From Candidatus Acetothermia bacterium (GTDB lineage: Bacteria > Bipolaricaulota > Bipolaricaulia > RBG-16-55-9 > JANLFV01), in assembly GCA_024653345.1 (NCBI GenBank), contig JANLFV010000001.1:1-64000 (forward strand): a DNA stretch of 64,000 nt. Reading direction: 5' to 3'. Shown piece by piece: positions 1 to 64,000 of this stretch (the stretch's first letter is position 1; each line of letters starts with the position of its first letter). Below the pieces are notes generated by a model. It saw only the letters and a program-made list of their open reading frames with translations. It searched no databases and was not told the DNA's origin. Both the position numbers and the translations under genes were made by a program.

Positions 1-132
1 CGAATTGGCAGCCAGAGGGGCAAACTGTTAGGATCGGAGCTTGCTCAGTCCCGGCAGTTAAGGCTAATGCAATTATGAGAAGCACCGGACATACCCACCG
101 CCAATCACTCGAGAGTCGCATAGTTCCCCCTT

Positions 133-519
133 TCAAATATTAACCGATCTCTTCTTGAGCCAAGTGGCTAGATCCCTTATAAGCAACGATCCCAACGTTC
201 CCCCTGTGAGTGCTATGGTGAGCAAGGCGTAGTAGAACCCGACGGTGTCGCCCTCAGCCCGAGACGACAAGACATATACCGCATATACGGCGGCACCCGC
301 CGCCGCGAGACCCCCGATCCCCAAAACATTCCGGGCTTTCCTGGACAAGGTGCTCACCCATTGGCGGAGCTCACGAGCAGGATAGAAAGAGAATAGTAAG
401 GCATAGATAAACAGCAAAGTCTGATCGAGGGGGAGAAGGCAAAAAAAGAGGATACTCAGAGCTATTATTGAGATTGACCACTTAACGCCGGCAGGCATTC
501 TCGCTCCTTCCTTTTTCAA
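133..519 (-). CDS. small hypothetical membrane protein
   Basis: Encodes 128 residues with about four hydrophobic segments (roughly residues 12-30, 33-48, 66-84 and 95-114) and a basic C-terminal end, so it is probably an integral membrane protein. I recognise no family and no catalytic motif. It is the first of three leftward genes that run away from the division cluster, and the next gene upstream is the cysteine-rich protein at 580-990. The start is an ATG preceded by a purine-rich stretch; a second Met at residue 8 is an alternative start. Function unknown. Confidence 0.6.
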   Translation of the reverse strand: MKKEGARMPAGVKWSISIIALSILFFCLLPLDQTLLFIYALLFSFYPARELRQWVSTLSRKARNVLGIGGLAAAGAAVYAVYVLSSRAEGDTVGFYYALLTIALTGGTLGSLLIRDLATWLKKRSVNI

Positions 520-579
520 GTTTACCCTTCGGATTCTCAGCGGTCAACTCTCCTCAGCGGGGGACTCATTGACCGTTCG

Positions 580-990
580 CTAAATGGGGCAGCAATAGGA
601 CCGGCACTTCTCTCGCGCGCAATACCCCGGGACATAGCATCCTGCAGCGCAAAATGCGAGGCAGGGGGCAAGGCATGAACGGTACCCATCGCATGCTAAG
701 TCACAGCCACTGGCGCAGACTGCGTAGCAACCCCAGTCCATATGACCAGGGACATATTCAGCACAAGAGCAAAAGTAACATACTCCTCTAGGGCAACGAA
801 GATACTCCTCTTGTGCAGGGTATGGATAACCCTCTTTTCTAGTCCCTCTCAGCCTCTCGATCTCTTCAACTGCGCCAGAGCTCATCCTTACCCTCTTGTC
901 ATTCTGCGGAGCTCTGGAAAACTTAAGCACTACTTCCATAGCTTGGAGATCCACGACGCCGCTGACTACCTCGATGACCTCTTGTTGCAA
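580..990 (-). CDS. cysteine-ladder protein of unknown function
   Basis: Encodes 136 residues. The first 65 are ordinary and charged. The last 71 hold 16 cysteines at 66, 71, 74, 76, 88, 92, 96, 100, 106, 110, 114, 118, 124, 129, 133 and 134. Residues 88-100 and 106-118 each repeat the spacing C-x3-C-x3-C-x3-C, which on a helix would line the cysteines along one face. No signal peptide or membrane segment is visible. CxxxC spacing is known from copper-storage (Csp) and DUF326-type helical proteins, but this protein is too short to be a complete one. The predicted start is TTG with no clear ribosome site; Met18 is an alternative. It lies 8 bases after the lipoprotein gene at 999-1361 and is probably co-transcribed with it. 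Confidence 0.6.
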   Translation of the reverse strand: MQQEVIEVVSGVVDLQAMEVVLKFSRAPQNDKRVRMSSGAVEEIERLRGTRKEGYPYPAQEEYLRCPRGVCYFCSCAEYVPGHMDWGCYAVCASGCDLACDGYRSCLAPCLAFCAAGCYVPGYCAREKCRSYCCPI

Positions 991-998
991 CGTGTCAA

Positions 999-1361
999 CT
1001 AGAAAGAGGACATAGGATAAACTCGTAGATCTCCATCTTGTGCTACTGGATAGGATAGATCAAATGTAACTCCTAGCAGTCCATCTCGGAGTCCCCTGAC
1101 GTCTGTAGGTTCTAGGCGAACTAGTCGAGGTCCTATCGTTTCAAACTCTGGTGCATTCCTAATGATAGCAGGAACTCGGCCACTTGCTACCTCTCTACTG
1201 AGAGGACTTACATTCTCATCTGGGCCTACATCACACTGCACCTGCTCCCCGTAATCGCCACTATCAGGCTGCTGAAAAGAAGCAGTGCAGCCCGTTATGG
1301 CGAGTGCGAGGAGGGCCAGGACCGCCAAGACCGAAAGACTCCTCACTACCCCCTTAAACAT
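999..1361 (-). CDS. small hypothetical lipoprotein
   Basis: Encodes about 120 residues beginning with a lipoprotein signal: a basic start, a Leu/Ala-rich core, and a lipobox ending at Cys25 (ITGC). The mature protein should be lipid-anchored outside the cytoplasmic membrane. The start at 1361 is chosen because a full AAGGAGGT ribosome site precedes it at good spacing; an in-frame start 11 codons upstream would place charged residues before the signal. The remainder is hydrophilic with one further cysteine and no family I recognise. Probably the first gene of a transcript with the cysteine-ladder protein. Confidence 0.65.
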   Translation of the reverse strand: MFKGVVRSLSVLAVLALLALAITGCTASFQQPDSGDYGEQVQCDVGPDENVSPLSREVASGRVPAIIRNAPEFETIGPRLVRLEPTDVRGLRDGLLGVTFDLSYPVAQDGDLRVYPMSSF

Positions 1362-1394
1362 CCTCCCTTTACCTCCTTCCAAGCCTTTATACAC

Positions 1395-1572
1395 CTAAGA
1401 CCCCCTGCCTATCAAGAGCTATGAGTAAGAATCCGTTGGGAAAGGGCAAGGTTGAGGAGGTAGGATTGGGAATTAGCCTGTGGGCAGATGGCCAGCTGGC
1501 CGTAAAGGCCAAGTAGAGGTGATGCCTGTCCTAGCCTACGGCTCATCTCTTCCCTAAGTTTCAGCAAGCTCG
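1395..1572. other. intergenic stretch before murD
   Basis: This is the divergent region between the leftward lipoprotein gene and murD. A 31-codon ATG-initiated reading frame at 1421-1516 (+) is present but has no ribosome site. I see no convincing promoter hexamers, RNA gene or repeat. Confidence 0.4.
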
Positions 1573-2847
1573 ATGAGGATTTTGGGAAAGCGCGTCTCGG
1601 TGCTCGGTGCGGGGCGGAGCGGGCTGGCTGCCGCACGCCTGCTGTATAGACAGGGCGCAAGGGTCCTGCTCAGCGACCATCGTTCGATCCCGCCGCAGGC
1701 CAGGGAGGAGCTAGAAGCCCTCGGGCTCGACTACGAAGAGGGCGGCCATACCGAGAGGATCTTAGACAGCGAACTGATCGTCCTCTCTCCAGGGGTCCCG
1801 CTCGAGCTCCCGATCCTGGGCGAGGCCCGCCGGCGGGGGATCCCGATCATCGGCGAGCTCGAGCTGGCCTACCGCTTCTGCAAGAGCAGAAAGATCATCG
1901 CCGTCACCGGGACCAAGGGGAAGTCGACCACCGCGAAGCTGATCGGCGAGCTCCTCCTCGCCCACGGCCACAGGGCCGTCGTGGCCGGGAACATCGGCAG
2001 GCCCCTCTCGGGCGAGCTTGCGCGAATCGATGAGGGGACGATCGTGGTCCTCGAGGTGAGCAGCTTCCAGCTGGAGTCGATCGCGGACTTCCACCCCTGG
2101 GTGAGCCTCTTCCTCAACTTCGCCCCGGACCACCTCGAGCGGCATGGTAGCCTGGAGAATTGCTTCAGGATCAAGTGCCGGATCTTCGAGAACCAGACCG
2201 AGGAGGACTTCGCGATCGTTCACCGCTCGCTCCTCCCGAGGCTCCCCAGGCTGAAGGCCCGGCTGATCGCCTTCGGCCCGGAGGATGCCCCGAAGGTTAA
2301 TGGCCTCTTCCCCCATCTTCGAGAGGACTTGGCCGCGGCCCTCTGCGCCGCTCGGTTAGTTGAGCCGGGGCTGGAGCTGGCCAGGCTCGACCTCGAGAGG
2401 GCCCTGGCCATGCCCCACCGGCTGGAGTTCGTGGCCGAGATCGGCGGGGTCAAGTTCTACGACGACTCCAAGGCCACGAATGTCCTGGCTGCACTCGCGG
2501 CCATCGCGGCCTTCCCTCATTCCCGGCTCACCTTAATCCTCGGCGGACGGGCCAAGGGCGAGAGCTTCGCCCCTCTAGCACAAGCGGTCAAGGAGCGCGG
2601 GATCGCGGCCCTCTTGATCGGCGAGGCCGCCATTGAGCTCGCGAGGGAGCTCGAGCGGCTCGGCCACCGGCAATTCCGTTTCATCCGGGATTTCCATGAG
2701 GCCGCCCGGCTGGCCCTCGAGCTGGGGAACGAGGTCTGCCTTCTCTCACCGGCCTGCGCGAGCTTCGACATGTTCGCCGACTACGCCGCCCGCGGCGAGG
2801 CCTTCCAAGAAGCAGTCAGACAATCCAGACTCGTTCCGACACGCTGA
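1573..2847 (+). CDS. murD: UDP-N-acetylmuramoylalanine--D-glutamate ligase MurD
   Basis: Cytoplasmic Mur ligase that adds D-glutamate to UDP-MurNAc-L-Ala using ATP. Its 424 residues are close to the usual length. The N-terminal Rossmann-like UMP-binding domain opens with VLGAGRSG; the ATP loop TGTKGKST is at residues 112-119; the central domain carries EVSSFQLE and NFAPDHLERHG; the C-terminal domain holds YDDSKATN and LLSPACASFDMF, all typical of MurD. The ATG start fits the family N-terminus. It is first in the rightward cell-wall/division cluster, separated from ftsW by about 250 bases. mraY, usually nearby, is not in this window. Confidence 0.95.
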   Translation: MRILGKRVSVLGAGRSGLAAARLLYRQGARVLLSDHRSIPPQAREELEALGLDYEEGGHTERILDSELIVLSPGVPLELPILGEARRRGIPIIGELELAYRFCKSRKIIAVTGTKGKSTTAKLIGELLLAHGHRAVVAGNIGRPLSGELARIDEGTIVVLEVSSFQLESIADFHPWVSLFLNFAPDHLERHGSLENCFRIKCRIFENQTEEDFAIVHRSLLPRLPRLKARLIAFGPEDAPKVNGLFPHLREDLAAALCAARLVEPGLELARLDLERALAMPHRLEFVAEIGGVKFYDDSKATNVLAALAAIAAFPHSRLTLILGGRAKGESFAPLAQAVKERGIAALLIGEAAIELARELERLGHRQFRFIRDFHEAARLALELGNEVCLLSPACASFDMFADYAARGEAFQEAVRQSRLVPTR

Positions 2848-3102
2848 ATCTCCGCTAGCTCGGGAGAAGAGGCGCTGTCAGCCCCAAGGAGGCCGTCTTG
2901 GGACTCGCTCGGCTTCTCACGGCGGGAGGAAGATCGACTCCAGTCGAGCCTTGCCAAGGGCAAGGACACCTGAGACGGCCACCGAGGACGAACTCGCCTG
3001 CCCCCTCCGACCGGCGTCCTTCTTCCAGGAGACCTGGCGGGCTAAAAACGGGGCGCTCGTTAGAGTGGCTTCTTCCGGCGATTCACACTATTGGAGGCGA
3101 TC
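2848..3102 (+). other. non-coding gap between murD and ftsW, with hairpins
   Basis: No credible gene. Two short inverted repeats are visible: CCTTGCC / GGCAAGG with a 3-base loop at 2949-2965, and CCCAAG / CTTGGG around 2893-2914. Neither is followed by a T-run, so they are not clear terminators. A ribosome site GGAGG at 3093-3097 belongs to ftsW. It is unusual for a dcw cluster to leave such a gap, and mraY is absent from it. Confidence 0.4.
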
Positions 3103-4323
3103 ATGACGATCTCAGGCCGCAATCCTCTAGACTCCGGGCTTGTCTTGGTCACCATTGCCCTCCTCCTCCTCGGCCTGGTCTTCGTCTATAGCTCGAGCTA
3201 CTACCTGTGCGCGCGATACTTCGACGACTCATTGCTCCTCTTAAAGAAGCAGCTGCTCGCGGCCTTGATCGGCCTGGGGTTGATGTCTTTCCTCGCCTAC
3301 TTCGACTACCACCGCCTCCAGCAGTTGGCGAACCTAGCGCTCATCGCCTCGTTCGGCCTCACTATGCTCACGCTGATGCCCGGGCTCTCCACCGGCGGGC
3401 GGTGGCTCCTCCTCGGGCCGCTCCAGCTCCAGCCGACGGAGCTGCTGAAGCTGGCGCTCCTCGTCTACGTGGCCTCGTCGATCGTCCGGCGCGGGGAGCG
3501 GATGGTGAGTTTCTCCGAGGGAGTCCTTCCTCACCTCGTCATCTTGGGGGCCGCAGGAGGCCTGGCCGTGGCCCAGCCGGACCTGGGGATGGCCCTGATC
3601 TACGGGGCGATCATCTTCTTCTTGCTCTTCATCGGGCGAGCCCAAGTCAGGCATCTTCTGACTTGCATCCTCGCTGGCCTCCCCATGATCTACCTCCTCA
3701 TCCGCATCACCCCCTATCGCTGGAGCCGGCTCGTCGCCTTCCTCAACCCGCTCAAGTATGGTCAAGACAAGGGCTATCAGCTGGTGCAATCCCTCACAGC
3801 CATCGGCTCGGGCGGGCTCTTCGGGCGAGGGCTGGGGCTCGGCCGGGAGAAGCTCCTCTACCTCCCCTCAGCCCATAACGATTTCATCGCCGCGACGATC
3901 GCTGAGGAGCTCGGGCTCCTCGGAGCTCTTCTGTTGCTCTTGCTCTTCGGATTCCTCGTCTATCGTGGATTTCTCATCGTGAGACGCGCGCCCGACCAGT
4001 TCGGCTTCCTCTTGGGAGCAGGCTTTCTCTTCACCCTCGGCCTCCAGACAGCCCTCAATTTGGGCGTGGCCGCCGGGATCTTCCCCGTCACCGGCCTCAC
4101 CTTGCCCTTCATCAGCTACGGCGGCTCATCGCTGATCGTCTCCCTGGCCATGGTCGGGATCTTGCTCAACATCTCCAAGCAAGGAAAGGAAGGAGACTTT
4201 GCGGGTCTTAGTGGCTGGCGGCGGGAGTGGGGGGCACCTCTACCCCGCTCTGGCGATCTTGGAGGGCTTTCACCTTGGGCGCTCCGCCCGAGGGGTGGAG
4301 CGCCTCGGGTATATTGGCGCTAG
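3103..4323 (+). CDS. ftsW: FtsW/RodA-family peptidoglycan glycosyltransferase
   Basis: SEDS-family polytopic membrane protein that polymerises lipid II at the septum. About ten hydrophobic helices run from residue 8 to about 365. The family signature FISYGGSS near residue 340, the RITPYRWSRLVAFLNP loop, and the conserved SAHNDFIAATIAEELG segment are present. I start at ATG 3103, five bases after GGAGG, rather than TTG 3091. The reading frame continues about 45 residues past the usual FtsW end (NISKQ) into murG, so the two genes overlap by 125 bases. That tail is low-complexity Gly/Arg/Pro and does not look like FtsW. Confidence 0.9.
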   Translation: MTISGRNPLDSGLVLVTIALLLLGLVFVYSSSYYLCARYFDDSLLLLKKQLLAALIGLGLMSFLAYFDYHRLQQLANLALIASFGLTMLTLMPGLSTGGRWLLLGPLQLQPTELLKLALLVYVASSIVRRGERMVSFSEGVLPHLVILGAAGGLAVAQPDLGMALIYGAIIFFLLFIGRAQVRHLLTCILAGLPMIYLLIRITPYRWSRLVAFLNPLKYGQDKGYQLVQSLTAIGSGGLFGRGLGLGREKLLYLPSAHNDFIAATIAEELGLLGALLLLLLFGFLVYRGFLIVRRAPDQFGFLLGAGFLFTLGLQTALNLGVAAGIFPVTGLTLPFISYGGSSLIVSLAMVGILLNISKQGKEGDFAGLSGWRREWGAPLPRSGDLGGLSPWALRPRGGAPRVYWR

Positions 4324-5296
4324 GCGCGAGCTCGAGCGCCGAGTCCTCAGGAATTATCCGTGGATCGAGCACTACCTCATCCACGGGCGGGGGCTCCCTC
4401 GCCGGTGGCTGCAGCTAGTGTCCTGGCGTGGGCTCTCTACCCTAGCTCAAGTGGCCCTCGGCCTGGTCGAGTCGCTCTTCATCATCTGCAAGTTCCGCCC
4501 GACGGTGATCGTCGGGATGGGGGGCTTCAGCTCGTTCCCCCCCGTCCTTTGGGGAATCCTGCTCGGAATTCCAACGGTGATCCACGAGGTGAACGCCGTC
4601 CCGGGCCTCGTCAACCGCCTCCTCGCCCCCCATGTCGATCTAGTGACGACCGCCTACGCGCAAACGGCCAGACTCCTCCGGGCCAGACGGATCGCCACCA
4701 CCGGCGTGCCGCTCCGGCGCGAGCTGCTCGAGGCGGCTCAGCTTCCGCAGGAGGAGCTGAAGGCCGGACTCGGCCTGGATCTGCGGAAGCGGACAGTCCT
4801 CGTCCTCGGCGGCTCGCGCGGTGCGGCCCCGCTCAATCGGGCGATCCTCCGCTCCCGCGTGGACCGCGATGATCTGCAGATCCTCCTCGTCACCGGGGGA
4901 GGGGCACCGCAGCGCGGAGGGACGGGGATCATCGCAAAGCAGTATCTCGATCGGGTGGGCGAGGCGCTCGCCGCAGCCGACCTGGTGATCTCTCGTGCCG
5001 GGGCGGCCACGATAGCTGAGCTGACCGCTCTGGGGAAGCCGGCGATCCTCGTCCCCTGGCTGGAAGCGGCGGAGAACCATCAGGAGCTGAATGCCAGGCT
5101 CCTCGAGCAGGCGGGCGGAGCGATCGTCCTCCCCGAAGGGGCCTTGGAGGAGGTCGATCTTGTGGAGCTGGCGCGGAAGCTCTTGGCCGAGCGCGAGCGC
5201 TTGCGCCAAATGGCGGACAGGAGCAGAGCCATGGGGCGGCCGGACGGCCTGCAGAGATTCCTGGAGGAGGTCGAGAGACTATTAACGCGCATCTGA
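4199..5296 (+). CDS. murG: UDP-GlcNAc:lipid I N-acetylglucosaminyltransferase MurG
   Basis: Family GT28 enzyme that converts lipid I to lipid II on the inner face of the membrane. Its 365 residues include the N-terminal glycine loop GGGSGGH (residues 7-13), the GMGGFSSFPP motif, the HEVNAVPGLVNR acceptor-site segment and the C-terminal donor-site segment ISRAGAATIAEL. The start is TTG at 4199 with AAGGAG five bases upstream; no ATG suits the conserved N-terminus. The gene begins inside the ftsW reading frame and its TGA at 5294-5296 lies inside the likely N-terminal part of murC, so translation is probably coupled throughout. Confidence 0.93.
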   Translation: MRVLVAGGGSGGHLYPALAILEGFHLGRSARGVERLGYIGARRELERRVLRNYPWIEHYLIHGRGLPRRWLQLVSWRGLSTLAQVALGLVESLFIICKFRPTVIVGMGGFSSFPPVLWGILLGIPTVIHEVNAVPGLVNRLLAPHVDLVTTAYAQTARLLRARRIATTGVPLRRELLEAAQLPQEELKAGLGLDLRKRTVLVLGGSRGAAPLNRAILRSRVDRDDLQILLVTGGGAPQRGGTGIIAKQYLDRVGEALAAADLVISRAGAATIAELTALGKPAILVPWLEAAENHQELNARLLEQAGGAIVLPEGALEEVDLVELARKLLAERERLRQMADRSRAMGRPDGLQRFLEEVERLLTRI

Positions 5297-6621
5297 TCGG
5301 GATCGGCGGGGAAGGGATGAGCAGCCTGGCTAAGGTCCTCCAGGCCCGCGGGTGGCAGGTCAGCGGCTCGGACCTCGTCGCCAGCCCCCGGACAGCCGAG
5401 CTGGAGCGCCTGGGGATTAAGGTCGCGCTCGGCCATCGTGAGGAGAATCTGGACGGCGCTGAGCTGGTGATCTTCTCCTCGGCCATCGTCCGCGAGAATG
5501 TGGAGCTGGCCGCAGCCCGCCGGCGAGGCCTCTCGATCGTGCCCCGCCTGGAGATGCTCCGCCGGCTATTGCAGGAGCGGGAATCTCTCGGCGTGGCCGG
5601 GACCCACGGAAAGTCCACGACCACGGCGATGCTCGCCTTCCTCCTCGAGCGAGCCGGAGCCCTCGCCCCCTCCTTCCTCGTCGGGGCCTCTTGCCCGGCC
5701 CTCGGGGGGAACGCCCGCTGGACCGAAGGCCGCCACCTCGTGGCCGAGATCGATGAGAGCGACGGCTACTTCACCGAGCTCGCCCTCGACCTGGCCGTGA
5801 TCACCAACATCGGCGTAGATCATCTGAATAACTATGGCTGCGCTGAGGCGGTCTATCGGGCCTTCCGCCGCTTCGCCGAGAGGAGCAAGCGGCTGGTCCT
5901 GAACAGCGACGACGGCCCAAGCCGGCGCCTGCGCGCCGAGTTGGGCGGGAGGAGCCTCACCTTCGGGATCACCCAGACGGCCGATCTCGTCGCTGCGGAG
6001 ATAGCGCAGCGGGAGATGAACACCGATTTCAAGCTGGTCTTCCGCGGGCGAGAGGTCGGAGAGGTCTCACTTCCCGCCCCCGGCAGGCACAATGTCTACA
6101 ACGCTCTAGGGGCGCTGCTGGCCGGCTGGGAGATCGGCCTAGACTTCGAGCAGATGGGGCGAGCGCTCCGGGAGTTCATCCTCCCCGAGCGGCGGTTCCA
6201 GGTCCTCCATCACGACGGAGTGGTGCTCGTCGACGATTACGCCCACCTCCCCGAGCAGATCGAGGCCAATCTGGCCGCGATCCGTGCCGGCTGGCGGCCC
6301 CGGCGGGTGATCGCCATCTTCCAACCCCACCGCTTCTCCCGCATGGAGTCCATCAGTGCCAGCTTCGTCCGCTGCTTCGACTCGGTCGACCGCCTCATCG
6401 TCACTCCCATCTATCCCGCCGGTGAGCGCCCGATCCCCGGCGTTGACGCCGCGGTGCTCGTCCGGGCCCTCCGGGCCCGGGGCAAGAGGGTGGACTACAT
6501 CGATGATCGGGAAGAGATTGTCGCTTCCCTCCGCCGCGAGGTCCGCCCGGGCGACTTCCTCATCAGCTTCGGCGCGGGGGATCTCTGGCAGGTGAGCCGG
6601 GAGCTGGCCGCGGCGCTCTGA
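5281..6621 (+). CDS. murC: UDP-N-acetylmuramate--L-alanine ligase MurC
   Basis: Cytoplasmic Mur ligase adding L-alanine to UDP-MurNAc. It has the ATP loop GTHGKST, the metal/substrate segment EIDESDGYF, DDYAHLPEQI and the C-terminal IFQPHRFSRM. The first ATG (5317) would discard the essential N-terminal Rossmann loop: the in-frame codons just before it read HLIGIGGEGM, the MurC signature. No ATG, GTG or TTG lies in frame for over 130 bases upstream of 5317. I therefore place the start at ATT 5281, ten bases after GGAGGAGG; CTG 5293 is the other candidate. Overlaps the end of murG. Confidence 0.92.
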   Translation: MNAHLIGIGGEGMSSLAKVLQARGWQVSGSDLVASPRTAELERLGIKVALGHREENLDGAELVIFSSAIVRENVELAAARRRGLSIVPRLEMLRRLLQERESLGVAGTHGKSTTTAMLAFLLERAGALAPSFLVGASCPALGGNARWTEGRHLVAEIDESDGYFTELALDLAVITNIGVDHLNNYGCAEAVYRAFRRFAERSKRLVLNSDDGPSRRLRAELGGRSLTFGITQTADLVAAEIAQREMNTDFKLVFRGREVGEVSLPAPGRHNVYNALGALLAGWEIGLDFEQMGRALREFILPERRFQVLHHDGVVLVDDYAHLPEQIEANLAAIRAGWRPRRVIAIFQPHRFSRMESISASFVRCFDSVDRLIVTPIYPAGERPIPGVDAAVLVRALRARGKRVDYIDDREEIVASLRREVRPGDFLISFGAGDLWQVSRELAAAL

Positions 6622-6659
6622 AATCGGCTGGGGTAAGAAGTTCCGAAGGAGTCTGGATT

Positions 6660-7610
6660 ATGGCTATAGGAGCTTCTCAGATATCCGGGCGGGGACTTGA
6701 CAAGCGAGTAAGAGGTGTGGTAAGGTTTAACGAAAAGCTGGCGTATCACAGCTCGCTGCGGGTGGGAGGTGAAGCGCGCTACTTCGTGAGACCAGAAATG
6801 GTCGAAGATGTCAAGGAGAGCCTCTCGTTCGCCGAGGAAGAAGGTCTCCCCTGGGTAGTGATGGGGAACGGGACGAATATCCTCTTCCCTGACGAGGGTT
6901 ATGAGGGGGTTGTCATTCAGATCGGCTCGGCAATGCGAGAGAAGGAACTGGACCACGACCGAGGGCTGTTGAAGGTCCAGGCAGGCGAGAGCTTGAGCAG
7001 GGTCATCCACTTCCTCCACTCCTACGGCTTGAACGATTTCGACTTCCTCATCGGCATTCCCGGCGCGATCGGGGGCTCGCTGGTGATGAATGCCGGGATC
7101 CCCGAGGGCTCGATCTCCGAGCTGGTCAAGCGCATCCATGCCCTCGATGAGCAGGGTGAGCCGGTCACGCTCGAACGGGAGGACTGCGGGTTCGGCTACC
7201 GCCGGAGCGTCTTCCAGCAGAGGAGGCTGATCATCCTCGCGGCGGAGTTCGCCGTCGGCAGTGGGCGGGAGTGGGACATCCAGGAGCTCTTACAGCGGCG
7301 GCAGCGTCAGCCGCTCGGCCGGCCGAGCCCCGGCTGCGTCTTCAAGAACCCGCCGGGGGACTACGCGGGGAGGCTGATCGAGCAGGCGGGGCTGAAGGGC
7401 TACCGGATCGGAGGGGCGGCGATCTCCTCCGTCCACGCCAACTTCATCGTCAATGAGGGTGGTGCGAGCGCAGCCGATGTCCTGAGGTTGATTGACCTGG
7501 TGCGTGAGAGGGTGTATAAAGAATTCGGCATAGAGTTGGAGATGGAGCTAGAGATAATCTCCCAGGGGAGGAGCCGCAAGGGTAGAGCGCCAGAGATGCT
7601 GCTGAATTGA
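6660..7610 (+). CDS. murB: UDP-N-acetylenolpyruvoylglucosamine reductase MurB
   Basis: FAD-dependent, NADPH-using reductase that makes UDP-MurNAc. It has 316 residues. The FAD domain shows GNGTNILF and IGIPGAIGGSLVMNAG, followed by the catalytic serine loop YRRSVF, then GCVFKNPPGDYAGRLIEQAGLKG-type sequence, HANFIVN and a late Glu region. ATG 6660 has AAGGAG eight bases upstream. The first 20 residues (to VRGVVRFN) are less conserved and a later start is possible. The last base pairs overlap ftsQ in a TTGA junction, indicating coupling. Confidence 0.93.
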   Translation: MAIGASQISGRGLDKRVRGVVRFNEKLAYHSSLRVGGEARYFVRPEMVEDVKESLSFAEEEGLPWVVMGNGTNILFPDEGYEGVVIQIGSAMREKELDHDRGLLKVQAGESLSRVIHFLHSYGLNDFDFLIGIPGAIGGSLVMNAGIPEGSISELVKRIHALDEQGEPVTLEREDCGFGYRRSVFQQRRLIILAAEFAVGSGREWDIQELLQRRQRQPLGRPSPGCVFKNPPGDYAGRLIEQAGLKGYRIGGAAISSVHANFIVNEGGASAADVLRLIDLVRERVYKEFGIELEMELEIISQGRSRKGRAPEMLLN

Positions 7611-8293
7611 AGAAGCGCGCGCTAGTTCCGCTTGGGGCGGTCATTGGCCTGGCCCTGGTGAGCTGGCTCCTTGTGGGGAGCGGTCTCTTTAGGATTAGGG
7701 AGATATCAGTAGAGGGTGGTGAGCGGGTCAAGCCCGCTGAGGTGCGGGACTTGATTGGAGTAAGAGTGGGGGAGAACATCTTCCTGGCCGACCTCGGGAG
7801 GGCGCGGGAGGCGCTCCTCCGGTTGCCCTGGGTCCGCACGGCCCAGGTCCGGCGGGCCCTCCCCGGCCGGGTGCGAGTCATCCTCGAAGAGCGCAAGCCC
7901 TGCGCGGTCGCGGCCCTAGCGAAGGAGCAGGAGTGGGTCGATCGCGAGGGCTATCTCTTGGAGAAGGCGCCGGAGGGCAGTGGCCCGCTCCTACGGGGGA
8001 GCAGGGCCCTGGAAACGACGCGGGGTCGGCGGCTCGATGAGCGGAGCCAGCTTGTCCTCGAAGCCCTCTGCCCCTTGGGGGAGCAATTCCTTGCGCAGTT
8101 CACCGAGCTCCAGCTACAATCGAGCTCGCCTGAGCTCGTCCTCCAGGCCAAAGCGGGCTTTCGTGTCCTGCTGGACTTGGAGGACCTGGGTGCGCGGCTG
8201 AGGCTGCTGGAGCGGTTGTTGACAGAGCTCAGAGGGAATGATTATCTTTATATCGATCTGAGATTTGGGGACGTGGTGCTGCGCCCCCGGTAA
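7607..8293 (+). CDS. ftsQ: cell division protein FtsQ/DivIB
   Basis: Single-pass divisome protein: a short basic cytoplasmic start, one membrane helix (about residues 5-27), then an external POTRA domain (IREISVEGGERVKPAEVRDL, residues 28-97) and a beta domain. Its 228 residues are within the family range. The TTG start overlaps the murB TGA, so it is translated by coupling. It recruits FtsL/FtsB-type partners in other bacteria; those genes are not visible here. Position between murB and ftsA supports the call. Confidence 0.85.
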   Translation: MKKRALVPLGAVIGLALVSWLLVGSGLFRIREISVEGGERVKPAEVRDLIGVRVGENIFLADLGRAREALLRLPWVRTAQVRRALPGRVRVILEERKPCAVAALAKEQEWVDREGYLLEKAPEGSGPLLRGSRALETTRGRRLDERSQLVLEALCPLGEQFLAQFTELQLQSSSPELVLQAKAGFRVLLDLEDLGARLRLLERLLTELRGNDYLYIDLRFGDVVLRPR

Positions 8294-8308
8294 GGGTGGT
8301 GAGAGGGG

Positions 8309-9544
8309 ATGGGGGAACTAGTAGTCGGGCTTGACATCGGGACGACGAAAGTCGCGGCCCTGGTCGGGAACGTCTTGGAGGGAGGGGCGATTGAGATCAT
8401 CGGCCGTGGTCTCGCCCACTCCCATGGCCTAGAGAAGGGTGTTGTGGTCGACATCGGCGAGACGAGCGCCTCGATCCGCCGGGCGGTCGAGCAGGCGGAG
8501 AAGATGGCCGATGTCAAGATCCAATCCGTTTCGGTCGGGATCGCCGGGCGGCACATCAAGTCGATCAATAATTCCGGGACGGTCTCCATCAGCCGGGACA
8601 ACCGGATCATCACCCGCGACGATGTCCGGCGAGTGCTGGAGACGGCCCAAGCGATCCAGATCCCTCCGGATAGCCAACTGATCCATGTGATCCCGCGGCA
8701 GTATATCGTCGACGGCCAGGACGGGATCACCGACCCGATCGGGATGACCGGGATGCGCCTCGAGGCCGATGTCCACATCGTCACCGGCGCGATCACCGCG
8801 GTCCATAACATCGTGAGGTGCGTCCAGAATGTGGGGATCGGGATCGAGCACATCGTCCTCCAGCCGCTCGCCGCAAGCTATGCGGTCCTCGCCTCGGCGG
8901 AGCGCGAATTGGGCGTGGCGCTCCTCGACATCGGCGGGGGGACGACGGACATCGCCATCTTCCGCGGCGGGGACATCTGGTTCTCTAAGATCCTCCCCAT
9001 CGCCGGGGAACACATCACCAACGATATCGCCGTCGGGCTGAAGGTCCCCTACGAGGAGGCAGAGCGGGTCAAGAAGGAGCAGGGCTCGGTGCGGGTAGAC
9101 GAGATCAGCGGCGACGAGCGGATCGAGATCCTGACCATCGGCGATGAGAAGAAGTCGATCCCCCGGAGCAAGCTGGCCAAGATCATCGAGCCCCGCTTAG
9201 AGGAGCTCTTCGACATGGCGATGGGGGAGATCGAGGACGCCGGCTACCATGACCTATTGCCGGCCGGGCTGGTGCTGACCGGCGGGACATCTTTGCTCGA
9301 TGGGATCTGCGAGTTCGTCCAGGCCCGCTACAATCTCCCCGCGCGGCGGGGGAAGACCCCCCAGGGGATCCACGGCCTGCGCGATATCGTGGAGAGCCCA
9401 ATCTACTCCGTGGCCGTCGGCTTGCTGAAATACGCGGTGGAGCAGCGGGAGCGGCAGGATCTCTACGGTCCGCGCACCAGGCGCCGCGGCTCCTCCCTCC
9501 TCGCCAAGATCGTCCGCTGGCTCAACCAGTTCTTCAGGGGGTGA
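8309..9544 (+). CDS. ftsA: cell division protein FtsA
   Basis: Actin-fold ATPase that tethers FtsZ to the membrane. Phosphate-1 motif GLDIGTTK is at residues 8-15, phosphate-2 [12 protein letters not shown] near 210, and the adenosine motif [12 protein letters not shown] near 320. The last 20 residues form a basic amphipathic helix ([14 protein letters not shown]) of the kind that binds membrane. ATG 8309 follows a GGTGAGAGG ribosome site. The TGA overlaps the ribosome site of ftsZ, keeping the two genes tightly linked. Confidence 0.95.
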
Positions 9545-9549
9545 GAGAG

Positions 9550-10626
9550 ATGGCGAGGGATAGCCGGAACGGACTGGCGCGGATCAAGGTGATCGGGGTC
9601 GGCGGCGGCGGGGGGAACGCGATCAACCGGATGATGAAGTTCAAGATCAGCAATGTCGAGCTGATCGCGGTCAATACCGACGCCCAGGTCCTGGAGACGA
9701 TGGTCGAGGCCCACAAGAAGGTCCAGATCGGGAAGAAACTCACGCAAGGGCTGGGCGCGGGCGGCAACCCCGAGATCGGGCGGAAGGCCGCCGAGGAGAG
9801 CGAGGCCGAGATCGCTGACCTCCTCACCGATGTGGACATGGTCTTCATCACCGCGGGGATGGGCGGGGGGACGGGGACGGGCGCGACCCCGGTGATCGCC
9901 CGGATCGCCAAGGAGATGGGGATCCTCACCGCGGCGATCGTCACCAAGCCCTTCTCCTTCGAGGGCCGGGCGCGCGAGGAGAAGGCCCGCCGCGGGATCG
10001 AGGAGCTCCGCCAGCACGTCGATACGCTCATCGCCATCTCCAACGACCGCTTGCTCAGGATCGCCCCGGAGGACTTGCCTCTCATTCGGGCCTTCGAGCT
10101 GGCCGACGACATCCTCCGGCAGGGGGTTCAGGGGATCAGCGACCTCATCCTCACCCCGGGGATGATCAACCTCGACTTCGCCGATATCGAGGCCACGATG
10201 CGCAACGCGGGGACGGCGATGATGGGGATCGGGATCGGGGAGGGCGAGGGCCGGACGAAGGAGGCGGCGCGAAACGCCATCTCCTCGCCGCTGTTGGAGG
10301 GCTCGATCGAGGGGGCCCAAAAAGTAATCTTGAATATCACCGGTGGGGAGAGCCTCACCCTCGACGAGGTCACCGAGGCTGCCACGCTTATCCGCGATAC
10401 CGTCTCCGACCAGGCCGATATCTTCTTCGGGGCCGTGATCCAGGACGGCTACGAGAAGGTCAAGCTCACGGTGATCGCGACCGGCTTCGTCCAGGCGGAG
10501 GAGCGCGAAGCGGAGAGCGAGGAGGAGGTTGTCCTCATGCAGCAGCTGCGGAAGGAGGAGCGGGACGACCTGGAGATCCCGGCCTTCCTCCGCCGGCGCC
10601 GGCGCTCCTTCGAGGAGGAGGGCTAA
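9550..10626 (+). CDS. ftsZ: cell division GTPase FtsZ
   Basis: Tubulin-like GTPase that forms the Z ring. The nucleotide loop [10 protein letters not shown] is near residue 105; [12 protein letters not shown] opens the protein; the T7 catalytic loop region with [11 protein letters not shown] is present. The C-terminal peptide [10 protein letters not shown] is the conserved docking site for FtsA and other partners. I use ATG 9550 (358 residues) because AGGGGGTGA lies just upstream; GTG 9541 is the alternative. Its TAA overlaps the stop codon of the converging dnaN gene by four bases. Confidence 0.97.
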
Positions 10627-11759
10627 CCGATCCGGATCGGCATACAGACGTAAGTGAAGCCGTCTTGAGGGACTGGCTCGAGCAGCCCGGCGCTCTCTGG
10701 GTCCTCGAGCCAGAAGGTAACCTCAGCCGCGTCCATCTTCTTCAGCGCCTCGATCAGGTATTCCGCCTTGAATGAGATCTTGATCGGCTCAGCTTTCTGG
10801 AGGAGCTTCAGGATCTCCTTCGCCTCCCCCTTCTCCGCGCTCTGGGAGCTGATGGCGAGCGCCTCGCCCTGATCGCCCACCTCGAGGATCACCGCCCCGG
10901 ATTCCTCAGCCGCGGTGATCTCCACCCGCTGGAGGGCCTCGAGGAACGCCACCCGCTCAAGCTGGAGAGCGATCTTGTTCCCCCGCGGGATCACCCGCTC
11001 GAAGTCCGGATACTCCTCTTGCAGGAGCTTGGCCACGAAGATCACGTTCCCGGCCACGAAGAAGATGTTCCGCTTCTCCTTGTCCTGATAGAGCTCGACT
11101 CGCTCCACATCGAGCTGGCTGAGGATCCCCAGGAACTCCTTGAGCGAGTCGGAACTGACGAGATACTCTCCCCCGCCGCCGGGTGGGGGCGTGTCGAGCG
11201 GCTCCTCCTTGAGGGCCAACCGGTAGCCGTTGGTCGCCACCAGCCGGAGCTTATCCTCTTGGAGGATCATATCGACCCCGGTGAGGCTCAAGCGGGAGGT
11301 CTCCCGCGCGGAGAGGGCGGCAAAGGTCGTCTGCTCCAGCCCGCGCTGCAACTGCTCCCGCGGGATGGAGCAGGCCGGCTTCTCCGGGAGTTGGGGGATC
11401 TCGGGATAATCCTCAAGAGGCATGGTCAAGAGGTCGATCTTCACCCCGCCGCAGGAGAGCTCGACCTTCTCCTCCACCGTCCGGACCACCACCTCGCCCT
11501 GAGGGAGCCGGCTGGCGACCTTGGCCAGGATCTCGCCGTTGACAAGGGCCGCTTGAGGGCCTTGGCCCTTCTGGCGGTTCTCCGCGGGGATCGTGCAGAT
11601 GATCGCCCGCTCGAGGTCGGTCGCCTGCAGGGTGAGCTGATCATTGGTGACCTGCAGTTTGATCCCCAGGAGGATCGGCATCCCTCGCCCTGGGCCCAGG
11701 GCACGCCCGACTGTTTTCACTCCGAACCAGAGCACCTCACGCGGACAAGAGAATTCCAC
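10623..11759 (-). CDS. dnaN: DNA polymerase III beta sliding clamp
   Basis: Ring-shaped processivity clamp of the replicase. Its 378 residues cover three repeated clamp domains (DNA_pol3_beta N, central and C types); the C-terminal end [13 protein letters not shown] is the typical clamp ending. Start is GTG 11759, preceded by GGTGAGG. It faces ftsZ and shares a four-base overlap of stop codons. dnaA, gyrB and recF, its common neighbours near the replication origin, are absent here, so this locus is not evidently an origin. A good promoter with an inverted repeat precedes it (11764-11811). Confidence 0.95.
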
Positions 11760-11763
11760 TCTT

Positions 11764-11782
11764 CCTCACCTTCCTTGTGAGG
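11764..11782 (-). promoter_or_regulatory. inverted repeat at the dnaN transcription start
   Basis: Perfect six-base arms CCTCAC / GTGAGG around seven bases, directly downstream of the -10 box. As the predicted transcription start lies inside it, a DNA operator is likelier than an RNA hairpin. One arm also supplies the ribosome site. Confidence 0.4.
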
Positions 11783-11811
11783 ATTCTATCACGCCCCCGC
11801 GCAAAGATCAA
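11783..11811 (-). promoter_or_regulatory. promoter of dnaN
   Basis: Reading leftward: TTGATC (11811-11806), 17 bases, TAGAAT (11788-11783). This gives a short untranslated leader that carries the GGTGAGG ribosome site. Confidence 0.65.
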
Positions 11812-11967
11812 GTCCCCTTCCAGGTAATCAGCCGGGGGAGATCGTTCGAGCTGAACCCATGGCCCTTGAGGCGAGGAGATCCCTCGGACCCCTGCTCGGT
11901 AGGGATCATCTCTTCAGCTCCGGCCGGTCCGACCACGAAAACAGGAGGCTGGGGCGCGAGGCCAAGA

Positions 11968-11987
11968 CCGGCAGATTCACCTGCCGG
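11968..11987 (+). promoter_or_regulatory. inverted repeat over the -35 of the Cys/Glu peptide gene
   Basis: CCGGCAG / CTGCCGG, perfect seven-base arms with a six-base centre ATTCAC. It covers the likely -35 element, a classic place for a repressor or activator site. No regulator gene is adjacent. Confidence 0.4.
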
Positions 11988-12003
11988 CGGTCTATGGTAT
12001 AAT
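11976..12003 (+). promoter_or_regulatory. promoter of the Cys/Glu-rich peptide gene
   Basis: TTCACC (11976-11981), 16 bases, consensus TATAAT (11998-12003), followed by AGGAGGT and ATG at 12029. Confidence 0.6.
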
Positions 12004-12028
12004 CAACCGCTGAGAGGAGGTCAACGCA

Positions 12029-12163
12029 ATGTGCACCAACTGCGGATGCGGAGAGCTGCGGAAGAAGCCGCGCAAGGAGGAGGAGATCTGCGAGGGCTGC
12101 GGGAAGCCCTACGACGAGTGCGAGTGCGAAGAGGAAGAGGAGGAAGAAGAAGAGGAATTCTAA
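12029..12163 (+). CDS. 44-residue Cys-rich, poly-Glu-tailed peptide
   Basis: A short gene with full expression signals: consensus -10 box, AGGAGGT eight bases before ATG, and a GC hairpin after the stop. Cysteines at 2, 5, 7, 21, 24, 31 and 33 give CxxC pairs (CTNC, CEGC) that could bind zinc; residues 11-16 are basic and the last part is a run of ten glutamates ending in Phe. The shape suggests a small metal-binding protein with an acidic tail that might mimic nucleic acid or bind a basic partner; that is inference. It lies between the divergent dnaN and converging alaS and has its own promoter. Confidence 0.65.
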   Translation: MCTNCGCGELRKKPRKEEEICEGCGKPYDECECEEEEEEEEEEF

Positions 12164-12189
12164 CCTCCAATCTGGACGGGCTCGAGCTG

Positions 12190-12226
12190 ACGGGCGGGGC
12201 GAAGGGGCCTCCGCCCGTTCTCCTTT
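12190..12226 (+). terminator. likely terminator after the Cys/Glu peptide
   Basis: Stem ACGGGCGG (12190-12197) / CCGCCCGT (12211-12218) followed by a pyrimidine-rich TCTCCTTTCCC. The T-run is weak. The hairpin lies between converging genes and could act for both. Confidence 0.5.
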
Positions 12227-12238
12227 CCCAGGCGCTCA

Positions 12239-14965
12239 TCAAGCTCGGGACTTGATGAGCTTGATCCCCTCTTCCAGCGCCTGGGCGAGCTTCTCCGGCT
12301 GCGGGCCGCCCCCTTGAGCGAACCGCGGGCTCCCCCCGCCGTTCCCGCCGACGACCTTCGCCACCTCCCGGATGATCTCCCCGGCATGGAAGCGCTTAGT
12401 TAGAGCGTCGCTCACCTTGCAGACGAGGACCGCCCGGCCGCGCGGCACGCTACGCTCGGCGCTCCCCAGAAGCACCACCCCGCGCTCGAGCCTCGCCTCC
12501 AGGAGGTCGGCCAGTTGCTTCAGTTCCTCGGCCCCAAGCTCGACTTGGACCGCCACGAGCTTTGCCCCGTCGAGGCTCTCGGCCCCGCGAAGCAACTCCT
12601 CCAGCCGATAGGAAAGCAGCTCTGTCCTCAACGCGGCAAGGCTGCTCTCCAGCTCCGCGCGCTCCTTGAGCAGGCCCTCGAGCCGCGGGAGAAGCTCCCT
12701 CTCGGAGGCCTTGAGCAGCGCTGATGCCTGCTTAAGTGCCGCAGCTTGCTCAGTCAGAAGCCTAAGGGCCTCCGTCCCGGCCACGGCCCGAATCCTACGG
12801 ACCCCGGCGGCAATCCCCTCTTCCGCTATGATCTTGATCAGCCCGATCTCGCCGGTCCGCCGGACATGGGTCCCGCCGCAGAGCTCGATCGAGAAGGGGC
12901 TCCCAGGCTCACCCGTGGTTACCACCCGGACCTTCTCCTTCCCCTGATAGTCCTCGGCGAAGAGGGCCATCGCCCCCTTGGCTTTGGCCTCCTCTAAAGT
13001 CTCGTAGGTGATCGTGACCGGGAGATCCGCCAGGACGGCCTCGTTCACCAGCCGCTCGACCTCGGAGAGCTCTTCCTGAGCGAGCGGGGCGAGATGGGTG
13101 AAGTCGAACCTTAGCTCCTCCGGGGCGACGAGCGAGCCCGCCTGGATCCCCTGCTTGTAGCCCAAGACTTTGCGAAGGGAGGCATGGAGGAGGTGTGTGG
13201 CCGTGTGGTGGCGCATGATCTTCTTCCGGCGGGTGGCATCAACCTCGAGGCGGCAGCGGTCACCGCGCACGAATTCTCCCTCGAGGACCCTAACTTTGTG
13301 AAGAGCCACACCAGCTCTATCCCTTTCGACATCCAGGACCTCGGCCTTGCCGTGCCGGCTCAGGTTCGTGATCCAACCGCGATCTCCCACCTGACCGCCG
13401 CCCTCGGCGTAGAAGGGCGACTCCTTGAAGAGGAAGTAGCCCTCGGCCCCCTCAGTGAGGGCCTGGACCTCGGTCAGTTTGGAGCCCTCGAGGATCACCG
13501 CGTCGAAGAGCTCCTCTTCGGCCTCGAGCCTCCTCTCGGATCCCGGCCTGTAGCCCAGGAAAGCCGCCTCGAAGGAGGGCATCTCACTAATAATCTCGTC
13601 CGCGACCCTGGCGAAGCCGCTAATAACAGCCTTTCTGCTAGCTGACCGCTCCTTCTGCCGCTCCATCTCCCGCTCGAAGCCCGAGCGGTCGATCACCAGC
13701 CCGTGCTCCGTGGCCACATCCTTGGTCAGGTCCGGCGGGAAGCCGTAGGTGTCGTAGAGCCTGAAGACCTCGGCCCCGGGGACCTCAGTCCGCCGCTCAC
13801 TCTTGAGCTGGGCGATGAGGGCCTCGAGCCGCTCCAAGCCGGCGGAGAGCGTCCGCTCGAACTGCTCCTCCTCCTGGCGAATCGCGCGGAGGATGAAGTC
13901 CTTCCGCTCGACTAGCTCGGTGTAGTGCTCGCCCATGAGCTCGATCACGACCTTCACTAGCTCCCCGAGGAACGGGCCGGTGAAGCCGAGCCGCTTCCCG
14001 AAGCGGATGGCCCGGCGGACGATCATTCTCGTGACATAACTGCGGCCCTCATTCCCCGGGAGGACCCCATCCGCGAGCAAGAAGGCCACAGCCCGGGAGT
14101 GATCGGCCAGGACGCGGTAGGCCACGAGCTTCGCCCCTTCGCGCATTTCGGCCTCATCGTGGCCGAGAAGGGCCGCGATCTTCCGCATGATCGGCTGGAA
14201 AAGATCGGTGTCATAGTTCGTCTCCGCTCCCTGGAGGATCGCCACCAATCGCTCGAACCCCATCCCGGTGTCCACTCCTGGGCGCTGCAGCGCAATTCGA
14301 GAGCCATCGGGCCGCTGCTCGAACTGCATGAAGACCAGGTTCCAGACCTCCCACCAGCGGTCGCAGTCGTTATCCAAGGCTGGGGAGCAATCGGCCCGCC
14401 CGCAGGTGCAGTGCTCCCTTCCGCGGTCGAAGACCAGCTCGGTGTTCGGCCCGCAGGGGCCGACATCCCCCATCATCCAGAAGTTCGACTTCTCTCCCAT
14501 CCTATGGATCTTTTCCGGCGGGGCTCCGGCGAGCTCCTGCCAGAGCTGGAAGCTCTCCTCATCGTCCTTGTAGACCGTGAAGTGGAAGCGGTCCTTCGGC
14601 ATCCCCAGGACCTCGGTGAGGAACTCCCAGGCGTAGGCAATCGCCTCCCTCTTGAAGTAATCCCCGAAGGAGAAGTTCCCGAGCATCTCGAAGAAGGTGT
14701 GGTGGCGCGGGCTCGGGCCGACCTGCTCGAGGTCGTTGTGCTTCCCCGAGACGCGGAGGCACTTCTGGACCGAGGTAGCCCGAACATAAGGCCGCTTCTC
14801 TAGCCCTAAGAAGAGGTTCTTGAACTGGACCATCCCGGCGTTGGTGAAGAGGAGCGTGGGGTCCCCCTCGGGGACGAGCGGGGAGGAGGGGACGACCTGG
14901 TGCCCTCGCTCGCGGAAGTATTCCAGGAAGAGCCGGCGGGTCTCAGCGCTCGATCGTGGCCTCAT
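12239..14965 (-). CDS. alaS: alanyl-tRNA synthetase
   Basis: Class II synthetase of 908 residues. The N-terminal catalytic domain starts RRLFLEYFRERGH and contains TNAGMVQFK and GMGFERL. The editing domain has HHTATHLLH and the CGGTHV zinc/editing signature, followed by a coiled linker and C-terminal C-Ala domain. The start is ATG 14965, matching the family N-terminus; a longer reading frame upstream is not credible because the promoter lies there. The -10 box is only seven bases before this ATG, so the mRNA is probably leaderless. It diverges from the PadR operon. Confidence 0.96.
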   Translation of the reverse strand: MRPRSSAETRRLFLEYFRERGHQVVPSSPLVPEGDPTLLFTNAGMVQFKNLFLGLEKRPYVRATSVQKCLRVSGKHNDLEQVGPSPRHHTFFEMLGNFSFGDYFKREAIAYAWEFLTEVLGMPKDRFHFTVYKDDEESFQLWQELAGAPPEKIHRMGEKSNFWMMGDVGPCGPNTELVFDRGREHCTCGRADCSPALDNDCDRWWEVWNLVFMQFEQRPDGSRIALQRPGVDTGMGFERLVAILQGAETNYDTDLFQPIMRKIAALLGHDEAEMREGAKLVAYRVLADHSRAVAFLLADGVLPGNEGRSYVTRMIVRRAIRFGKRLGFTGPFLGELVKVVIELMGEHYTELVERKDFILRAIRQEEEQFERTLSAGLERLEALIAQLKSERRTEVPGAEVFRLYDTYGFPPDLTKDVATEHGLVIDRSGFEREMERQKERSASRKAVISGFARVADEIISEMPSFEAAFLGYRPGSERRLEAEEELFDAVILEGSKLTEVQALTEGAEGYFLFKESPFYAEGGGQVGDRGWITNLSRHGKAEVLDVERDRAGVALHKVRVLEGEFVRGDRCRLEVDATRRKKIMRHHTATHLLHASLRKVLGYKQGIQAGSLVAPEELRFDFTHLAPLAQEELSEVERLVNEAVLADLPVTITYETLEEAKAKGAMALFAEDYQGKEKVRVVTTGEPGSPFSIELCGGTHVRRTGEIGLIKIIAEEGIAAGVRRIRAVAGTEALRLLTEQAAALKQASALLKASERELLPRLEGLLKERAELESSLAALRTELLSYRLEELLRGAESLDGAKLVAVQVELGAEELKQLADLLEARLERGVVLLGSAERSVPRGRAVLVCKVSDALTKRFHAGEIIREVAKVVGGNGGGSPRFAQGGGPQPEKLAQALEEGIKLIKSRA

Positions 14966-14972
14966 CGCCTGG

Positions 14973-15001
14973 ATTCTAGCACTCTGGGGGAGGCGCTTCA
15001 A
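14973..15001 (-). promoter_or_regulatory. promoter of alaS (leaderless)
   Basis: Reading leftward: TTGAAG (15001-14996), 17 bases, TAGAAT (14978-14973) with TGC just before it (extended -10). Seven bases separate the -10 from the ATG, so transcription should begin at the start codon. Confidence 0.65.
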
Positions 15002-15012
15002 GCCCACACGCC

Positions 15013-15041
15013 TTGCCGGGCCCAGCAGGGGGCGGTATAAT
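15013..15041 (+). promoter_or_regulatory. promoter of the padR-ABC exporter operon
   Basis: TTGCCG (15013-15018), 17 bases, consensus TATAAT (15036-15041). A palindrome immediately follows. Confidence 0.7.
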
Positions 15042-15055
15042 ATCGGACCCGATAT
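15040..15055. promoter_or_regulatory. probable PadR operator
   Basis: Perfect palindrome with arms ATATCGG / CCGATAT and a two-base centre, touching the -10 box and covering the predicted transcription start. Position and symmetry fit a repressor site; PadR proteins commonly repress their own operon. Confidence 0.55.
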
Positions 15056-15124
15056 ATGAGGACCGTCTGGCCCCATCGCCCCGCGGTCCTCCTTACGGGC
15101 TCGATGATCATGGTGGTGCAAGAG

Positions 15125-15658
15125 ATGCGGCAGGGCTTCCTGAAGCTCTACCTCCTCAAGCTCCTAGCAGAGAGCCCCGGCGGCCTCTCCGGCTACGAGC
15201 TGATGAAGCGGATCGAGGAGGAGACCGGCTTCTGGAGGCCCTCCCCCGGCTCGATCTACCCCCTCCTCGCGGCCCTGGAGGGCCGTGAGCTGATCCGCCA
15301 CCGGCCTGAGGGGGACAAGAAGATCTACTCCCTCACGGCCAAGGGGGAGGAGGCCCTCGCCAGGGCCCAGGCGGCCCGGGCCGAGGCCCTCGAAGGGATG
15401 AGGCGGTCGATCCAGCTCCTCGCGGGGCTCTTCGGTGAGGACCTGGCCGAGGAGCTCGCGGAGCCGCTCGGGGCCGGGCCCGGCCAGCCGGCTCGGGTCC
15501 CTCCCGGCCTGCGGCGGCCGCTCGCCCAGCTCCGGGCCCTCATCCTGAAGATCCTCTCCAGGGGGCTAACTGAGGAGGAGGCCAAGGAGATCGGGACGAT
15601 TCTCGAGAAGACGATCGAGGAGTTGAGCGCCTATGCCGAGCGCGATCGAGGTCTATAA
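15125..15658 (+). CDS. PadR-family transcriptional regulator
   Basis: Winged-helix dimeric repressor. The N-terminal domain GFLKLYLLKLLAE...GYELMKRIEEETGFWRPSPGSIYPLL matches PadR; the wing contains DKKIYSLTAKGEEAL; a helical tail follows. The start is uncertain: ATG 15125 has a GGTGGTG ribosome site and fits the family, while ATGs at 15104, 15110 and 15056 are also in frame. Its end overlaps the start of the ABC ATPase by 26 bases, so it should control, and be translated with, the exporter. A palindrome in its promoter is the likely target. PadR repressors often govern multidrug exporters. Confidence 0.85.
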   Translation: MRQGFLKLYLLKLLAESPGGLSGYELMKRIEEETGFWRPSPGSIYPLLAALEGRELIRHRPEGDKKIYSLTAKGEEALARAQAARAEALEGMRRSIQLLAGLFGEDLAEELAEPLGAGPGQPARVPPGLRRPLAQLRALILKILSRGLTEEEAKEIGTILEKTIEELSAYAERDRGL

Positions 15659-16655
15659 CCTCACCAAGATCTACCGCGGGGGCGTCCTGGCCGTGGACGA
15701 CATCTCCTTCACCGTCGAGCGGGGGGAGATCTTCGGCTTCCTCGGCCCCAACGGGGCGGGGAAGTCCACGACCATCAAGGTCCTGATCGGGCTCCTCAAG
15801 CCGACCAAGGGGAGGTTGTTGATCAACGGGGTCGACATCGCCAAGCGGCCGGGCGAGATCAAGCGGGCCACGGGCTATGCCGCCCAGGAGACGGCGATCG
15901 ACGACCGTCTCACCTGCATGGAGAACATCTACCTCCAGGGGCGGTTCTACCACCTGAGCAAGCGGGAGATCCTCGCGCGGTCGGCCGAGGTCCTGAAGAT
16001 GTTCGACCTCTACGACCGGCGGAACGACCTCACGGCCACCTTCTCCGGGGGGATGCTCAAGCGGCTCGATATCGCCGAGGCCCTGATCCACCGGCCGCAG
16101 ATCCTCTTCCTCGACGAGCCGACCCTCGGCTTAGATGTCCAGACGAGGAAGACCATCTGGGAATACATCAAGCGGCTCCGGGAGGAGCAGGGGATGACGA
16201 TCTTCCTCACCACCCATTACATGGAGGAGGCCGATGTGCTCTGCGACCGCGTGGCGATCATCGATCGGGGGAAGATCAAGGCCCTCGACAGGCCGGAGGC
16301 CCTGAAGGCCCAGATCGGCGGGGACATCGTGATCGCCCGGTTCTCGGCCCTGGACGGGAGCATCCCCCAGGAGGCCCTCGAGGCGATCCGCGGGCTCCCC
16401 CAGGTCCGGGGGATCGAGCCCAAGCGGGATGGGGCCTACTGGATTGTCGTGAATCAGGACGGGGATAAGCTCATCCCCGCGATCTTCTCCATCTGCGGCC
16501 AGGCCGGGGTCTCGATCGAGTCGATCAGCCTGAAGAAGCCCTCCCTCGACGATGTCTACCTCCACTTCACCGGCCGGGAGATGCGCGAGGAGGAGGCGAG
16601 CGCCGAGGCCCACATCCGCGCCAGGATCATGCGGGGCCGGATCAGGAGGAGGTGA
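15633..16655 (+). CDS. DrrA-type ABC exporter ATPase
   Basis: Energises an ABC-2 exporter. Walker A GPNGAGKSTT is near residue 38, the Q-loop region AAQETAIDDRLT, signature FSGGMLKRL near 132, Walker B ILFLDEPTLGLD near 152 and the switch histidine TTHYMEEAD. The C-terminal third (residues 220-320) is the extra domain typical of daunorubicin-resistance type ATPases, ending with a basic tail. It overlaps the padR gene and is followed one base later by the permease. Substrate unknown; drug, lipid or peptide export is possible. Confidence 0.92.
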   Translation: MPSAIEVYNLTKIYRGGVLAVDDISFTVERGEIFGFLGPNGAGKSTTIKVLIGLLKPTKGRLLINGVDIAKRPGEIKRATGYAAQETAIDDRLTCMENIYLQGRFYHLSKREILARSAEVLKMFDLYDRRNDLTATFSGGMLKRLDIAEALIHRPQILFLDEPTLGLDVQTRKTIWEYIKRLREEQGMTIFLTTHYMEEADVLCDRVAIIDRGKIKALDRPEALKAQIGGDIVIARFSALDGSIPQEALEAIRGLPQVRGIEPKRDGAYWIVVNQDGDKLIPAIFSICGQAGVSIESISLKKPSLDDVYLHFTGREMREEEASAEAHIRARIMRGRIRRR

Positions 16656-16656
16656 G

Positions 16657-17442
16657 ATGATCTACTTGCTTTCAGACACCTGGTTTGTGGCCTGGCGGGA
16701 GCTGCTCAAGTTCTTCCGCGCCCGGGTCCGGCTCGTGGTCTCGCTCATCCAGCCGGTCGTCTGGCTGGCCTTCATGGGGAACATGATGCGCGGGCTCACG
16801 AGCAACCCCGTCACGGCCAAGGCTCTCGGGACCGAGAACTACCTGGCCTTCATGACCCCGGGGATCATCCTCATGACCGTCCTCTTCGGCGGGGTCTTCG
16901 GTGGAGTCTCGATCGTCTGGGACCGGCGGATCGGCTACCTCGAGAAGCTCTTGGCCGCGCCGATCAGCCGGGGGGCGATCCCCTTTGGGAAGATGCTGGC
17001 CGCGATGATCCAGGGGGCGATCCAGGTGGTGGCGATCATCATTATCGCCTCCCTCTTGGGGGTCCGCTTCCAGACCGGCCCGGCGGGGATCGCCCTGATC
17101 GTCCTGATCGCCATGCTCTTCAGCACGATCTTAAGCGGGCTCTCGCTCGCCCTCTCCGCCTCGATCAAGACGATGGAGACGCTGATGGCGATCGTGAACT
17201 TCGTGACCCTCCCGCTGATGTTCACCAGCAACGCCCTCTTCCCCCTCGCGGCGATGCCGCCCTGGCTGGCCGCGATTGCCAAGGTCAACCCGGTCAGCTA
17301 CGCCGTCGGGCCGATCCGGGCCCTCACCCTCACCGGCTGGAATTGGGAGGTGATCCTCCCCGGGCTGGGGGTGATCCTCGGGCTGGCCCTCCTGGCCCTG
17401 CTCGTCGCACAATACATCTTCCAGCGCGCCACGACGGAGTAA
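16657..17442 (+). CDS. ABC-2 type exporter permease
   Basis: Membrane partner of the preceding ATPase: 261 residues with six hydrophobic helices, and the ABC-2 signature region (LPLMFTSNALFPLAAMPPWL) before the last two. ATG 16657 follows AGGAGGTGAG. A longer in-frame reading into the ATPase gene gives arginine-rich sequence and is not used. One permease type per operon suggests a homodimer. Confidence 0.9.
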   Translation: MIYLLSDTWFVAWRELLKFFRARVRLVVSLIQPVVWLAFMGNMMRGLTSNPVTAKALGTENYLAFMTPGIILMTVLFGGVFGGVSIVWDRRIGYLEKLLAAPISRGAIPFGKMLAAMIQGAIQVVAIIIIASLLGVRFQTGPAGIALIVLIAMLFSTILSGLSLALSASIKTMETLMAIVNFVTLPLMFTSNALFPLAAMPPWLAAIAKVNPVSYAVGPIRALTLTGWNWEVILPGLGVILGLALLALLVAQYIFQRATTE

Positions 17443-17471
17443 GGGCTCAGCCCAAGCCCGAGAGAGGCGAG

Positions 17472-17501
17472 TTGCTCCCCCGCCGCTGGAATCACGATAA
17501 T
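17472..17501 (+). promoter_or_regulatory. promoter of the first M42 peptidase gene
   Basis: TTGCTC (17472-17477), 18 bases, GATAAT (17496-17501). An ATG at 17500 falls within the -10 box, which supports the downstream ATG 17521 as the true start. Confidence 0.5.
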
Positions 17502-17520
17502 GCTCGAGGAAGGAGGTCGG

Positions 17521-18588
17521 ATGGAAGAGCAGTCCAAGGCTTTCCTGAAGCGCTACATGGAGACGATCAGCCCTGCCGGCTTTGAGGCCGAGGCCGCGCG
17601 GGTCTGGCGCGAGGAGGCGGCCAAGTTCGCGGCCCGGACCTGGACCGACCTCCACGGGAATAGCTTCGCCCTGGTCAATGAGGGCGGCTCCCCGAGGGTG
17701 ATGCTCGCGGGCCACACCGACGAGATCGGGCTGATGGTCACCTACATCGATGATAACGGCTTCCTCTTCTTCCGCGGGATCGGGGGCTGGGACCCACAAA
17801 TCCTTCCGGGCCAGCGGGTCTGGATCAGGACCAAGTCGGGCAGGCTCACGGGCGTGATCGGGCGGAAGCCGATCCACCTCCTGGAAGAGGAGGAGCGGAA
17901 GAAGGTCGTGAAGCTCGAGGACCTGTGGATCGACATCGGTGCCAAGGACAAGAAGGAGGCCGAGGAAGTGGTGAGCGTCGGGGACCCCGTGGTCCTGGCC
18001 TACAACTTTGAGGAGCTCCAGAATGGCCTGGCGGTCGGAAGGGGGTTCGACGACAAGTGCGGGGCCTTCGTGGTCCTCGAGACCGCGCGGCTCCTCTCCA
18101 AGTTAAAGCCGAAGGCCGAGGTCTACGCCGTGGCCACGGTCCAGGAGGAGGTGGGCTTGCGCGGGGCCCGGACGAGCGCCTTCGGGATCGACCCGAAGGT
18201 GGGGATCGCCGTGGATGTGGGCTTCGCCTGCGACACCCCGGGGATGGAGGCCGAGCGGAAGAAGGTCGGGGACCTCAGGGTCGGGAAGGGGCCGATCATC
18301 ACCCGCGGGCCGAACATCAACGAGAAGGTCTTCGCGCTCCTGGTCGAGACGGCCAAGGAGAAGGGGATCCCCTACCAGCTCGAGGGATACCCTCAGGCGA
18401 CCGGGACGGACGCAAACGCGATCCAGCTCACCCGGGCCGGGGTGGCGACGGGGCTGATCTCCGTCCCCAACCGCTACATGCACAGCCCCTGCGAGGTGGT
18501 CAGCTTAGAAGACCTCGAGAACGCCGCCAAGCTCCTGGCCTACGCGGTCGAGCGGATCGACGACTCTAACGACTTCGTCCCGTTCTAG
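17521..18588 (+). CDS. M42-family metallopeptidase (glutamyl/leucyl aminopeptidase type)
   Basis: Cytoplasmic di-metal aminopeptidase that forms large shells in archaea and thermophilic bacteria. Its 355 residues carry the metal ligands in order: His in AGHTDEIG, Asp in GFDDKCG, the Glu pair in QEEVGLRGA, Asp in VDVGFACD and His in MHSPCEVV. ATG 17521 has AAGGAGGT just upstream. It follows the exporter operon but has its own promoter. A second, diverged M42 gene is at 55386-56429. Substrate specificity cannot be read from sequence. Confidence 0.92.
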   Translation: MEEQSKAFLKRYMETISPAGFEAEAARVWREEAAKFAARTWTDLHGNSFALVNEGGSPRVMLAGHTDEIGLMVTYIDDNGFLFFRGIGGWDPQILPGQRVWIRTKSGRLTGVIGRKPIHLLEEEERKKVVKLEDLWIDIGAKDKKEAEEVVSVGDPVVLAYNFEELQNGLAVGRGFDDKCGAFVVLETARLLSKLKPKAEVYAVATVQEEVGLRGARTSAFGIDPKVGIAVDVGFACDTPGMEAERKKVGDLRVGKGPIITRGPNINEKVFALLVETAKEKGIPYQLEGYPQATGTDANAIQLTRAGVATGLISVPNRYMHSPCEVVSLEDLENAAKLLAYAVERIDDSNDFVPF

Positions 18589-18608
18589 CCTCGACCGCAA
18601 GCCCGGCC

Positions 18609-19835
18609 ATGCCCAGGGCCAAGATCATCGCGCTCGCCTTAGTCCTCCTCGCCGCCGGAGCGGTGGCCCTCCTCTGGCGCGGCGGCAGGGAGCGGCAAGT
18701 CGCTTATTCCCCGGTCGAAGGGGCCGCCCCTCCAGAAGAAATCGCGCTAGGGAGCTTGGGGCCGAAGTATCTCACCCAAGCGGAGCTCAAGCGGCTCGGA
18801 CTTCGACTGGACCTGAACCAGGTCAAGTATCTGAAGGGGCTTGATCCGAGGAGATGGGCCTTGGCCTGCGAGCGGGGGATCGACTGCCTCCCTGAGCTCG
18901 ACCCGGAGTTCGAGTCGGTCCTCGAGGCCGATCAGTGGCTCGGAGAGGGGGATCTCGTCCTGAGCGTCCGGCTCGGCCAGCAGGCCAGAGCCTATCCGCT
19001 GAGAATCCTGGCCTGGCATCAGGTGGTGAATGATTCCCTGGGCGAGCGGCCGATCTTGGTGAGCTACTGCCCGATCAGCGGGGCAGGAGTGGCCTACGAG
19101 CGCCCGCTGGCCGACGGGCGGCCGCTCACATTCGGGGCCTCCGGGCGGCTCTACAACGGCAATCTCTTGCTTTATGACCGCCGGACCGGCTCGCTCTGGC
19201 AGCAGCTCACCAGCGAGCCGGTCGCGGGGCCGCTGGTGGGGCTGGTCGGGCGGCTCAAGCGGCTCTACACCGACATCGTCCCCTGGGGCGATTGGAAGCG
19301 CGGCCACCCCGGCGGGGAGGTCCTCGCCCGGCCGAAGGCGGTCCGGATCGGCGGGAAGAAGGCCCCGATCTCGCCCGAGCATTATGGGGAATATCCCTAT
19401 GCCGAATACGAGCTCCGGCCCTTGGTCGGCTACGGCGTGGAGGTGGAAAGGCTCGAGCTGCGCCGGCTCGCCCCCAAGCGCCGAATCCTCGGGCTGGAGG
19501 CTGGCGGGAGAGCGCAGGCTTATTTGCGGACTGACTTGGCGAGATTGGGCCTTTTAAATGACTGGCTCGGCGAGGTCCCGATCTTGGCGGTCATGACTCC
19601 CGGGGGGGAGGCCCGCTTCTTCCGGCGAGAGCTTGCCGGCTCGATACTGGAGTTCAGGCTGGAGGAGGGGAAGCTCATCGACGAGGGAACGGGCACGAGC
19701 TGGAGCTTCGATGGGCGGGCGCTCGCCGGCCCGTTGGCCTCCCAGGGGGCGACCCTCGAGGAGCTCCCGGCCGTCTCGGCCTACTGGTTCGCCTGGCTCC
19801 TCTTCCACCCCGAGAGCGATTTGTTCTCTCAATAG
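18609..19835 (+). CDS. DUF3179 protein, membrane-anchored
   Basis: Encodes 408 residues: an N-terminal hydrophobic anchor (residues 5-22) followed by a hydrophilic domain with the DUF3179 signatures ARAYPLRILAWHQVVND, LVSYCPISG, FGASGRLYNGNLLLYDR and GSLWQQLTSEPVAGPL. The domain is expected outside the membrane. Its biochemical role is not established. It starts about 20 bases after the M42 gene and may share its transcript. The promoter of the peptide transporter lies within its last codons. Confidence 0.85.
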   Translation: MPRAKIIALALVLLAAGAVALLWRGGRERQVAYSPVEGAAPPEEIALGSLGPKYLTQAELKRLGLRLDLNQVKYLKGLDPRRWALACERGIDCLPELDPEFESVLEADQWLGEGDLVLSVRLGQQARAYPLRILAWHQVVNDSLGERPILVSYCPISGAGVAYERPLADGRPLTFGASGRLYNGNLLLYDRRTGSLWQQLTSEPVAGPLVGLVGRLKRLYTDIVPWGDWKRGHPGGEVLARPKAVRIGGKKAPISPEHYGEYPYAEYELRPLVGYGVEVERLELRRLAPKRRILGLEAGGRAQAYLRTDLARLGLLNDWLGEVPILAVMTPGGEARFFRRELAGSILEFRLEEGKLIDEGTGTSWSFDGRALAGPLASQGATLEELPAVSAYWFAWLLFHPESDLFSQ

Positions 19836-19849
19836 GAACGAGCTATAAT
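19821..19849 (+). promoter_or_regulatory. promoter of the dppBC-like genes
   Basis: TTGTTC (19821-19826), 17 bases, consensus TATAAT (19844-19849). The -35 lies in the end of the DUF3179 gene. Confidence 0.65.
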
Positions 19850-19887
19850 GGGCTGATCTCCATGCGAGCGATAGCCCTTAAGGAACG

Positions 19888-20916
19888 GTGATTTCGGTGG
19901 GCGGGCTTGCCAGGTATATCGTCACCAGGCTAGCAGTGACCGTCCCCATGATCCTATTCCTCCTTACTTTCGTCTTCTTCCTTCTCCGGATCATGCCCGG
20001 GGACCCGGTTCTAGCAATGCTCGGGGGCCGGAACATCTCCCCCCAGCTGATCGAGGAGTATCGGGCCCGCCTAGGGCTGAACAAGCCGCTGCTAGCCCAA
20101 TACCTCGAATACTTGAGCAAGATCCTCCACGGTGACTTCGGGACCTCTACGCGCACGGGGAAGAAGATCCTGGAGGACATCTTGCTCCGGTTCCCGGCGA
20201 CGCTCGAGCTGGCGATCTTTGGGATGCTCGTCGCCATCCTCATCGGGCTGTGGAGCGGGACCTATGCCGCGATCCATAGCGATCGCCCGGCCGACCACGC
20301 GATCAGGATCTTTAACATCGGCTCCTTCGCCATCCCTGTCTTCTGGATTGGATTGGTATTGCAATTGATCTTCGGCGTCTGGCTCAAGTGGTTCCCCGTG
20401 GCCGGGCGGCTGGATCCCAAGATCGCCGCCTCCTTCCAGCCCATCACGAGGTTCTACATCCTGGACAGCCTGATCATGAAGGATCCCCAGCTCTTGGCCG
20501 ACATTCTGAAGCATCTGGCGATGCCCAGCTTCACCCTCGGTCTCGTCCTCTCCGGGTTGATCGGGCGGATCAGCCGCTCCTCGATGCTTGAGGTGATCGA
20601 CAAGGAATACGTGACAACGGCTCGCTCGAAGGGCTTGACTGAGCCCAAGGTCAACTACAAACACGCGCTCCGCAACGCGCTCATTCCTATCGTAACCGTG
20701 ATGGGACTCCAGTTCGCCATCCTCATGGGCGGCGCGATCCTCACCGAGACGACCTTCTCCTGGCCCGGGCTGGCTCGTTATCTGGTGCAGAGCGTCGATT
20801 CTCGGGACTACATGGCAATCCAAGGCGCGGTCGTTTGGATCGCGATCCTCATCTCCACGGTGAGCCTGATCATCGATATCATCTACTCCTTCCTCGACCC
20901 GCGGGTGAGATACTGA
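19888..20916 (+). CDS. peptide/nickel-type ABC importer permease (DppB-like)
   Basis: Inner-membrane permease of a family-5 solute importer: 342 residues, N-terminal helix then the MPGDPVLAMLGG segment typical of DppB/OppB, six helices in all, and the ATPase-contact EAA loop (TARSKGLTEPKVNYKHALRNALIP). GTG 19888 follows TAAGGA. It overlaps dppC in a TGATG junction. Dipeptides, oligopeptides, nickel or sugars are all possible cargo for this family. Confidence 0.92.
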   Translation: MISVGGLARYIVTRLAVTVPMILFLLTFVFFLLRIMPGDPVLAMLGGRNISPQLIEEYRARLGLNKPLLAQYLEYLSKILHGDFGTSTRTGKKILEDILLRFPATLELAIFGMLVAILIGLWSGTYAAIHSDRPADHAIRIFNIGSFAIPVFWIGLVLQLIFGVWLKWFPVAGRLDPKIAASFQPITRFYILDSLIMKDPQLLADILKHLAMPSFTLGLVLSGLIGRISRSSMLEVIDKEYVTTARSKGLTEPKVNYKHALRNALIPIVTVMGLQFAILMGGAILTETTFSWPGLARYLVQSVDSRDYMAIQGAVVWIAILISTVSLIIDIIYSFLDPRVRY

Positions 20917-21767
20917 TGGTCAGGTGGCTGACGAAGCGGATTCATCTGAGGAAGCAGCGCCTTCTGGCGATCGGGATCACCGTGGTCCTGATCTTCGTCC
21001 TAGTGACACTACTAGCCCCCTGGATCGCGCCCTACGATCCGGTCAACTACATGGGCGGTGGGAGGCTCGAGCCCCCCTCGGCCAGCCATCTCATGGGCGT
21101 GGACAACCTGGGAAGGGATGTCCTCTCCCGGATCATCTACGGCGGGCGGATCGCGCTGATCGTCGCCGTCTCCTCGGTCCTGATCTCGCTCTCCCTCGGG
21201 TCGCTCATCGGCTGGATCTCCGGCTACTACGGGGGCCTGCTCGACCGGACGCTCTCACTGCTCATGGACTCACTCTATTCCTTCCCCTCGATGATCCTGG
21301 CGATCATCATGGTGGCCATGCTCGGCCCGAACCTGCTAAACATGATTATCTCCATCGCCGTCGTCTACATCCCCAGCTTCTTCCGGGTCGTCCGCGGCCA
21401 GGTGCTCCAGCTCAAGTCGCAGGAGTTCGTCGAGGCCGCTCATGCCCTGGGAGCAGCTGATCTGCGGATCGTGCTCCTCCACATCGCGCCCAACACGATC
21501 AACTCGATGATGGCCGTCTCTTCCTTCTGCATCGCGGACGCCATTCTCACTGAGGCCGCCTTGTCCTTCCTGGGCTTCGGGCTACCCCCGCCCACGCCGG
21601 ACTGGGGCTTCGACATCAATACCGGGCAGAAGTTCCTCCTCTCCGGGAAGTGGTGGCTCATCACCTTCCCCGGGCTGATGATTGTCCTCCTCTCGCTCGG
21701 CTTCGGCCTGATCGGGGAGGGGATCAGCGATCTGCTCAATCCGAAGCGGAAGAGGAAGCTGGCTTGA
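20916..21767 (+). CDS. peptide/nickel-type ABC importer permease (DppC-like)
   Basis: Second permease: 283 residues with the N-terminal helix, HLMGVDNLGRDVLSRIIYGGR (typical of DppC), and an EAA loop (EFVEAAHALGAADLRIVLLHIAPN). ATG 20916 overlaps the dppB stop. An in-frame upstream extension exists but is a shadow of dppB. The matching ATPases (DppD/DppF type) are not in this window, so the importer must draw on ATPases encoded elsewhere. Confidence 0.92.
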   Translation: MVRWLTKRIHLRKQRLLAIGITVVLIFVLVTLLAPWIAPYDPVNYMGGGRLEPPSASHLMGVDNLGRDVLSRIIYGGRIALIVAVSSVLISLSLGSLIGWISGYYGGLLDRTLSLLMDSLYSFPSMILAIIMVAMLGPNLLNMIISIAVVYIPSFFRVVRGQVLQLKSQEFVEAAHALGAADLRIVLLHIAPNTINSMMAVSSFCIADAILTEAALSFLGFGLPPPTPDWGFDINTGQKFLLSGKWWLITFPGLMIVLLSLGFGLIGEGISDLLNPKRKRKLA

Positions 21768-21792
21768 CAATGGGCCAGAGTTGTGCTAAAAT
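21764..21792 (+). promoter_or_regulatory. strong promoter of the solute-binding protein gene
   Basis: Consensus TTGACA (21764-21769), 17 bases, TAAAAT (21787-21792), giving a leader of about 70 bases. The leader has an early AAGGAGGTG followed by a possible 14-codon GTG-initiated peptide, then the AGGAGGTG of the real gene. Confidence 0.75.
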
Positions 21793-21870
21793 TGGCTCGT
21801 CGAAGGAGGTGACGAGAAGGGGAGCAGAAAAAGTCGCAAATCTCAAATCTTAGGAGGTGTAAAGCAAGAG

Positions 21871-23571
21871 ATGTCTCTAAGAGTTAGGCTTATCGGAATC
21901 GCGGTGTTGGTCCTGGCCCTGGGGCTGACGCTCTCCCTCGGGGCACTGACTCAAGAGAACGTTCTGACCATCGGCACGACGGACAAGATCACCCAGCTCG
22001 TCTTCGCCAATAGCTACGACTACTGGACCTGGCACACCTTCCAGCAGGTGACTGGGACCTTGGTTACCCTGCAACCGGGCTCAACTGAGCCCTCCCCATC
22101 GCTGGCCGAGAGCTGGAGTGTCTCTCAAGATGGAACGGTCTGGACCTTCAACTTGCGGAAGGGCGTTACTTTCTCCGATGGAGAAGAGTTTAACTGCCAG
22201 GCAATGGCCTGGTCCATTGGGCGGAACATCTACCTGAACGGCCCGGAGGGGGCTGTCGGGCTGATCAACATGATCAGGGAACTCTCCTGCCCGCCGGCCA
22301 AGCTGGAGGCCGAGCCGGGCGTCAAGCCCACCCCGGATGAGCTGGCGGCCTTCCTCGACGCCAGGGTGGACGATCCCTACAAGCTGATCATTAAGATCAC
22401 CAAGCCCGATGCCACCTTCTTGGCGAGGCTGGCCGATCCGATCACCCCGGTGATGGCCACCAGCCCGGTTAGCACAACCCCGGCGGACCAGTTCGAGACA
22501 ACTTTCGCGGGAACTGGACCCTTCAGGCTCGTCGAGTTGGTCGCGGAGGAGCGAACGGTGTATGAGATCTGTCCCAACACTTGGAAGACCTGGGCCTGCC
22601 CACTCTTGCCGGAGCCTCACCGAACACTATGCGTGAATTCCACTATACCAATGCCCAAGGTTGTCGAGGTCTTCTACGCTGACTCCGCCTCGCTCCGCGC
22701 GGCGGTGGAGGCTGGTGAGGTCGATGTCGGCTACCGCAGCTTCTACGCCGAGGACATCCTCGACCTCCAGCGGAACCCGAACCTCCAGGTCCTCGCCGGG
22801 CCGAGCCTCTCCGTCCGCTACATCGTCTTCACCGTGAACATGCCGCCCTTCGACAATGTCCATGTCCGGCGGGCGATCTCCTATGCTGTCGATCGGGATG
22901 AGCTGAACTTCAAGGTCTTCGCCGGGCTGAACGCACCGCTCTACAGCATGGTCCCGCCGGGGCTGTGGAGCCACATCGATGCCTTCCCTACCCGCGACCT
23001 CACTAAGGCAGTTGCCGAGCTGAACACCGCCGGCTACTCCGCAACTAACCCCTTGGAGATCACCCTCTGGTATACTCCCACCCACTATGGGAACACCGAG
23101 GCCGATGTGGCCGCGATCCTCAAGGCCAACCTCGAGGCGACTGAGATCATCAAGGTCAAGGTGCAAGTCCTGGAGTGGGGAACCTATGTCGAGCGGATGA
23201 GCGAAGGGTCGCTGGGCTTCTTCCTCCTCGGCTGGTATCCGGACTTTATCGACCCGGACAACTACCTCGCGCCTTGGCTCACCGAGTCGCCCGAGGGCCT
23301 GGGGACCTACCTGAACCAGGCGACGTCGGGCTACGATCAATCCTGCTACGATCAGTTCGTCGACCTGCTCGAGGGCGCGAAGGAGACGACTGACATCGGT
23401 GCTCGGACGGCGAAGTATGAGGCAGCTCAGCGGCTGCTTGCGGACTGCGCCGTGATGATCCCGCTGTGGCAGAACAACACCCAAGCCTATGCCGTTGCCC
23501 AGAAGAACGTTAAGGGGATCATCCTCGACGCCTCGATGAACTTCCGCGACTGGCTGATCTACAAGGAGTAG
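21871..23571 (+). CDS. family 5 extracellular solute-binding protein
   Basis: Captures substrate for the DppBC-like permeases. It has 566 residues: a signal peptide (about residues 1-28, ending around GALTQ) without a lipobox cysteine, so the protein is probably secreted or anchored by other means; then the SBP_bac_5 fold (LAESWSVSQDGTVWTFNLRKG near residue 75; VRRAISYAVDRDELN near 330). A stronger, separate promoter than that of the permeases fits the usual excess of binding protein. A near-perfect terminator follows the gene. Confidence 0.93.
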   Translation: MSLRVRLIGIAVLVLALGLTLSLGALTQENVLTIGTTDKITQLVFANSYDYWTWHTFQQVTGTLVTLQPGSTEPSPSLAESWSVSQDGTVWTFNLRKGVTFSDGEEFNCQAMAWSIGRNIYLNGPEGAVGLINMIRELSCPPAKLEAEPGVKPTPDELAAFLDARVDDPYKLIIKITKPDATFLARLADPITPVMATSPVSTTPADQFETTFAGTGPFRLVELVAEERTVYEICPNTWKTWACPLLPEPHRTLCVNSTIPMPKVVEVFYADSASLRAAVEAGEVDVGYRSFYAEDILDLQRNPNLQVLAGPSLSVRYIVFTVNMPPFDNVHVRRAISYAVDRDELNFKVFAGLNAPLYSMVPPGLWSHIDAFPTRDLTKAVAELNTAGYSATNPLEITLWYTPTHYGNTEADVAAILKANLEATEIIKVKVQVLEWGTYVERMSEGSLGFFLLGWYPDFIDPDNYLAPWLTESPEGLGTYLNQATSGYDQSCYDQFVDLLEGAKETTDIGARTAKYEAAQRLLADCAVMIPLWQNNTQAYAVAQKNVKGIILDASMNFRDWLIYKE

Positions 23572-23598
23572 GGACAACTAAGAGACCGGAAACAAGCG

Positions 23599-23638
23599 GG
23601 GGCCGGGCCGAAAGGCCCGGCCCCTTGTCTTCATATTC
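23599..23638 (+). terminator. intrinsic terminator after the binding-protein gene
   Basis: Perfect 11-base stem GGGGCCGGGCC / GGCCCGGCCCC capped by a GAAA tetraloop (23599-23624), followed by TTGTCTTCATATTCT. Confidence 0.85.
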
Positions 23639-23654
23639 TAAACAGAGCGCGACC

Positions 23655-23707
23655 ACTCAGTCCATCGGGCAGCTCATCTTCAGGACCCGCTCCGCGGGGG
23701 CGACCAG
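23655..23707. repeat. direct repeat copy 1 (VWA gene end)
   Basis: 53 bases matching 24601-24653 with one mismatch (23700 versus 24646). It is the 3' end of the VWA coding sequence, present a second time outside the gene. The two copies flank the BrnT/BrnA-like pair, 946 bases apart. Confidence 0.85.
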
Positions 23708-23743
23708 CGGCGGGGTGATCTCGTCGCAGATCTCACGGGGCCT
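23657..23743 (-). pseudogene. relic of a VWA-protein C-terminal end
   Basis: A 28-codon open stretch bounded upstream by TAG (23744-23746) and ending at the TGA. Its last 15 residues are identical to the end of the VWA protein (VLKMSCPMD and before). Ahead of them EICDEITPPLVAP replaces IYEEISKQLVVP, a conservative set of changes. So it looks like the remains of a diverged paralogue rather than a fresh copy, with the last 45 bases identical through conversion or recombination. Confidence 0.65.
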
Positions 23744-23780
23744 CTAGCCATCGGGGCCGGATGTCTGCGAGCATCCGCCA

Positions 23781-23798
23781 GCCGAGAATGGTCTCGGC
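23781..23798 (-). other. hairpin downstream of the antitoxin-like gene
   Basis: GCCGAGA / TCTCGGC with a four-base loop, just past the end of the leftward BrnA-like gene. No T-run follows, so termination is only possible. Confidence 0.35.
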
Positions 23799-23804
23799 AA
23801 TGCA

Positions 23805-24086
23805 TTAGGACCCTCTCCCTCCTGTTTTCAACTCCTCCTCTAGCCGCTCCACAATCCAAGAGCGCACCAAAGAGGAGGTCGCCAACCCCTTGCGGGCCGC
23901 TAACTTCTTTAAGAGCTCCGCCAGACGGCGCTCTATCCGGATGGAGAGGACCTTTTGCTTGGATCGTGGGCGCACGAAGATCTCCTCGGTGACCGGCTCC
24001 AGGTCCTCGAGATAATCGGTCAGATCGTGAGTGTCCCAGAATTCGCGGACCTCCCGTCTCGTCTTGAGCTCCGGTATCTTAGCCAT
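23805..24086 (-). CDS. BrnA-like ribbon-helix-helix antitoxin
   Basis: Encodes 93 residues. The C-terminal half (KVLSIRIERRLAELLKKLAARKGLATSSLVRSWIVERL in pattern) is a ribbon-helix-helix DNA-binding fold; the N-terminal half, acidic and with FWDTHDLTDY, is the usual toxin-wrapping part of BrnA-type antitoxins. It begins seven bases after the BrnT-like toxin, in the toxin-first order typical of this system. It should repress the shared promoter at 24385-24413. Confidence 0.8.
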   Translation of the reverse strand: MAKIPELKTRREVREFWDTHDLTDYLEDLEPVTEEIFVRPRSKQKVLSIRIERRLAELLKKLAARKGLATSSLVRSWIVERLEEELKTGGRGS

Positions 24087-24093
24087 CTCAGGC

Positions 24094-24369
24094 TCACCTC
24101 CCCTGCTCTAAGTATCGCCGACGCTCCTTCTTGGTCATGTCGCGGGCTGTCACCAGGTCGCAAGCGCCTTTGTGGAGATTCTCCACAACGACCAGCAGAT
24201 ATCTGCCCGCATCTGTTCGTCCCAAGATAAGGTAGCGTCCATCGCGGGCCCGGAATACGGCCTTAGTGCGACTGAAGACGACCTGTTCCGCTTCCTGAGG
24301 GCTTACCCGATGTTTGCTCCGGAGATGCTCAGCCGTCTCTTCGTCCCAATGCGAGGAATTAATGCGCAT
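24094..24369 (-). CDS. BrnT-like (DUF497) ribonuclease toxin
   Basis: Encodes 91 residues matching the BrnT pattern: WDEETAEHLRSKHRVSPQEAEQVV at the start, RYLILGRTDAGRYLLVVV in the middle and the C-terminal TARDMTKKERRRYLE. BrnT proteins are small RNases that stop translation and are held by BrnA. The start ATG 24369 lies close to a strong promoter, with GGAG immediately ahead, so translation initiation may be weak. The pair sits between two copies of a VWA gene end, suggesting insertion by recombination. Confidence 0.8.
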   Translation of the reverse strand: MRINSSHWDEETAEHLRSKHRVSPQEAEQVVFSRTKAVFRARDGRYLILGRTDAGRYLLVVVENLHKGACDLVTARDMTKKERRRYLEQGR

Positions 24370-24384
24370 CTCCGGCCCGCCAAG

Positions 24385-24413
24385 ATTGTAAGACGAGAGT
24401 GGTCGAATGTCAA
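24385..24413 (-). promoter_or_regulatory. promoter of the BrnT/BrnA-like pair
   Basis: Reading leftward: consensus TTGACA (24413-24408), 17 bases, TACAAT (24390-24385). Confidence 0.7.
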
Positions 24414-24418
24414 CTCTC
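24395..24418. promoter_or_regulatory. inverted repeat in the toxin-antitoxin promoter
   Basis: GAGAGT / ACTCTC with 12 bases between; it overlaps the -35 box and the spacer. A plausible autoregulatory site for the ribbon-helix-helix antitoxin. Confidence 0.4.
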
Positions 24419-24528
24419 AGGGTCTAAGGTCTGCCCGGCTTCTTCGCTTTTCTCGCTGTGGCCTGCTTCAGACTTACCGATGATACGCTGGGAGACGCCC
24501 TCGACCCACGAGGGACTCGTTGAGACTC

Positions 24529-24557
24529 AAAAAGCGTCGCCCAAGGGGGCTCGGCGC
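24529..24557 (-). terminator. probable terminator of the VWA gene
   Basis: Reading leftward after the VWA stop: an interrupted stem with GCCC / GGGC core and GCG / CGC ends, followed directly by TTTTT. Confidence 0.55.
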
Positions 24558-24600
24558 TCTTCCCTCATTGCTCGCCCGGCTGCTAACTGGCAAAGTCGCG

Positions 24601-24653
24601 ACTCAGTCCATCGGGCAGCTCATCTTCAGGACCCGCTCCGCGGGGACGACCAG
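24601..24653. repeat. direct repeat copy 2 (VWA gene end)
   Basis: The in-gene copy of the repeat at 23655-23707, covering the last codons and stop of the VWA gene. Confidence 0.85.
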
Positions 24654-26666
24654 TTGCTTCGAGATCTCCTCGTAGATCCGCCTGAGGTCCTCCGCAGTGG
24701 GGGCGATGAAGAACTTGCCCCCGGTGGCCGTGGCCATGTCCTCCAGCTTCCGCTGGACCGGAGCGCTCCCCAGGCCGATCGCGTAGATGACAATCCCCCG
24801 CTGGCGGGCGAGCGAGGCCGGCGACCCGGCCTGCCCCGAGAAGGTGTAGGTCCCATCTCCGTCGGTGAGAAAGATGATCACCCTCTTCACATCGGGCCGG
24901 CCGCGGACGAACTCGTCGATCGCCGCCGAGAGGCCGACATTCAGGCTGGTCGCGCCGCTGGAGTCGACCTGCTCGACCCGATCCTTCACCCGGTTCAGGT
25001 CGCTCGTGAGCGGCTGGATGAAGTCGATGTCGTTGTCCCAACTGACGACCCCCACCTGATCCTGCTGCGGGTCGAGCTGGTCGATGAACTGTATGGCCGT
25101 GAGGATCCGCATCTTCCGCGGGTCGTTAGTGATCATGCTCCCCGAGCTGTCGATCGCCAGCATCACATCGAGCGGCATGCGCTTGACCTCCGCCGGCCGC
25201 TCCTCGTAGGTGAAGGTCATCCCACTCAGGCACTTCCAGATCTTGTCCACCTTTGCGTCTAGCTCGCGGACCTCGGCCTTGATCTCCGCCAGGCCGTAGT
25301 CGGGGTTGTCCAACTTGGCCTCGACCCTGTCCAGTCGCGCGGCCAGCACCTTCAGGCCGTAGGTCTCATCGCTGATCAGTTGCTCGACCCCCTGCCGCCG
25401 GAGCAATTCCATCATGCCGGGGAGGAAGGTCGTCTCGAGCTGGGAGGCGATCGCCGCCACCTCGGCCTTGATCTCGGCCAGGCCGTAGTCCGGGTTGTCC
25501 AGTCGCGCGGTGATGCTCAACAGCCCGGGCCAGAGTTGAGTGTCGAGCCGCGCGGTGATCTCGCGCAGCCAGCCCTCTAAGAGGCTGATGTTAGCGCTCA
25601 GCCCATTCAAGGAGAGGTTCAAGTTGAACCCGAGCTGATCGATCTTGGCCGCCAGGGCTGCCAGGCCGTGATCGGGGTTGTCGAGCTTCTCCTCGAGAGC
25701 CGCGAGGCCGAGAGCGAGATCGCCGACCCCGCGCTGGAGCGTGAACCAGCGAATCTCCCAGACGCCCTCCCGGAGCAAGGAGGCGAGGAAGGCCGCATTC
25801 CCGCCCAGGTTCTCATTCAACTCCCCCAGGGCGCGGAAGAGCCTCCCCAGCTCCTGCTGACCGGCTGAGGTCACATCCGTGCCGTTCCAGACGGTCACGG
25901 TCAGCTCACCGAGTAGCTCGCCGATCGCCTTTAGGGCACTCCCCTTGTATTGGAGAGTTCGGTGCAGCCCCTCGAGCGAGGCGGCGCTCACCGTGCCATC
26001 CTGCCAGGAAGTGCCGTAACTCTGCAGGAACTGCTTCAGGCCTACGGACGCGAACAAGCCGTCCAGGAGCCGCAGCTCGCCTTGGCTCAGGCTGGAGAGG
26101 GTCCGCTCGAGCTGGAGTGCTAACAGCCGGTCCTTCTGCAAGAGGGCGATCGTCTCGGCGGCGAAGGGCTGAAACGCCGTGGGCAGCTCTTCTAGACTGG
26201 CCCAGATCACCTGCCCGGCGAGGAAGAGGAACTCCTCGATCGCCTTGAAGGCCGCGTAACTCTCCTGCCCCACCCCGACCACGCCCTGGCTAATGGTGAG
26301 CTCGAGCTCGTTCCCTCGCTCTTTCCCCCTCTGGACAAGGACCTTGACCGCACCGGGATGGAGCTGAGGGACCACTACGATCAACCGCCCCTCATTGGAG
26401 AATGGCTGAGCCAGCGGCTTGATCGGCAGATCGCCAAAGAGGACAACCACCTCAGGTCCGAACCCCTCCCCGGCGATGAGCACCAGCTCGCCCGGCGCGA
26501 CCACGCTTACCGCCTCTCCCGGCCGGACTCCTTGAGCCACATCGGCCGCGAGCGGATCGAACTCCAGCCGATAGACCCCCGCGACCCGCGGCCCGCCCTG
26601 GGCCGAGGAGACAAGCGCAACTCCCAAAACCAAGAGCACCGAAATCCACACTGCTCTTCTGTTCAT
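24603..26666 (-). CDS. large secreted von Willebrand factor A protein
   Basis: Encodes 687 residues with a signal peptide (residues 1-22, ending SAQG). Next is an IPT/TIG-like beta domain (around 60-125, GELVLIAGEGFG), a long helical region (140-440), and three copies of a coiled-coil unit with core LDNPDYGLAEIKAEV (about residues 325, 386 and 449, roughly 62 apart, the first diverged). A C-terminal VWA domain follows with the metal-site residues DSSGS (near 505), a later Thr in GATSLN and TDGDG. It probably binds a surface or secreted partner. The start is ATG 26666 with GGGAGG six bases ahead; an upstream in-frame start would disrupt the signal. It is divergent from the hdr operon. Confidence 0.85.
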   Translation of the reverse strand: MNRRAVWISVLLVLGVALVSSAQGGPRVAGVYRLEFDPLAADVAQGVRPGEAVSVVAPGELVLIAGEGFGPEVVVLFGDLPIKPLAQPFSNEGRLIVVVPQLHPGAVKVLVQRGKERGNELELTISQGVVGVGQESYAAFKAIEEFLFLAGQVIWASLEELPTAFQPFAAETIALLQKDRLLALQLERTLSSLSQGELRLLDGLFASVGLKQFLQSYGTSWQDGTVSAASLEGLHRTLQYKGSALKAIGELLGELTVTVWNGTDVTSAGQQELGRLFRALGELNENLGGNAAFLASLLREGVWEIRWFTLQRGVGDLALGLAALEEKLDNPDHGLAALAAKIDQLGFNLNLSLNGLSANISLLEGWLREITARLDTQLWPGLLSITARLDNPDYGLAEIKAEVAAIASQLETTFLPGMMELLRRQGVEQLISDETYGLKVLAARLDRVEAKLDNPDYGLAEIKAEVRELDAKVDKIWKCLSGMTFTYEERPAEVKRMPLDVMLAIDSSGSMITNDPRKMRILTAIQFIDQLDPQQDQVGVVSWDNDIDFIQPLTSDLNRVKDRVEQVDSSGATSLNVGLSAAIDEFVRGRPDVKRVIIFLTDGDGTYTFSGQAGSPASLARQRGIVIYAIGLGSAPVQRKLEDMATATGGKFFIAPTAEDLRRIYEEISKQLVVPAERVLKMSCPMD

Positions 26667-26981
26667 CAGATTCCTCCCTTTTCTGCCTTCGCTCATTCCA
26701 TGTCCGTTGGCACCCTTCTATTTCTATCCGCAACGCCGCCCCCAATCTGTAACCGCCATCACCCTCAACGGCGAGCACCGGCCCGCTGAGGCCTGCGGAC
26801 GGGCCATCTGCCCTGGACCTAAATCATCCCTTCGCATGATGAATATCATGGTGGCTCTCCCGATGGTTGCCTTAGATTCCCAAATGAGTGATCGCCCATT
26901 GGCACTCAGCCAACCGCCGATGACTAGAAGTCGCGAGCCAGAGAGAGCGGGATCAGACACGCCCACGAGGAGGAGAGCGAG
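26667..26981. promoter_or_regulatory. divergent control region between the VWA gene and hdr operon
   Basis: No gene. It must hold the promoters of the VWA gene and of the nine-gene redox operon, but I see no close match to -35/-10 pairs. Two palindromes stand out: CATGAT-GAAT-ATCATG (26835-26850) and TTGGC-ACTCA-GCCAA (26899-26913). These are candidate regulator sites, perhaps for an operon not driven by the housekeeping sigma factor. Confidence 0.45.
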
Positions 26982-28130
26982 ATGATCGAGGTTGAAGAGA
27001 TAGATCGAATCGTAGCCGAACGATTCCTCTCGCTCGATTACTGCTACCAATGCGGAAGATGCACTGGCGTCTGTCCGATAAGCGCCGTGAGCGAATTCCG
27101 CCCGCGGAAGTTCCTGCTCGGCGCGCAGATGGACCGAGCCGAGCTCCTGGAGTCAGCGCTACTCTGGCAGTGCAGCACCTGCGACGCCTGCGTCAAGGTC
27201 TGCCCGCAGAAGGTGAAGCCGCCGGAGGTGATCACCTCGCTCCGCAGCAGATTGGTCGAGACCGGCCATCTCCCCCAGGGGGTGGCCGACGCCCTGGAGA
27301 ACATCTATCGCCGGAACAACCCCTGGGGCCTGCCGAAGGGCGAGCGGGCCGAGTGGGCTAGCGGGCTATCACTCAGAAGATTCGAGCAGGGGCTGGAGTG
27401 GCTATGGTTCGTCGGCTGCGCCGCCTCCTACGATCCGCGGAGCCAGGCGGTGGCCAAGGCGTTGGTGAAGATACTGGACCATGCCGGGGTAGAGGCCGGC
27501 TTTCTCGGGGAGGAAGAGCGCTGTTGCGGGGACTCCGCCCGGCGCCTGGGCGAGGAGGGGCTCTTTCAGCTCTTGGCCGAGGAGAACTCCGCGCAGCTCA
27601 ACGAGACCGGCGCGGAGAAGATCCTCACCACCTCGCCCCACTGCTATAGCGTCTTCTCGAACGAATACCCCAAGCTCAACGGGAGGGTCTGGCACTACAC
27701 CCAACTTCTGGCCGAGCTGGTTCGGGCGGGGAGGCTCGCCTTCGCCCCAGGGGAGGAGCTAGTCGTCACCTACCACGACCCCTGCTATCTGGGAAGGCAC
27801 AACAACATCTATGAGGAGCCGCGGGCGGTCCTGCGCGCCATCCCGGGGGTCAGGCTGGTGGAGATGGCCCGGAATCGTGAACAGAGCTTCTGTTGCGGCG
27901 GTGGCGGCGGACGGATGTGGGTGGAGACGGAGGAGCGAGAGCATCCCGGGGCAGTCCGCGTGAGAGAGGCCCTGGCCAGCGGCGCCATGGTCCTGGTCAC
28001 CGCCTGCCCGTTCTGCCTGATCAACTTCGAGGAGGCCGTCAAGTCCCTCAGTGCGGAGGGAGCGCTCCAGGTTCTGGACCTGGCGGAGCTGGTGAGCATG
28101 AGGCTGGCGGAGGAGAAGAAGGATGGCTGA
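26982..28130 (+). CDS. HdrC-HdrB fusion (HdrD-like) heterodisulfide reductase subunit
   Basis: Iron-sulfur subunit of 382 residues. The N-terminal HdrC part has two [4Fe-4S] motifs: C21-C24-C27-C31 and C64-C67-C70-C74. The HdrB part has two CCG domains. The second is intact (HDPCYLG, FCCGGGGGRMW, CPFC); the first is VGCAAS, RCCGD and SPHC, where the first cysteine of the final CxxC is Ser. So only one non-cubane cluster is certain. It should pass electrons from HdrA to a disulfide or other acceptor. ATG 26982 follows GAGGAGGAG; the stop overlaps hdrA by eight bases. Confidence 0.88.
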   Translation: MIEVEEIDRIVAERFLSLDYCYQCGRCTGVCPISAVSEFRPRKFLLGAQMDRAELLESALLWQCSTCDACVKVCPQKVKPPEVITSLRSRLVETGHLPQGVADALENIYRRNNPWGLPKGERAEWASGLSLRRFEQGLEWLWFVGCAASYDPRSQAVAKALVKILDHAGVEAGFLGEEERCCGDSARRLGEEGLFQLLAEENSAQLNETGAEKILTTSPHCYSVFSNEYPKLNGRVWHYTQLLAELVRAGRLAFAPGEELVVTYHDPCYLGRHNNIYEEPRAVLRAIPGVRLVEMARNREQSFCCGGGGGRMWVETEEREHPGAVRVREALASGAMVLVTACPFCLINFEEAVKSLSAEGALQVLDLAELVSMRLAEEKKDG

Positions 28131-31100
28131 GGGCGCGGCAGGCCAGGAGCGGATCGGGGTCTACATCTGCCACTGCGGGGTCAACATCGCCGAGAGGATC
28201 GATGTCGAGCAGGTGGCAGGCTTTACCTCGACCCTCCCCGGCGTGGTCGTCGCGCGGAGCTATAAGTTCATGTGCTCCGATCCCGGGCAGGAGCTGATCA
28301 AGAAGGACATCCGCGAGCAAGGGCTCAACCGCGTGGTGGTCGCGGCCTGCTCACCGCTCCTCCATGAGCGGACCTTCCGCCGGGTCCTGACGGAGGAGGG
28401 GATCACCCCGTTCTACTTCCAGATGGCCAACATCCGGGAGCAGGACTCTTGGGTCCACCGCGACGGCGGTCTGGCCACGGAGAAAGCGAAGGCTCTCGTC
28501 CGGGCAGCCGTGCGGCGGGTCTCCTACCATGAACCGCTCGAGGTCCGCGAGGTCCCGGTCAACCCTGATGTCCTGGTCGTCGGTGGAGGGATCGCCGGGA
28601 TCGAGGCGGCCTTGACCCTGGCCGAGGCGGGGAAGCGGGTCTATCTCGTCGAGCGGGAGCCGTCTATCGGGGGGCATATGGCCCAACTGGACAAGACCTT
28701 CCCGACCCTCGACTGCTCCGCCTGCATCCTTACCCCCAAGATGAGCGATGTCGGGGCCCATCCGAACATCGAGCTCCTCACCTACAGCGAGGTCGAGTCC
28801 ATAGAGGGCTATGTGGGAAACTTCAAGGCCAAGATCAGGAAGAAGGCCCGCAAGGTGACTGCCGACTGCACCGGCTGCTCCGACTGCGAGGACCCTTGCC
28901 CCATCACCCTACCCTCCGAGTTCGATGAGGGGCTGCGTGAGAGGAAGGCGATCTTCCGCCCCTTCCCCCAAGCGGTCCCGAACATCTACACCATCTCCCG
29001 GAAGGGCGTCCCGGCCTGTCAGGCCTCCTGCCCCATCCATCAGAACGCTTACGGCTACATCGCCCTCGCCGCGAAGGGGAAATTCGAGGAGGCCCTCGAC
29101 CTGATCCTCTGGGACAACCCTCTCCCGGCCACCCTGGCCCGTGTCTGCCACCACCCCTGCGAGGAGGACTGCAGCCGGAGGGATGTCGATCAGCCCCTGG
29201 CAATCCGCCAGCTGAAGCGGCTCGTCACTGACACGGTCGGGGAGTGGGAGCTGCCCGGGCCGGAGGCGGAGCGGGAGGAGTCGGTAGCCGTCGTCGGAAG
29301 TGGCCCGGCCGGGCTGGCCTGCGCCTACGATCTCCGTCGGAAGGGCTACCGGGTAACCGTTTACGAAGCTGAGGCCGAGCCGGGCGGAAGGCTCTCCGCC
29401 ATCCCGGCGTTTCGCCTCCCCCAGGAGATCTTGGAACAGGAGATCGCCCGGCTGGAGGAGATCGGAATCGAGATCCGCCGCGGCTCCAGGGTGGAGGTTG
29501 ATAAGCTCCTGAGGGAGCATCAGGCGGTCTTCATCGCCATCGGAGCCCCCTTGGAGAAGCTGGCGATCCCCGGCGCAGAGCTGCGGGGAGTGATCCGGGG
29601 GCGAGAGTTCTTGGCTTCGCTCAGGCGGGGCCGACCGCTCGAGGTGGGGCGAAGCGTCATCATCTTAGGTGATGATGACCGGGCTTTGGATATCGCCCGC
29701 GCAGCCGTCAGGCGGGGAGCTAAGGCCACCCTCGTCTCCCGTCTTCCCCAACCCAAGGCCGCCTCCGAGGAGATCGAGGCGGTTCAGGAGGAGGGGGTGA
29801 GGCTGGAGACCGCCGTCACGCCGGTGAGGATACTCGGCAACGGCAGGGTCGAGGGGTTGGAATGTAAGACTGCGGGAACGGAGTTCGTGATAGAGGGGGA
29901 GACCCTGATCATCTCCGCCGGGGGCGTTCCCGAAGCCGAGGCAGTCGCGCATCTGGGCCTCAAGCTAACTGCAGAGGGCTATCTCGCCGCCGATCCGCTC
30001 ACCCTGGCCACCGATGTCGCGGGGGTCTTCGCGGGGGGCGAGTGCGTCAGCGGCCCACTGTCGGTGGTCGAGGCCATGGCGTCGGGGAGGAAGGGCGCGG
30101 AGTCGATCCATCGCTACCTCAACGGCCTCGATATGTATGGTGCCCGGGAGCTCGAGGGCCCCTACGCCAGCACAATCGAGGTCGAGACCTCGGGCGTAGA
30201 GCAGCGCCCGCGCCAGGAGGGGCCGCGCCTGCCGGTCGCCGAGCGGAAGGGCTTCCAGGAGGTCCAACTCCCGTTGGAGGAGAGGGCGGCGCTGGAGGAG
30301 GCCGAGCGCTGCTTGAAGTGCGCCGGCTGCTGCGATTGCCGCCTCTGCTGGACGGTCTGCGAGCCCGAAGCGATCGATTACACCATGGAAGACGAGCTTG
30401 TTGAGGTCGAGGTCGGCGCGGTGATCCTCGCTACAGGTTATAAGACCTTCGACCCCCGCAAGATCCCGCAATACGGCTATGGACGCTACGACAATGTCCT
30501 GAGCGGCTTGGAGTTCGAGCGGCTGGTCAACTCCGCCGGGCCGACCGAGGGGAAGGTCGTCCTGAAGGATGGCTCCACCCCCAAGCGGATCGCGATCATC
30601 CACTGCGTCGGCTCGCGGGATGAGCGCTTCAATCCCTACTGCTCCAAGATCTGCTGCATGTATTCCCTGAAGTTCGCCCACCTGGTGAAGGAGCGGACCG
30701 GCGCGGAAGTCTACAACTTCTACATTGACATGCGGACCTTCGGGAAGGGCTATGAGGAGTTCTACCGCCGCGTCCGGACCGAGGGGGTGAAGCTGATCCG
30801 CGGCCTACCCGGCGAGATCGTCCAGCGGGACGGGAAGCTCCATCTCATCGGCGAGAACATCCTCCTGGACGAGATGTATGACCTGGAGGTGGACATGGTG
30901 ATCCTGGCGGTCGGGCTTGAGCCGCGCGCCGATGCGGAAGAGATAAGGAGGCTGTTCAACATCAGTTGCAGCCAAGACGGCTGGTTCCTCGAGCGCCACC
31001 CCAAGCTCGCCCCGGTCTCGACCTTCACCGACGGGATCTTTCTGGCCGGCGCCTGCCAAGGCCCCAAGGACATTCCGGACTCCGTCGCCCAAGCTGGGGC

Positions 31101-31389
31101 GGCCGCAGCCGGGGCGCTGGCCCTCATCGACGCCGGCCAGGTGAAGCTGGAGGCCTACACCGCGCAGATCGACGCGAGCCTCTGCTCCGGCTGCCGGACC
31201 TGTATCAGCTTGTGCCCCTTCGGGGCGATCGACTTCGACGAGGAGAGGAGAGTGGCCGTGGTCAATGCTGCCTTGTGCAAGGGCTGCGGCACCTGCGTCG
31301 CCGCCTGCCCCTCTGGGGCCGCGACCCAGGCCCACTTCAAGGACGAGCAGATCATGGCGGAGATCGAGGCCCTCCTCCAGGAGGGCTGA
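28123..31389 (+). CDS. hdrA: HdrA with an inserted GltD/NfnB-like flavoprotein module
   Basis: Electron-bifurcating flavin subunit, 1088 residues; usual HdrA is about 650. In order: the N-terminal HdrA domain (GVYICHCGVNI), the FAD loop VVGGGIAGIE near 150, GHMAQLDKTFPTLDCSACIL, and a cysteine cluster at about 248-260. Next comes an insert at about 290-725 that looks like the small subunit of glutamate synthase or NfnB: Cys-rich start (ACQASCPIHQNAYGYI), second FAD loop VVGSGPAGLACAYD near 388, and a second nucleotide-binding region. HdrA then resumes (CLKCAGCCDCRLC, ILATGYKTFD, HCVGSRDE) and ends in two ferredoxin motifs (about 1019 and 1051). Two flavins in one chain imply an extra hydride route, perhaps NAD(P)H. 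Confidence 0.9.
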   Translation: MAEGAAGQERIGVYICHCGVNIAERIDVEQVAGFTSTLPGVVVARSYKFMCSDPGQELIKKDIREQGLNRVVVAACSPLLHERTFRRVLTEEGITPFYFQMANIREQDSWVHRDGGLATEKAKALVRAAVRRVSYHEPLEVREVPVNPDVLVVGGGIAGIEAALTLAEAGKRVYLVEREPSIGGHMAQLDKTFPTLDCSACILTPKMSDVGAHPNIELLTYSEVESIEGYVGNFKAKIRKKARKVTADCTGCSDCEDPCPITLPSEFDEGLRERKAIFRPFPQAVPNIYTISRKGVPACQASCPIHQNAYGYIALAAKGKFEEALDLILWDNPLPATLARVCHHPCEEDCSRRDVDQPLAIRQLKRLVTDTVGEWELPGPEAEREESVAVVGSGPAGLACAYDLRRKGYRVTVYEAEAEPGGRLSAIPAFRLPQEILEQEIARLEEIGIEIRRGSRVEVDKLLREHQAVFIAIGAPLEKLAIPGAELRGVIRGREFLASLRRGRPLEVGRSVIILGDDDRALDIARAAVRRGAKATLVSRLPQPKAASEEIEAVQEEGVRLETAVTPVRILGNGRVEGLECKTAGTEFVIEGETLIISAGGVPEAEAVAHLGLKLTAEGYLAADPLTLATDVAGVFAGGECVSGPLSVVEAMASGRKGAESIHRYLNGLDMYGARELEGPYASTIEVETSGVEQRPRQEGPRLPVAERKGFQEVQLPLEERAALEEAERCLKCAGCCDCRLCWTVCEPEAIDYTMEDELVEVEVGAVILATGYKTFDPRKIPQYGYGRYDNVLSGLEFERLVNSAGPTEGKVVLKDGSTPKRIAIIHCVGSRDERFNPYCSKICCMYSLKFAHLVKERTGAEVYNFYIDMRTFGKGYEEFYRRVRTEGVKLIRGLPGEIVQRDGKLHLIGENILLDEMYDLEVDMVILAVGLEPRADAEEIRRLFNISCSQDGWFLERHPKLAPVSTFTDGIFLAGACQGPKDIPDSVAQAGAAAAGALALIDAGQVKLEAYTAQIDASLCSGCRTCISLCPFGAIDFDEERRVAVVNAALCKGCGTCVAACPSGAATQAHFKDEQIMAEIEALLQEG

Positions 31390-31429
31390 TTCGAACGAGC
31401 GCCAGAAGGTGCGCGAGGTGGAAGTGACT

Positions 31430-32266
31430 ATGGGCTATGAGATCTTGGAGAAGCGGGCGCTAGCGCCGGGGATCAAGCTCTTCCGCATCAGGGCCCCGCT
31501 GGTAGCGAGGAAAGTCCGCGCGGGCCACTTTGTGGTCATCCGCCTCGACGAGAGAGGTGAGCGGATCCCGCTCACCCCCCTGGAGGCCGATCCTCAAGCG
31601 GGGACGGTCACCCTAGTGGTCCAGGAGGTCGGGAAGACGACCAAGCAGTTGGGCGAGATGGAGCCAGGGGGTGAGCTCATGAACTTCGTCGGCCCCCTGG
31701 GGAACCCCTTCCCCGTGAAGCGATACGGGAAGGTCATCATCGTCGGCGGGGGCGTGGGGGTCGTCCCGGCCTATCATGTCGCCAAGGAGTTGAAGTCGCT
31801 CAACTGGGTGGGCTCGATCATCGGTGCTCGGACCAAAGAGCTGCTCATCCTCGAGGAGATGTTTCGCCAGATCAGCGACGAGGTCCATATAACCACGGAC
31901 GACGGCTCCTACGGGCGGAAGGGGTTCGTCACCGAGGCGCTCGATGAGCTGCTCGCTCGAGACTCGGCCGACCTGGTGGTGGCGATTGGCCCCGTCCCGA
32001 TGATGAAGGCCGCGGTGGAGGTGACGAAGCGTCACGGGGTGAAGACCCTCGTGGATGTGAACCCGATCATGGTCGATGCCACGGGGATGTGCGGCTGCTG
32101 CCGCGTGGAGGTTGGGGGTGAGACGAAGTTCGCCTGCGTCGACGGCCCGACCTTCGACGGCTGGCTGGTCAACTTCGACCTGCTCACCCGCCGGCTCAAT
32201 CAGTATCGCGACCAGGAGCGGTTGGCGCTCGCGCGCTACGAGGAGGAGAGACGGACGAGATCATGA
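31430..32266 (+). CDS. nfnA: NfnA-like ferredoxin-NADP oxidoreductase subunit alpha
   Basis: Encodes 278 residues: FAD-binding barrel (AGHFVVIRLDERGERIPLTP near 32-52), NAD-binding domain starting IIVGGGVGVVPAYHVAKEL, and the C-terminal [2Fe-2S] cysteines in MCGCCRVEV and FACVDGP. It matches NfnA and the gamma/SudB type subunits. With the next gene it would form the bifurcating NADH-dependent ferredoxin:NADP transhydrogenase. ATG 31430 sits 40 bases after hdrA and overlaps nfnB by four. Confidence 0.92.
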   Translation: MGYEILEKRALAPGIKLFRIRAPLVARKVRAGHFVVIRLDERGERIPLTPLEADPQAGTVTLVVQEVGKTTKQLGEMEPGGELMNFVGPLGNPFPVKRYGKVIIVGGGVGVVPAYHVAKELKSLNWVGSIIGARTKELLILEEMFRQISDEVHITTDDGSYGRKGFVTEALDELLARDSADLVVAIGPVPMMKAAVEVTKRHGVKTLVDVNPIMVDATGMCGCCRVEVGGETKFACVDGPTFDGWLVNFDLLTRRLNQYRDQERLALARYEEERRTRS

Positions 32267-33717
32267 GCCCGGTGAAGCAAGAGAGAGTCCTCAAGTTATG
32301 CTACGGGAGGCTGGAGGAGGTCCCGAAGCGAGCCTGGGCGGAGCGAATCAGGGACTTCGCCGAGGTCTCGCTCGGGCTGGACGAGCGCTGGGCGCGGAAG
32401 GAGGCGACCCGCTGCTTTGTTTGCGACCACCCCAACTGCGTCGAGGGCTGCCCCGCTGAAGTGAAGATTCCCCAATTCATCGAGCATGTCCGGAAGGGTG
32501 AATTCGAGGAAGCATTGGCGGTGATCAAGGAGACGAACAGCCTTCCCGGGGTCTGCGGCCGGGTCTGCCCCCAGGAGGAGCAGTGCGAGCGGAACTGCAA
32601 GCTGGGCCGGAAGGGCCAGCCGGTGAGCATCCTGAAACTCGAGCGGTTCGTCGCTGACTGGTGCCGGGCCCACGGTGCGGCGGAGGGGCCGAGGGTCGAG
32701 ATCGAGCGGAACGGCCATAAGGTTGCCGTGGTCGGCAGCGGCCCTGCAGGCTTGACCTGTGCCGCTGACTTGGCCAAGCTCGGGTATGAGGTGACGGTGT
32801 TCGAGGCGCTCCATGAGCTCGGCGGGGTCCTGGTATACGGGATCCCTGAGTTCCGCCTCCCCAACATCATCGTCGAGGAGGAGGTGCGGGACATTCGCAG
32901 GCTGGGGGTGGAGTTCTTGACCGATGTGATCATCGGGAAGACCCTGACCATCCAAGACCTCCGGGAGTTGGGCTATGAGGCGGTCTTCATCGGCACCGGC
33001 GCAGGAGCCCCGATTCTCCCGGACATCCCGGGGATCAACCTCAACGGGGTCTATTCCGCGAACGAGTTCCTCACCCGCTCCAACCTGATGCGGGCCTATC
33101 GGTTCCCGGAGTTCGACACCCCGATCTATGTCGGCAAGCGGGTGGCAGTAGTCGGCGGAGGGAATGTGGCGATGGACTCCGCACGGACGGCCCTCCGGCT
33201 CGGGGCCGAGAAGGTCTATCTCGTCTACCGGCGCTCGAGAGAGGAGATGCCCGCGCGGATCGAGGAGGTCCGCCACGCCGAGGAGGAGGGGATCGAGTTC
33301 GTCCTCCTGACCAATCCCACCAGGGTCCTCGGCAGAGAGCGAGTCGAGGGGCTCGAGTGCATTCGGATGAGGCTGGGCGAGCCGGACTCCTCAGGCCGCC
33401 GCCGGCCCATCCCCATCGAGGGCTCGGAGTTCACCATGGAGGTCGACACGGTGATCATGGCGATCGGGCAGGATGTCAACCCCCTCCTCCAACGGGCGAC
33501 GGAGGGGCTTGCGCACGACCGCTGGGACCGGATTCAGGTCGATGCCACCGGGCAGACGACCCTCGAGGGTGTCTTCGCCGGGGGCGATGTGATCAGCGGC
33601 GCGGCCACGGTGATCAAGGCGATCGGGGACGGGAAGCGGGCCGCCCGCTCGATCCACGCCTACCTCCAAGCGAAGCACGCCCCCGTGGCGGCCCAGAGGG
33701 CGGAGGTGAGAGGATGA
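32263..33717 (+). CDS. nfnB: NfnB-like / glutamate synthase small-chain flavoprotein
   Basis: Encodes 484 residues of the NfnB/GltD class. The N-terminal [4Fe-4S] region has CFVCDHPNCVEGCP and CGRVCPQEEQCERNC; the FAD loop VVGSGPAGLTCAADL is near 160; YGIPEFRLP follows; the NADP loop VVGGGNVAMDSARTALRLGA is near 300; FAGGDVISG closes the FAD site. Next to nfnA the transhydrogenase role is more likely than glutamate synthase, as no large glutamate synthase subunit is present. The stop overlaps mvhD in an ATGA junction. Confidence 0.93.
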   Translation: MSPVKQERVLKLCYGRLEEVPKRAWAERIRDFAEVSLGLDERWARKEATRCFVCDHPNCVEGCPAEVKIPQFIEHVRKGEFEEALAVIKETNSLPGVCGRVCPQEEQCERNCKLGRKGQPVSILKLERFVADWCRAHGAAEGPRVEIERNGHKVAVVGSGPAGLTCAADLAKLGYEVTVFEALHELGGVLVYGIPEFRLPNIIVEEEVRDIRRLGVEFLTDVIIGKTLTIQDLRELGYEAVFIGTGAGAPILPDIPGINLNGVYSANEFLTRSNLMRAYRFPEFDTPIYVGKRVAVVGGGNVAMDSARTALRLGAEKVYLVYRRSREEMPARIEEVRHAEEEGIEFVLLTNPTRVLGRERVEGLECIRMRLGEPDSSGRRRPIPIEGSEFTMEVDTVIMAIGQDVNPLLQRATEGLAHDRWDRIQVDATGQTTLEGVFAGGDVISGAATVIKAIGDGKRAARSIHAYLQAKHAPVAAQRAEVRG

Positions 33718-34193
33718 GCTTCGAGCCGAAGATCGTGGCCTTCTTCTGCAACTGGTGCACCTATACCGCGGCCGATCTGGCCGGGACCTCGAGGATGCAA
33801 TATGCCCCCAACGCCCGGATCATCAGGGTGATGTGCTCGGGCCGGGTCGACCCACAGTTCGTGCTCCAGGCCTTCCGCGAGGGCGCGGACGGGGTCCTCA
33901 TCGGCGGCTGCCACCCTGGGGACTGCCACTACCAGGAGGGAAACTACAAGGCCCTGAGACGCTATCACCTCCTCGCGGCGATGCTGGAGCAGTTGGGCAT
34001 CGAGCGCGAGCGGCTCCGCCTCGAGTGGATCGCCGCCTCCGAGGGGGAGAAGGTGAAGCGGGTGATCGACGAGATGACCGAGCAACTCAAGAAACTGGGC
34101 CCGCTGAACTGGCACCGTGAGCTGGAGCCCGCTGGATCGAGCCGAAGCCCCGCGACAGGGAGTGAGAGGCCTGAGGCTAAGGAGGCGGAGTGA
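33714..34193 (+). CDS. mvhD: MvhD/FlpD-type electron-transfer subunit
   Basis: Encodes 159 residues with the [2Fe-2S] cysteines of the MvhD family: C12 and C15 (FFCNWCTYTAADLAG), MCSGRVDP, and GGCHPGDCHY. It links hydrogenase (MvhA/G) to HdrA. ATG overlaps the nfnB stop. The last 25 residues are charged and Pro/Ser-rich, probably a flexible tail. Confidence 0.93.
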   Translation: MSFEPKIVAFFCNWCTYTAADLAGTSRMQYAPNARIIRVMCSGRVDPQFVLQAFREGADGVLIGGCHPGDCHYQEGNYKALRRYHLLAAMLEQLGIERERLRLEWIAASEGEKVKRVIDEMTEQLKKLGPLNWHRELEPAGSSRSPATGSERPEAKEAE

Positions 34194-34208
34194 GGAGGCG
34201 CGCGGAGG

Positions 34209-35189
34209 ATGGCTAAACCGAAAGTCGCGTTCTATTGGTGCGGGAGCTGCGGCGGCTGCGAGGAGGCCGCCGTCGATCTCGCTGAGGATTTCCTCAAGCT
34301 GGCGGAGCAGGTGGAGCTCGTCTTCTGGCCGATCGCTCTGGACTTCAAGAAGAGCGATGTCGAGGCCCTCCCCGAGCGCGCGATCACCGCTGCGTTCATC
34401 AACGGCTCGATCCGCCTCTCCGAGCACCAAGAGATGGCCGAGCTCCTCCGGAGCAAGTCTCAATACCTAATAGCCTACGGCAGCTGCTCCCACCTCGGGG
34501 GGATTCCAGGCTTGGCCAACCTGTGGGACGACGAGGCCATCATCGACTACATCTACCGGCAAGCGCCCTCGGTGGACAATCCCCACGGGGCCCTGCCCCA
34601 GTCCCACCTAGAACTAGACGGCAAGGAGTTGGAGCTTCCGGAGTTCTGGGAGGCGGTGAAGGCCCTCGACCAGGCGGTGGAGGTAGACTACTATGTGCCG
34701 GGCTGCCCTCCCACGGCTCCAGTGACCAAGAGGGCCTTCCAAACGCTCCTCTCCGGGGAGCTCCCCCCCAAGGGGACGGTCCTCGGGGCCGGGACGAGAG
34801 CGCTCTGCCACGAGTGCCCCCTGAACGAGACTAAGCCGGAAAAGCTGTCAATAAAGCGGATCAAGCGGGTCCACCAGGTGATCCCCGATCCGAACCTCTG
34901 CCTCCTCGCTCAAGGGATCCTCTGTCTGGGGCCGGCCACCCGTGAGGGGTGCGGGGCTCAATGTATCAGGGCCCATATGCCCTGCACGGGCTGCTTCGGC
35001 CCCCTGGACCATGTGCGCGACTTCGGGGCGAAGGGCATCGCGGCCCTGGCTTCGCTCATCGACTACAACTCGGAGGAGGAGCTGATCAAGGTCTTGCGGG
35101 AGGTGCCCGACCCGGTGGGGACCTTCTACCGCTATAGCCTTCCCACCTCGCTCCTTCGACGGAAGAGGCTCACCAAGGAGGGCAGATGA
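34209..35189 (+). CDS. mvhG: [NiFe]-hydrogenase small subunit (MvhG-like)
   Basis: Iron-sulfur subunit of a cytoplasmic group 3c-type hydrogenase, 326 residues. Proximal-cluster cysteines are in WCGSCGGCE (residues 11-17), GSCSHLGG and PGCPP. C-terminal cysteines (HECPL, CLLAQGILCLGP, GCGAQC, PCTGCFGPLD) hold further clusters. No Tat signal, so cytoplasmic. Overlaps mvhA by four bases. Confidence 0.94.
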   Translation: MAKPKVAFYWCGSCGGCEEAAVDLAEDFLKLAEQVELVFWPIALDFKKSDVEALPERAITAAFINGSIRLSEHQEMAELLRSKSQYLIAYGSCSHLGGIPGLANLWDDEAIIDYIYRQAPSVDNPHGALPQSHLELDGKELELPEFWEAVKALDQAVEVDYYVPGCPPTAPVTKRAFQTLLSGELPPKGTVLGAGTRALCHECPLNETKPEKLSIKRIKRVHQVIPDPNLCLLAQGILCLGPATREGCGAQCIRAHMPCTGCFGPLDHVRDFGAKGIAALASLIDYNSEEELIKVLREVPDPVGTFYRYSLPTSLLRRKRLTKEGR

Positions 35190-36649
35190 GGAAGATCACC
35201 ATTGATCCGATCACCCGCTTGGAGGGCCATGGGAAGATCGTCATCTTCCTCAATGATCGAGGGGATGTCGAGCGGGCTTACCTCCAGATCCCGGAGCTAA
35301 GGGGGTTCGAGAAGTTCTCCCAGGGGAGGCTGGCCGAGGACATGCCCCAGATCACCTCCAGGATCTGCGGGGTCTGCCCCTGGGCCCACCACATGGCCGC
35401 CACCAAGGCCCTGGATGACCTTTACAAGGTCGACCCGCCCGCGGCGGCGAAGAAGATCCGCGAGCTGGCTTACAATGTGTTCATCTTCGAGGATCACGCG
35501 ATCCATCTCTTCTACCTTGGCGGGCCGGACCTCTTTGTGGGCCCCAGAGCCCCCAAGGCCGAGCGGAACATCCTCGGGGTGATCGGGAAGGTCGGCCTGG
35601 AGGTGGGCAAGCGGGTGATCGGGATGAGGAGGGAGCTGCGCGAGCTGGAGGCTCTCGTCGGCGGGCGGACGATCAACCCGGTGATGGGCCTCCCCGGCGG
35701 GGTCTCCAAGGCCCTCACAGCCGAGGACCAGAAGAGATTTCAGGAGACGGCCGCCCGAGCGGTCGAGTTCGCCCTGTTCACCCTCCAGCTGTTCAAGAAG
35801 ACCTTGCAGGATAACCCGCAATATCTCGAGCTGATCAAGTCCGAGGCCTACACCCACAAGACTTATTACATGGGCTTGGTCGATGACCGGGACAGGGTGA
35901 ACTTCTATGACGGCCAGGTCCGAGTGGTCGATCCCTCGGGCAAGGAGTTCGCCAAGTTCAGGGCCCAGGATTATCTGGAACATATCGCTGAGCACGTCGA
36001 GCCGTGGAGTTACACCAAGTTCTCCTTCTTGAAGAAGGTGGGGTGGAAGGGCTTTGTCGACGGGCCGGATTCGGGGATCTTGGCCGTGGCTCCATTGGGA
36101 AGGCTCAATGCCGCTTCAGGGATGGCCACCCCCGAGGCCCAAGCTGCCTACGAGGAGTTCTACGATTTCTTCGGCGAAAGGCCGGTCCACCATACTCTAG
36201 CAACCCACTGGGCGAGGATCGTGGAGATGATCTACGCCGGGGAGCGGATCAAGGAACTGGCCGATGATCCCGAGATCACCGATCCTAAGGTCCGCCTCCT
36301 CCCCACCGCCATCCCGAAGGAGGGGATCGGGGTGGTCGAGGCCCCGCGGGGGACGCTGATCCACCACTACAAGACCGATGAGCGCGGCGTGATTGAGGAG
36401 GCGAACTTGATCGTGGCCACGCAGAACAACTCCGCTCGGATCGCGATGTCCGTGGACAAGGCCGCGAGAGAGGTCATCCACGGCGACGGCCAGCTCGATG
36501 AGGGGCTCCTCAACATGGTGGAGATGGCCTTCCGAGCCTACGACCCCTGTCATGCCTGCGCCACCCACGCCCTCCCCGGGCAGATGCCGCTCCTCGTCGA
36601 GGTCTACGACCATCGTGGGGAGCTCCTAAGAGAACTCCGGCGAGGTTAG
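35186..36649 (+). CDS. mvhA: [NiFe]-hydrogenase large subunit (MvhA-like)
   Basis: Catalytic subunit, 487 residues. The active-site nickel ligands are the cysteines of RICGVC (residues 59-64) and DPCHAC (453-458). ATH follows, and 26 residues remain after His461: the extension that the maturation protease removes. Motif arrangement (CPWAHHMAATKALDD) fits group 3c (Mvh) enzymes. The protease is encoded three bases later. Confidence 0.95.
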   Translation: MRKITIDPITRLEGHGKIVIFLNDRGDVERAYLQIPELRGFEKFSQGRLAEDMPQITSRICGVCPWAHHMAATKALDDLYKVDPPAAAKKIRELAYNVFIFEDHAIHLFYLGGPDLFVGPRAPKAERNILGVIGKVGLEVGKRVIGMRRELRELEALVGGRTINPVMGLPGGVSKALTAEDQKRFQETAARAVEFALFTLQLFKKTLQDNPQYLELIKSEAYTHKTYYMGLVDDRDRVNFYDGQVRVVDPSGKEFAKFRAQDYLEHIAEHVEPWSYTKFSFLKKVGWKGFVDGPDSGILAVAPLGRLNAASGMATPEAQAAYEEFYDFFGERPVHHTLATHWARIVEMIYAGERIKELADDPEITDPKVRLLPTAIPKEGIGVVEAPRGTLIHHYKTDERGVIEEANLIVATQNNSARIAMSVDKAAREVIHGDGQLDEGLLNMVEMAFRAYDPCHACATHALPGQMPLLVEVYDHRGELLRELRRG

Positions 36650-36652
36650 CCG

Positions 36653-37117
36653 ATGCTGATCCTCGGCCTGGGAAATGAGCTTCTCCGAGACGACGGCCTA
36701 GGCCTGTGGGCCGTGCGGATCTTGAAGGAGCTCGTTCATGATGGCGGGGTCACCTTCGCCGAGAGCTGGCGGGGCGGGTTGGAGCTACTGGACCTGCTGG
36801 AAGGCCACGAGCGAGCGATCATCATCGATGCCCTGATCCCCGGGGAGGAGCCAGGCAGGATCCGGCGGCTCACCTTAGATGAGCTCGAAGCTCCGGCGGA
36901 GGCGCTCACCCCCCATCGTGCAGGCCTGAGGGAGGTGGCAGCCCTGGCCGAGAGGCTCGGGCTGGACTTCCCCCGCGAGGTGATAATCTACACCGTGGAT
37001 GTAGCTGACATCCAGACGGTCGAGGAGGGGCTGAGCGGGCCGGTGGCTGAGGCTCTGCCGCGGCTGGTCGAGCTGGTCAGAGCAGAGCTGGCCGCGGTCG
37101 CCCCCCGATCGCTGTAA
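36653..37117 (+). CDS. hydrogenase maturation protease
   Basis: HyaD/HycI-type endopeptidase of 154 residues that cleaves the large-subunit tail after nickel insertion. The nickel-sensing residues are in GLGNELLRDDGLG, IIIDALIPG and TPHRAGL. Located directly after mvhA. Accessory genes hypA-F are not in this window. Confidence 0.9.
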   Translation: MLILGLGNELLRDDGLGLWAVRILKELVHDGGVTFAESWRGGLELLDLLEGHERAIIIDALIPGEEPGRIRRLTLDELEAPAEALTPHRAGLREVAALAERLGLDFPREVIIYTVDVADIQTVEEGLSGPVAEALPRLVELVRAELAAVAPRSL

Positions 37118-37125
37118 TCTTCCCC

Positions 37126-37704
37126 ATGACTGGCGACATAAGCCTTCCCCAGATCGAGGAACTCGCCCGCGCGCTGCTCCTGAAGATCGGCGAGGATCCC
37201 GAGCGCGAGGGGCTCCGGCTCACGCCCCAGCGGGTGGCGGAGATGCTCGCCGAGCTGACCAGCGGCTATCGGACTGACCCTCGCGAGATCATCGATGGGG
37301 CGCTCTTCGCTGTCGAGTATGACGAGATGATCGTCGTTAAAGACATTGAGTTCTATTCTCTGTGTGAACACCATCTCACCCCATTCTTCGGCAAGGCCCA
37401 TGTGGGCTACATCCCCGACGGGAAGGTGATCGGCTTCTCCAAGATCCCCAGGATCGTCGACCACTTCTCCAGGAGGCTCCAGCTCCAGGAGCGCCTGACG
37501 GAGGAGATCGCCAACTTCCTGATGGAGGCCGTCGAGCCCCAGGGTGTCGGGGTGGTCCTCGAGGGGTTCCACCTCTGCATGGCGATGCGCGGGGTGAAGA
37601 AGCAGAATGCGAGGATGGTCACCTCGGCGATGAAGGGACTCTTCCGCCGGGACCCGCGGACCCGGGCCGAGTTCCTGGAGCTGATCGGCCAGGGGAAGGG
37701 CTAG
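37126..37704 (+). CDS. folE: GTP cyclohydrolase I FolE
   Basis: First enzyme of pterin synthesis: GTP to dihydroneopterin triphosphate. It has 192 residues with zinc ligands in YSLCEHHLTPFFG and the later LCMAMRG, plus FSKIPRIVDHFSRRLQLQERLT. It starts eight bases after the protease gene, so it is probably the last gene of the redox operon. Tetrahydrofolate is the C1 carrier of the bacterial Wood-Ljungdahl pathway, so linkage to H2 and Hdr genes is suggestive. Converges on thiL. Confidence 0.96.
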   Translation: MTGDISLPQIEELARALLLKIGEDPEREGLRLTPQRVAEMLAELTSGYRTDPREIIDGALFAVEYDEMIVVKDIEFYSLCEHHLTPFFGKAHVGYIPDGKVIGFSKIPRIVDHFSRRLQLQERLTEEIANFLMEAVEPQGVGVVLEGFHLCMAMRGVKKQNARMVTSAMKGLFRRDPRTRAEFLELIGQGKG

Positions 37705-37708
37705 CTCG

Positions 37709-38596
37709 CTAGTGCTCATAGCCGAGGTCGGCCAGCTCCGCCTCCTTGCCCGCTTCCACCAGCGTGAGCCTCTTCCCCGGCAAGGCCTGCCCGATGACGA
37801 AAAGCTCGGCCGCCTCCCTGGCCGCGGGGAGCCTCTCCTCGGGGAGGGTGAAGAGGAGCTCGAAGTCCTCCCCGGTGAAGAGGGCCATCTCCTTCCGGGC
37901 CCTCTCGTCCGCGGCTAGCTCCTCGACCTCGGGCAGGACGGGGACCTCCTCGTATTCGATGCGGAAGCCCACCCCGCTCGCCTCCGCAAGCTGGTAGAGC
38001 GAGCGGGCCAGCCCGTCGGAGATGTCCATCATCGCCGAGGCAAATGGCGCGAGCCTCAGCCCCTCCTGAACCCTTGGGGTGAACCGGAAGAGCTCGTTGG
38101 CCCGCTCGAGCTGGCCAGACCTGAAGAGCTTGAGGGCCACGGCCGTCCGCCCGAGCGGGCCGGTCAGGCAGACCAGCTCGCCCGCTTTCGCCCCGGAGCG
38201 CAGGATCGGCCGGTCCGCCAGCCCGAGGGCCGTGCTCACGAGCGTCAGCTCCTGGTGGCGATCGAGGTCCCCGCCGAGGAGCTCAGCTCCGACTAGATGG
38301 CAGCAGGCCTCCAGCCCGGCGAGCAGCTCCTCGATGAAGCCCCTCTCAAACTGGGGCGCGCCCAGGGCCAGGACCAGCCCCAGCGGCCGACCGCCCATCG
38401 CCGCGATATCCGAGAAAGAGACCGCGGCCGCCCGCCAGCCGATGGTGTAAGCGCTTGCGCCCTTGGGGAGGTCGGTCGCCCGGTGGACCATGTCCGTGGT
38501 CAAGAGCAGATTCGTGCCCTGGAAGGGGATCACGGCGCAGTCGTCCCCGACCTCCAGCCGCTGGGCCAGGAGCCTCAGCACCTCGCGCTCTCGCAT
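37709..38596 (-). CDS. thiL: thiamine-monophosphate kinase ThiL
   Basis: Phosphorylates thiamine monophosphate to thiamine diphosphate. Its 295 residues show VGDDCAVI near the start, TTDMVHR, SFSDIAAMGGRPL, GGDLDR, MDISDGLARSL and a GYEH end, as in ThiL. No thiamine riboswitch is visible. Its promoter (38603-38631) places the transcription start on the ATG. Converges with folE; divergent from the DUF362 gene. Confidence 0.93.
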   Translation of the reverse strand: MREREVLRLLAQRLEVGDDCAVIPFQGTNLLLTTDMVHRATDLPKGASAYTIGWRAAAVSFSDIAAMGGRPLGLVLALGAPQFERGFIEELLAGLEACCHLVGAELLGGDLDRHQELTLVSTALGLADRPILRSGAKAGELVCLTGPLGRTAVALKLFRSGQLERANELFRFTPRVQEGLRLAPFASAMMDISDGLARSLYQLAEASGVGFRIEYEEVPVLPEVEELAADERARKEMALFTGEDFELLFTLPEERLPAAREAAELFVIGQALPGKRLTLVEAGKEAELADLGYEH

Positions 38597-38602
38597 CGAC
38601 TC

Positions 38603-38631
38603 GGTATACCAGCGGGCGGGCGGCCGTTCAA
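38603..38631 (-). promoter_or_regulatory. promoter of thiL (leaderless)
   Basis: Reading leftward: TTGAAC (38631-38626), 17 bases, TATACC (38608-38603), then six bases to the ATG. It overlaps the rightward promoter of the DUF362 gene, so the two may exclude each other. Confidence 0.5.
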
Positions 38632-38655
38632 ATCCGGGAGGGGCTGGGATAAAAT
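38627..38655 (+). promoter_or_regulatory. promoter of the DUF362 gene
   Basis: TTCAAA (38627-38632), 17 bases, TAAAAT (38650-38655), then GGGAGGTGG and ATG 38675. Its -35 shares bases with the -35 of thiL on the other strand. Confidence 0.6.
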
Positions 38656-38674
38656 AGGCCGGGAGGTGGTGGCG

Positions 38675-39700
38675 ATGACCAGGCGAGAGTTCCTGAGAGC
38701 GCTCACCGGAGGCCTATTGCTCATCGAGCTTGGCTCTCATGCTCATTCGATTTCGGCGAGGGCGGGAGCTCAACCTCAACCCCAGCCCAAGTCCCCCGTC
38801 TCGCTCGTCAAGGCCCAAGACCGGCGAGAGGGGGTCCGGGCCGCGGTGGAGTTGCTCGGCCTGCCCGAGGATCAGTTTTCAGGGAAGGAGGTAATCCTCA
38901 AGCCGAACTTCAACAGCGCTGACCCCTTCCCGGGGTCGACACATAACGATACTCTTGCAGCTTTGGTAGAGCTGCTGCGGGAAAGGGGGGCAAGCAAGAT
39001 CATCGTGGCCGACCGGAGCGGGATGGGCGTCACAAGGTCGGTCATGGAGGCAAAGGGGATCTTCAAGTTGGCCGAACAGATGGGCTTTCAGGCCATCCCG
39101 ATCGATGACCTTCCTGCCGAGGAGTGGGAGCATCTCCCCCTCGAGGGGAGCCACTGGAAGCGCGGGGTGGAGCTGCCAAAGCTCTTCCTCCAGGCCGGGA
39201 GCATCGTCCAGACCTGCTGCCTCAAGACCCACCAATACGGCGGTCACTTCACGATGAGCCTGAAGAACTCTGTGGGGATGGTCGCCCGCTACTCCGTGGA
39301 GGATGGCTATGATTACATGATGGAATTGCACTCTTCACGCTACCAGCGCCAGATGATCGCCGAGATCAATGTGCTCTACAGGCCAGATCTGATCGTGCTC
39401 GATGCCCTGGAAGCCTTCGTCCGGGGCGGGCCGGACAAGGGGCCGAAGGAGAGCCCCGGAGTGATCCTCGCCTCTCAAGATCGCGTGGCGCTCGATGCCG
39501 CGGGGGTGGCGATCTTGAGGATGTATCAAATGACCACGGCCGTTGCGCGGGGGAGGATCTTCGACCAAGCCCAGATCCGAAGGGCTGTGGAGCTGGGCCT
39601 GGGAGCGAGCTCGCCCGAGGAGATCGAGCTGGTCCCCGCCGCCGACCCCGAGAGCCGGGCCTTCGCCCAGGCGGTCCGGGAGATCTTGGACAGGGGCTAA
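38675..39700 (+). CDS. Tat-exported DUF362 protein
   Basis: Encodes 341 residues. The N-terminus has a twin-arginine signal (TRREFLRALTGGLLLIE). The DUF362 domain follows: VILKPNFNSADPFPGSTHNDTLAALVELL, IIVADRSGMG, CLKTHQYGGHFTMSLKN and LDALEAFVRGGP. DUF362 proteins are poorly characterised and often go with iron-sulfur proteins; no ferredoxin motif is present here. Tat export suggests it folds, perhaps with a cofactor, before leaving the cytoplasm. ATG 38675 follows GGGAGGTGG. Confidence 0.88.
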   Translation: MTRREFLRALTGGLLLIELGSHAHSISARAGAQPQPQPKSPVSLVKAQDRREGVRAAVELLGLPEDQFSGKEVILKPNFNSADPFPGSTHNDTLAALVELLRERGASKIIVADRSGMGVTRSVMEAKGIFKLAEQMGFQAIPIDDLPAEEWEHLPLEGSHWKRGVELPKLFLQAGSIVQTCCLKTHQYGGHFTMSLKNSVGMVARYSVEDGYDYMMELHSSRYQRQMIAEINVLYRPDLIVLDALEAFVRGGPDKGPKESPGVILASQDRVALDAAGVAILRMYQMTTAVARGRIFDQAQIRRAVELGLGASSPEEIELVPAADPESRAFAQAVREILDRG

Positions 39701-39705
39701 CGGAC

Positions 39706-40170
39706 TTGGGGCCCGAGCTCAGCTTCCGAGCGAAGACCGAGCGAGACCATGCGGGCATGTTAGAAGTAGCGCGCGCCCTCCCGCAGTGGTTCACTAGAGA
39801 GGGACTGGAGGAGATGGCCCAGGATTTCGAACTTCACGACGGATTCGTCGCGACCGAGGGAGATGAGATCGTGGGGTTCATCACCTACGAGACTCTTGCA
39901 GTAGACTTAGCCGAGCTGAGCTGGATGGGAGTCCGACCGGAGTATCAGCGCCGAGGCATAGGCAAGAGGCTTTTGCAATTGGCGCAGGAACGCCTCATCG
40001 CTCAGCGCATCAAGATCCTGCAAGCGGCCACCGCCGCTGACAGCGTCCTCTACGAGCCCTATGCCAGGACGCGGGCCTTCTACCAGGCGAACGGGTTCCG
40101 GGACTATCGCGTTGACCGCGGCTACTTCCCCAATGGGGATGACCGCCTCCTCCTACAGAAGGAGCTATAA
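39706..40170 (+). CDS. GNAT-family N-acetyltransferase
   Basis: Encodes 154 residues with the acetyl-CoA loop VRPEYQRRGIGKRLLQLAQ and a YQANGF end typical of GNAT enzymes. Substrate unknown. The start is TTG 39706, six bases after the DUF362 stop; no better start exists for the complete fold. Confidence 0.85.
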   Translation: MGPELSFRAKTERDHAGMLEVARALPQWFTREGLEEMAQDFELHDGFVATEGDEIVGFITYETLAVDLAELSWMGVRPEYQRRGIGKRLLQLAQERLIAQRIKILQAATAADSVLYEPYARTRAFYQANGFRDYRVDRGYFPNGDDRLLLQKEL

Positions 40171-40185
40171 TTCTCTTCGGTCGGC

Positions 40186-40944
40186 ATGGACCTCAAGTGC
40201 GATTACGGCAAGATAGCCCCGTCCTACGATCGTTACCGAGACCTCTCCCCAGAGTTGCTCGAGGGCTGGCTGGGCGTGCTCATCCGCTGGGGGAGGCCCT
40301 CTCCCGGGATGAAGGCCCTCGATATCGGCTGTGGGACGGGCAGATTAACCATCCCTCTCCAAAGGCTGACCGGAGCAGAGGTCTGGGGCCTCGACCTCTC
40401 GGAGGAGATGCTCGAGCAGGCTAGGCAGAAGAAAGGGGCCGCGGGGGTGCACTGGGTCCTGGGGGATGCCCAGGCCCTCCCCTTCCCTGAGGGGGCCTTC
40501 GACTTCGCCTTCATGTGCCTGGTCCTCCATCATCTGGGGGACAAGGCCCAGGCGATCAGAGAGATGCATCGCGTCCTCAGGCCTGGCGGGCGGGGCCTGG
40601 TCTGGACCGTCTCGCACCGCCAGATCCGGGAATCCCCGCTGAACGCGTTCTTCCCCAGCCTGGCGGAGATCGACCTTGCGAGGTTCCCCTCGATCAGGGA
40701 GATCCGGGCCCTCATGGAGGGCGCGGGGTTCTCGGCCATTCGGGAGGAGGAGCTCGCCTTTCAAGAGGAGACGCCCACGAGCTGCTATCTCGAGCGCGTG
40801 AGGAACAGATACATCTCGACCCTGGAGTTGCTCAGCCCGGCGGAGTTCGCCTCAGGTCTGGCCAAGCTGGAGAAGAGCCTGGCAAACAAGCGCGACCAGA
40901 TGACCCGCACCCAGCAGTTCACGATCATCGTCGGTGAGAGGTAA
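40186..40944 (+). CDS. class I SAM-dependent methyltransferase
   Basis: Encodes 252 residues: motif I ALDIGCGTGRLT near 44-55, acidic loop WGLDLSEEML, motif LGDAQALPFPEGAFDFAF and MHRVLRPGG. Resembles UbiE/BioC-type enzymes (methyltransferase 11 family). Substrate unknown. It overlaps the small downstream gene. Confidence 0.88.
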   Translation: MDLKCDYGKIAPSYDRYRDLSPELLEGWLGVLIRWGRPSPGMKALDIGCGTGRLTIPLQRLTGAEVWGLDLSEEMLEQARQKKGAAGVHWVLGDAQALPFPEGAFDFAFMCLVLHHLGDKAQAIREMHRVLRPGGRGLVWTVSHRQIRESPLNAFFPSLAEIDLARFPSIREIRALMEGAGFSAIREEELAFQEETPTSCYLERVRNRYISTLELLSPAEFASGLAKLEKSLANKRDQMTRTQQFTIIVGER

Positions 40945-41215
40945 GGTGGTGGCCGAGCCACGGTTCATCGCCGAGGAGGTCGAGGTCCGCTTTGCCGAGA
41001 GGCCCGGCCTGCCTTCGGCCTTTACCTTGCAAGGGAAGGAGCACAGGATCGTTGAGATCCTGAGCGCCCGGCAGGCGCTGGACTTCAAGCGGTCCTGGTG
41101 GCGGAGGCGCCATCGGGACTATTATCTGGTGCGGACCGATCAGGGGAGGACCTTCGAGCTCTACTTCCACCGCGGTCCGGGGCGGCGGTATTGGGTGCTC
41201 TATCGCGAGCTTTGA
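40934..41215 (+). CDS. small basic hypothetical protein (DUF6504-like)
   Basis: Up to 93 residues, rich in aromatic and basic side chains (FKRSWWRRRHRDYYLVRTDQGRTFELYFHR in pattern); this resembles DUF6504-type small proteins seen next to polymerase genes elsewhere. GTG codons at 40934, 40946 and 40949 are possible starts; the first overlaps the methyltransferase end. Function unknown. Confidence 0.65.
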   Translation: MRGKVVAEPRFIAEEVEVRFAERPGLPSAFTLQGKEHRIVEILSARQALDFKRSWWRRRHRDYYLVRTDQGRTFELYFHRGPGRRYWVLYREL

Positions 41216-41250
41216 CTATGCGGCGGCTCTGAGAGGGAGAGTGGCGGCGC

Positions 41251-42042
41251 ATGACGAAGGACTGGGTCCAGGAGCTGTTCATCGAGCACGGCGAGCTCTT
41301 CCAAGCCTTCTTGGAGGAGCGACTGGCGCGGACGGAAGAGGAGGTCCGGGGGCTCCTCAACCTCTTTCAGGAGTATGGAGTGAGGCCCGGGAGCAAGATC
41401 TTGGACCTGAACTGCGGGATCGGGAGGCATAGCCTCTACTTGGCAAAAGGAGGCTATCAAGTCACGGGGATCGACATCTCCCCGCGGTATATCGCCCGAG
41501 CCAAGGAGCTGGCGCAAGAGCATGGCGTCCTTGAGCGGGCGGAGTTCTTGGCCATGGATGCCCGCCGGGTCGAGGGCCTCGCGCCCCGGAGGTTCGATGT
41601 GGTCATCAACATGTTCACTTCGCTCGGCTACTATGATGAGGCGACCGATGAGAGCATCCTCCGGCAGTGCCTGGCCCTGACAGAGAAGGGCGGCCTCTTC
41701 GTCCTGGAGATCGGCTCCCGCGACTGGATCGTCCGGCACTTCGAGCGCGCCGGTCTAGCCCGCGTGGGGGACCTCTTGGTGGTCGAGGAGCGCGGGTTGA
41801 ACCTCGAGACCTCCAGGATGGAGAACCTCTGGACCTTCTTCGAGAAGACCCTGAGGGGCTATCGCTTCAAGGCCGAGATCGCCTTGAATCATCGCCTTTA
41901 CAGCCTCCATGAACTGATCGCGCTCTTCCACCGGGCCGGATGGAGATATCGCCAGGCCTATAGTAACCTGGAGCTGAAAGAGCCCTCGCTCGATGGATCA
42001 AGGCTCATTCTCGTTGCCCAGAAAGGGGGGCTTAGCCGATGA
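41251..42042 (+). CDS. class I SAM-dependent methyltransferase
   Basis: Encodes 263 residues: motif I ILDLNCGIGRHSLYLA near 49-64 (Asn in place of the more usual Gly/Ala), VTGIDISPRYI, and FDVVINMFTSLGYY. Different from the methyltransferase at 40186 and resembles methyltransferase 25 family proteins. Overlaps the cation exchanger by four bases. Substrate unknown. Confidence 0.87.
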   Translation: MTKDWVQELFIEHGELFQAFLEERLARTEEEVRGLLNLFQEYGVRPGSKILDLNCGIGRHSLYLAKGGYQVTGIDISPRYIARAKELAQEHGVLERAEFLAMDARRVEGLAPRRFDVVINMFTSLGYYDEATDESILRQCLALTEKGGLFVLEIGSRDWIVRHFERAGLARVGDLLVVEERGLNLETSRMENLWTFFEKTLRGYRFKAEIALNHRLYSLHELIALFHRAGWRYRQAYSNLELKEPSLDGSRLILVAQKGGLSR

Positions 42043-43040
42043 GCTACGGACTTGCTTGGCTGGTCTTCGTGATCTGCGCCGCGACGATCTTCCTTGCCAG
42101 TCGGCGGCTGACTGCGGCTGCCGATGAGATCGCCCTTGGAACGGGCCTGGGCCGCGTCTTCATCGGCAGCGTCCTCCTTGCCGCGGTCACCTCGCTCCCC
42201 GAAGTCGCCACCGAGGGAGCCGCTGCCTCGATGCGGCTCGTCGATATCGCCCTGGGCGACCTGTTCGGGAGCAACATCTACAACATGACCATCCTCGCGG
42301 TCGCGGGGATCATCTGGGGCCGGGGGGCACTCCTGGGCGTGGCTTCGACCTCCCACTTGGCCACGGCCTTCATGGGGATGCTCCTCTCGGCCATCGCCGC
42401 TCTCGGCCTCCTCACCCGTCCGAACATCGGCCTGCTGGGCGTCGGCGTCGAGGTCTACATCATCTTGGCTATTTACAGTGTCGGGATCTGGAACCTGCGG
42501 AGGAACAGGATCTCCGAGGCAGCCGATCCAAACGTGAGCGCGCTCGTTCAGCTCGCGGGCAAGGAGAGGAGCCTGACGCGGGCCTGGGCCGAATTCCTCA
42601 TCTCGGCGGGATTGGTGATCGTCGCCGCGATCTTCCTCAGCAGATCGGCCGATATGATCGCCACAGCCACGGGGCTGGGGAGGACCTTCATCGGGACGCT
42701 CCTCGTGGCCGCGACGACCTCACTACCGGAGTTGGTCACGAGCATATTCGCGGTCCGGATGGGCGCGATCGACCTAGCCGTCGGGAATGTCCTGGGGAGC
42801 AATATCTTCAACATGAACATCCTCCTTGTCTCGGACATCTTCTATCGGGACGGCTACATCATCTCAGCGGGGAGCCAGGCCCACGCGATCACCACGCTCG
42901 TGGGCCTCGTGCTGAGCGGGCTGGTGGGGTTGGCGATCCTCCGGCCGATCCCGGGCCGGCTCGGGCGGGTGAGCCTGGAGTCAGTCATTATCCTCGCGGC
43001 CCACTTCGTCGGGATCTACCTCGTCTTCCTGCACCGCTAG
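42039..43040 (+). CDS. sodium/calcium exchanger family membrane protein
   Basis: Encodes 333 residues with about ten helices and the two inverted alpha repeats of the CaCA superfamily: AVTSLPEVATEGAAA with GDLFGSNIYNM in the first half, and ATTSLPELVTSIFA with GNVLGSNIFNM in the second. YrbG-like. Expected to exchange Ca2+ (or another cation) for Na+ or H+ at the cytoplasmic membrane. Confidence 0.92.
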   Translation: MSYGLAWLVFVICAATIFLASRRLTAAADEIALGTGLGRVFIGSVLLAAVTSLPEVATEGAAASMRLVDIALGDLFGSNIYNMTILAVAGIIWGRGALLGVASTSHLATAFMGMLLSAIAALGLLTRPNIGLLGVGVEVYIILAIYSVGIWNLRRNRISEAADPNVSALVQLAGKERSLTRAWAEFLISAGLVIVAAIFLSRSADMIATATGLGRTFIGTLLVAATTSLPELVTSIFAVRMGAIDLAVGNVLGSNIFNMNILLVSDIFYRDGYIISAGSQAHAITTLVGLVLSGLVGLAILRPIPGRLGRVSLESVIILAAHFVGIYLVFLHR

Positions 43041-43105
43041 CTCCCGGCCGTTCGGCAAGATGTGAAGGCTCCCGCCGATCAACCAGTCCACGCTTAGGAG
43101 AGGAG

Positions 43106-43297
43106 GTGAGGCCATGGAGAGGGCAGAGGACATCGGCCTCAGTCGTGAGGACCAGCTACAGCGGGAGCTTCTTTACCGACTTCGAGGTCCTGGAACTGAT
43201 CGCTAAGCCCCGCCGGCCCGGGAGGCGGCTCCCCGAGTATGAGCAGGCGGACTGGAAGGGCGATCTCGAGCAGTATTACAGCCCGATCGAGCTCTAG
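43106..43297 (+). CDS. small hypothetical protein, frame uncertain
   Basis: A 63-codon GTG-initiated reading frame with TAGGAG five bases upstream. Its last 45 residues (FFTDFEVLELIAKPRRPG, then a Tyr- and Asp-rich end) look like real protein. In another frame an ATG at 43114, also with a good ribosome site, gives a 30-residue peptide MERAEDIGLSRED. Either a short gene in one frame or a frameshifted gene is possible. No family recognised. Confidence 0.4.
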   Translation: MRPWRGQRTSASVVRTSYSGSFFTDFEVLELIAKPRRPGRRLPEYEQADWKGDLEQYYSPIEL

Positions 43298-43304
43298 CCT
43301 AGCC

Positions 43305-43649
43305 CTAGCAGGTGAGATGCAAGGCGGCGGCGACCCGCCGCGAGCCGACCAGCTCGTTATAGGCCTCACAGGCGTCCTTGGTGTTCCGGACCAGCACCTC
43401 GATCCCGCGCCCCGCGAGGGCCTGGACGACCTCATCCGGGACGGCCACTAGGCCGTAGCGCCCCTTTCCTAAGACGATGACCTCCGGCGAGGGCTCCTGC
43501 TCGAGAAGCCAGTTCAAATCGCGCAACTGGAGGTGGTGCCCCTCAGCTCGCCACCAGCCGACCACCTGGCCGCGGTAGATCATCACATCGTTCCTGTATT
43601 CTTTACCGCCGATCACGATCTCGCCGAAGTGGTAGGACTCGATCTTCAT
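43305..43649 (-). CDS. Mth938-domain (DUF498) protein
   Basis: Encodes 114 residues with the Mth938 fold pattern: KIESYHFGEIVIGGKEYRNDVMIY, PEVIVLGKGRYGLVAVPDEV and VLVRNTKDACEAYNEL. Molecular role is unclear across bacteria. ATG 43649 follows GGTGAGGAGG. Last gene of the leftward argF-THEP1 operon. Confidence 0.88.
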   Translation of the reverse strand: MKIESYHFGEIVIGGKEYRNDVMIYRGQVVGWWRAEGHHLQLRDLNWLLEQEPSPEVIVLGKGRYGLVAVPDEVVQALAGRGIEVLVRNTKDACEAYNELVGSRRVAAALHLTC

Positions 43650-43902
43650 CCTCCTCACCTCGCTTATGGACCGCCTCTGCAAAGGTCAAGGTCCCCGCAC
43701 CTCCTTCGGAAGCTCTGCGCGGCACCAGGGCAGCCAGCGGCTCAGGAGGATCCGAAAGATGCTCATCGCGCCCCTCCATATTCCAGTCTAATTGCTCCTT
43801 CAGGAGGGAGTCAAGAGCGCGGCTTGGTATCTCGATCGGTAGTGCTATCTCGCTTCCCGAGGTCAAGGCCGCCCTGGATGAGGAGCAAGCTGCTTCACTC
43901 AA
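43603..43902 (-). CDS. hypothetical protein coupled to THEP1
   Basis: A 99-codon frame. Its TTG start shares bases with the THEP1 stop (TTGA junction), as murB-ftsQ do, and its end overlaps the Mth938-like gene by 47 bases. The central part (EIALPIEIPSRALDSLLKEQL) looks protein-like, the ends less so. No family recognised; it may be an unexpressed gap instead. Confidence 0.35.
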   Translation of the reverse strand: MSEAACSSSRAALTSGSEIALPIEIPSRALDSLLKEQLDWNMEGRDEHLSDPPEPLAALVPRRASEGGAGTLTFAEAVHKRGEEDEDRVLPLRRDRDRR

Positions 43903-44420
43903 GTAAACAGGGCCAGGAGCTCTTGAAATAGCCCATCCCGATTGGAGGGGGTGACCTCATAGACCGAGAATTCCCTCCGGATCCGCTGGGCCAGCGGGTG
44001 GGCCGACCGCTCCTGGACCGCGAACAAGAGGTGGCACTCCGATGCGAGGGCCGCTTCCACGGCCTCGACGAACTTCGGGCTGGCGAGCTCCATCGGTGCG
44101 AGCTCGTCGATCACCAATAGCTCCTTGGCCTTGAGGGCCTCCATGATCGCTGGGACGGCGAGCTCCTCGATGTCCTTCAGGTTCACGCGATACTTCCCGA
44201 CCCGCGGGCCGGCGGCGGAGGGAAGACCGGTGTGGGCCAAGAGTCCTCGCCGGCCAGTAGAGATGTCGATGATCGCAAAGCCCTTCCGGGCTCGGCCCTC
44301 CCGGATCTCCTCGGTGTAGATCCCTCCGAGGCTCAAGCCGGGCTGGAGGGCCCTCACGACCTTCCGGATGAGGGTGGTCTTCCCGCACCCGGGCCGGCCG
44401 GTGATCGCGACGCGAATCAT
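43899..44420 (-). CDS. THEP1-type nucleoside-triphosphatase
   Basis: Encodes 173 residues: P-loop AITGRPGCGKTTL (residues 5-17), GIYTEEIREG, RVGKYRVNLKD, Walker B LLVIDELAPMEL. This matches the THEP1 family known from thermophiles, NTPases of unclear cellular role. Its ATG overlaps the argF TGA. Confidence 0.92.
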   Translation of the reverse strand: MIRVAITGRPGCGKTTLIRKVVRALQPGLSLGGIYTEEIREGRARKGFAIIDISTGRRGLLAHTGLPSAAGPRVGKYRVNLKDIEELAVPAIMEALKAKELLVIDELAPMELASPKFVEAVEAALASECHLLFAVQERSAHPLAQRIRREFSVYEVTPSNRDGLFQELLALFT

Positions 44421-45328
44421 GCTAAGAGGAGCGCTAGGACCCCCTTCTGGCCGTGGAGCCGGTTCTCCGCCTGGTCGTAGATCACGCTGTTCGGCGAGTG
44501 GGCCGCCTCGTAAGTGATCTCCTCCCCGTAGTGGGCCGGGAGGCAGTGCATCACCAGGCAGTCGGGCTTAGCGAGGCCGATCAGCCGCTCATTGATCTGA
44601 AAGCCGCGGAAGGCCCGCCGCCTTCGCTCGAGCTCGGCCTCCTGGCCCATCGAAGCCCAGACATCGGTGTAGAGGATATCAGCCCCGCGGGCCGCCTCCT
44701 CGGGGTCGTGGACCACCTCGACCTTGGCCCCGGCCCCCTGGGCCTTGGCATGCTCGACGAACTCCTCCTTCGGCTCATAGCCCTCGGGGCAGGCGATCGT
44801 CACACTCACTCCCAGTTTCGGCCCGCCCGCAAGCCAGGCATGGGCCACATTGTTCCCATCGCCGATGAAGGCGAGCTTCAGCCCCTCGAGCCGCCGCCTC
44901 TTCTCATAGATCGTCAGAAGGTCTCCCAGGATCTGACAGGGGTGTTCGAGGTCCGAGAGGCCATTGATCACCGGGACCTCGGCGAACCTGGCCAGCTCCT
45001 CGACGATCTCGTGGCCGAAGACACGGGCCATGAGCCCGTCGACATACCTTGAGAGGACCCGGGCGACATCCTCGACCGTCTCCCGCTCGCCGAGCCGGAT
45101 CTCCTCCGGGCCGAGGTAGAGCGCCCGCCCGCCGAGCTGGTTCATCCCCACCTCGAAGGAGACCCGCGTCCGCAAGGAAGGCTTCTGGAAGATCAGTCCC
45201 AGGGTCTTCCCCTTAAGCAAGGGCCGGTTCCCTCCGGCCCGAAGCTCCCGCTTCAGATGAAGAGAGAGCTCGAGGGCCTCCCAGATCTCCTCCCGGCCCC
45301 AGTCGCGCAACGAGACTAGATGCCTCAT
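44417..45328 (-). CDS. argF: ornithine carbamoyltransferase ArgF
   Basis: Makes citrulline from ornithine and carbamoyl phosphate. It has 303 residues. Carbamoyl-phosphate loop is SLRTR (Leu in place of the commoner Thr), DLEHPCQ, and the ornithine-side HCLPAHYG, which separates it from aspartate carbamoyltransferase. Start ATG 45328 fits the family. It begins one base after a stand-alone Lrp-type sensor domain and overlaps THEP1. Confidence 0.94.
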   Translation of the reverse strand: MRHLVSLRDWGREEIWEALELSLHLKRELRAGGNRPLLKGKTLGLIFQKPSLRTRVSFEVGMNQLGGRALYLGPEEIRLGERETVEDVARVLSRYVDGLMARVFGHEIVEELARFAEVPVINGLSDLEHPCQILGDLLTIYEKRRRLEGLKLAFIGDGNNVAHAWLAGGPKLGVSVTIACPEGYEPKEEFVEHAKAQGAGAKVEVVHDPEEAARGADILYTDVWASMGQEAELERRRRAFRGFQINERLIGLAKPDCLVMHCLPAHYGEEITYEAAHSPNSVIYDQAENRLHGQKGVLALLLA

Positions 45329-45329
45329 T

Positions 45330-45614
45330 TCAGTGGCCCTTCTGGAGCTCCCGCAGCTCACGCGACGTGGTCACGATGTGGGTGTTGGTGCTGACCACGC
45401 CCTTGATCGTCGCGATCTCCTTGGTGACGATCTCGTCCAACTTCCGGACCGAGAAGGTGTCGAGCAGTTCCTCGACTTCGAGATAAGCGACCACATCATA
45501 GTCTCCGAAGAGGGTATCCGCCAGCTTGACATGCTTCCCCGCGAGCAGCCGTCTTGCCACCTCTTCGGCCATTCCACCCTCACACTTGAGCAGGACGTAA
45601 GCATTGACTGCCAC
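45330..45614 (-). CDS. stand-alone Lrp/AsnC ligand-binding (RAM) domain protein
   Basis: Encodes 94 residues covering only the RAM (amino-acid-sensing) half of Lrp/AsnC regulators: AYVLLKCEGG, HVKLADTLFGDYDVVAYLEV and IKGVVSTNTHIVT. No helix-turn-helix is present. GTG 45614 has AAAGGAGG upstream. As it directly precedes argF, an arginine- or ornithine-related sensing role is possible but unproven. Confidence 0.88.
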   Translation of the reverse strand: MAVNAYVLLKCEGGMAEEVARRLLAGKHVKLADTLFGDYDVVAYLEVEELLDTFSVRKLDEIVTKEIATIKGVVSTNTHIVTTSRELRELQKGH

Positions 45615-45629
45615 CGTTGCCTCCTTTGA

Positions 45630-46730
45630 TCATTTCATGCTCAGGTATTCCGAGCTGAACTCTTCCCCGTTGATCCGACAGAGCCGGAAGCCTTGCGGGC
45701 TCCCATCGGGATTGGAGCCGTTCCAGTGGACCCCATCATCGCCCCACCAGCGGCCGGAGAGGGCACCGGTCACGATATTCGTGATCCCTGCTTCTCTAGT
45801 ATAGGTCGCGTGCTCGTGGCCGGCCAGGGCGGCCTTGACATTGTAGCCCCGGACGAGCTCCAGGAGCTTATCGTAATTCCGGCAGAGGAAGAGCGGCTGG
45901 TGGGAGAAGAGGAGGATCGGCCGGTCTTTGGGCTGAAGGGCAAGGTCCTGCCCGAGCCAGGCCAACTCCTCTTCGCTCAGCCAATTAGTGGGGAGCGGCT
46001 CGGGCGAGTTCCCGTCCAGGACGATGAAGTGCCACTCCCCGAAGTCGAAGGAATACCACAGCGGGCCGAAGTGCTTTTGGTAAGCCCCTTTGTAATACTC
46101 TGGAAGGCTAGGGTCAAGGGCGCAGGCGCAGTCGTGGTTCCCGATGGCATGGAACAGCGGCGAGGCCAGGCCGCTTGTGGCCTCGCGGTAGAGCGTGAAG
46201 GCGGCCTCGACCTCTTCGAGGGTATCGGCCAGGTTCGTGTAGTAGCAGACATCGAAGACCAGATCGCCTGTGGAGACGACGAAGTCCGGCCCGAGCCCGT
46301 TGGCCCGGGCGACGAACTCCTCCACCGCGGTCTTGGCCTGAGGGATGATGTGGATATCAGTGACCTGGATGAAGGTAAATTCCTGGGCGATCGGGATCGG
46401 GTAGAGAGGGAAGTCGAGGCTCGTGCCCGTGGCCGCGAAGCGCGCCTCCTCGATATGGCGATAGAACTGGTCGGTCCACCAGCCGGAGGGGATGCTGACG
46501 AAGACAATCCTGCTCCCGGCGCCGAGGGCGAAGCTGAAGGACCCGTCAGCCGCGGTGGCGACGATCTCCTTGCCGTCACTTACCAGAACCCCTTCCAGGC
46601 CGCTCTCGCCGCTGTCGGGGACTCCGTTGAGATTGGCATCGTGGAAGACGGTGCCGGTGATGATATGCTCCGCTCCGGCAGTCCCCCCGACCAGGGCTAA
46701 CAGGAGAGCCAAGATGAAGAGCTTGCGCAT
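45630..46730 (-). CDS. secreted metallophosphoesterase with N-terminal SdrD-like B repeat
   Basis: Encodes 366 residues: signal peptide (1-21), a Ca-binding-like B domain (FHDANLNGVPDSGESGLEGV), then a calcineurin-type phosphoesterase with all metal motifs: VTDIHI, STGDLVFD, IGNHDC, FSHQPL and GHEHA. Acts outside the membrane on unknown phosphoesters. ATG 46730 has GGAGGTGAG upstream; its promoter at 46758-46787 should serve the six-gene leftward operon. Confidence 0.9.
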   Translation of the reverse strand: MRKLFILALLLALVGGTAGAEHIITGTVFHDANLNGVPDSGESGLEGVLVSDGKEIVATAADGSFSFALGAGSRIVFVSIPSGWWTDQFYRHIEEARFAATGTSLDFPLYPIPIAQEFTFIQVTDIHIIPQAKTAVEEFVARANGLGPDFVVSTGDLVFDVCYYTNLADTLEEVEAAFTLYREATSGLASPLFHAIGNHDCACALDPSLPEYYKGAYQKHFGPLWYSFDFGEWHFIVLDGNSPEPLPTNWLSEEELAWLGQDLALQPKDRPILLFSHQPLFLCRNYDKLLELVRGYNVKAALAGHEHATYTREAGITNIVTGALSGRWWGDDGVHWNGSNPDGSPQGFRLCRINGEEFSSEYLSMK

Positions 46731-46757
46731 TGAGCCGCTCACCTCCTCACTGGCACG

Positions 46758-46787
46758 ATCATAGCCCCGCCAAGCAGGGCATGCCAA
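46758..46787 (-). promoter_or_regulatory. promoter of the phosphoesterase-argF operon
   Basis: Reading leftward: TTGGCA (46787-46782), 18 bases, TATGAT (46763-46758). Confidence 0.6.
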
Positions 46788-47126
46788 ATCGAGTGAGTGT
46801 GAAACCTAGCTGCCCCAGAGAGCCACACCTGGCCGGCCGAGTTCCTCGCTGTTTGTAAGCCTTTTTCGCCGTCTCGGCCTTGGCCCGCTTCTTCCCGAGC
46901 TCAAGCCGGCTCCTCTGCTCAAGCTCCGATCGCGCTGAGCTTTGTCTCCCCTGACGCTGCTCTAGGATCACTGTTGCCAAGTATCGTCCGAACCGCCTGC
47001 TGAACCCCGCGGCCGGCGCCAGCAGCCCGCACCTAGCTGCCGACCAGAGAAGATGCTCCGTGCTCGCGTCGTTCTGGAATGCACTGGGGATCGATGCAAG
47101 CTGATCGAAGAGGTGGGGCCTTAATC
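46788..47126. other. gap with no recognised gene
   Basis: Long frames here are compositionally poor and lack ribosome sites. A leftward frame (46759-47175) has a Lys/Glu-rich stretch but no family signature and would cover the promoter at 46758-46787. No RNA gene or repeat seen. Confidence 0.4.
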
Positions 47127-47774
47127 CTAGCCCTCCCCAGCTCCGAGGAGGCAGACATAGATCGTATGGACCCAACAGTAATGGCAGCGGACGAACGAGC
47201 AGGCGACCTCACTGTAGCTCGGGCTATTGAGGGCCGCATGAGCGGCGGGATACCACTCTCCGTCAGTCCAGTCCGCCAGGACATCCCGGCCGTCGTAGTA
47301 GCCGTCCCCGGCGGCCAGGAGTTCTGCCGCGGTCCCGTTGTAGCCCGCGAGCTTGAGCCGCTCGGGGAATGAGAGCTCATAGGGGCACTGCTGGTTCTCC
47401 CAACACTTGTCGCTGCAGCCCTCCTCAGTCCGGCAGGCCTGGGCCCAGACCTGGGCGTGAAAGGCGGCCGCGATGTAGAGGTTCCCGTCCCACTCCAGTG
47501 GGGCGAGGCCCCTCTCGCGGCGGTAGCTATTGATCAGCTCGATGAGCGATTCTTCCTTGAAGCTCGGCTCGAGGAGCGAGCCGCTGACCTGTGCCTCGGG
47601 TGCAGGACAAGGCGGGCATTCAGGGCACTCGCAGGTCGGGCAGGGGGGCGGCTCGGGGCAAACGGCAGATTCCCCTGAAGTTCCCAGCTCGCCCCGCCAT
47701 CCCTGCAGGGACTCGCAGCCGGTGAGTCCGGCAAGGGACAACGCTAGGATAGCGAGGATGAAAACTCTCATCAT
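47127..47774 (-). CDS. CAP/SCP-domain lipoprotein
   Basis: Encodes 215 residues. Lipoprotein signal with lipobox LTGC (Cys20). A Pro/Cys spacer (CPEPPPCPTCECPECPPCP) follows, with many cysteines that could cross-link. Then a CAP (SCP/PR-1) domain: LIELINSYRRERGLAPLEWD, AAAFHAQVWAQ, GEWYPAAHAALNSPSYSEVACSF in pattern. Extra cysteine pairs suggest disulfides. Role unknown; bacterial CAP proteins act at the cell surface. Start is one of two adjacent ATGs. Confidence 0.87.
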   Translation of the reverse strand: MMRVFILAILALSLAGLTGCESLQGWRGELGTSGESAVCPEPPPCPTCECPECPPCPAPEAQVSGSLLEPSFKEESLIELINSYRRERGLAPLEWDGNLYIAAAFHAQVWAQACRTEEGCSDKCWENQQCPYELSFPERLKLAGYNGTAAELLAAGDGYYDGRDVLADWTDGEWYPAAHAALNSPSYSEVACSFVRCHYCWVHTIYVCLLGAGEG

Positions 47775-48072
47775 TCTGAGGCTAGCTCGCCCCAGGGGCT
47801 TTAGTGATCCCAGCAGTCACCTAAGCTCGGGGAAACCCCTCCGCCCGCGGCAAGGCCGTTGTCCGTCCAAGCGGGGCATAGGGCTCGAAAGGCAGGGCGG
47901 CCGGGCGAGCGCGCTCAGGGCCTCGCCTCGGCCCGATGGTGGGAACAGCCGGACCGCGGCTGAGCTGGGGTGGGCGCTCCCTCCTCCGGGGTCCACAGCC
48001 CCGCCCGACATGCATGGGTAATTGGCCTACGCTCTCCGCAGGCCAGGGACAGAGCGTGCCTCGAGCCGATCC
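47775..48072. other. GC-rich gap with no recognised gene
   Basis: About 300 bases. Small inverted repeats occur (imperfect GCTTTAGTGA / TCACCTAAGC near 47799-47828, upstream of the CAP gene). I tested it by eye for RNase P, SRP and tmRNA signatures without success. Confidence 0.35.
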
Positions 48073-48687
48073 TCAAGCGAGCTCAAGCCAGCGGGGCAGC
48101 TCGCCCCGCAGGGCCCGGGGCGGGTCGACCGTGAGGTCGAGGACCGCCGAGCTCTGCCCGGAGAGCCTCTCGCGGCTGATGATGATCAGGTCAACATCGG
48201 CAGCGAACCGGCCGATCACATCCTCGGGGGTCACCGCTGGCGGCTCGCCGCTCTTGTTGGCACTGGTCCCGAGGAGCGGCCTATCGGCGGCCGCGGCCAG
48301 CGCTCTGAAGGCCCGACTAGCGGGGACGCGAATCCCGACCTTCCCCGCACTGACCGCCCCGCGGGGGGCCTGAGGTGAAGCCTTCAGCAGCAGCGTATAT
48401 GGCCCCGGCAGGAGGCGCGCGATCCAGCGCCGCTCGCGCTCCTCGAAGATGGCATACCGAGTCAGCTCCTGCAGATCGCCTAGATGGAGGGCCATCGGCT
48501 TCCCCCGCTCACGCCCCTTCAGGTGATAGAGCCGCTCGATCGCCTCCGGGTCGTCCGCAGCGCAGCCGAGGCCGTAGACCGTCTCCGTGGGAAAGATGAG
48601 CAGCCCGTGCCGACCGACCGCTTCAACCACAAGCTCCGCTTCCTCAGCCTCGAGCCGGTCGCGGACCTCGATGACCTTGGCGCTCAT
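48073..48687 (-). CDS. threonylcarbamoyl-AMP synthase (Sua5/YrdC/TsaC family)
   Basis: Makes threonylcarbamoyl-AMP for the t6A modification of ANN-decoding tRNAs. It has 204 residues, the short form without the C-terminal Sua5 domain. Motifs: LIFPTETVYGLGC near 30-42, LKGRERGKPMALHL, LLPGPYTLLL, VGIRVPASRAF, GTSANKSGEPP. Overlaps the start of the ychF transcript's last codons by four bases (ATGA junction). Confidence 0.92.
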   Translation of the reverse strand: MSAKVIEVRDRLEAEEAELVVEAVGRHGLLIFPTETVYGLGCAADDPEAIERLYHLKGRERGKPMALHLGDLQELTRYAIFEERERRWIARLLPGPYTLLLKASPQAPRGAVSAGKVGIRVPASRAFRALAAAADRPLLGTSANKSGEPPAVTPEDVIGRFAADVDLIIISRERLSGQSSAVLDLTVDPPRALRGELPRWLELA

Positions 48688-49772
48688 GCGACGACGAAGT
48701 GGATTACATCTCCATCCTGAACTTGATAGTGCTCGCCGACCCGCTGGAGGAGCCCGGCCTCCTTCACAGCGTGGAGTGAGCCCTTGCCCAGCAACTGCTC
48801 GATCGGGACCACCTCGGCCTGGATGAACCTCTTCTCGAAGTCAGTGTGGATCTTCGCCCCGGCCTGGGGGGCCTTCGTTCCGCGCTTGACCGTCCAAGCC
48901 CGGACCTCCGGGCCGTCGGTGGTGAAGAAAGTGATAAGCTCGAGCAGCTGATAGCCGGCCCTGATCAGCCGCTCCAGGCCCGACTCCTCGATCTTCCACT
49001 CCCGCCGCCAGGTCGCGCGCTCGGCCTCGTCCTGAGAGGCCTCGACGATCTCCATCTCCAGCCGGCCGCGGATCGCGACATACCCCGCGCCCCGTTCGCG
49101 AGCCAAGGCAGCCACAGCTTGCGAATAGGTGTTCTCGTCCTCATCGCCCACGTTGGCCACGAACAGGACCGGCTTCTCGGTGAGAAGCCCCAGGCCTCGG
49201 AGCCTCGCCCGCTCCTCCTCGTCAAGTTCGAGCATCCGCACCGGCGTCCCCTGCCGCACGGCCTCGCGGACCCGCTCGAGGAGCTGCAGCTGCTTGCTCA
49301 CCTCGCGTTCTCCCGCACGGGCCTTCGGCTGCAACTTATCCAGCGTGTTCTCCAACGTCTCGAGGTCCTTGAGTGCCAGCTCGAGCTCCACGACCTCGAC
49401 ATCGCGCTTCGGGTCGAGCGAGCCGTCCACATGGGGGACGAGGGGGTCCTCGAAGCAGCGGACGATGTGGGCGATGGCGTCGACATTCCGGATCTCGGCC
49501 AGGAATTGGTTCCCTAGACCCTCGCCCTCGTGGGCGCCGCGGACCAGGCCGGCGATGTCCAGGAACTCCAGGGTGGTGGGGACCTTCTTCTTCTCAGGAT
49601 AGAGCGCGGCGAGCCTCTCCAGCCGCTCATCGGGGACGGGGACGACGCCGATGTTCGTCTTGATCGTGGAGAAGGGGAAGCTCTCGACCTTCGCCCCGGC
49701 AGCGGTGAGGGCGTTGAAGATCGTCGATTTCCCCACATTCGGCAGCCCGACGAGGCCGCAGTTGAATCCCAT
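48684..49772 (-). CDS. ychF: ribosome-associated ATPase YchF/OLA1
   Basis: Encodes 362 residues of the Obg-related YchF family: G1 [15 protein letters not shown] (residues 8-22), [20 protein letters not shown], a coiled insert (130-200), the altered G4 motif NVGDED that gives ATP preference in the family, and a C-terminal TGS domain ([23 protein letters not shown]-like, ending [12 protein letters not shown]). Adjacent to the tRNA-modification gene. Confidence 0.95.
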   Translation of the reverse strand: [362 protein letters not shown]

Positions 49773-49812
49773 CCCAGGCGCGCTCCTGACGGTTCGCCCT
49801 ACGGGCCCGGCT

Positions 49813-50685
49813 TCATCTCCCGAGGGCCTCTCGCGCTAGCTGCACCATCTCGCGGGGCGTGCGGCCGACGGGGACGCCCTTGGCCTCGAGCGCCTTCTTC
49901 TTGGCCTCGGCCGTCCCCTCGCCCCCGGAGATGATCGCCCCGGCATGGCCCATCCGCTTCCCCGGCGGGGCGGAGAAGCCCGCGATGTAGGCGATCACCG
50001 GCTTGGACATCTTCTTGGAGATGAACTCCGCCGCCTCCTCCTCATCCCGTCCGCCGATCTCCCCGACGAGGATCACCAGCTCGGTCTGGGGGTCCTTCTC
50101 GAAGAGCTTGAGGATGTCGATGAACGAGCTGCCGACCACAGGGTCCCCGCCGATCCCCACGACGGTCGACTGGCCGAGCCCGGCCCGCGAGAGCTGGGCC
50201 GCGATCTCATAAGTCAGTGTCCCGGAGCGGGAGACGACCCCCACTGGGCCGGGACGGAAGACCTCGGCGGGCATGATCCCCACCTTCGCCTTCCCGGGGG
50301 AGATGAGGCCGGGGCAGTTCGGCCCGATCAGCCTCGTCTTCCGCAGCTGGAGCATGTGGTATACCCGCAGGACATCTTGCATGGGGATCCGCTCGGTGAT
50401 GCAGACTATGAGCTTAATCCCGGCATCGGCCTCCTCGATGATCGCGTCCGGAGCGAACGGTGCCGGGACGAAGACCGCTGCCGTGTCCGGATGGAAGCGG
50501 GCGACAGCCTCGGCAACGGAGTCCAAGATGGGGATGCCGTCTAGGCTCTGGCCCCCCTTCCCCGGCGTCACCCCGGCGACGACCTTCGTCCCGTATTCGG
50601 CCATCAGCCGGGTGTGGAAGCTCCCCTCCTTGCCCGTGATCCCCTGGACGACGACCTTGGTCCGCTCATCGATGAGAATGCTCAT
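49813..50685 (-). CDS. sucD: succinyl-CoA synthetase alpha subunit
   Basis: Encodes 290 residues: CoA-binding Rossmann domain ([15 protein letters not shown]), [12 protein letters not shown], and the phosphohistidine loop [15 protein letters not shown]. The beta subunit gene sucC, normally adjacent, is absent; it must lie elsewhere, or the enzyme uses a different partner (acyl-CoA synthetase, NDP-forming type). Own promoter at 50703-50732. Confidence 0.94.
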
Positions 50686-50702
50686 CTACCCTCCTCGCCC
50701 GG

Positions 50703-50732
50703 AGTATAGCCTGGGGAGCTGGAGAGCCGCAA
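50703..50732 (-). promoter_or_regulatory. promoter of sucD
   Basis: Reading leftward: TTGCGG (50732-50727), 18 bases, TATACT (50708-50703), then GAGGAGG before ATG 50685. Confidence 0.6.
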
Positions 50733-50746
50733 CTCGGGGAGGAGGG

Positions 50747-51310
50747 CTAGAGCTTGCAGACCTGGGGGACCTCGAAGTTCTTGACCACCAGCTTGTTCGC
50801 GGAGCAGATCTCGCCCCTGTCGGGCACAATCCCGCGAGCTTCGATGAGGATCTCCACGGCGAAGGCCATCCCGCTCAGCGACTTGAGCGTATTGCAGATG
50901 TAGGCGAAGTCGACGAGCACGTTCTCCTCACCCAGCGCGGAGATCCGACTCCCCTTGATCTGCTTGGAGATGTCCTCAGCCCGGGTGATGACAGGGATGA
51001 AGATCACCTCCTCCCGGCCGCGGAACCTCCGGGAGATAGCGCGGATGATCCGCACGGTCCGCTTGACCTGGATCAGTCGGCCCCGGGGCATCTCCACCTG
51101 GAGATCGAAGTAGACGGTGAACTTCCGCTCCGGGCGGCGGAGCTTGACGAGCGGGTCACCGATCTCGATCTGGAGCGGGCATTCTGCGGCGGAGATCTCC
51201 CCGATCGCCGGTTGGGCCAGCCCCGTCGAGCCCCGGATTGCGAGCGTCCCCGCGAGCAGGCTGAGGCCCTTGAGGAACTCTCGCCGATCGAGTCCCCTGT
51301 CCTTGGACAT
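50747..51310 (-). CDS. Tat-exported hypothetical protein
   Basis: Encodes 187 residues. Twin-arginine signal DRREFLKGLSLLAGTLA at residues 8-24, then a soluble domain of about 150 residues with alternating hydrophobic strands and three cysteines, including the C-terminal VCKL. No family recognised. ATG 51310 follows AAGGGGGA; upstream in-frame starts would put the signal too far inside. Tat export implies prefolding or a cofactor. Confidence 0.72.
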   Translation of the reverse strand: MSKDRGLDRREFLKGLSLLAGTLAIRGSTGLAQPAIGEISAAECPLQIEIGDPLVKLRRPERKFTVYFDLQVEMPRGRLIQVKRTVRIIRAISRRFRGREEVIFIPVITRAEDISKQIKGSRISALGEENVLVDFAYICNTLKSLSGMAFAVEILIEARGIVPDRGEICSANKLVVKNFEVPQVCKL

Positions 51311-51438
51311 ACCACATTCCCCCTTCTCATTAGCCTTAGGCATAGGCGTTGATTCTAGGCTGAGGCTAAGGCCGCGCCGGCTAAGGCCCAAGGAAGGGAG
51401 AGAGCGGTGGAAGTGATCTCGATCACTTAGGGGGGTGA

Positions 51439-51478
51439 GTCTAGGGCGGCTGCCAAGGTGGGAGCAGCCGCCCTAGAC
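51439..51478 (-). terminator. 15-bp perfect hairpin, possible end of the tRNA-like RNA
   Basis: Arms at 51439-51453 and 51464-51478 (GTCTAGGGCGGCTGC and its exact complement) with a ten-base loop. It directly abuts the tRNA-like element on its 3' side. The bases beyond it (TCACCCCCC) lack a T-run, so it may be a terminator, a processing signal or a stabilising 3' end. Confidence 0.5.
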
Positions 51479-51624
51479 GGCTTGGCTCATACGGATTCGA
51501 ACCGTGTCCGCTCTAGCTGCTGGGGAAAAATCCGCTGCTCCGGAGGCTGGGGAGAGCAGCGGCAAAACCCTGGCAGCCGGTGGGCTCTTCCCCCACCGCG
51601 GATGCACCATGCGCGAGCCAAGCC
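51479..51624 (-). ncRNA. candidate structured RNA with tRNA-like closing helix and T-arm
   Basis: 146 bases that fold almost completely by eye. The ends pair perfectly over ten bases (GGCTTGGCTC / GAGCCAAGCC). Before the 3' strand lies a T-arm: ACGG-TTCGAAT-CCGT, preceded by GGAC as in tmRNA and tRNA. After the 5' strand comes a 12-base segment containing GG, as in a D-loop, then helix CCGC / GCGG. Inside are two hairpins: GGTGGG / CCCACC (loop of about seven) and a longer one with GCTGC / GCAGC outside and CCGCTGCTC / GAGCAGCGG inside. There is no anticodon loop with U33 and no tmRNA tag frame. A possible -10 (TAAAAT, 51691-51686) lies about 60 bases upstream. Confidence 0.5.
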
Positions 51625-51770
51625 CTACAGGGGTGTGAGAAGGCCCTGATCTCCCATCTCTCAAACAGCAGTTCAAGCCACCAGCATTTTACCGCCGGCC
51701 CGGGGCCGTCTGACACCGCCCTGGCATGGCCGGAAGGTTTGAGCTATTCTCGATCGAGAGAGGGGAGAGG

Positions 51771-52319
51771 ATGGGATCAGCATTGGACGAGGAAGCCCTG
51801 CGTGTGATCCGGGCCCAACTCGGCCGCGAGCCGCACGGGGTGCTGGGGATCGAGCGGCGCTGCCGATGGGGCTACCCGCAAGTGATCAAGGTCTACTCTC
51901 TATTTATGAGGGAGGGCTCAAAGATCGAGCCCTTCCCCACGCTCTTCTGGCTCACTTGCCCCTTCCTAATCGAGCAGTTGTCTGATCTGGAAGGACGCGG
52001 CTACATCAAGGAGTTGGAGCGGCTCATCGCCGAGGACGGAGGACTGAGGGAGGAGTATCGCCGAGACCATCGGGACTACCTCGCCGAGCGCTGGGCCACT
52101 CTTAGCCCTGAGGACTGGGCCCTGGCGGAGCGGTTAGGCCTAGCTCGAGCGTTGAGGGAGCGCGGGATCGGCGGCATCGCCGACTGGGATAAGGTGAAGT
52201 GCCTCCACCTCCACTATGCCCACCACCTGGCAAGGGGGAGCGCCATCGGCCGCTGGATCGAAAAGCACTTCGCTCTCGAGGAATGCCCCGCAAGCCAGGT
52301 CCGCTGCGCCGGGCTCTAG
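51771..52319 (+). CDS. DUF501 protein
   Basis: Encodes 182 residues with DUF501 features: RRCRWGYPQVIKVY near 30, PFPTLFWLTCPFLIEQLSDLEGRGYI in pattern near 60, and KCLHLHYAHHLARG near 158; cysteines and histidines there may bind metal. In actinobacteria this family often sits by cell-division and enolase genes; function unknown. ATG 51771 follows GGGGAGAGG; an upstream ATG (51726) lacks a ribosome site. Confidence 0.85.
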   Translation: MGSALDEEALRVIRAQLGREPHGVLGIERRCRWGYPQVIKVYSLFMREGSKIEPFPTLFWLTCPFLIEQLSDLEGRGYIKELERLIAEDGGLREEYRRDHRDYLAERWATLSPEDWALAERLGLARALRERGIGGIADWDKVKCLHLHYAHHLARGSAIGRWIEKHFALEECPASQVRCAGL

Positions 52320-52338
52320 CAGCCAGCGCTCTCTTGAG

Positions 52339-52668
52339 CTAATCGCCCTTCAACAACTCATCAATCCGCCGGGCCTGACGGAGCTCCTCGTCCTCCCTGA
52401 ACTGCAGCTCCGGGGTGTAGCGGAGGTCGAGCCGCTTGGCGAGCTCGCTCCGGAAGAACCCGCGCTCCTCCTGGAAGAGGCGGAGGAGTTGATGGCCCTG
52501 CTCCTCTTCGAGAAAGTCGAGAAAGACCGTCGCCTGGTGTAGGTCCGAGGAGAGCCTGACCTTGGTGACGGTGACGAAGCTCATTCGCGGATCCCGAGCC
52601 TCGAACTCCAGAACCTCACTGAGCGTCCGCTTGATCTCCTCCTGCAGCCGCTCGCGGTGGTGGCCCAT
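52339..52668 (-). CDS. rbfA: ribosome-binding factor A
   Basis: Encodes 109 residues of a KH-like fold that matures the 30S subunit: RLQEEIKRTLSEVLEFEARDPRMSFVTVTKVRLSSDL in pattern, ending LRYTPELQFREDEE. Start overlaps the stop of the DUF503 gene by one base (TAATG). Confidence 0.93.
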   Translation of the reverse strand: MGHHRERLQEEIKRTLSEVLEFEARDPRMSFVTVTKVRLSSDLHQATVFLDFLEEEQGHQLLRLFQEERGFFRSELAKRLDLRYTPELQFREDEELRQARRIDELLKGD

Positions 52669-52949
52669 TACAATAGCTCCAGCTCATAATCCTCGACGAG
52701 GATCTCCGGCTCCCGGCTGAGCAGTTCCACCACCTTGACCAGGACGCGGTTGTTCAGCTCGCCATCGTTCGAGACGATCGCCACGCCCAGCTCAGCTCGC
52801 CGGCGGTCGTCGAGCGCCCCGACCTCGGCGATCGAGACGTTGAACTCTCGCTTGACCTTAGCGATCAGGCCCTTGACGATCGAGCGCTTATCCTTGAGCG
52901 ACTGGGGTGCAGGGAGGCGGAGCTTGATGAGGATCTTCCCGACTCTCAT
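52668..52949 (-). CDS. DUF503 (YlxP-like) protein
   Basis: Encodes 93 residues with the family pattern LRLPAPQSLKDKRSIVKGLIAKVKREFNVSIAEV. Found between infB and rbfA in many bacteria, as here; role in translation or ribosome assembly is suspected only. Confidence 0.92.
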   Translation of the reverse strand: MRVGKILIKLRLPAPQSLKDKRSIVKGLIAKVKREFNVSIAEVGALDDRRRAELGVAIVSNDGELNNRVLVKVVELLSREPEILVEDYELELL

Positions 52950-52955
52950 CGCGAT

Positions 52956-54701
52956 CTAGGCGGGTTGGAACTTCTTGCGGACGAAGATCTCTAAGAGGTC
53001 GCCCTTCCGGACATCGTTGAAGTTCTCGATCCGCAGGCCGCACTCCTTCCCCTGCTCCACTTCCTTGACATCGTCGTTGAACCGGCGGAGGCTCCGGATC
53101 GGCCCTTGGAAGACCTCCGCCCCGTCTCGCAGCACGCGCACATGGGCGTCGCGAGTCACGACGCCAGCGCGGACATAGCATCCTGCCACCACGCCCACCT
53201 TGGGGATGTTGAAGGTATTCCGGACCTCGAGCTCGCCGATCTTCACCTCCTCGAACCGCGGCGTGACCGCGCTCTTCAGCAACTCCTCGACCCAATCCGT
53301 CAGCTCGTAGATGATCTCCCCGCGCTTGATCATCACCCCCTGGGCCTGGGCGAGCTCCCCGATCTTCCGGTCGATCTCGACGCGAAAGCCGACGATCACC
53401 ACCCCCTCCTCCTCGGAGGAGGCAAGCAAGACATCGTTCTCGTTGATGTTCCCCACGCCGGAGTGGAGGATCACCAGGTCGATCCCCTCGACCTTGAGCC
53501 GGCTCAGCTCTCCCTGGAGGGCCTCGAGCGAGCCGACCGTATCGGCCTTGAGGATCAGCTTCAGCTCCTTGACCTGGGCCTTGCGGAGCTGCTGCTGGAA
53601 CCGCTCCATCGCCGAGAGCTGGGTCTTGGCCAGCTTCGCCGCCCGCTCCTCCTCCTTGCGCAGGCAGGCCAGGTTCTTGGCCTGCTCGAGGTCGCTGACC
53701 ACTTCCAGCTTGATCCCCGCCGGGGGGACGTCAGATAAGCCCAGGATCTGGGCCGCCGAGCCTGGGGGAGCCTCGGCCATTCGCTGGCCATGCTCGTTCA
53801 AGAGAGTCCGGACTCGACCGCAGGCCGTCCCGGCCAGGACGATATCCCGCTCGTGGAGCGTCCCGTCCTTGACGATCACCGTGGCCACCGGCCCCCTCGC
53901 CCGGTCCAGATAGCTCTCGATGATAATCCCCTCCGCTGGCTTGCTCGGATCAGCCCGGAGGTCCTCCATCTCGGCGACGAGGAGGATCATCTCCAAGAGC
54001 TCATCGACATTCTGGCCGGTGAGGGCGCTGAGCGGGACAACGATGGTCTCCCCGCCCCACTCCTCGGGAGTGAGCCCCTCCTTGACCAGCTGCTCCTTCA
54101 CCTTGTCCGGGTCTGCCTCCCGCTTGTCCATCTTGTTGAGGGCCACGATGATCGGGACATTCGCGGCCTTGGCGTGGCTGATCGCCTCCTTGGTCTGGGC
54201 CATGACGCCATCGTCGGCGGCCACGACGAGGACGGCGATGTCGGTCGCTTGGGCCCCGCGCTGGCGCATCTGGGTGAAGGCCCGATGGCCGGGGGTGTCG
54301 ATGAAGGTGATCTTCTTGCCGTTGTATTCAACTTGGTAGGCCCCGATCGCCTGGGTGATCCCGCCGACCTCCCGCTGGGCCACATGGCTCTTCCTGATGT
54401 AGTCGAGAAGCGTGGTCTTCCCGTGATCGACATGCCCAAGGACGGTCACGACCGGCGGCCGGGGGAGACCTCGCGGCTTCTCTCTTTCCTTGACCTCGAC
54501 CTTCGCCTCAGCCTCTGGGGGCGGGGGGGCTGGAGGAGCCGGAGGGCCGGCGAAGAGCTCGCGGAGGGCCTGATACTCCTCGTCCTCGATCGTATTGAAC
54601 CCGCTCCGCTTCTCGATCCCAACCTGCGCCAAGAGGTCGAAGACCTCGGTGAGCGGGAGGCCCATCTCCTTGGCTATCTCATAGAGTCGCCGCTTTGGCA
54701 T
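52956..54701 (-). CDS. infB: translation initiation factor IF-2
   Basis: Encodes 581 residues: a single short IF2_N domain (about 1-50), a brief Pro/Lys linker, the G domain (GHVDHGKTT near 88; DTPGHRAFTQ; NKMDK), domain II, the central alpha-beta domain and the C-terminal initiator-tRNA barrel (GIENFNDVRKGD-like end). It is short compared with E. coli IF-2 (890) because the N-terminal extension is minimal. nusA, usually upstream, is not present. Promoter at 54720-54748. Confidence 0.96.
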   Translation of the reverse strand: MPKRRLYEIAKEMGLPLTEVFDLLAQVGIEKRSGFNTIEDEEYQALRELFAGPPAPPAPPPPEAEAKVEVKEREKPRGLPRPPVVTVLGHVDHGKTTLLDYIRKSHVAQREVGGITQAIGAYQVEYNGKKITFIDTPGHRAFTQMRQRGAQATDIAVLVVAADDGVMAQTKEAISHAKAANVPIIVALNKMDKREADPDKVKEQLVKEGLTPEEWGGETIVVPLSALTGQNVDELLEMILLVAEMEDLRADPSKPAEGIIIESYLDRARGPVATVIVKDGTLHERDIVLAGTACGRVRTLLNEHGQRMAEAPPGSAAQILGLSDVPPAGIKLEVVSDLEQAKNLACLRKEEERAAKLAKTQLSAMERFQQQLRKAQVKELKLILKADTVGSLEALQGELSRLKVEGIDLVILHSGVGNINENDVLLASSEEEGVVIVGFRVEIDRKIGELAQAQGVMIKRGEIIYELTDWVEELLKSAVTPRFEEVKIGELEVRNTFNIPKVGVVAGCYVRAGVVTRDAHVRVLRDGAEVFQGPIRSLRRFNDDVKEVEQGKECGLRIENFNDVRKGDLLEIFVRKKFQPA

Positions 54702-54719
54702 CGCTCCTCCTCGGGCGAG

Positions 54720-54748
54720 AATATACAGGATCGGACCGGTGCTGTCAA
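54720..54748 (-). promoter_or_regulatory. promoter of infB-DUF503-rbfA
   Basis: Reading leftward: consensus TTGACA (54748-54743), 17 bases, TATATT (54725-54720), then GAGGAGGAG and ATG 54701. Confidence 0.75.
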
Positions 54749-54818
54749 TCGGCCCGAAACCGCGGCCCTCACCCCAGGTATATCGGGCAGCTCAAGATGA
54801 GGAAGGAGGAGATCGCAG

Positions 54819-55028
54819 ATGAAGTGGATCTATGTGCGCGTGAAGGGCTGGCACGGCTCGGCCGCGATCATGGTCCCGCCGGGGCTGACGGTCTCCGAGT
54901 TCAAGCTGCTCCTGGGGCTCGATCTCGGGTGCAATGTCCTGGCCGCCGCTCTCTTCCTCCCCCTCCCTGGCACGGCCCGCTTGGACGAGCTGGTGGACGA
55001 GTTCGACACCGTCTACGTCGAGCCCTAG
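54819..55028 (+). CDS. small hypothetical protein
   Basis: Encodes 69 residues. ATG follows AAGGAGGAG at good spacing. Hydrophobic/acidic mix (VPPGLTVSEFKLLLGLDLG; LDELVDEFDTVYVEP) with a ubiquitin-like or ThiS/MoaD-like feel but no Gly-Gly end. Alone between infB and the next small gene. Function unknown. Confidence 0.6.
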   Translation: MKWIYVRVKGWHGSAAIMVPPGLTVSEFKLLLGLDLGCNVLAAALFLPLPGTARLDELVDEFDTVYVEP

Positions 55029-55092
55029 ACTTGATCGCCGGAAGTTGCTATACTCTGGACGAGCTTGAGTAGAGGGACAGGCAGGGAAAGGG

Positions 55093-55329
55093 ATGCAACA
55101 ACTCAAGCTGCGGCTCGAGGGACGCCGGCGGGTCGCCCGCGAGTTGACCGTCGTCGAGGGCTTCCATCAGGTCGGCTCTCGAGGGGATTTCCTCATCGAG
55201 ATGCAGGGGCCGCACCGGTCTTACACGCTCTCCAGCTTCATCCCCGAGGGCTTCATCGGGGAATACAATGGCCGCTCCGCGGGCCCCTATCGCTACCGCA
55301 TCGTCGTCACCGTCGAGGAGCTTCCCTGA
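55093..55329 (+). CDS. small hypothetical protein
   Basis: Encodes 78 residues, mostly beta-like pattern (QLKLRLEGRRRVARELTV, YTLSSFIPEGFIGEYNG, RYRIVVTVEELP). AAAGGG precedes the ATG. It lies 57 bases before the second M42 peptidase and is probably co-transcribed with it. No family recognised. Confidence 0.6.
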   Translation: MQQLKLRLEGRRRVARELTVVEGFHQVGSRGDFLIEMQGPHRSYTLSSFIPEGFIGEYNGRSAGPYRYRIVVTVEELP

Positions 55330-55385
55330 GCGAGCCGCCGGAGTAGCAGCACCGGCTGACGCTATCGGCCGCGAAAGGACGGCCC

Positions 55386-56429
55386 ATGGAAGACCTGGAC
55401 TTACTGAGGAGATTGTCCGATGCCTTCGGGGTCTCGGGCTTCGAGGGCGAGGTTCGGGATGTGATCAGGGGGCTGATCGAGCCCTTGGCCGATGAGCTGC
55501 GGGTCGATCCCCTGGGGAACCTGATCGCGTCCAAGCGCGGGAAGAGCAGCTTCAAGCTGATGCTCGACGCCCACATGGACGAGATCGGCCTGATGGTGAG
55601 CTATATCGAGGAGGAGGGCTATCTCCGGTTCACGCCCCTCGGCGGCTGGGACGAGCGGATCATCCCGGCCCAGGCGGTGACGATCCAGACTCGCGAGCGG
55701 CGGAAGGTCCCCGGAGTGATCGGGAGCGCTCCGCCGCACATCCTCAAGAAGGAGGAGCAAGAGCGTCCGATCAGGGTCGACGAGATGTTCATCGACATCG
55801 GCGCTAGCTCCCGCCGGGAGGTTGAGGAGCAGGGGATCAGGATCGGCGACGCCGTGGTGATCCACTATCCCTTCGCGCAGCTGAACGAGACCTGTGTTCG
55901 GGGTAAGGCGCTCGACGATCGGGCCGGCTGCGCCGTGCTCATCAAGGTCCTCGAAGCGGTCCACGATCAGGAGCTCGATTTCACCCTGGTCTGCAACTTC
56001 GCCGTCGGGGAGGAGGTCGGCCTCCGCGGGGCCCGGACGGCGGCCTATCAGATCGAGCCGGACCTGGCGATCGCGGTCGAGGGGACGATCGGGGCAGATA
56101 TGCCCGGCGTGGCCAAGCACAGGCAGCCGGTAGCGCTCGGGCGCGGCCCGGCCCTCACCGTGGCCGACCGGTCGATCATCGTGAACCGCGAGCTCCTCGA
56201 GGCCCTGGAGCGGACGGCCAAAGAGAATAACATCCCCTACCAATACAAGCTCCCGGTCTACGGCGGGACTGATGCGGGGGAGATCCACCTCTCGCGAGGC
56301 GGAGTCCGGGCCGCTGTCGTCTCCGTCTCCTGCCGCTACATCCACTCGCCCCACACCTTGATGCGCCTCGACGACTTTGCCCAGACCGTGAAACTGATCA
56401 GGGCCTTCATCCAGAGCTACAGGGTCTAG
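55386..56429 (+). CDS. M42-family metallopeptidase
   Basis: Second M42 enzyme of the window, 347 residues. Metal ligands: DAHMDEIG, ALDDRAGC, GEEVGLRGA, the fourth-position AVEGT (Glu in place of the Asp of the 17521 gene) and YIHSPHTL. ATG 55386 follows AAAGGA. Its stop overlaps that of the converging hydrolase by four bases. Divergence from the first copy suggests different peptide preference. Confidence 0.92.
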   Translation: MEDLDLLRRLSDAFGVSGFEGEVRDVIRGLIEPLADELRVDPLGNLIASKRGKSSFKLMLDAHMDEIGLMVSYIEEEGYLRFTPLGGWDERIIPAQAVTIQTRERRKVPGVIGSAPPHILKKEEQERPIRVDEMFIDIGASSRREVEEQGIRIGDAVVIHYPFAQLNETCVRGKALDDRAGCAVLIKVLEAVHDQELDFTLVCNFAVGEEVGLRGARTAAYQIEPDLAIAVEGTIGADMPGVAKHRQPVALGRGPALTVADRSIIVNRELLEALERTAKENNIPYQYKLPVYGGTDAGEIHLSRGGVRAAVVSVSCRYIHSPHTLMRLDDFAQTVKLIRAFIQSYRV

Positions 56430-57187
56430 GGACTGAGTCCAGCCAAGAACTCCCGGAGCACGCGGCTCAATTCATCGGGCTGCTCGAGCATCACCATGTG
56501 GCCTGCCCCCTCGATGATGCGGAGAGTCGCGTTGGGAATGTGATCCCGCAGGTATTCCGAGTATCTTGGCGGGGTCAGTCTGTCCGCGCTCCCGCAGACG
56601 ATCAGCGCCGGCATCTTCACCCGGTCGAGCTTGTCCATCACGTCGAAGGAGTTGCATGTCAAGAAGTCACGCTGGAGCGCCCGCTGGCCGTTCTTCAGCA
56701 TCTGCCGCCGGGCCCGCTCGCGGATCTTCCGATCGGCCGTGGGACCGAAGGCCAGGGTCAGGATCAGCTCGACCGCCGCTGTCCAGTCCCTCTCCAGCAA
56801 CTCCAACAGCTGAGGGAGGACACGGAGCCGAGCGCCCGTTCCGACAAGTCCGATGGCCCTCACTCTTTCGGGATGCCACAGGGCCGTCTTCAGGACCACC
56901 GCCCCGCCGAGCGAGTGGCCGACGAGGAAGGTGCGGGGCGAGAGCCGCTCCAGCACCGCGAGCAAGTCCTCGGTGTAGGTCGCTAGGCCGTCGCCCTCTC
57001 TCCAGGTGCTCTGCCCGTGGCCGTTCAGGTCTACGGAGGCCACTGAGAACCCATCGCGAAGCGCCTTCACCTGCAGGCTCCAGAGCGTATGGTCCGCACC
57101 GGAGCCGTGAACCAGCAAGATGTCCTGCGCCCCCCGCCCGCTGAGGGAGAAGTGGAGCTTGCCCCTGTGAAGCTCGATCGTCGGCAT
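56426..57187 (-). CDS. alpha/beta-fold hydrolase
   Basis: Encodes 253 residues: oxyanion HGSGADHTLW near 27, nucleophile elbow GHSLGG near 92, acid in CGSADRLTPP near 200 and catalytic His in GAGHMVML near 230. Esterase- or lactonase-like; substrate unknown. Promoter at 57199-57228. Confidence 0.9.
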   Translation of the reverse strand: MPTIELHRGKLHFSLSGRGAQDILLVHGSGADHTLWSLQVKALRDGFSVASVDLNGHGQSTWREGDGLATYTEDLLAVLERLSPRTFLVGHSLGGAVVLKTALWHPERVRAIGLVGTGARLRVLPQLLELLERDWTAAVELILTLAFGPTADRKIRERARRQMLKNGQRALQRDFLTCNSFDVMDKLDRVKMPALIVCGSADRLTPPRYSEYLRDHIPNATLRIIEGAGHMVMLEQPDELSRVLREFLAGLSP

Positions 57188-57198
57188 TGCCGCTGGCG

Positions 57199-57228
57199 AT
57201 TATCGCTCAAGGCAGTTCCACTGGGCAA
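57199..57228 (-). promoter_or_regulatory. promoter of the alpha/beta hydrolase gene
   Basis: Reading leftward: TTGCCC (57228-57223), 18 bases, GATAAT (57204-57199), 11 bases before the ATG. The leader would be about five bases. Confidence 0.45.
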
Positions 57229-57316
57229 ACGCGCTCGATGTCCCTCACCGGAACGGCTGTTCGGTCAATCACCTAACCCGACGACGCGGTGACCCTCGCG
57301 CCTCGAGGGAGGCCTG

Positions 57317-57325
57317 TGCTATAAT
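57317..57325 (+). promoter_or_regulatory. extended -10 promoter of uvrB (leaderless)
   Basis: TGCTATAAT with no good -35 box. Eight bases separate it from ATG 57334, so transcription should start at or just before the start codon. No ribosome site is present in that gap. Confidence 0.6.
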
Positions 57326-57333
57326 CCTCCGTG

Positions 57334-59313
57334 ATGGAATTCCGGTTGGAATCGGATTTCGGCCCGCGGGGGGACCAGCCGAAGGCGATCGCCCGACTGG
57401 TCGAGGGGCTCGAGGCCGGCCTCCGGCACCAGACCTTGCTTGGGGTCACGGGCTCGGGAAAGACTTACACCATCACTAATGTGATCGCCCGGGTCCAGAG
57501 GCCGACCCTCGTGATCGCCCACAACAAGACCCTCGCGGCCCAGCTCTGCAGCGAGTTCCGCCAGTTCTTCCCCAAGAACGCGGTCCACTACTTCGTGAGC
57601 TACTATGACTACTACCAGCCGGAGGCCTACATCCCCCAGACCGATACTTATATTGCCAAGGACGCCTCGATCAACGAGGAGATCGACCGCTTGCGTCACG
57701 CCGCCACGAGCGCCCTCTTCGAGCGCCGGGATGTGATCATCGTCGCCAGCGTCTCCTGCATCTATGGCCTGGGGCCGCCCGAGGCCTACCGGGCGATGAG
57801 CCTGACCCTGAGGAAGGGGGAGGAGCACGATCGCGATTCCATCTTAAGGAGGCTGGTCGAGCTCCAGTATGTGCGGAACGACCTCGGCTTCAAGCGGGGG
57901 ACCTTCCGCGTCCGGGGGGACACGATCGAGCTGATCCCGATCTACGGCGAGCGGATCATCCGGCTCGAGCTCTTCGGGGACGAGCTGGAGCGGCTCCTCG
58001 AGCTAGACCCGATCACTGGCCGCTTGCTTGAGGAGCACGAGACGCTCACGATCTATCCCGCCTCCCACTTCGTCACCCCCAGGGAGCGGCTCGAGCGGGC
58101 CATAAGCTCGATCGAGGCCGAACTGGAGGAGCGGCTCGCCTACTTCCGGAAGCGGGGGAAGCTCCTCGAGGCCGAGCGGCTGGAGATGCGGACCCGCTAC
58201 GACCTCGAGATGATCCGCGAGCTGGGCTACTGCTCGGGGATTGAGAACTACTCGAGGCACCTCGACGGCCGGGCCCCGGGCGAGCCGCCCTGGACGCTGC
58301 TCGACTACTTCCCGAAGGACTTCCTTTTGGTGATCGACGAGTCCCACCAGACGATCCCCCAGCTCCACGGGATGTTCAACGGCGACCGCTCAAGGAAGGA
58401 GACCCTGATCGAGCACGGCTTCCGGCTCCCGAGCGCCCTGGACAACCGGCCGCTCAAGTTCGAGGAGTTCGAGCAGAAGATCAATCAGGTGATCTACACC
58501 TCCGCAACACCGGGGCCATACGAGCTCAAAGTGAGCGAAGTTCTCGTGGAGCAGATCATCCGCCCCACCGGGCTGGTCGACCCTGAGGTCGTGGTCCGGC
58601 CGGTCGAGGACCAGGTGGACGACCTGATCAACGAGGTCCGCGAGGTGGCCCGCCGGGGCGAACGGGCCCTGGTGACGACCCTCACCAAGCGGATGGCCGA
58701 GGACCTCACCGATTACCTGGTCGACCTCGGGCTCCGGGCCCGCTACCTCCACTCTGAGATCGAGACCCTCGACCGGGTCGAGATCCTGAGGGACCTGAGG
58801 CTGGGAGAGTTCGATGTCCTGGTGGGGATCAACCTCTTGCGCGAGGGGCTGGACCTCCCCGAGGTCTCCTTAGTCACGATCCTCGACGCGGACAAGGAGG
58901 GCTTCCTCCGGAGCGAGACCTCCTTGATCCAGACGATCGGCCGGGCGGCCAGGAATGTCCGAGGCCGGGTGATCCTCTACGCCGACAACCTCACCGACTC
59001 GATCCAGCAGGCCATCGCGGAGACCGAGCGGCGGCGCCGGATCCAGCTCGAATACAACCAGCAGCATGGGATCACCCCGGAGACGATCAAGAAGGCCGTC
59101 CGGGACATCCTCCAGGGGCTCCGCGAGGAGGAGCCTCCGAAGGTGAAGGCCAAACCCACAGCGAGGCCGCTCGCCCCGCACGAGGTGACCGAGCTGATCG
59201 CCGAGCTGGAACAGGAGATGTTCGCGGCCGCAAGGAAGCTGGAGTTCGAGCGGGCCGCGGCCCTGCGGGATGAGATCAAGGAGCTAAGGAAAGAACTGAT
59301 CGGCCTCGCTTGA
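57334..59313 (+). CDS. uvrB: excinuclease ABC subunit B
   Basis: Damage-verification helicase of nucleotide excision repair. It has 659 residues: Walker A GVTGSGKT near 38, the beta-hairpin [12 protein letters not shown] near 90, DESHQTIPQ, helicase motif [12 protein letters not shown] near 530, and the C-terminal UVR coiled coil that binds UvrC. GTG 57331 immediately precedes the ATG and could serve as start. Confidence 0.96.
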
Positions 59314-59323
59314 GGCAGCTCGC

Positions 59324-59740
59324 TCAGCTCAGTCCAGCCCAGAGCGATTCGCGGAAGACCTCCTGGATCTCACCCATCTCGTCTTGGATCATCGCGGGCG
59401 TGGCTTGCCCGAGCAGGGCCTTGAGGTAGGTCTCGCGCGTCAGCCCATGGCTCGGGTTCCCCGCGCAGATGTAGCCACTCACCTGCCTGTAAGGCGAGAA
59501 ATACAGGTGGTAGAAGAACCGCTCGTGCCGCCTCAGGAAGCGCTGCACTCCCCGCAGGCGGAGGAAGACCCGGAGCGGCGAGCGCTGGAGAAGCGAGAGC
59601 GCAAGCTTCGGCTGAGCGATCGCGCTCGGGGAGCGGATCAACACCCTCCCCTCTTCCATCCTCACCTGTTGCCCCTGCCTTGCACAGAGGGGGCAGTAAA
59701 GAGCCTTCCCTCCGCCGTCACCGCCGATCATGATCTCCAT
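59324..59740 (-). CDS. hypothetical protein with a CxxC pair
   Basis: Encodes 138 residues. N-terminal LYCPLCARQG looks like half a zinc knuckle; the rest is basic and helical with aromatic residues (RFFYHLYFSPYRQVSGYICAGN). GGAGGAGAG precedes the ATG. It begins 11 bases after pgk and is probably in the same transcript. Function unknown. Confidence 0.6.
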   Translation of the reverse strand: MEIMIGGDGGGKALYCPLCARQGQQVRMEEGRVLIRSPSAIAQPKLALSLLQRSPLRVFLRLRGVQRFLRRHERFFYHLYFSPYRQVSGYICAGNPSHGLTRETYLKALLGQATPAMIQDEMGEIQEVFRESLWAGLS

Positions 59741-59751
59741 CTCTCCTCCTG

Positions 59752-60939
59752 TTATTGAAGTCGAAGCGGCTCGACCGCCGGGAGCTCCTTGCCCCTGAGG
59801 AAATGGAGCATGGCCCCCCCGCCGGTCGAGATGAAGCCCATCTTCTTCGCCAGGCCGAGCTGTTCGACCGCGGCGGCTGTCTCGCCCCCGCCGATGACCG
59901 AGAAGGCCGGGGCCTTGGCCAGCGCCTCGGCCACGGCTTTCGTCCCCCCACTAAACTGGGGCAGTTCGAAGGCCCCGAGCGGCCCGGTCCAGAGGACCGT
60001 CCGGGCCTCGCGGACCCGTCGGGCGAACTCCGCGGCTGTCTCCGGCCCGATATCCAGCCCTATCCAGCCCGAGGGGATTCGCTCCGCCTCAGCAACGGCT
60101 GCCTCCGCTTGGGGGCTCGCTTCCCGAGCGATTCTCACATCCCGCGGCAGGACGACCGTCACCCCACGCCGCTGAGCCTCGTCCAGAAATCTCTTAGCTT
60201 CAGCGAGCTGCGATTCGTCGACGATCGATCTCCCCACATCGTGCCCTTGGACCTTGAGGAAGGTGAAGGCCACCCCGCCGCCGATGAGGAAGGCATCGAC
60301 CTTCCCCAAGAGGTCGAACAGGACCCCGATCTTGTCCTCAGCCTTCTTCCCCCCGACGATTGCGAGGAACGGCCGCTGGGGATTATCGCGGAGGCGCGAG
60401 AGATTCTTGATCTCCTGCTCCATGAGGAGCCCAGCGGCGCTGGGGAGGAGCCGGGCCACGCCGTAGTTCGAGGCGTGCTTCCGATGGGCCGTTCCGAAGG
60501 CATCGTCGACATAGACCTCGGCCAGCTTGGCCAGGGCCCGGGCGAACTCCGGGTCGTTCGCCTCCTCGCCCTCGTGGAACCGGAGGTTCTCTAACAGGAC
60601 CACCTCGCCAGGGCTCATCCGGGCCACTGCCTGCTCGACCTCGGGGCCGATGCAATCATCGAGCTTCCTCACCGGCCTAGCGAGCAGCTCGCTCAGCCGG
60701 GCCGCGACCGGTGTGAGCCGGAGCTCTTCCACGACCCTCCCCTCGGGCCGCCCAAGGTGGGAGGTGAGGATCGTCTTCGCCCGGTGCTCGATCAAGTAAT
60801 TGATTGTGGGGAGGGCCTCGCGGATCCGCTTGTCATTGGCCACCTTCCCGGCCTGGAGCGGCACATTGAAGTCAACCCGCACGAGGACCCTCTTCCTTTC
60901 AACATTAAGGTCGCGCAGCCCCCGAAGTATCTCCGTCAC
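59752..60939 (-). CDS. pgk: phosphoglycerate kinase
   Basis: Glycolytic/gluconeogenic kinase, 395 residues: RVDFNVPL near the start, TSHLGRPEG, LENLRFH, FGTAHRKHAS, GGKKAEDKIG and the C-terminal GGGETAAAV. I start at GTG 60939. TTG at 60957, also in frame, lies partly in the -10 box and would not be transcribed from the promoter seen. The mRNA is then leaderless. Confidence 0.94.
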   Translation of the reverse strand: MTEILRGLRDLNVERKRVLVRVDFNVPLQAGKVANDKRIREALPTINYLIEHRAKTILTSHLGRPEGRVVEELRLTPVAARLSELLARPVRKLDDCIGPEVEQAVARMSPGEVVLLENLRFHEGEEANDPEFARALAKLAEVYVDDAFGTAHRKHASNYGVARLLPSAAGLLMEQEIKNLSRLRDNPQRPFLAIVGGKKAEDKIGVLFDLLGKVDAFLIGGGVAFTFLKVQGHDVGRSIVDESQLAEAKRFLDEAQRRGVTVVLPRDVRIAREASPQAEAAVAEAERIPSGWIGLDIGPETAAEFARRVREARTVLWTGPLGAFELPQFSGGTKAVAEALAKAPAFSVIGGGETAAAVEQLGLAKKMGFISTGGGAMLHFLRGKELPAVEPLRLQ

Positions 60940-60947
60940 CTTGCCGG

Positions 60948-60977
60948 AGGATAGCAAATCCCGCGCGGGGCTGTCAA
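60948..60977 (-). promoter_or_regulatory. promoter of pgk (leaderless)
   Basis: Reading leftward: consensus TTGACA (60977-60972), 18 bases, TATCCT (60953-60948) with TGC ahead of it. The start codon follows eight bases after the -10. Confidence 0.65.
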
Positions 60978-60982
60978 CTGAC

Positions 60983-61012
60983 TTGCAGTCCTTGCGGGAC
61001 CGGGCTTACAAT
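60983..61012 (+). promoter_or_regulatory. promoter of the LolA-like gene
   Basis: TTGCAG (60983-60988), 18 bases, TACAAT (61007-61012), 14 bases before ATG 61027. It is back to back with the pgk promoter; the -35 boxes are five bases apart. Confidence 0.55.
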
Positions 61013-61026
61013 TGGCCGGTGGTCCG

Positions 61027-61884
61027 ATGGTCCGAAGGGGTCTAGTCGCTCTGGCAGTCGTTCTCTTCTCCGCCTGGGGTGCCCTCGCCCAGCCACCTGA
61101 ATTCCAGGCGTTCCTCCAGCGCCTCAAGGAAGCTTATGTTGACCTGCAGGACCTTCAGGCAACCGTGACCATCGTCAAGCTGACCCCTCAAGGGAAGGAG
61201 AAGCTGGAAAGCCGGGTCAGGATCGGGACCTTGGTGAAGCAGAAGGTCCTCCGCCTCGAATTCCTCGAGCCTGCCGACTTGCGCGGCCAGGTCTTCACCC
61301 TCGACGGCTACCTCCTCTCACAATACCTCCCGGTGAACAATCTGATCGTGATCCAGGAGATCACAGCGCAGCATCCGCTCTATCCGCTGCTGGAATTCCT
61401 CAATTTCGATCTGGAAGGGATCGTCGCCCGCCTCCAGGAGGAGCGCTTCGCGCTAGGCATCTCTCAACAGCTCACCTCAGCGAGCCTGATGACCGAGCTT
61501 GATCTGCAGAACACGGTCGCGGCCCTCGCCCGCGGCCAGGCCGTCGAGCCGACGGCCATCGGCCTCTCCTTGGAGCGAGTCCACTACGGAATGGAAGACT
61601 TCCCTTTCAGCCTCACGGTGAGCAGCTGGAAGATGGGCGATTACCTCCTTGAGGCGAGCTCGCAGCAGGAGGGGCTGCTGAGCCAGGAGTTCATCTGGAT
61701 CGACCCATTGGATCTCATCCCGCGCCGCGTGGAGATCCATCTGGTCCGCCAGCTCGAGGGGAAGGTGAAGGAGGAGGTCACGACATATCTTGTCAATGAG
61801 ATTCAGCTTAACCGCGGGGTGACCGAGGGAGCACTCCTCGCGCTGCCCAAAGATGCCAAGATAATCCGGGCCTCCGCCAAGTGA
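61027..61884 (+). CDS. LolA-like outer-membrane lipoprotein-sorting family protein
   Basis: Encodes 285 residues: signal peptide (1-21, ending ALAQ) and a beta-rich domain of the LolA/DUF4292 type (FLQRLKEAYVDLQDLQATVTIVK; KQKVLRLEFLEPADLRGQVFTLDG). This implies a periplasm or outer-envelope layer. ATG 61027 is chosen because the TTG at 61012 lies at the -10 box. Stand-alone transcript. Confidence 0.75.
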   Translation: MVRRGLVALAVVLFSAWGALAQPPEFQAFLQRLKEAYVDLQDLQATVTIVKLTPQGKEKLESRVRIGTLVKQKVLRLEFLEPADLRGQVFTLDGYLLSQYLPVNNLIVIQEITAQHPLYPLLEFLNFDLEGIVARLQEERFALGISQQLTSASLMTELDLQNTVAALARGQAVEPTAIGLSLERVHYGMEDFPFSLTVSSWKMGDYLLEASSQQEGLLSQEFIWIDPLDLIPRRVEIHLVRQLEGKVKEEVTTYLVNEIQLNRGVTEGALLALPKDAKIIRASAK

Positions 61885-61913
61885 GGCCGCGCGAGCGCTC
61901 CCAATCGCTGGAC

Positions 61914-62402
61914 CTACTGGCTCAAGCGCTTGAACTCAGCCAGATCCATCTTCTCCACGAACTGCTTGAACTGCTCTCGCTCCTCATCGTCCTCTGCCAG
62001 GGGCAGTTCGATGGCCGAGGCTTCGAAGACCTCGTCTGAGATGTAGATCGGGCTGTTCATGCGCAGCGCCAGGGCTACAGTGTCCGACGGTCGGGCATCC
62101 AGCTCCTGGACGTTCCCCTCGCTGTCTTGGATGAAGATCGTGGCATAGTAAGTGCCGTCCTGGATATGGTCGATGATCACCTTCTCCACCTCTCCCCCGA
62201 GCGCGATGATCGCCTCCTTCAGGAGATCGTGGGTCAGGGGGCGGGGGAAGGTCTTGTTCTGGAGCTCCATGGCAATGGCGGTAGCTTCGGGGTTCCCGAT
62301 CCAGACGGGCACGACCATGTCGGACTGACGGTCCTTCAGCAAGATGACCGGCGAGTTATGGACGGGATCGACCAAGAGCGCCTTTATCTCCACCTCGTGC
62401 AT
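61914..62402 (-). CDS. bifunctional nuclease family (DUF151) protein
   Basis: Encodes 162 residues with the BFN pattern: VPVWIGNPEATAIAMELQNKTFPRPLTHDLL in pattern, followed by ELDARPSDTVALALRMNSPIYISDEVFE. A C-terminal UVR-like acidic helix follows. Family members cleave DNA and RNA in plants; the bacterial role is unclear. GAGGAGG precedes the ATG. Confidence 0.92.
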   Translation of the reverse strand: MHEVEIKALLVDPVHNSPVILLKDRQSDMVVPVWIGNPEATAIAMELQNKTFPRPLTHDLLKEAIIALGGEVEKVIIDHIQDGTYYATIFIQDSEGNVQELDARPSDTVALALRMNSPIYISDEVFEASAIELPLAEDDEEREQFKQFVEKMDLAEFKRLSQ

Positions 62403-62443
62403 CCGTGCAAACCTCCTCTCGATCTCAGAGCTTGAGCGCTGCC

Positions 62444-62472
62444 ATTATAACAGGGCCGGGAAGCCTTGACAA
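62444..62472 (-). promoter_or_regulatory. promoter of the bifunctional-nuclease gene
   Basis: Reading leftward: TTGTCA (62472-62467), 17 bases, consensus TATAAT (62449-62444), with a leader of about 35 bases. Confidence 0.7.
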
Positions 62473-62491
62473 ATCCAGGGGACCCAGGCCC

Positions 62492-62520
62492 TTGGATCGC
62501 AACTGATGGCCTGCTATACT
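62492..62520 (+). promoter_or_regulatory. promoter of glmS
   Basis: TTGGAT (62492-62497), 17 bases, TATACT (62515-62520) with TGC ahead. AAGGAGG follows before GTG 62541. The leader is short, so no glmS ribozyme is present. Confidence 0.65.
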
Positions 62521-62540
62521 CCTCCTGAAGGAGGGCGAAG

Positions 62541-64000
62541 GTGTGCGGGATCGTCGGCTATGTCGGGAGGGGGCGGGCGAAGGAGATCCTCCTAGAGAGC
62601 CTGCGGCGGCTGGAATACCGGGGCTACGACTCCGCAGGGCTGGCCCTAATCGAGGACGGGGAGCTCCTGATCTTCAAGCGGGCGGGGAAGGTCGCGGAGC
62701 TCGAGAGGATGGTCGCAAGCAGCGATTTCCGGGCCAGCTTGGGCATTGGTCATTCGAGATGGGCCACCCACGGCCGCCCGACGGACGAGAATGCCCACCC
62801 CCACCGGGACTGCCAGGGGCGGCTGGCGGTGATCCACAACGGGATCATCGAGAACTACCTCCCGCTCAAGAAGGAGCTCCAGGCTCGAGGGCATAGGTTC
62901 GCCTCCGAGACCGACACCGAGGTCCTGGCCCACCTCTTCGAGGAGCACTACGACGGTGACTTAGAGAAGGCCGTCCGGGCGGGCCTGAAGAGGGTGAAGG
63001 GGGCCTTCGCCATCGCCGTGATCGCCAAGGACGCGGAGGAGATCGTGGCCGCCAGGGTCGGGAGCCCGCTGGTGATCGGCCTGGGGGAGGGGGAGAACTT
63101 CCTCGCCTCCGACATACCCGCCATCCTCCCCTACACCCGGAAGATGCTCTTCCTCAACGACGGTGAGATGGCGGTCCTCACCGCCTCCGGGGTGAGGCTC
63201 ATCACCTTCTCCGGGGAGGCGATCACGCGCGAGCCGCGCCAGATCGACTGGGACCCCGTGACGGCCCAGAAGGGCGGCTACAAGCACTTCATGCTCAAGG
63301 AGATCCACGAGCAGCCCCAGGCGGTCGAGGACACCATCCGTGGGCGCTACTCCCTCGATGAAGGGGAGGTCTTCCTCGAGGAGCTGGCCCTCTCCGGCCG
63401 GAAGGCCAAAGAGATCAGGAATATCTACCTTCTGGCCTGCGGAACCTCCTTCTACGCCGGATTGGTGGCCAAATACCTCTGGCAGAATTGGCTTAAGCTC
63501 CCGATCGGGGCCGAGCTCGGCTCGGAGTTCCGCTACAGCGACCCCTACATCGACGAAAAGACCCTGGTCGTCGCGATCTCCCAGTCCGGTGAGACGGCCG
63601 ACACGCTCGCAGGAGTCCGGAAGGCAAGAGAGCGCGGCGCGACGGTCATCGCCGTCGCCAATGTCGTCGGCTCCTCGATCACCCGCGAGGCCGACGGCGT
63701 GGTCTACACCCACGCCGGGCCGGAGATCGGGGTGGCCTCGACCAAGACCTTCACGGCCCAGCTCGCGGCCCTGGCCCTCCTCGGGGTTTATTTGGGGAGG
63801 AAGCGGGGTGAGCTCTCACCGGCCCAGGCAAGGGAGGTCCTGAGTGGCCTCGCCTCCGGGCCGAGGCAGCTCGAGGCGATCCTGAAAAAGGAGCCAGAGG
63901 TCCAGGCCCTGGCGAGGAGGTTCTACGATAAGCCGGACTTCCTCTTCCTCGGGCGGGATATCCTCCACCCGATTGCGCTCGAGGGGGCCCTAAAGCTGAA
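62541..64000 (+). CDS. glmS: glucosamine-6-phosphate synthase (cut by window end)
   Basis: Glutamine:fructose-6-phosphate aminotransferase; feeds UDP-GlcNAc and peptidoglycan synthesis. About 486 of some 600 residues are present. The GTG start gives Met-Cys, so Cys1 is the class II amidotransferase nucleophile (CGIVGYVGR); LEYRGYDSAGLA, HSRWATHG and DNAHPH-type segments follow, then the first SIS domain (CGTSFYAGL, SQSGETADT, STKTFTAQ) and part of the second. AAGGAGG lies six bases before the start. Confidence 0.95.
   Translation, partial: MCGIVGYVGRGRAKEILLESLRRLEYRGYDSAGLALIEDGELLIFKRAGKVAELERMVASSDFRASLGIGHSRWATHGRPTDENAHPHRDCQGRLAVIHNGIIENYLPLKKELQARGHRFASETDTEVLAHLFEEHYDGDLEKAVRAGLKRVKGAFAIAVIAKDAEEIVAARVGSPLVIGLGEGENFLASDIPAILPYTRKMLFLNDGEMAVLTASGVRLITFSGEAITREPRQIDWDPVTAQKGGYKHFMLKEIHEQPQAVEDTIRGRYSLDEGEVFLEELALSGRKAKEIRNIYLLACGTSFYAGLVAKYLWQNWLKLPIGAELGSEFRYSDPYIDEKTLVVAISQSGETADTLAGVRKARERGATVIAVANVVGSSITREADGVVYTHAGPEIGVASTKTFTAQLAALALLGVYLGRKRGELSPAQAREVLSGLASGPRQLEAILKKEPEVQALARRFYDKPDFLFLGRDILHPIALEGALKL

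Follow-up and report, generated by a model that had tools for sequence, protein, structure and literature searches.

The window, a stretch of 64,000 nucleotides from a Candidatus Acetothermia bacterium, carries at positions 51479–51624 an RNA element that is read on the minus strand, from 51624 to 51479, and that is flanked by a divergent DUF501 gene (51726–52319, plus strand) and a same-strand ORF without a Pfam match (50747–51391, minus strand). As an earlier note on this DNA had described, the ends of the element pair exactly over ten bases (GGCTTGGCTC/GAGCCAAGCC), a T-arm with the loop TTCGAAT follows GGAC (GGAC-ACGG-TTCGAAT-CCGT on the minus strand), and an inner helix, UCCGC/GCGGA in full, together with two larger hairpins accounts for most of the remaining bases. 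Where that note had placed a GG-containing segment at the site of a D-loop, a correction is needed: the element does have a D-arm-like hairpin, GCGCAUGGUGC (51604–51614). The features listed below rest on the predicted fold, on a second copy of the element in the same genome (the C5 paralog), and on alignments of relatives, chiefly A1 (52 loci) and A4 (59 sequences); type B is a related subtype described further on.

51479–51624, minus strand: whole tRNA-like RNA element, a type A paralog (fold z = −4.6; match to covariance model R2 at 51479–51619; paralog at G000:C5:2718-2874).
51615–51624, minus strand: acceptor-like outer helix, 5′ strand GGCUUGGCUC (fold; two compensatory changes relative to the C5 paralog, U-A to C-G and G-C to A-U).
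51479–51488, minus strand: acceptor-like outer helix, 3′ strand GAGCCAAGCC (fold; C5 paralog comparison).
51604–51614, minus strand: D-arm-like hairpin GCGCAUGGUGC with GG in its loop (homologous to GGCAYGGUGCC of type B; helix 2 of A4, with double changes at 4/4 pairs).
51598–51602, minus strand: inner helix, 5′ strand UCCGC, partner 51507–51511 (fold; helix 3 of A4).
51507–51511, minus strand: inner helix, 3′ strand GCGGA (fold; A4).
51579–51597, minus strand: hairpin GGUGGG-GGAAGAG-CCCACC, at the place of the anticodon-arm-like GGG-UUUACAG-CCC of type B (fold; helix 4 of A4).
51515–51578, minus strand: module arm GGCUGC-CA-GGG-UUUUG-[stem-loop]-AUUUUU-CCC-CA-GCAGCU (A1, 52 loci; covariation 0.576 versus 0.153 ± 0.015 shuffled).
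51563–51567, minus strand: U-rich internal loop, 5′ side UUUUG (UUUU invariant in 52/52 loci).
51526–51531, minus strand: U-rich internal loop, 3′ side AUUUUU (purines next to the two U runs exchange together, G..A in 42 rows and A..G in 6).
51542–51546, minus strand: anti-Shine-Dalgarno core CCUCC in the apical loop (the 16S rRNA of the source genome has the 3′ end GGCTGGATCACCTCCTTTCTA).
51491–51505, minus strand: T-arm ACGG-UUCGAAU-CCGU (helix 7 of A4, pairing in 100% of cells and with double changes at 3/4 pairs; GUUCRANUC in most of the 59 rows).
51439–51478, minus strand: long hairpin directly 3′ of the element (retained in the C5 paralog with compensatory changes).

The element has a minimum free energy of −78.2 kcal/mol (z = −4.6), a value reached by 0 of 200 dinucleotide shuffles. 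The opposite strand folds as strongly, and z alone therefore cannot assign the strand. The paired positions of the module alignment, read on the minus strand, hold 39 G-U against 6 A-C combinations, which identifies the minus strand as the RNA strand and rules out a plus-strand RNA at this locus. Because the hairpin at 51439–51478 has no T-run, it is not a classical terminator; the flanks of the window copy showed neither promoter nor terminator consensus, and we infer that this copy is transcribed. The Rfam and ARAGORN searches that the earlier note had proposed returned no known family at the element: there was no ARAGORN match and no Rfam match at gathering thresholds, including RF00005, while relaxed Rfam thresholds gave chance matches and ARAGORN with introns permitted gave noise. 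A segment at 51578–51598, GGTGGGGGAAGAGCCCACCGG, is similar enough to part of the RNase P RNA of the same phylum to have produced weak 21-nt BLAST matches in relatives, but a relationship was discarded, since these matches, where they could be checked, fall inside true RNase P genes; the source genome has its own RNase P gene.

The second copy, 92% identical, lies at G000:C5:2718-2874. Between it and the window copy there are three compensatory double changes in the outer helix and the arm and three further changes to or from G-U, with pairing broken at one loop-closing pair and at one deleted base. BLAST against relatives gave many partial matches centered on the central arm, which is the best-conserved part of the element within the window's order. 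What the aligned relatives share is a module composed of a covarying stem, GGG, UUUU-R, CC, a covarying hairpin, GG-R-UUUUU, CCC, and the other stem strand, and its covariation falls to ≤0.10 when the partners are slid. Outside the phylum the search was by the exact module pattern, and a scan of 84,980 species genomes with that pattern found 50 loci, 46 of them in entries titled Bipolaricaulota, Acetothermia, or Fraserbacteria and the other four in an "uncultured bacterium" (CAJXGD) that apparently corresponds to G002, a genome of the window's order. R1, a covariance model built on this module, found two to eight copies per genome in 19 of 19 genomes belonging to the order. In the remaining 81 genomes from the phylum it gave a single match in each of two, and both matches are type B. 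Two patterns searched for viral copies found none. Minimal members of about 75 nt, type D (L060, L086, and L054), consist of a TATAAT box, the module hairpin with an ACCUC(C) loop, an end helix, and a T-rich tail. In a sister species, a c-di-GMP-I-GGC riboswitch (L005 1711-1793, minus strand; 69 bits) adjoins a type-A-like copy.

Type B is a subtype of ∼360 nt that usually occurs once per genome and that, in the window's order, is placed after a histidine kinase/response regulator pair; in L083 it has its own TATAAT box and terminator, and in the source genome it is found at G000:C4:23786-23930. Its center has a tRNA-like fold, in which a short acceptor-like helix is followed by the D-like hairpin GGCAYGGUGCC and a joining helix, then by the hairpin GGG-UUUACAG-CCC, the module arm (loop CUGCCAACCUCCUUC), and a T-arm GUUCRANUC. 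Rfam gave no match to type B for any of the bacterial families tested. A covariance model of this center, R2, built from 16 sequences with the window element excluded, matches 51479–51619 on the minus strand end to end (73.3 bits, E = 2.2e-14) and the C5 paralog at 76 bits. R2 detects the family in 57 of 100 phylum genomes, including four families outside the order, and a broader model, R3, does so in 72 of 100 at E ≤ 1e-4, counts in which an absence may reflect the incompleteness of a metagenome-assembled genome. At ≥50 bits, R3 reaches 53 genomes and all nine Bipolaricaulota families sampled; R3 matches of less than about 110 nt could be of another kind, and no conclusion here rests on them. 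The specificity controls, real tRNAs and tmRNA in the sampled loci, score at most 8.7 bits (tRNAs) and 5.8 bits (true tmRNA) with R2.

The paired substitutions in relatives that the earlier note had proposed as a check are abundant: across the 59 sequences of A4, 32 of 36 pairs show double changes. The A4 covariation is 0.400, compared with 0.138 ± 0.006 shuffled and ≤0.084 with partners slid; such counts ignore kinship and are inflated by related rows, an effect that the slid controls do not show, and although this alignment was itself fitted to the model, A1 and A3, which were aligned independently, give the same picture. On this comparative sequence evidence, the window element is a real structured non-coding RNA of the minus strand and a paralog of type B, and the conclusion that the two form one previously undescribed RNA family, absent from Rfam and spread across Bipolaricaulota, is well supported. 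The suggestion of a new tRNA-like small RNA thus stands, with the acceptor-like helix, D-like hairpin, and T-arm all conserved through compensatory changes. The companion suggestion of a very reduced tmRNA relative falls, since the genome carries an ordinary tmRNA elsewhere (G000:C28:55947-56305, 188.6 bits). What the earlier reading had passed over is the central arm, with its anti-Shine-Dalgarno loop and its U-rich loop, along with the paralogs and the phylum-wide spread.

The note's remark that both a tag frame and an anticodon loop are lacking also holds. The 48-codon frame of the window copy does not survive in the C5 paralog, where a 1-nt deletion breaks it, and the corresponding hairpin loop of the window copy is GGAAGAG, without U33. 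A coding reading of the family was rejected on the broken window frame and on the type-B ORF, which stops early in 2 of 15 members, has a pN/pS of 0.5–1.0, and reaches significant length in one only. This ORF opens in most type-B members at a conserved AUG in GATGAYCGCTCA (L083 from 1291 onward, and 14 other type-B loci) and runs through the fold; the distance from the AUG to the anti-Shine-Dalgarno sequence keeps one frame in 13 of 15 members despite seven lengths, and the frame continues to GGTTGCTAA in about 10 of 15. A dual function, as RNA and as ORF, is conceivable from these sequences.

Several further tRNA-like features were seen. The GGG-UUUACAG-CCC hairpin of type B (e.g., L083 1339-1351) has a 7-nt loop with U at the U33 position, as in an anticodon loop; the loop is UUUACAR in most type-B members, UUCAUAG (with CAU) in family f8, and UUUCCGA in a second paralog of family f7, and is missing in several members of family f3. 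The second paralog of f7 (L221 1025-1160, L222 993-1128, L223 988-1119, L225 1061-1198, and L226 1062-1188) has the same T-arm and D-like hairpin, and its arm often ends in a GGGGAUG-like loop in place of the anti-Shine-Dalgarno sequence, partly complementary to the CCCCUCC loop of f7 type B; it is conceivable from this complementarity that the two form a kissing RNA pair. A compact 81-nt tRNA-like RNA that ARAGORN does not call (L224 1075-1155), with a 7-bp end helix, a T-arm, and a UUUCCGG loop, could be an unusual tRNA-Gly or else a minimal member of the family.

The feature that bears most directly on function is the apical loop of the central arm. In type B the loop contains CCUCC in 43 of 43 cases (f1–f9, five family groups), extended to ACCUCC in 27 and to the full octamer ACCUCCUU in 25, and CCUCC is far rarer in shuffled loops. 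The stems of the type-B arm vary freely while the loop is retained. The 16S rRNA of the source genome ends in GGCTGGATCACCTCCTTTCTA, with the tail ...CACCUCCUUUCUA. In most families the conserved stretch stops at ACCUCCUU and its neighbors vary (UGCCA, UUUG, UUUC, AUUA), which is the pattern expected for Shine-Dalgarno pairing. Among copies of the module, CCUCC lies in the loop or ≤75 nt upstream in 51 of 52, usually as part of at least 7 nt of anti-Shine-Dalgarno sequence. The paralogs of the order carry this sequence in the loop or, mostly, 49–75 nt upstream of the module, with up to 11 nt identical to 16S (ATCACCTCCTT), and in most type-A copies of other genera it lies upstream of the fold, outside the loop. 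In the window copy and its C5 twin the loop sequence is reduced to CCUCC, followed in the window copy by GG, a weak anti-Shine-Dalgarno sequence. An exposed anti-Shine-Dalgarno sequence is the most strongly conserved loop sequence of the family besides the T-loop, and this argues for pairing with Shine-Dalgarno sites.

The second conspicuous feature of the arm is the U-rich internal loop, UUUU opposite UUUUU between invariant G-C pairs, which is nearly invariant across the 52 loci. It is limited to the window's order, with a reduced form in f8 and f9, and is missing from f6 and f7; it therefore cannot be the ancestral function and is probably a later addition.

We propose, at a probability of roughly 0.55, that the family consists of trans-acting small RNAs built on a tRNA-like scaffold, the loop of which pairs with Shine-Dalgarno sites, and that the U-rich loop of the arm was acquired within the order. 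Since the family exposes a copy of the ribosome's mRNA-binding sequence, it probably regulates protein synthesis. The acceptor-like helix, D-like hairpin, and T-arm would form a tRNA-like core, probably joined by an elbow contact between the T-loop and the GG, from which the extra arm would project and display the core CCUCC, usually as ACCUCC or ACCUCCUU. This loop would pair in trans with the Shine-Dalgarno sequences of chosen mRNAs and keep ribosomes off them, while the core would act as a stable scaffold and might offer a handle to a tRNA-binding enzyme (RNase P, PNPase, or an enzyme that modifies tRNA). Within the window's order the number of copies rose to two to eight per genome, and the arm probably gained an ENE-type U-rich loop, for which an A-rich strand or a protein may be the ligand. 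Several family members are flanked by TATAAT boxes and terminators, the genes downstream lie on either strand and differ between subtypes, and subtypes occupy orthologous places across genera; judged by this sequence context, the members that could be assessed are independent genes and not leaders. Some observations count against the small-RNA reading: Hfq was found in 2 of 20 genomes, so that a usual sRNA chaperone is missing in most; the window copy combines a weak anti-Shine-Dalgarno sequence with flanks lacking promoter and terminator consensus; and most type-A copies of other genera carry the sequence upstream of the fold. Aminoacylation looks unlikely, as no CCA is encoded and the acceptor-like helix of the window copy measures 10 bp, against about 5 bp in the ancestral type.

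Other functions can be drawn from the same parts. The U-rich loop could make the element a bacterial ENE that would form a triple helix with an oligo(A) tail or an A-rich strand, clamping it and protecting the RNA or a partner mRNA: ENEs require a U-rich internal loop flanked by G-C pairs, with which they clamp A-rich RNA (PMC12501189; PMC11411715), and in distant copies of our element the flanking pairs change while the U runs persist. In those papers, however, ENEs come solely from viruses and eukaryotes, the loop is absent from f6 and f7, and no conserved A-rich partner was seen near the element and no conserved A-tract in the flanks inspected, so that the resemblance is a lead and not evidence of membership; we regard the function as rather unlikely. 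Slightly less probable is a tether resembling Y RNA, in which the tRNA-like core would recruit PNPase or another tRNA-binding enzyme and the extra arm would select substrates such as rRNA fragments or mRNA. YrlA RNAs of 90–150 nt do join a long end helix to an acceptor/D/T-arm-like domain that binds PNPase (PMC8394870), but a TROVE/Ro60 protein was found in 0 of 60 relatives, with a positive Deinobacterium control, and neither the element nor type B matched an Rfam Y RNA family.

A sequence equal to the 16S tail could also attract a protein instead of an mRNA, and the loop, which across most f1–f6 and f9 members is identical to the 16S tail core ACCUCCUU, might then act as a decoy that titrates a nuclease or a ribosome-assembly factor such as Era. 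Such factors read the upstream bases AUC of AUCACCUCC, which are not conserved in type B, where conservation ends at the octamer that pairs with Shine-Dalgarno sites, and we consider a decoy unlikely, somewhat more so than a tether. A cis-acting leader or attenuator, suggested by the same-strand ORF at 50747–51391 downstream of the window copy, is very unlikely and was rejected, since downstream genes occur in both orientations and differ between subtypes and several members have their own promoter and terminator. Least probable is a short mobile repeat (MITE) or a tRNA/tmRNA gene remnant left by an integrating element: the ten-base inverted ends, the two copies at 92% identity in one genome, and a T-arm half typical of attachment-site remnants recall such origins, but no target-site duplication was seen at the element, subtypes sit at conserved places across genera, the tmRNA elsewhere in the genome is intact, and compensatory evolution across a phylum is unexpected for a remnant; this origin, too, was rejected.

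Small RNAs on a tRNA-like scaffold that pair with Shine-Dalgarno sites remain our preferred reading. If the pairing is true, they offer a simple, testable example of a tRNA mimic that controls translation in bacteria mostly without detectable Hfq, and the single-copy ancestor with its expanded paralogs provides a natural series for the study of how sRNA families originate. A fuller picture, which we put forward tentatively and hold to be rather unlikely, is that of a phylum-wide tRNA-like RNA acting in translation initiation, with an elbow that would be read by the tRNA machinery and a loop that would imitate the 16S tail at Shine-Dalgarno sites; in one order this RNA would also have acquired an ENE-type triple-helix element, the first from bacteria, and diversified into paralogous regulators.

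Among known systems, YrlA shares the long end-to-end helix, the acceptor/D/T-arm-like domain, and a similar size, but the present family lacks a Ro60/Rsr protein in its genomes and has an additional arm with an anti-Shine-Dalgarno loop as well as paralog families. The tRNA-like domain of YrlA is bound by PNPase and also acted on by tRNA-modifying enzymes (PMC8394870), and by analogy the core of our element may be a scaffold or handle. The α-r14/cuckoo sRNAs of Alphaproteobacteria (NfeR1) similarly expose an ultraconserved anti-Shine-Dalgarno motif, CCUCCUCCC, in hairpin loops on divergent stems (PMC10746234), but they are three simple hairpins without a tRNA-like fold in another phylum, and no homology or Rfam match to them was found. 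The ENEs of PAN RNA, MALAT1, and plant retrotransposons share a stem with a U-rich internal loop between G-C pairs, whereas the loop described here, a candidate for a triple helix, is bacterial, has no A-rich partner in sight, and belongs to the window's order alone, apart from the reduced forms. The literature searched held nothing relevant on a bacterial ENE, a tRNA-like anti-Shine-Dalgarno RNA, or an sRNA in this phylum. tmRNA (RF00023) likewise arranges an acceptor-type helix and a T-arm around an inserted domain, but the element has no tag frame, no TTCGACGG D-loop, and no RF00023 match, and the type-B reading frame is not retained in all members. Like tRNA (RF00005), the family has a canonical 7-nt T-loop UUCRANU on a G-C closed stem, a D-like hairpin with GG, and an end helix, but this helix is about 5 or 10 bp long, the extra arm is large, there is no CCA, and an anticodon loop is not conserved, the 7-nt UUUACAG being present in many type-B members and missing in some. 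Small RNAs that act by base pairing, as proposed here, are already known; what is new is the RNA family and its combination of parts. To our knowledge, a tRNA-like fold joined to an anti-Shine-Dalgarno loop is known nowhere else, and here it occurs in each of the nine families sampled from an almost uncultured phylum, with no Rfam entry, and extends in one order to an ENE-like U-rich loop.
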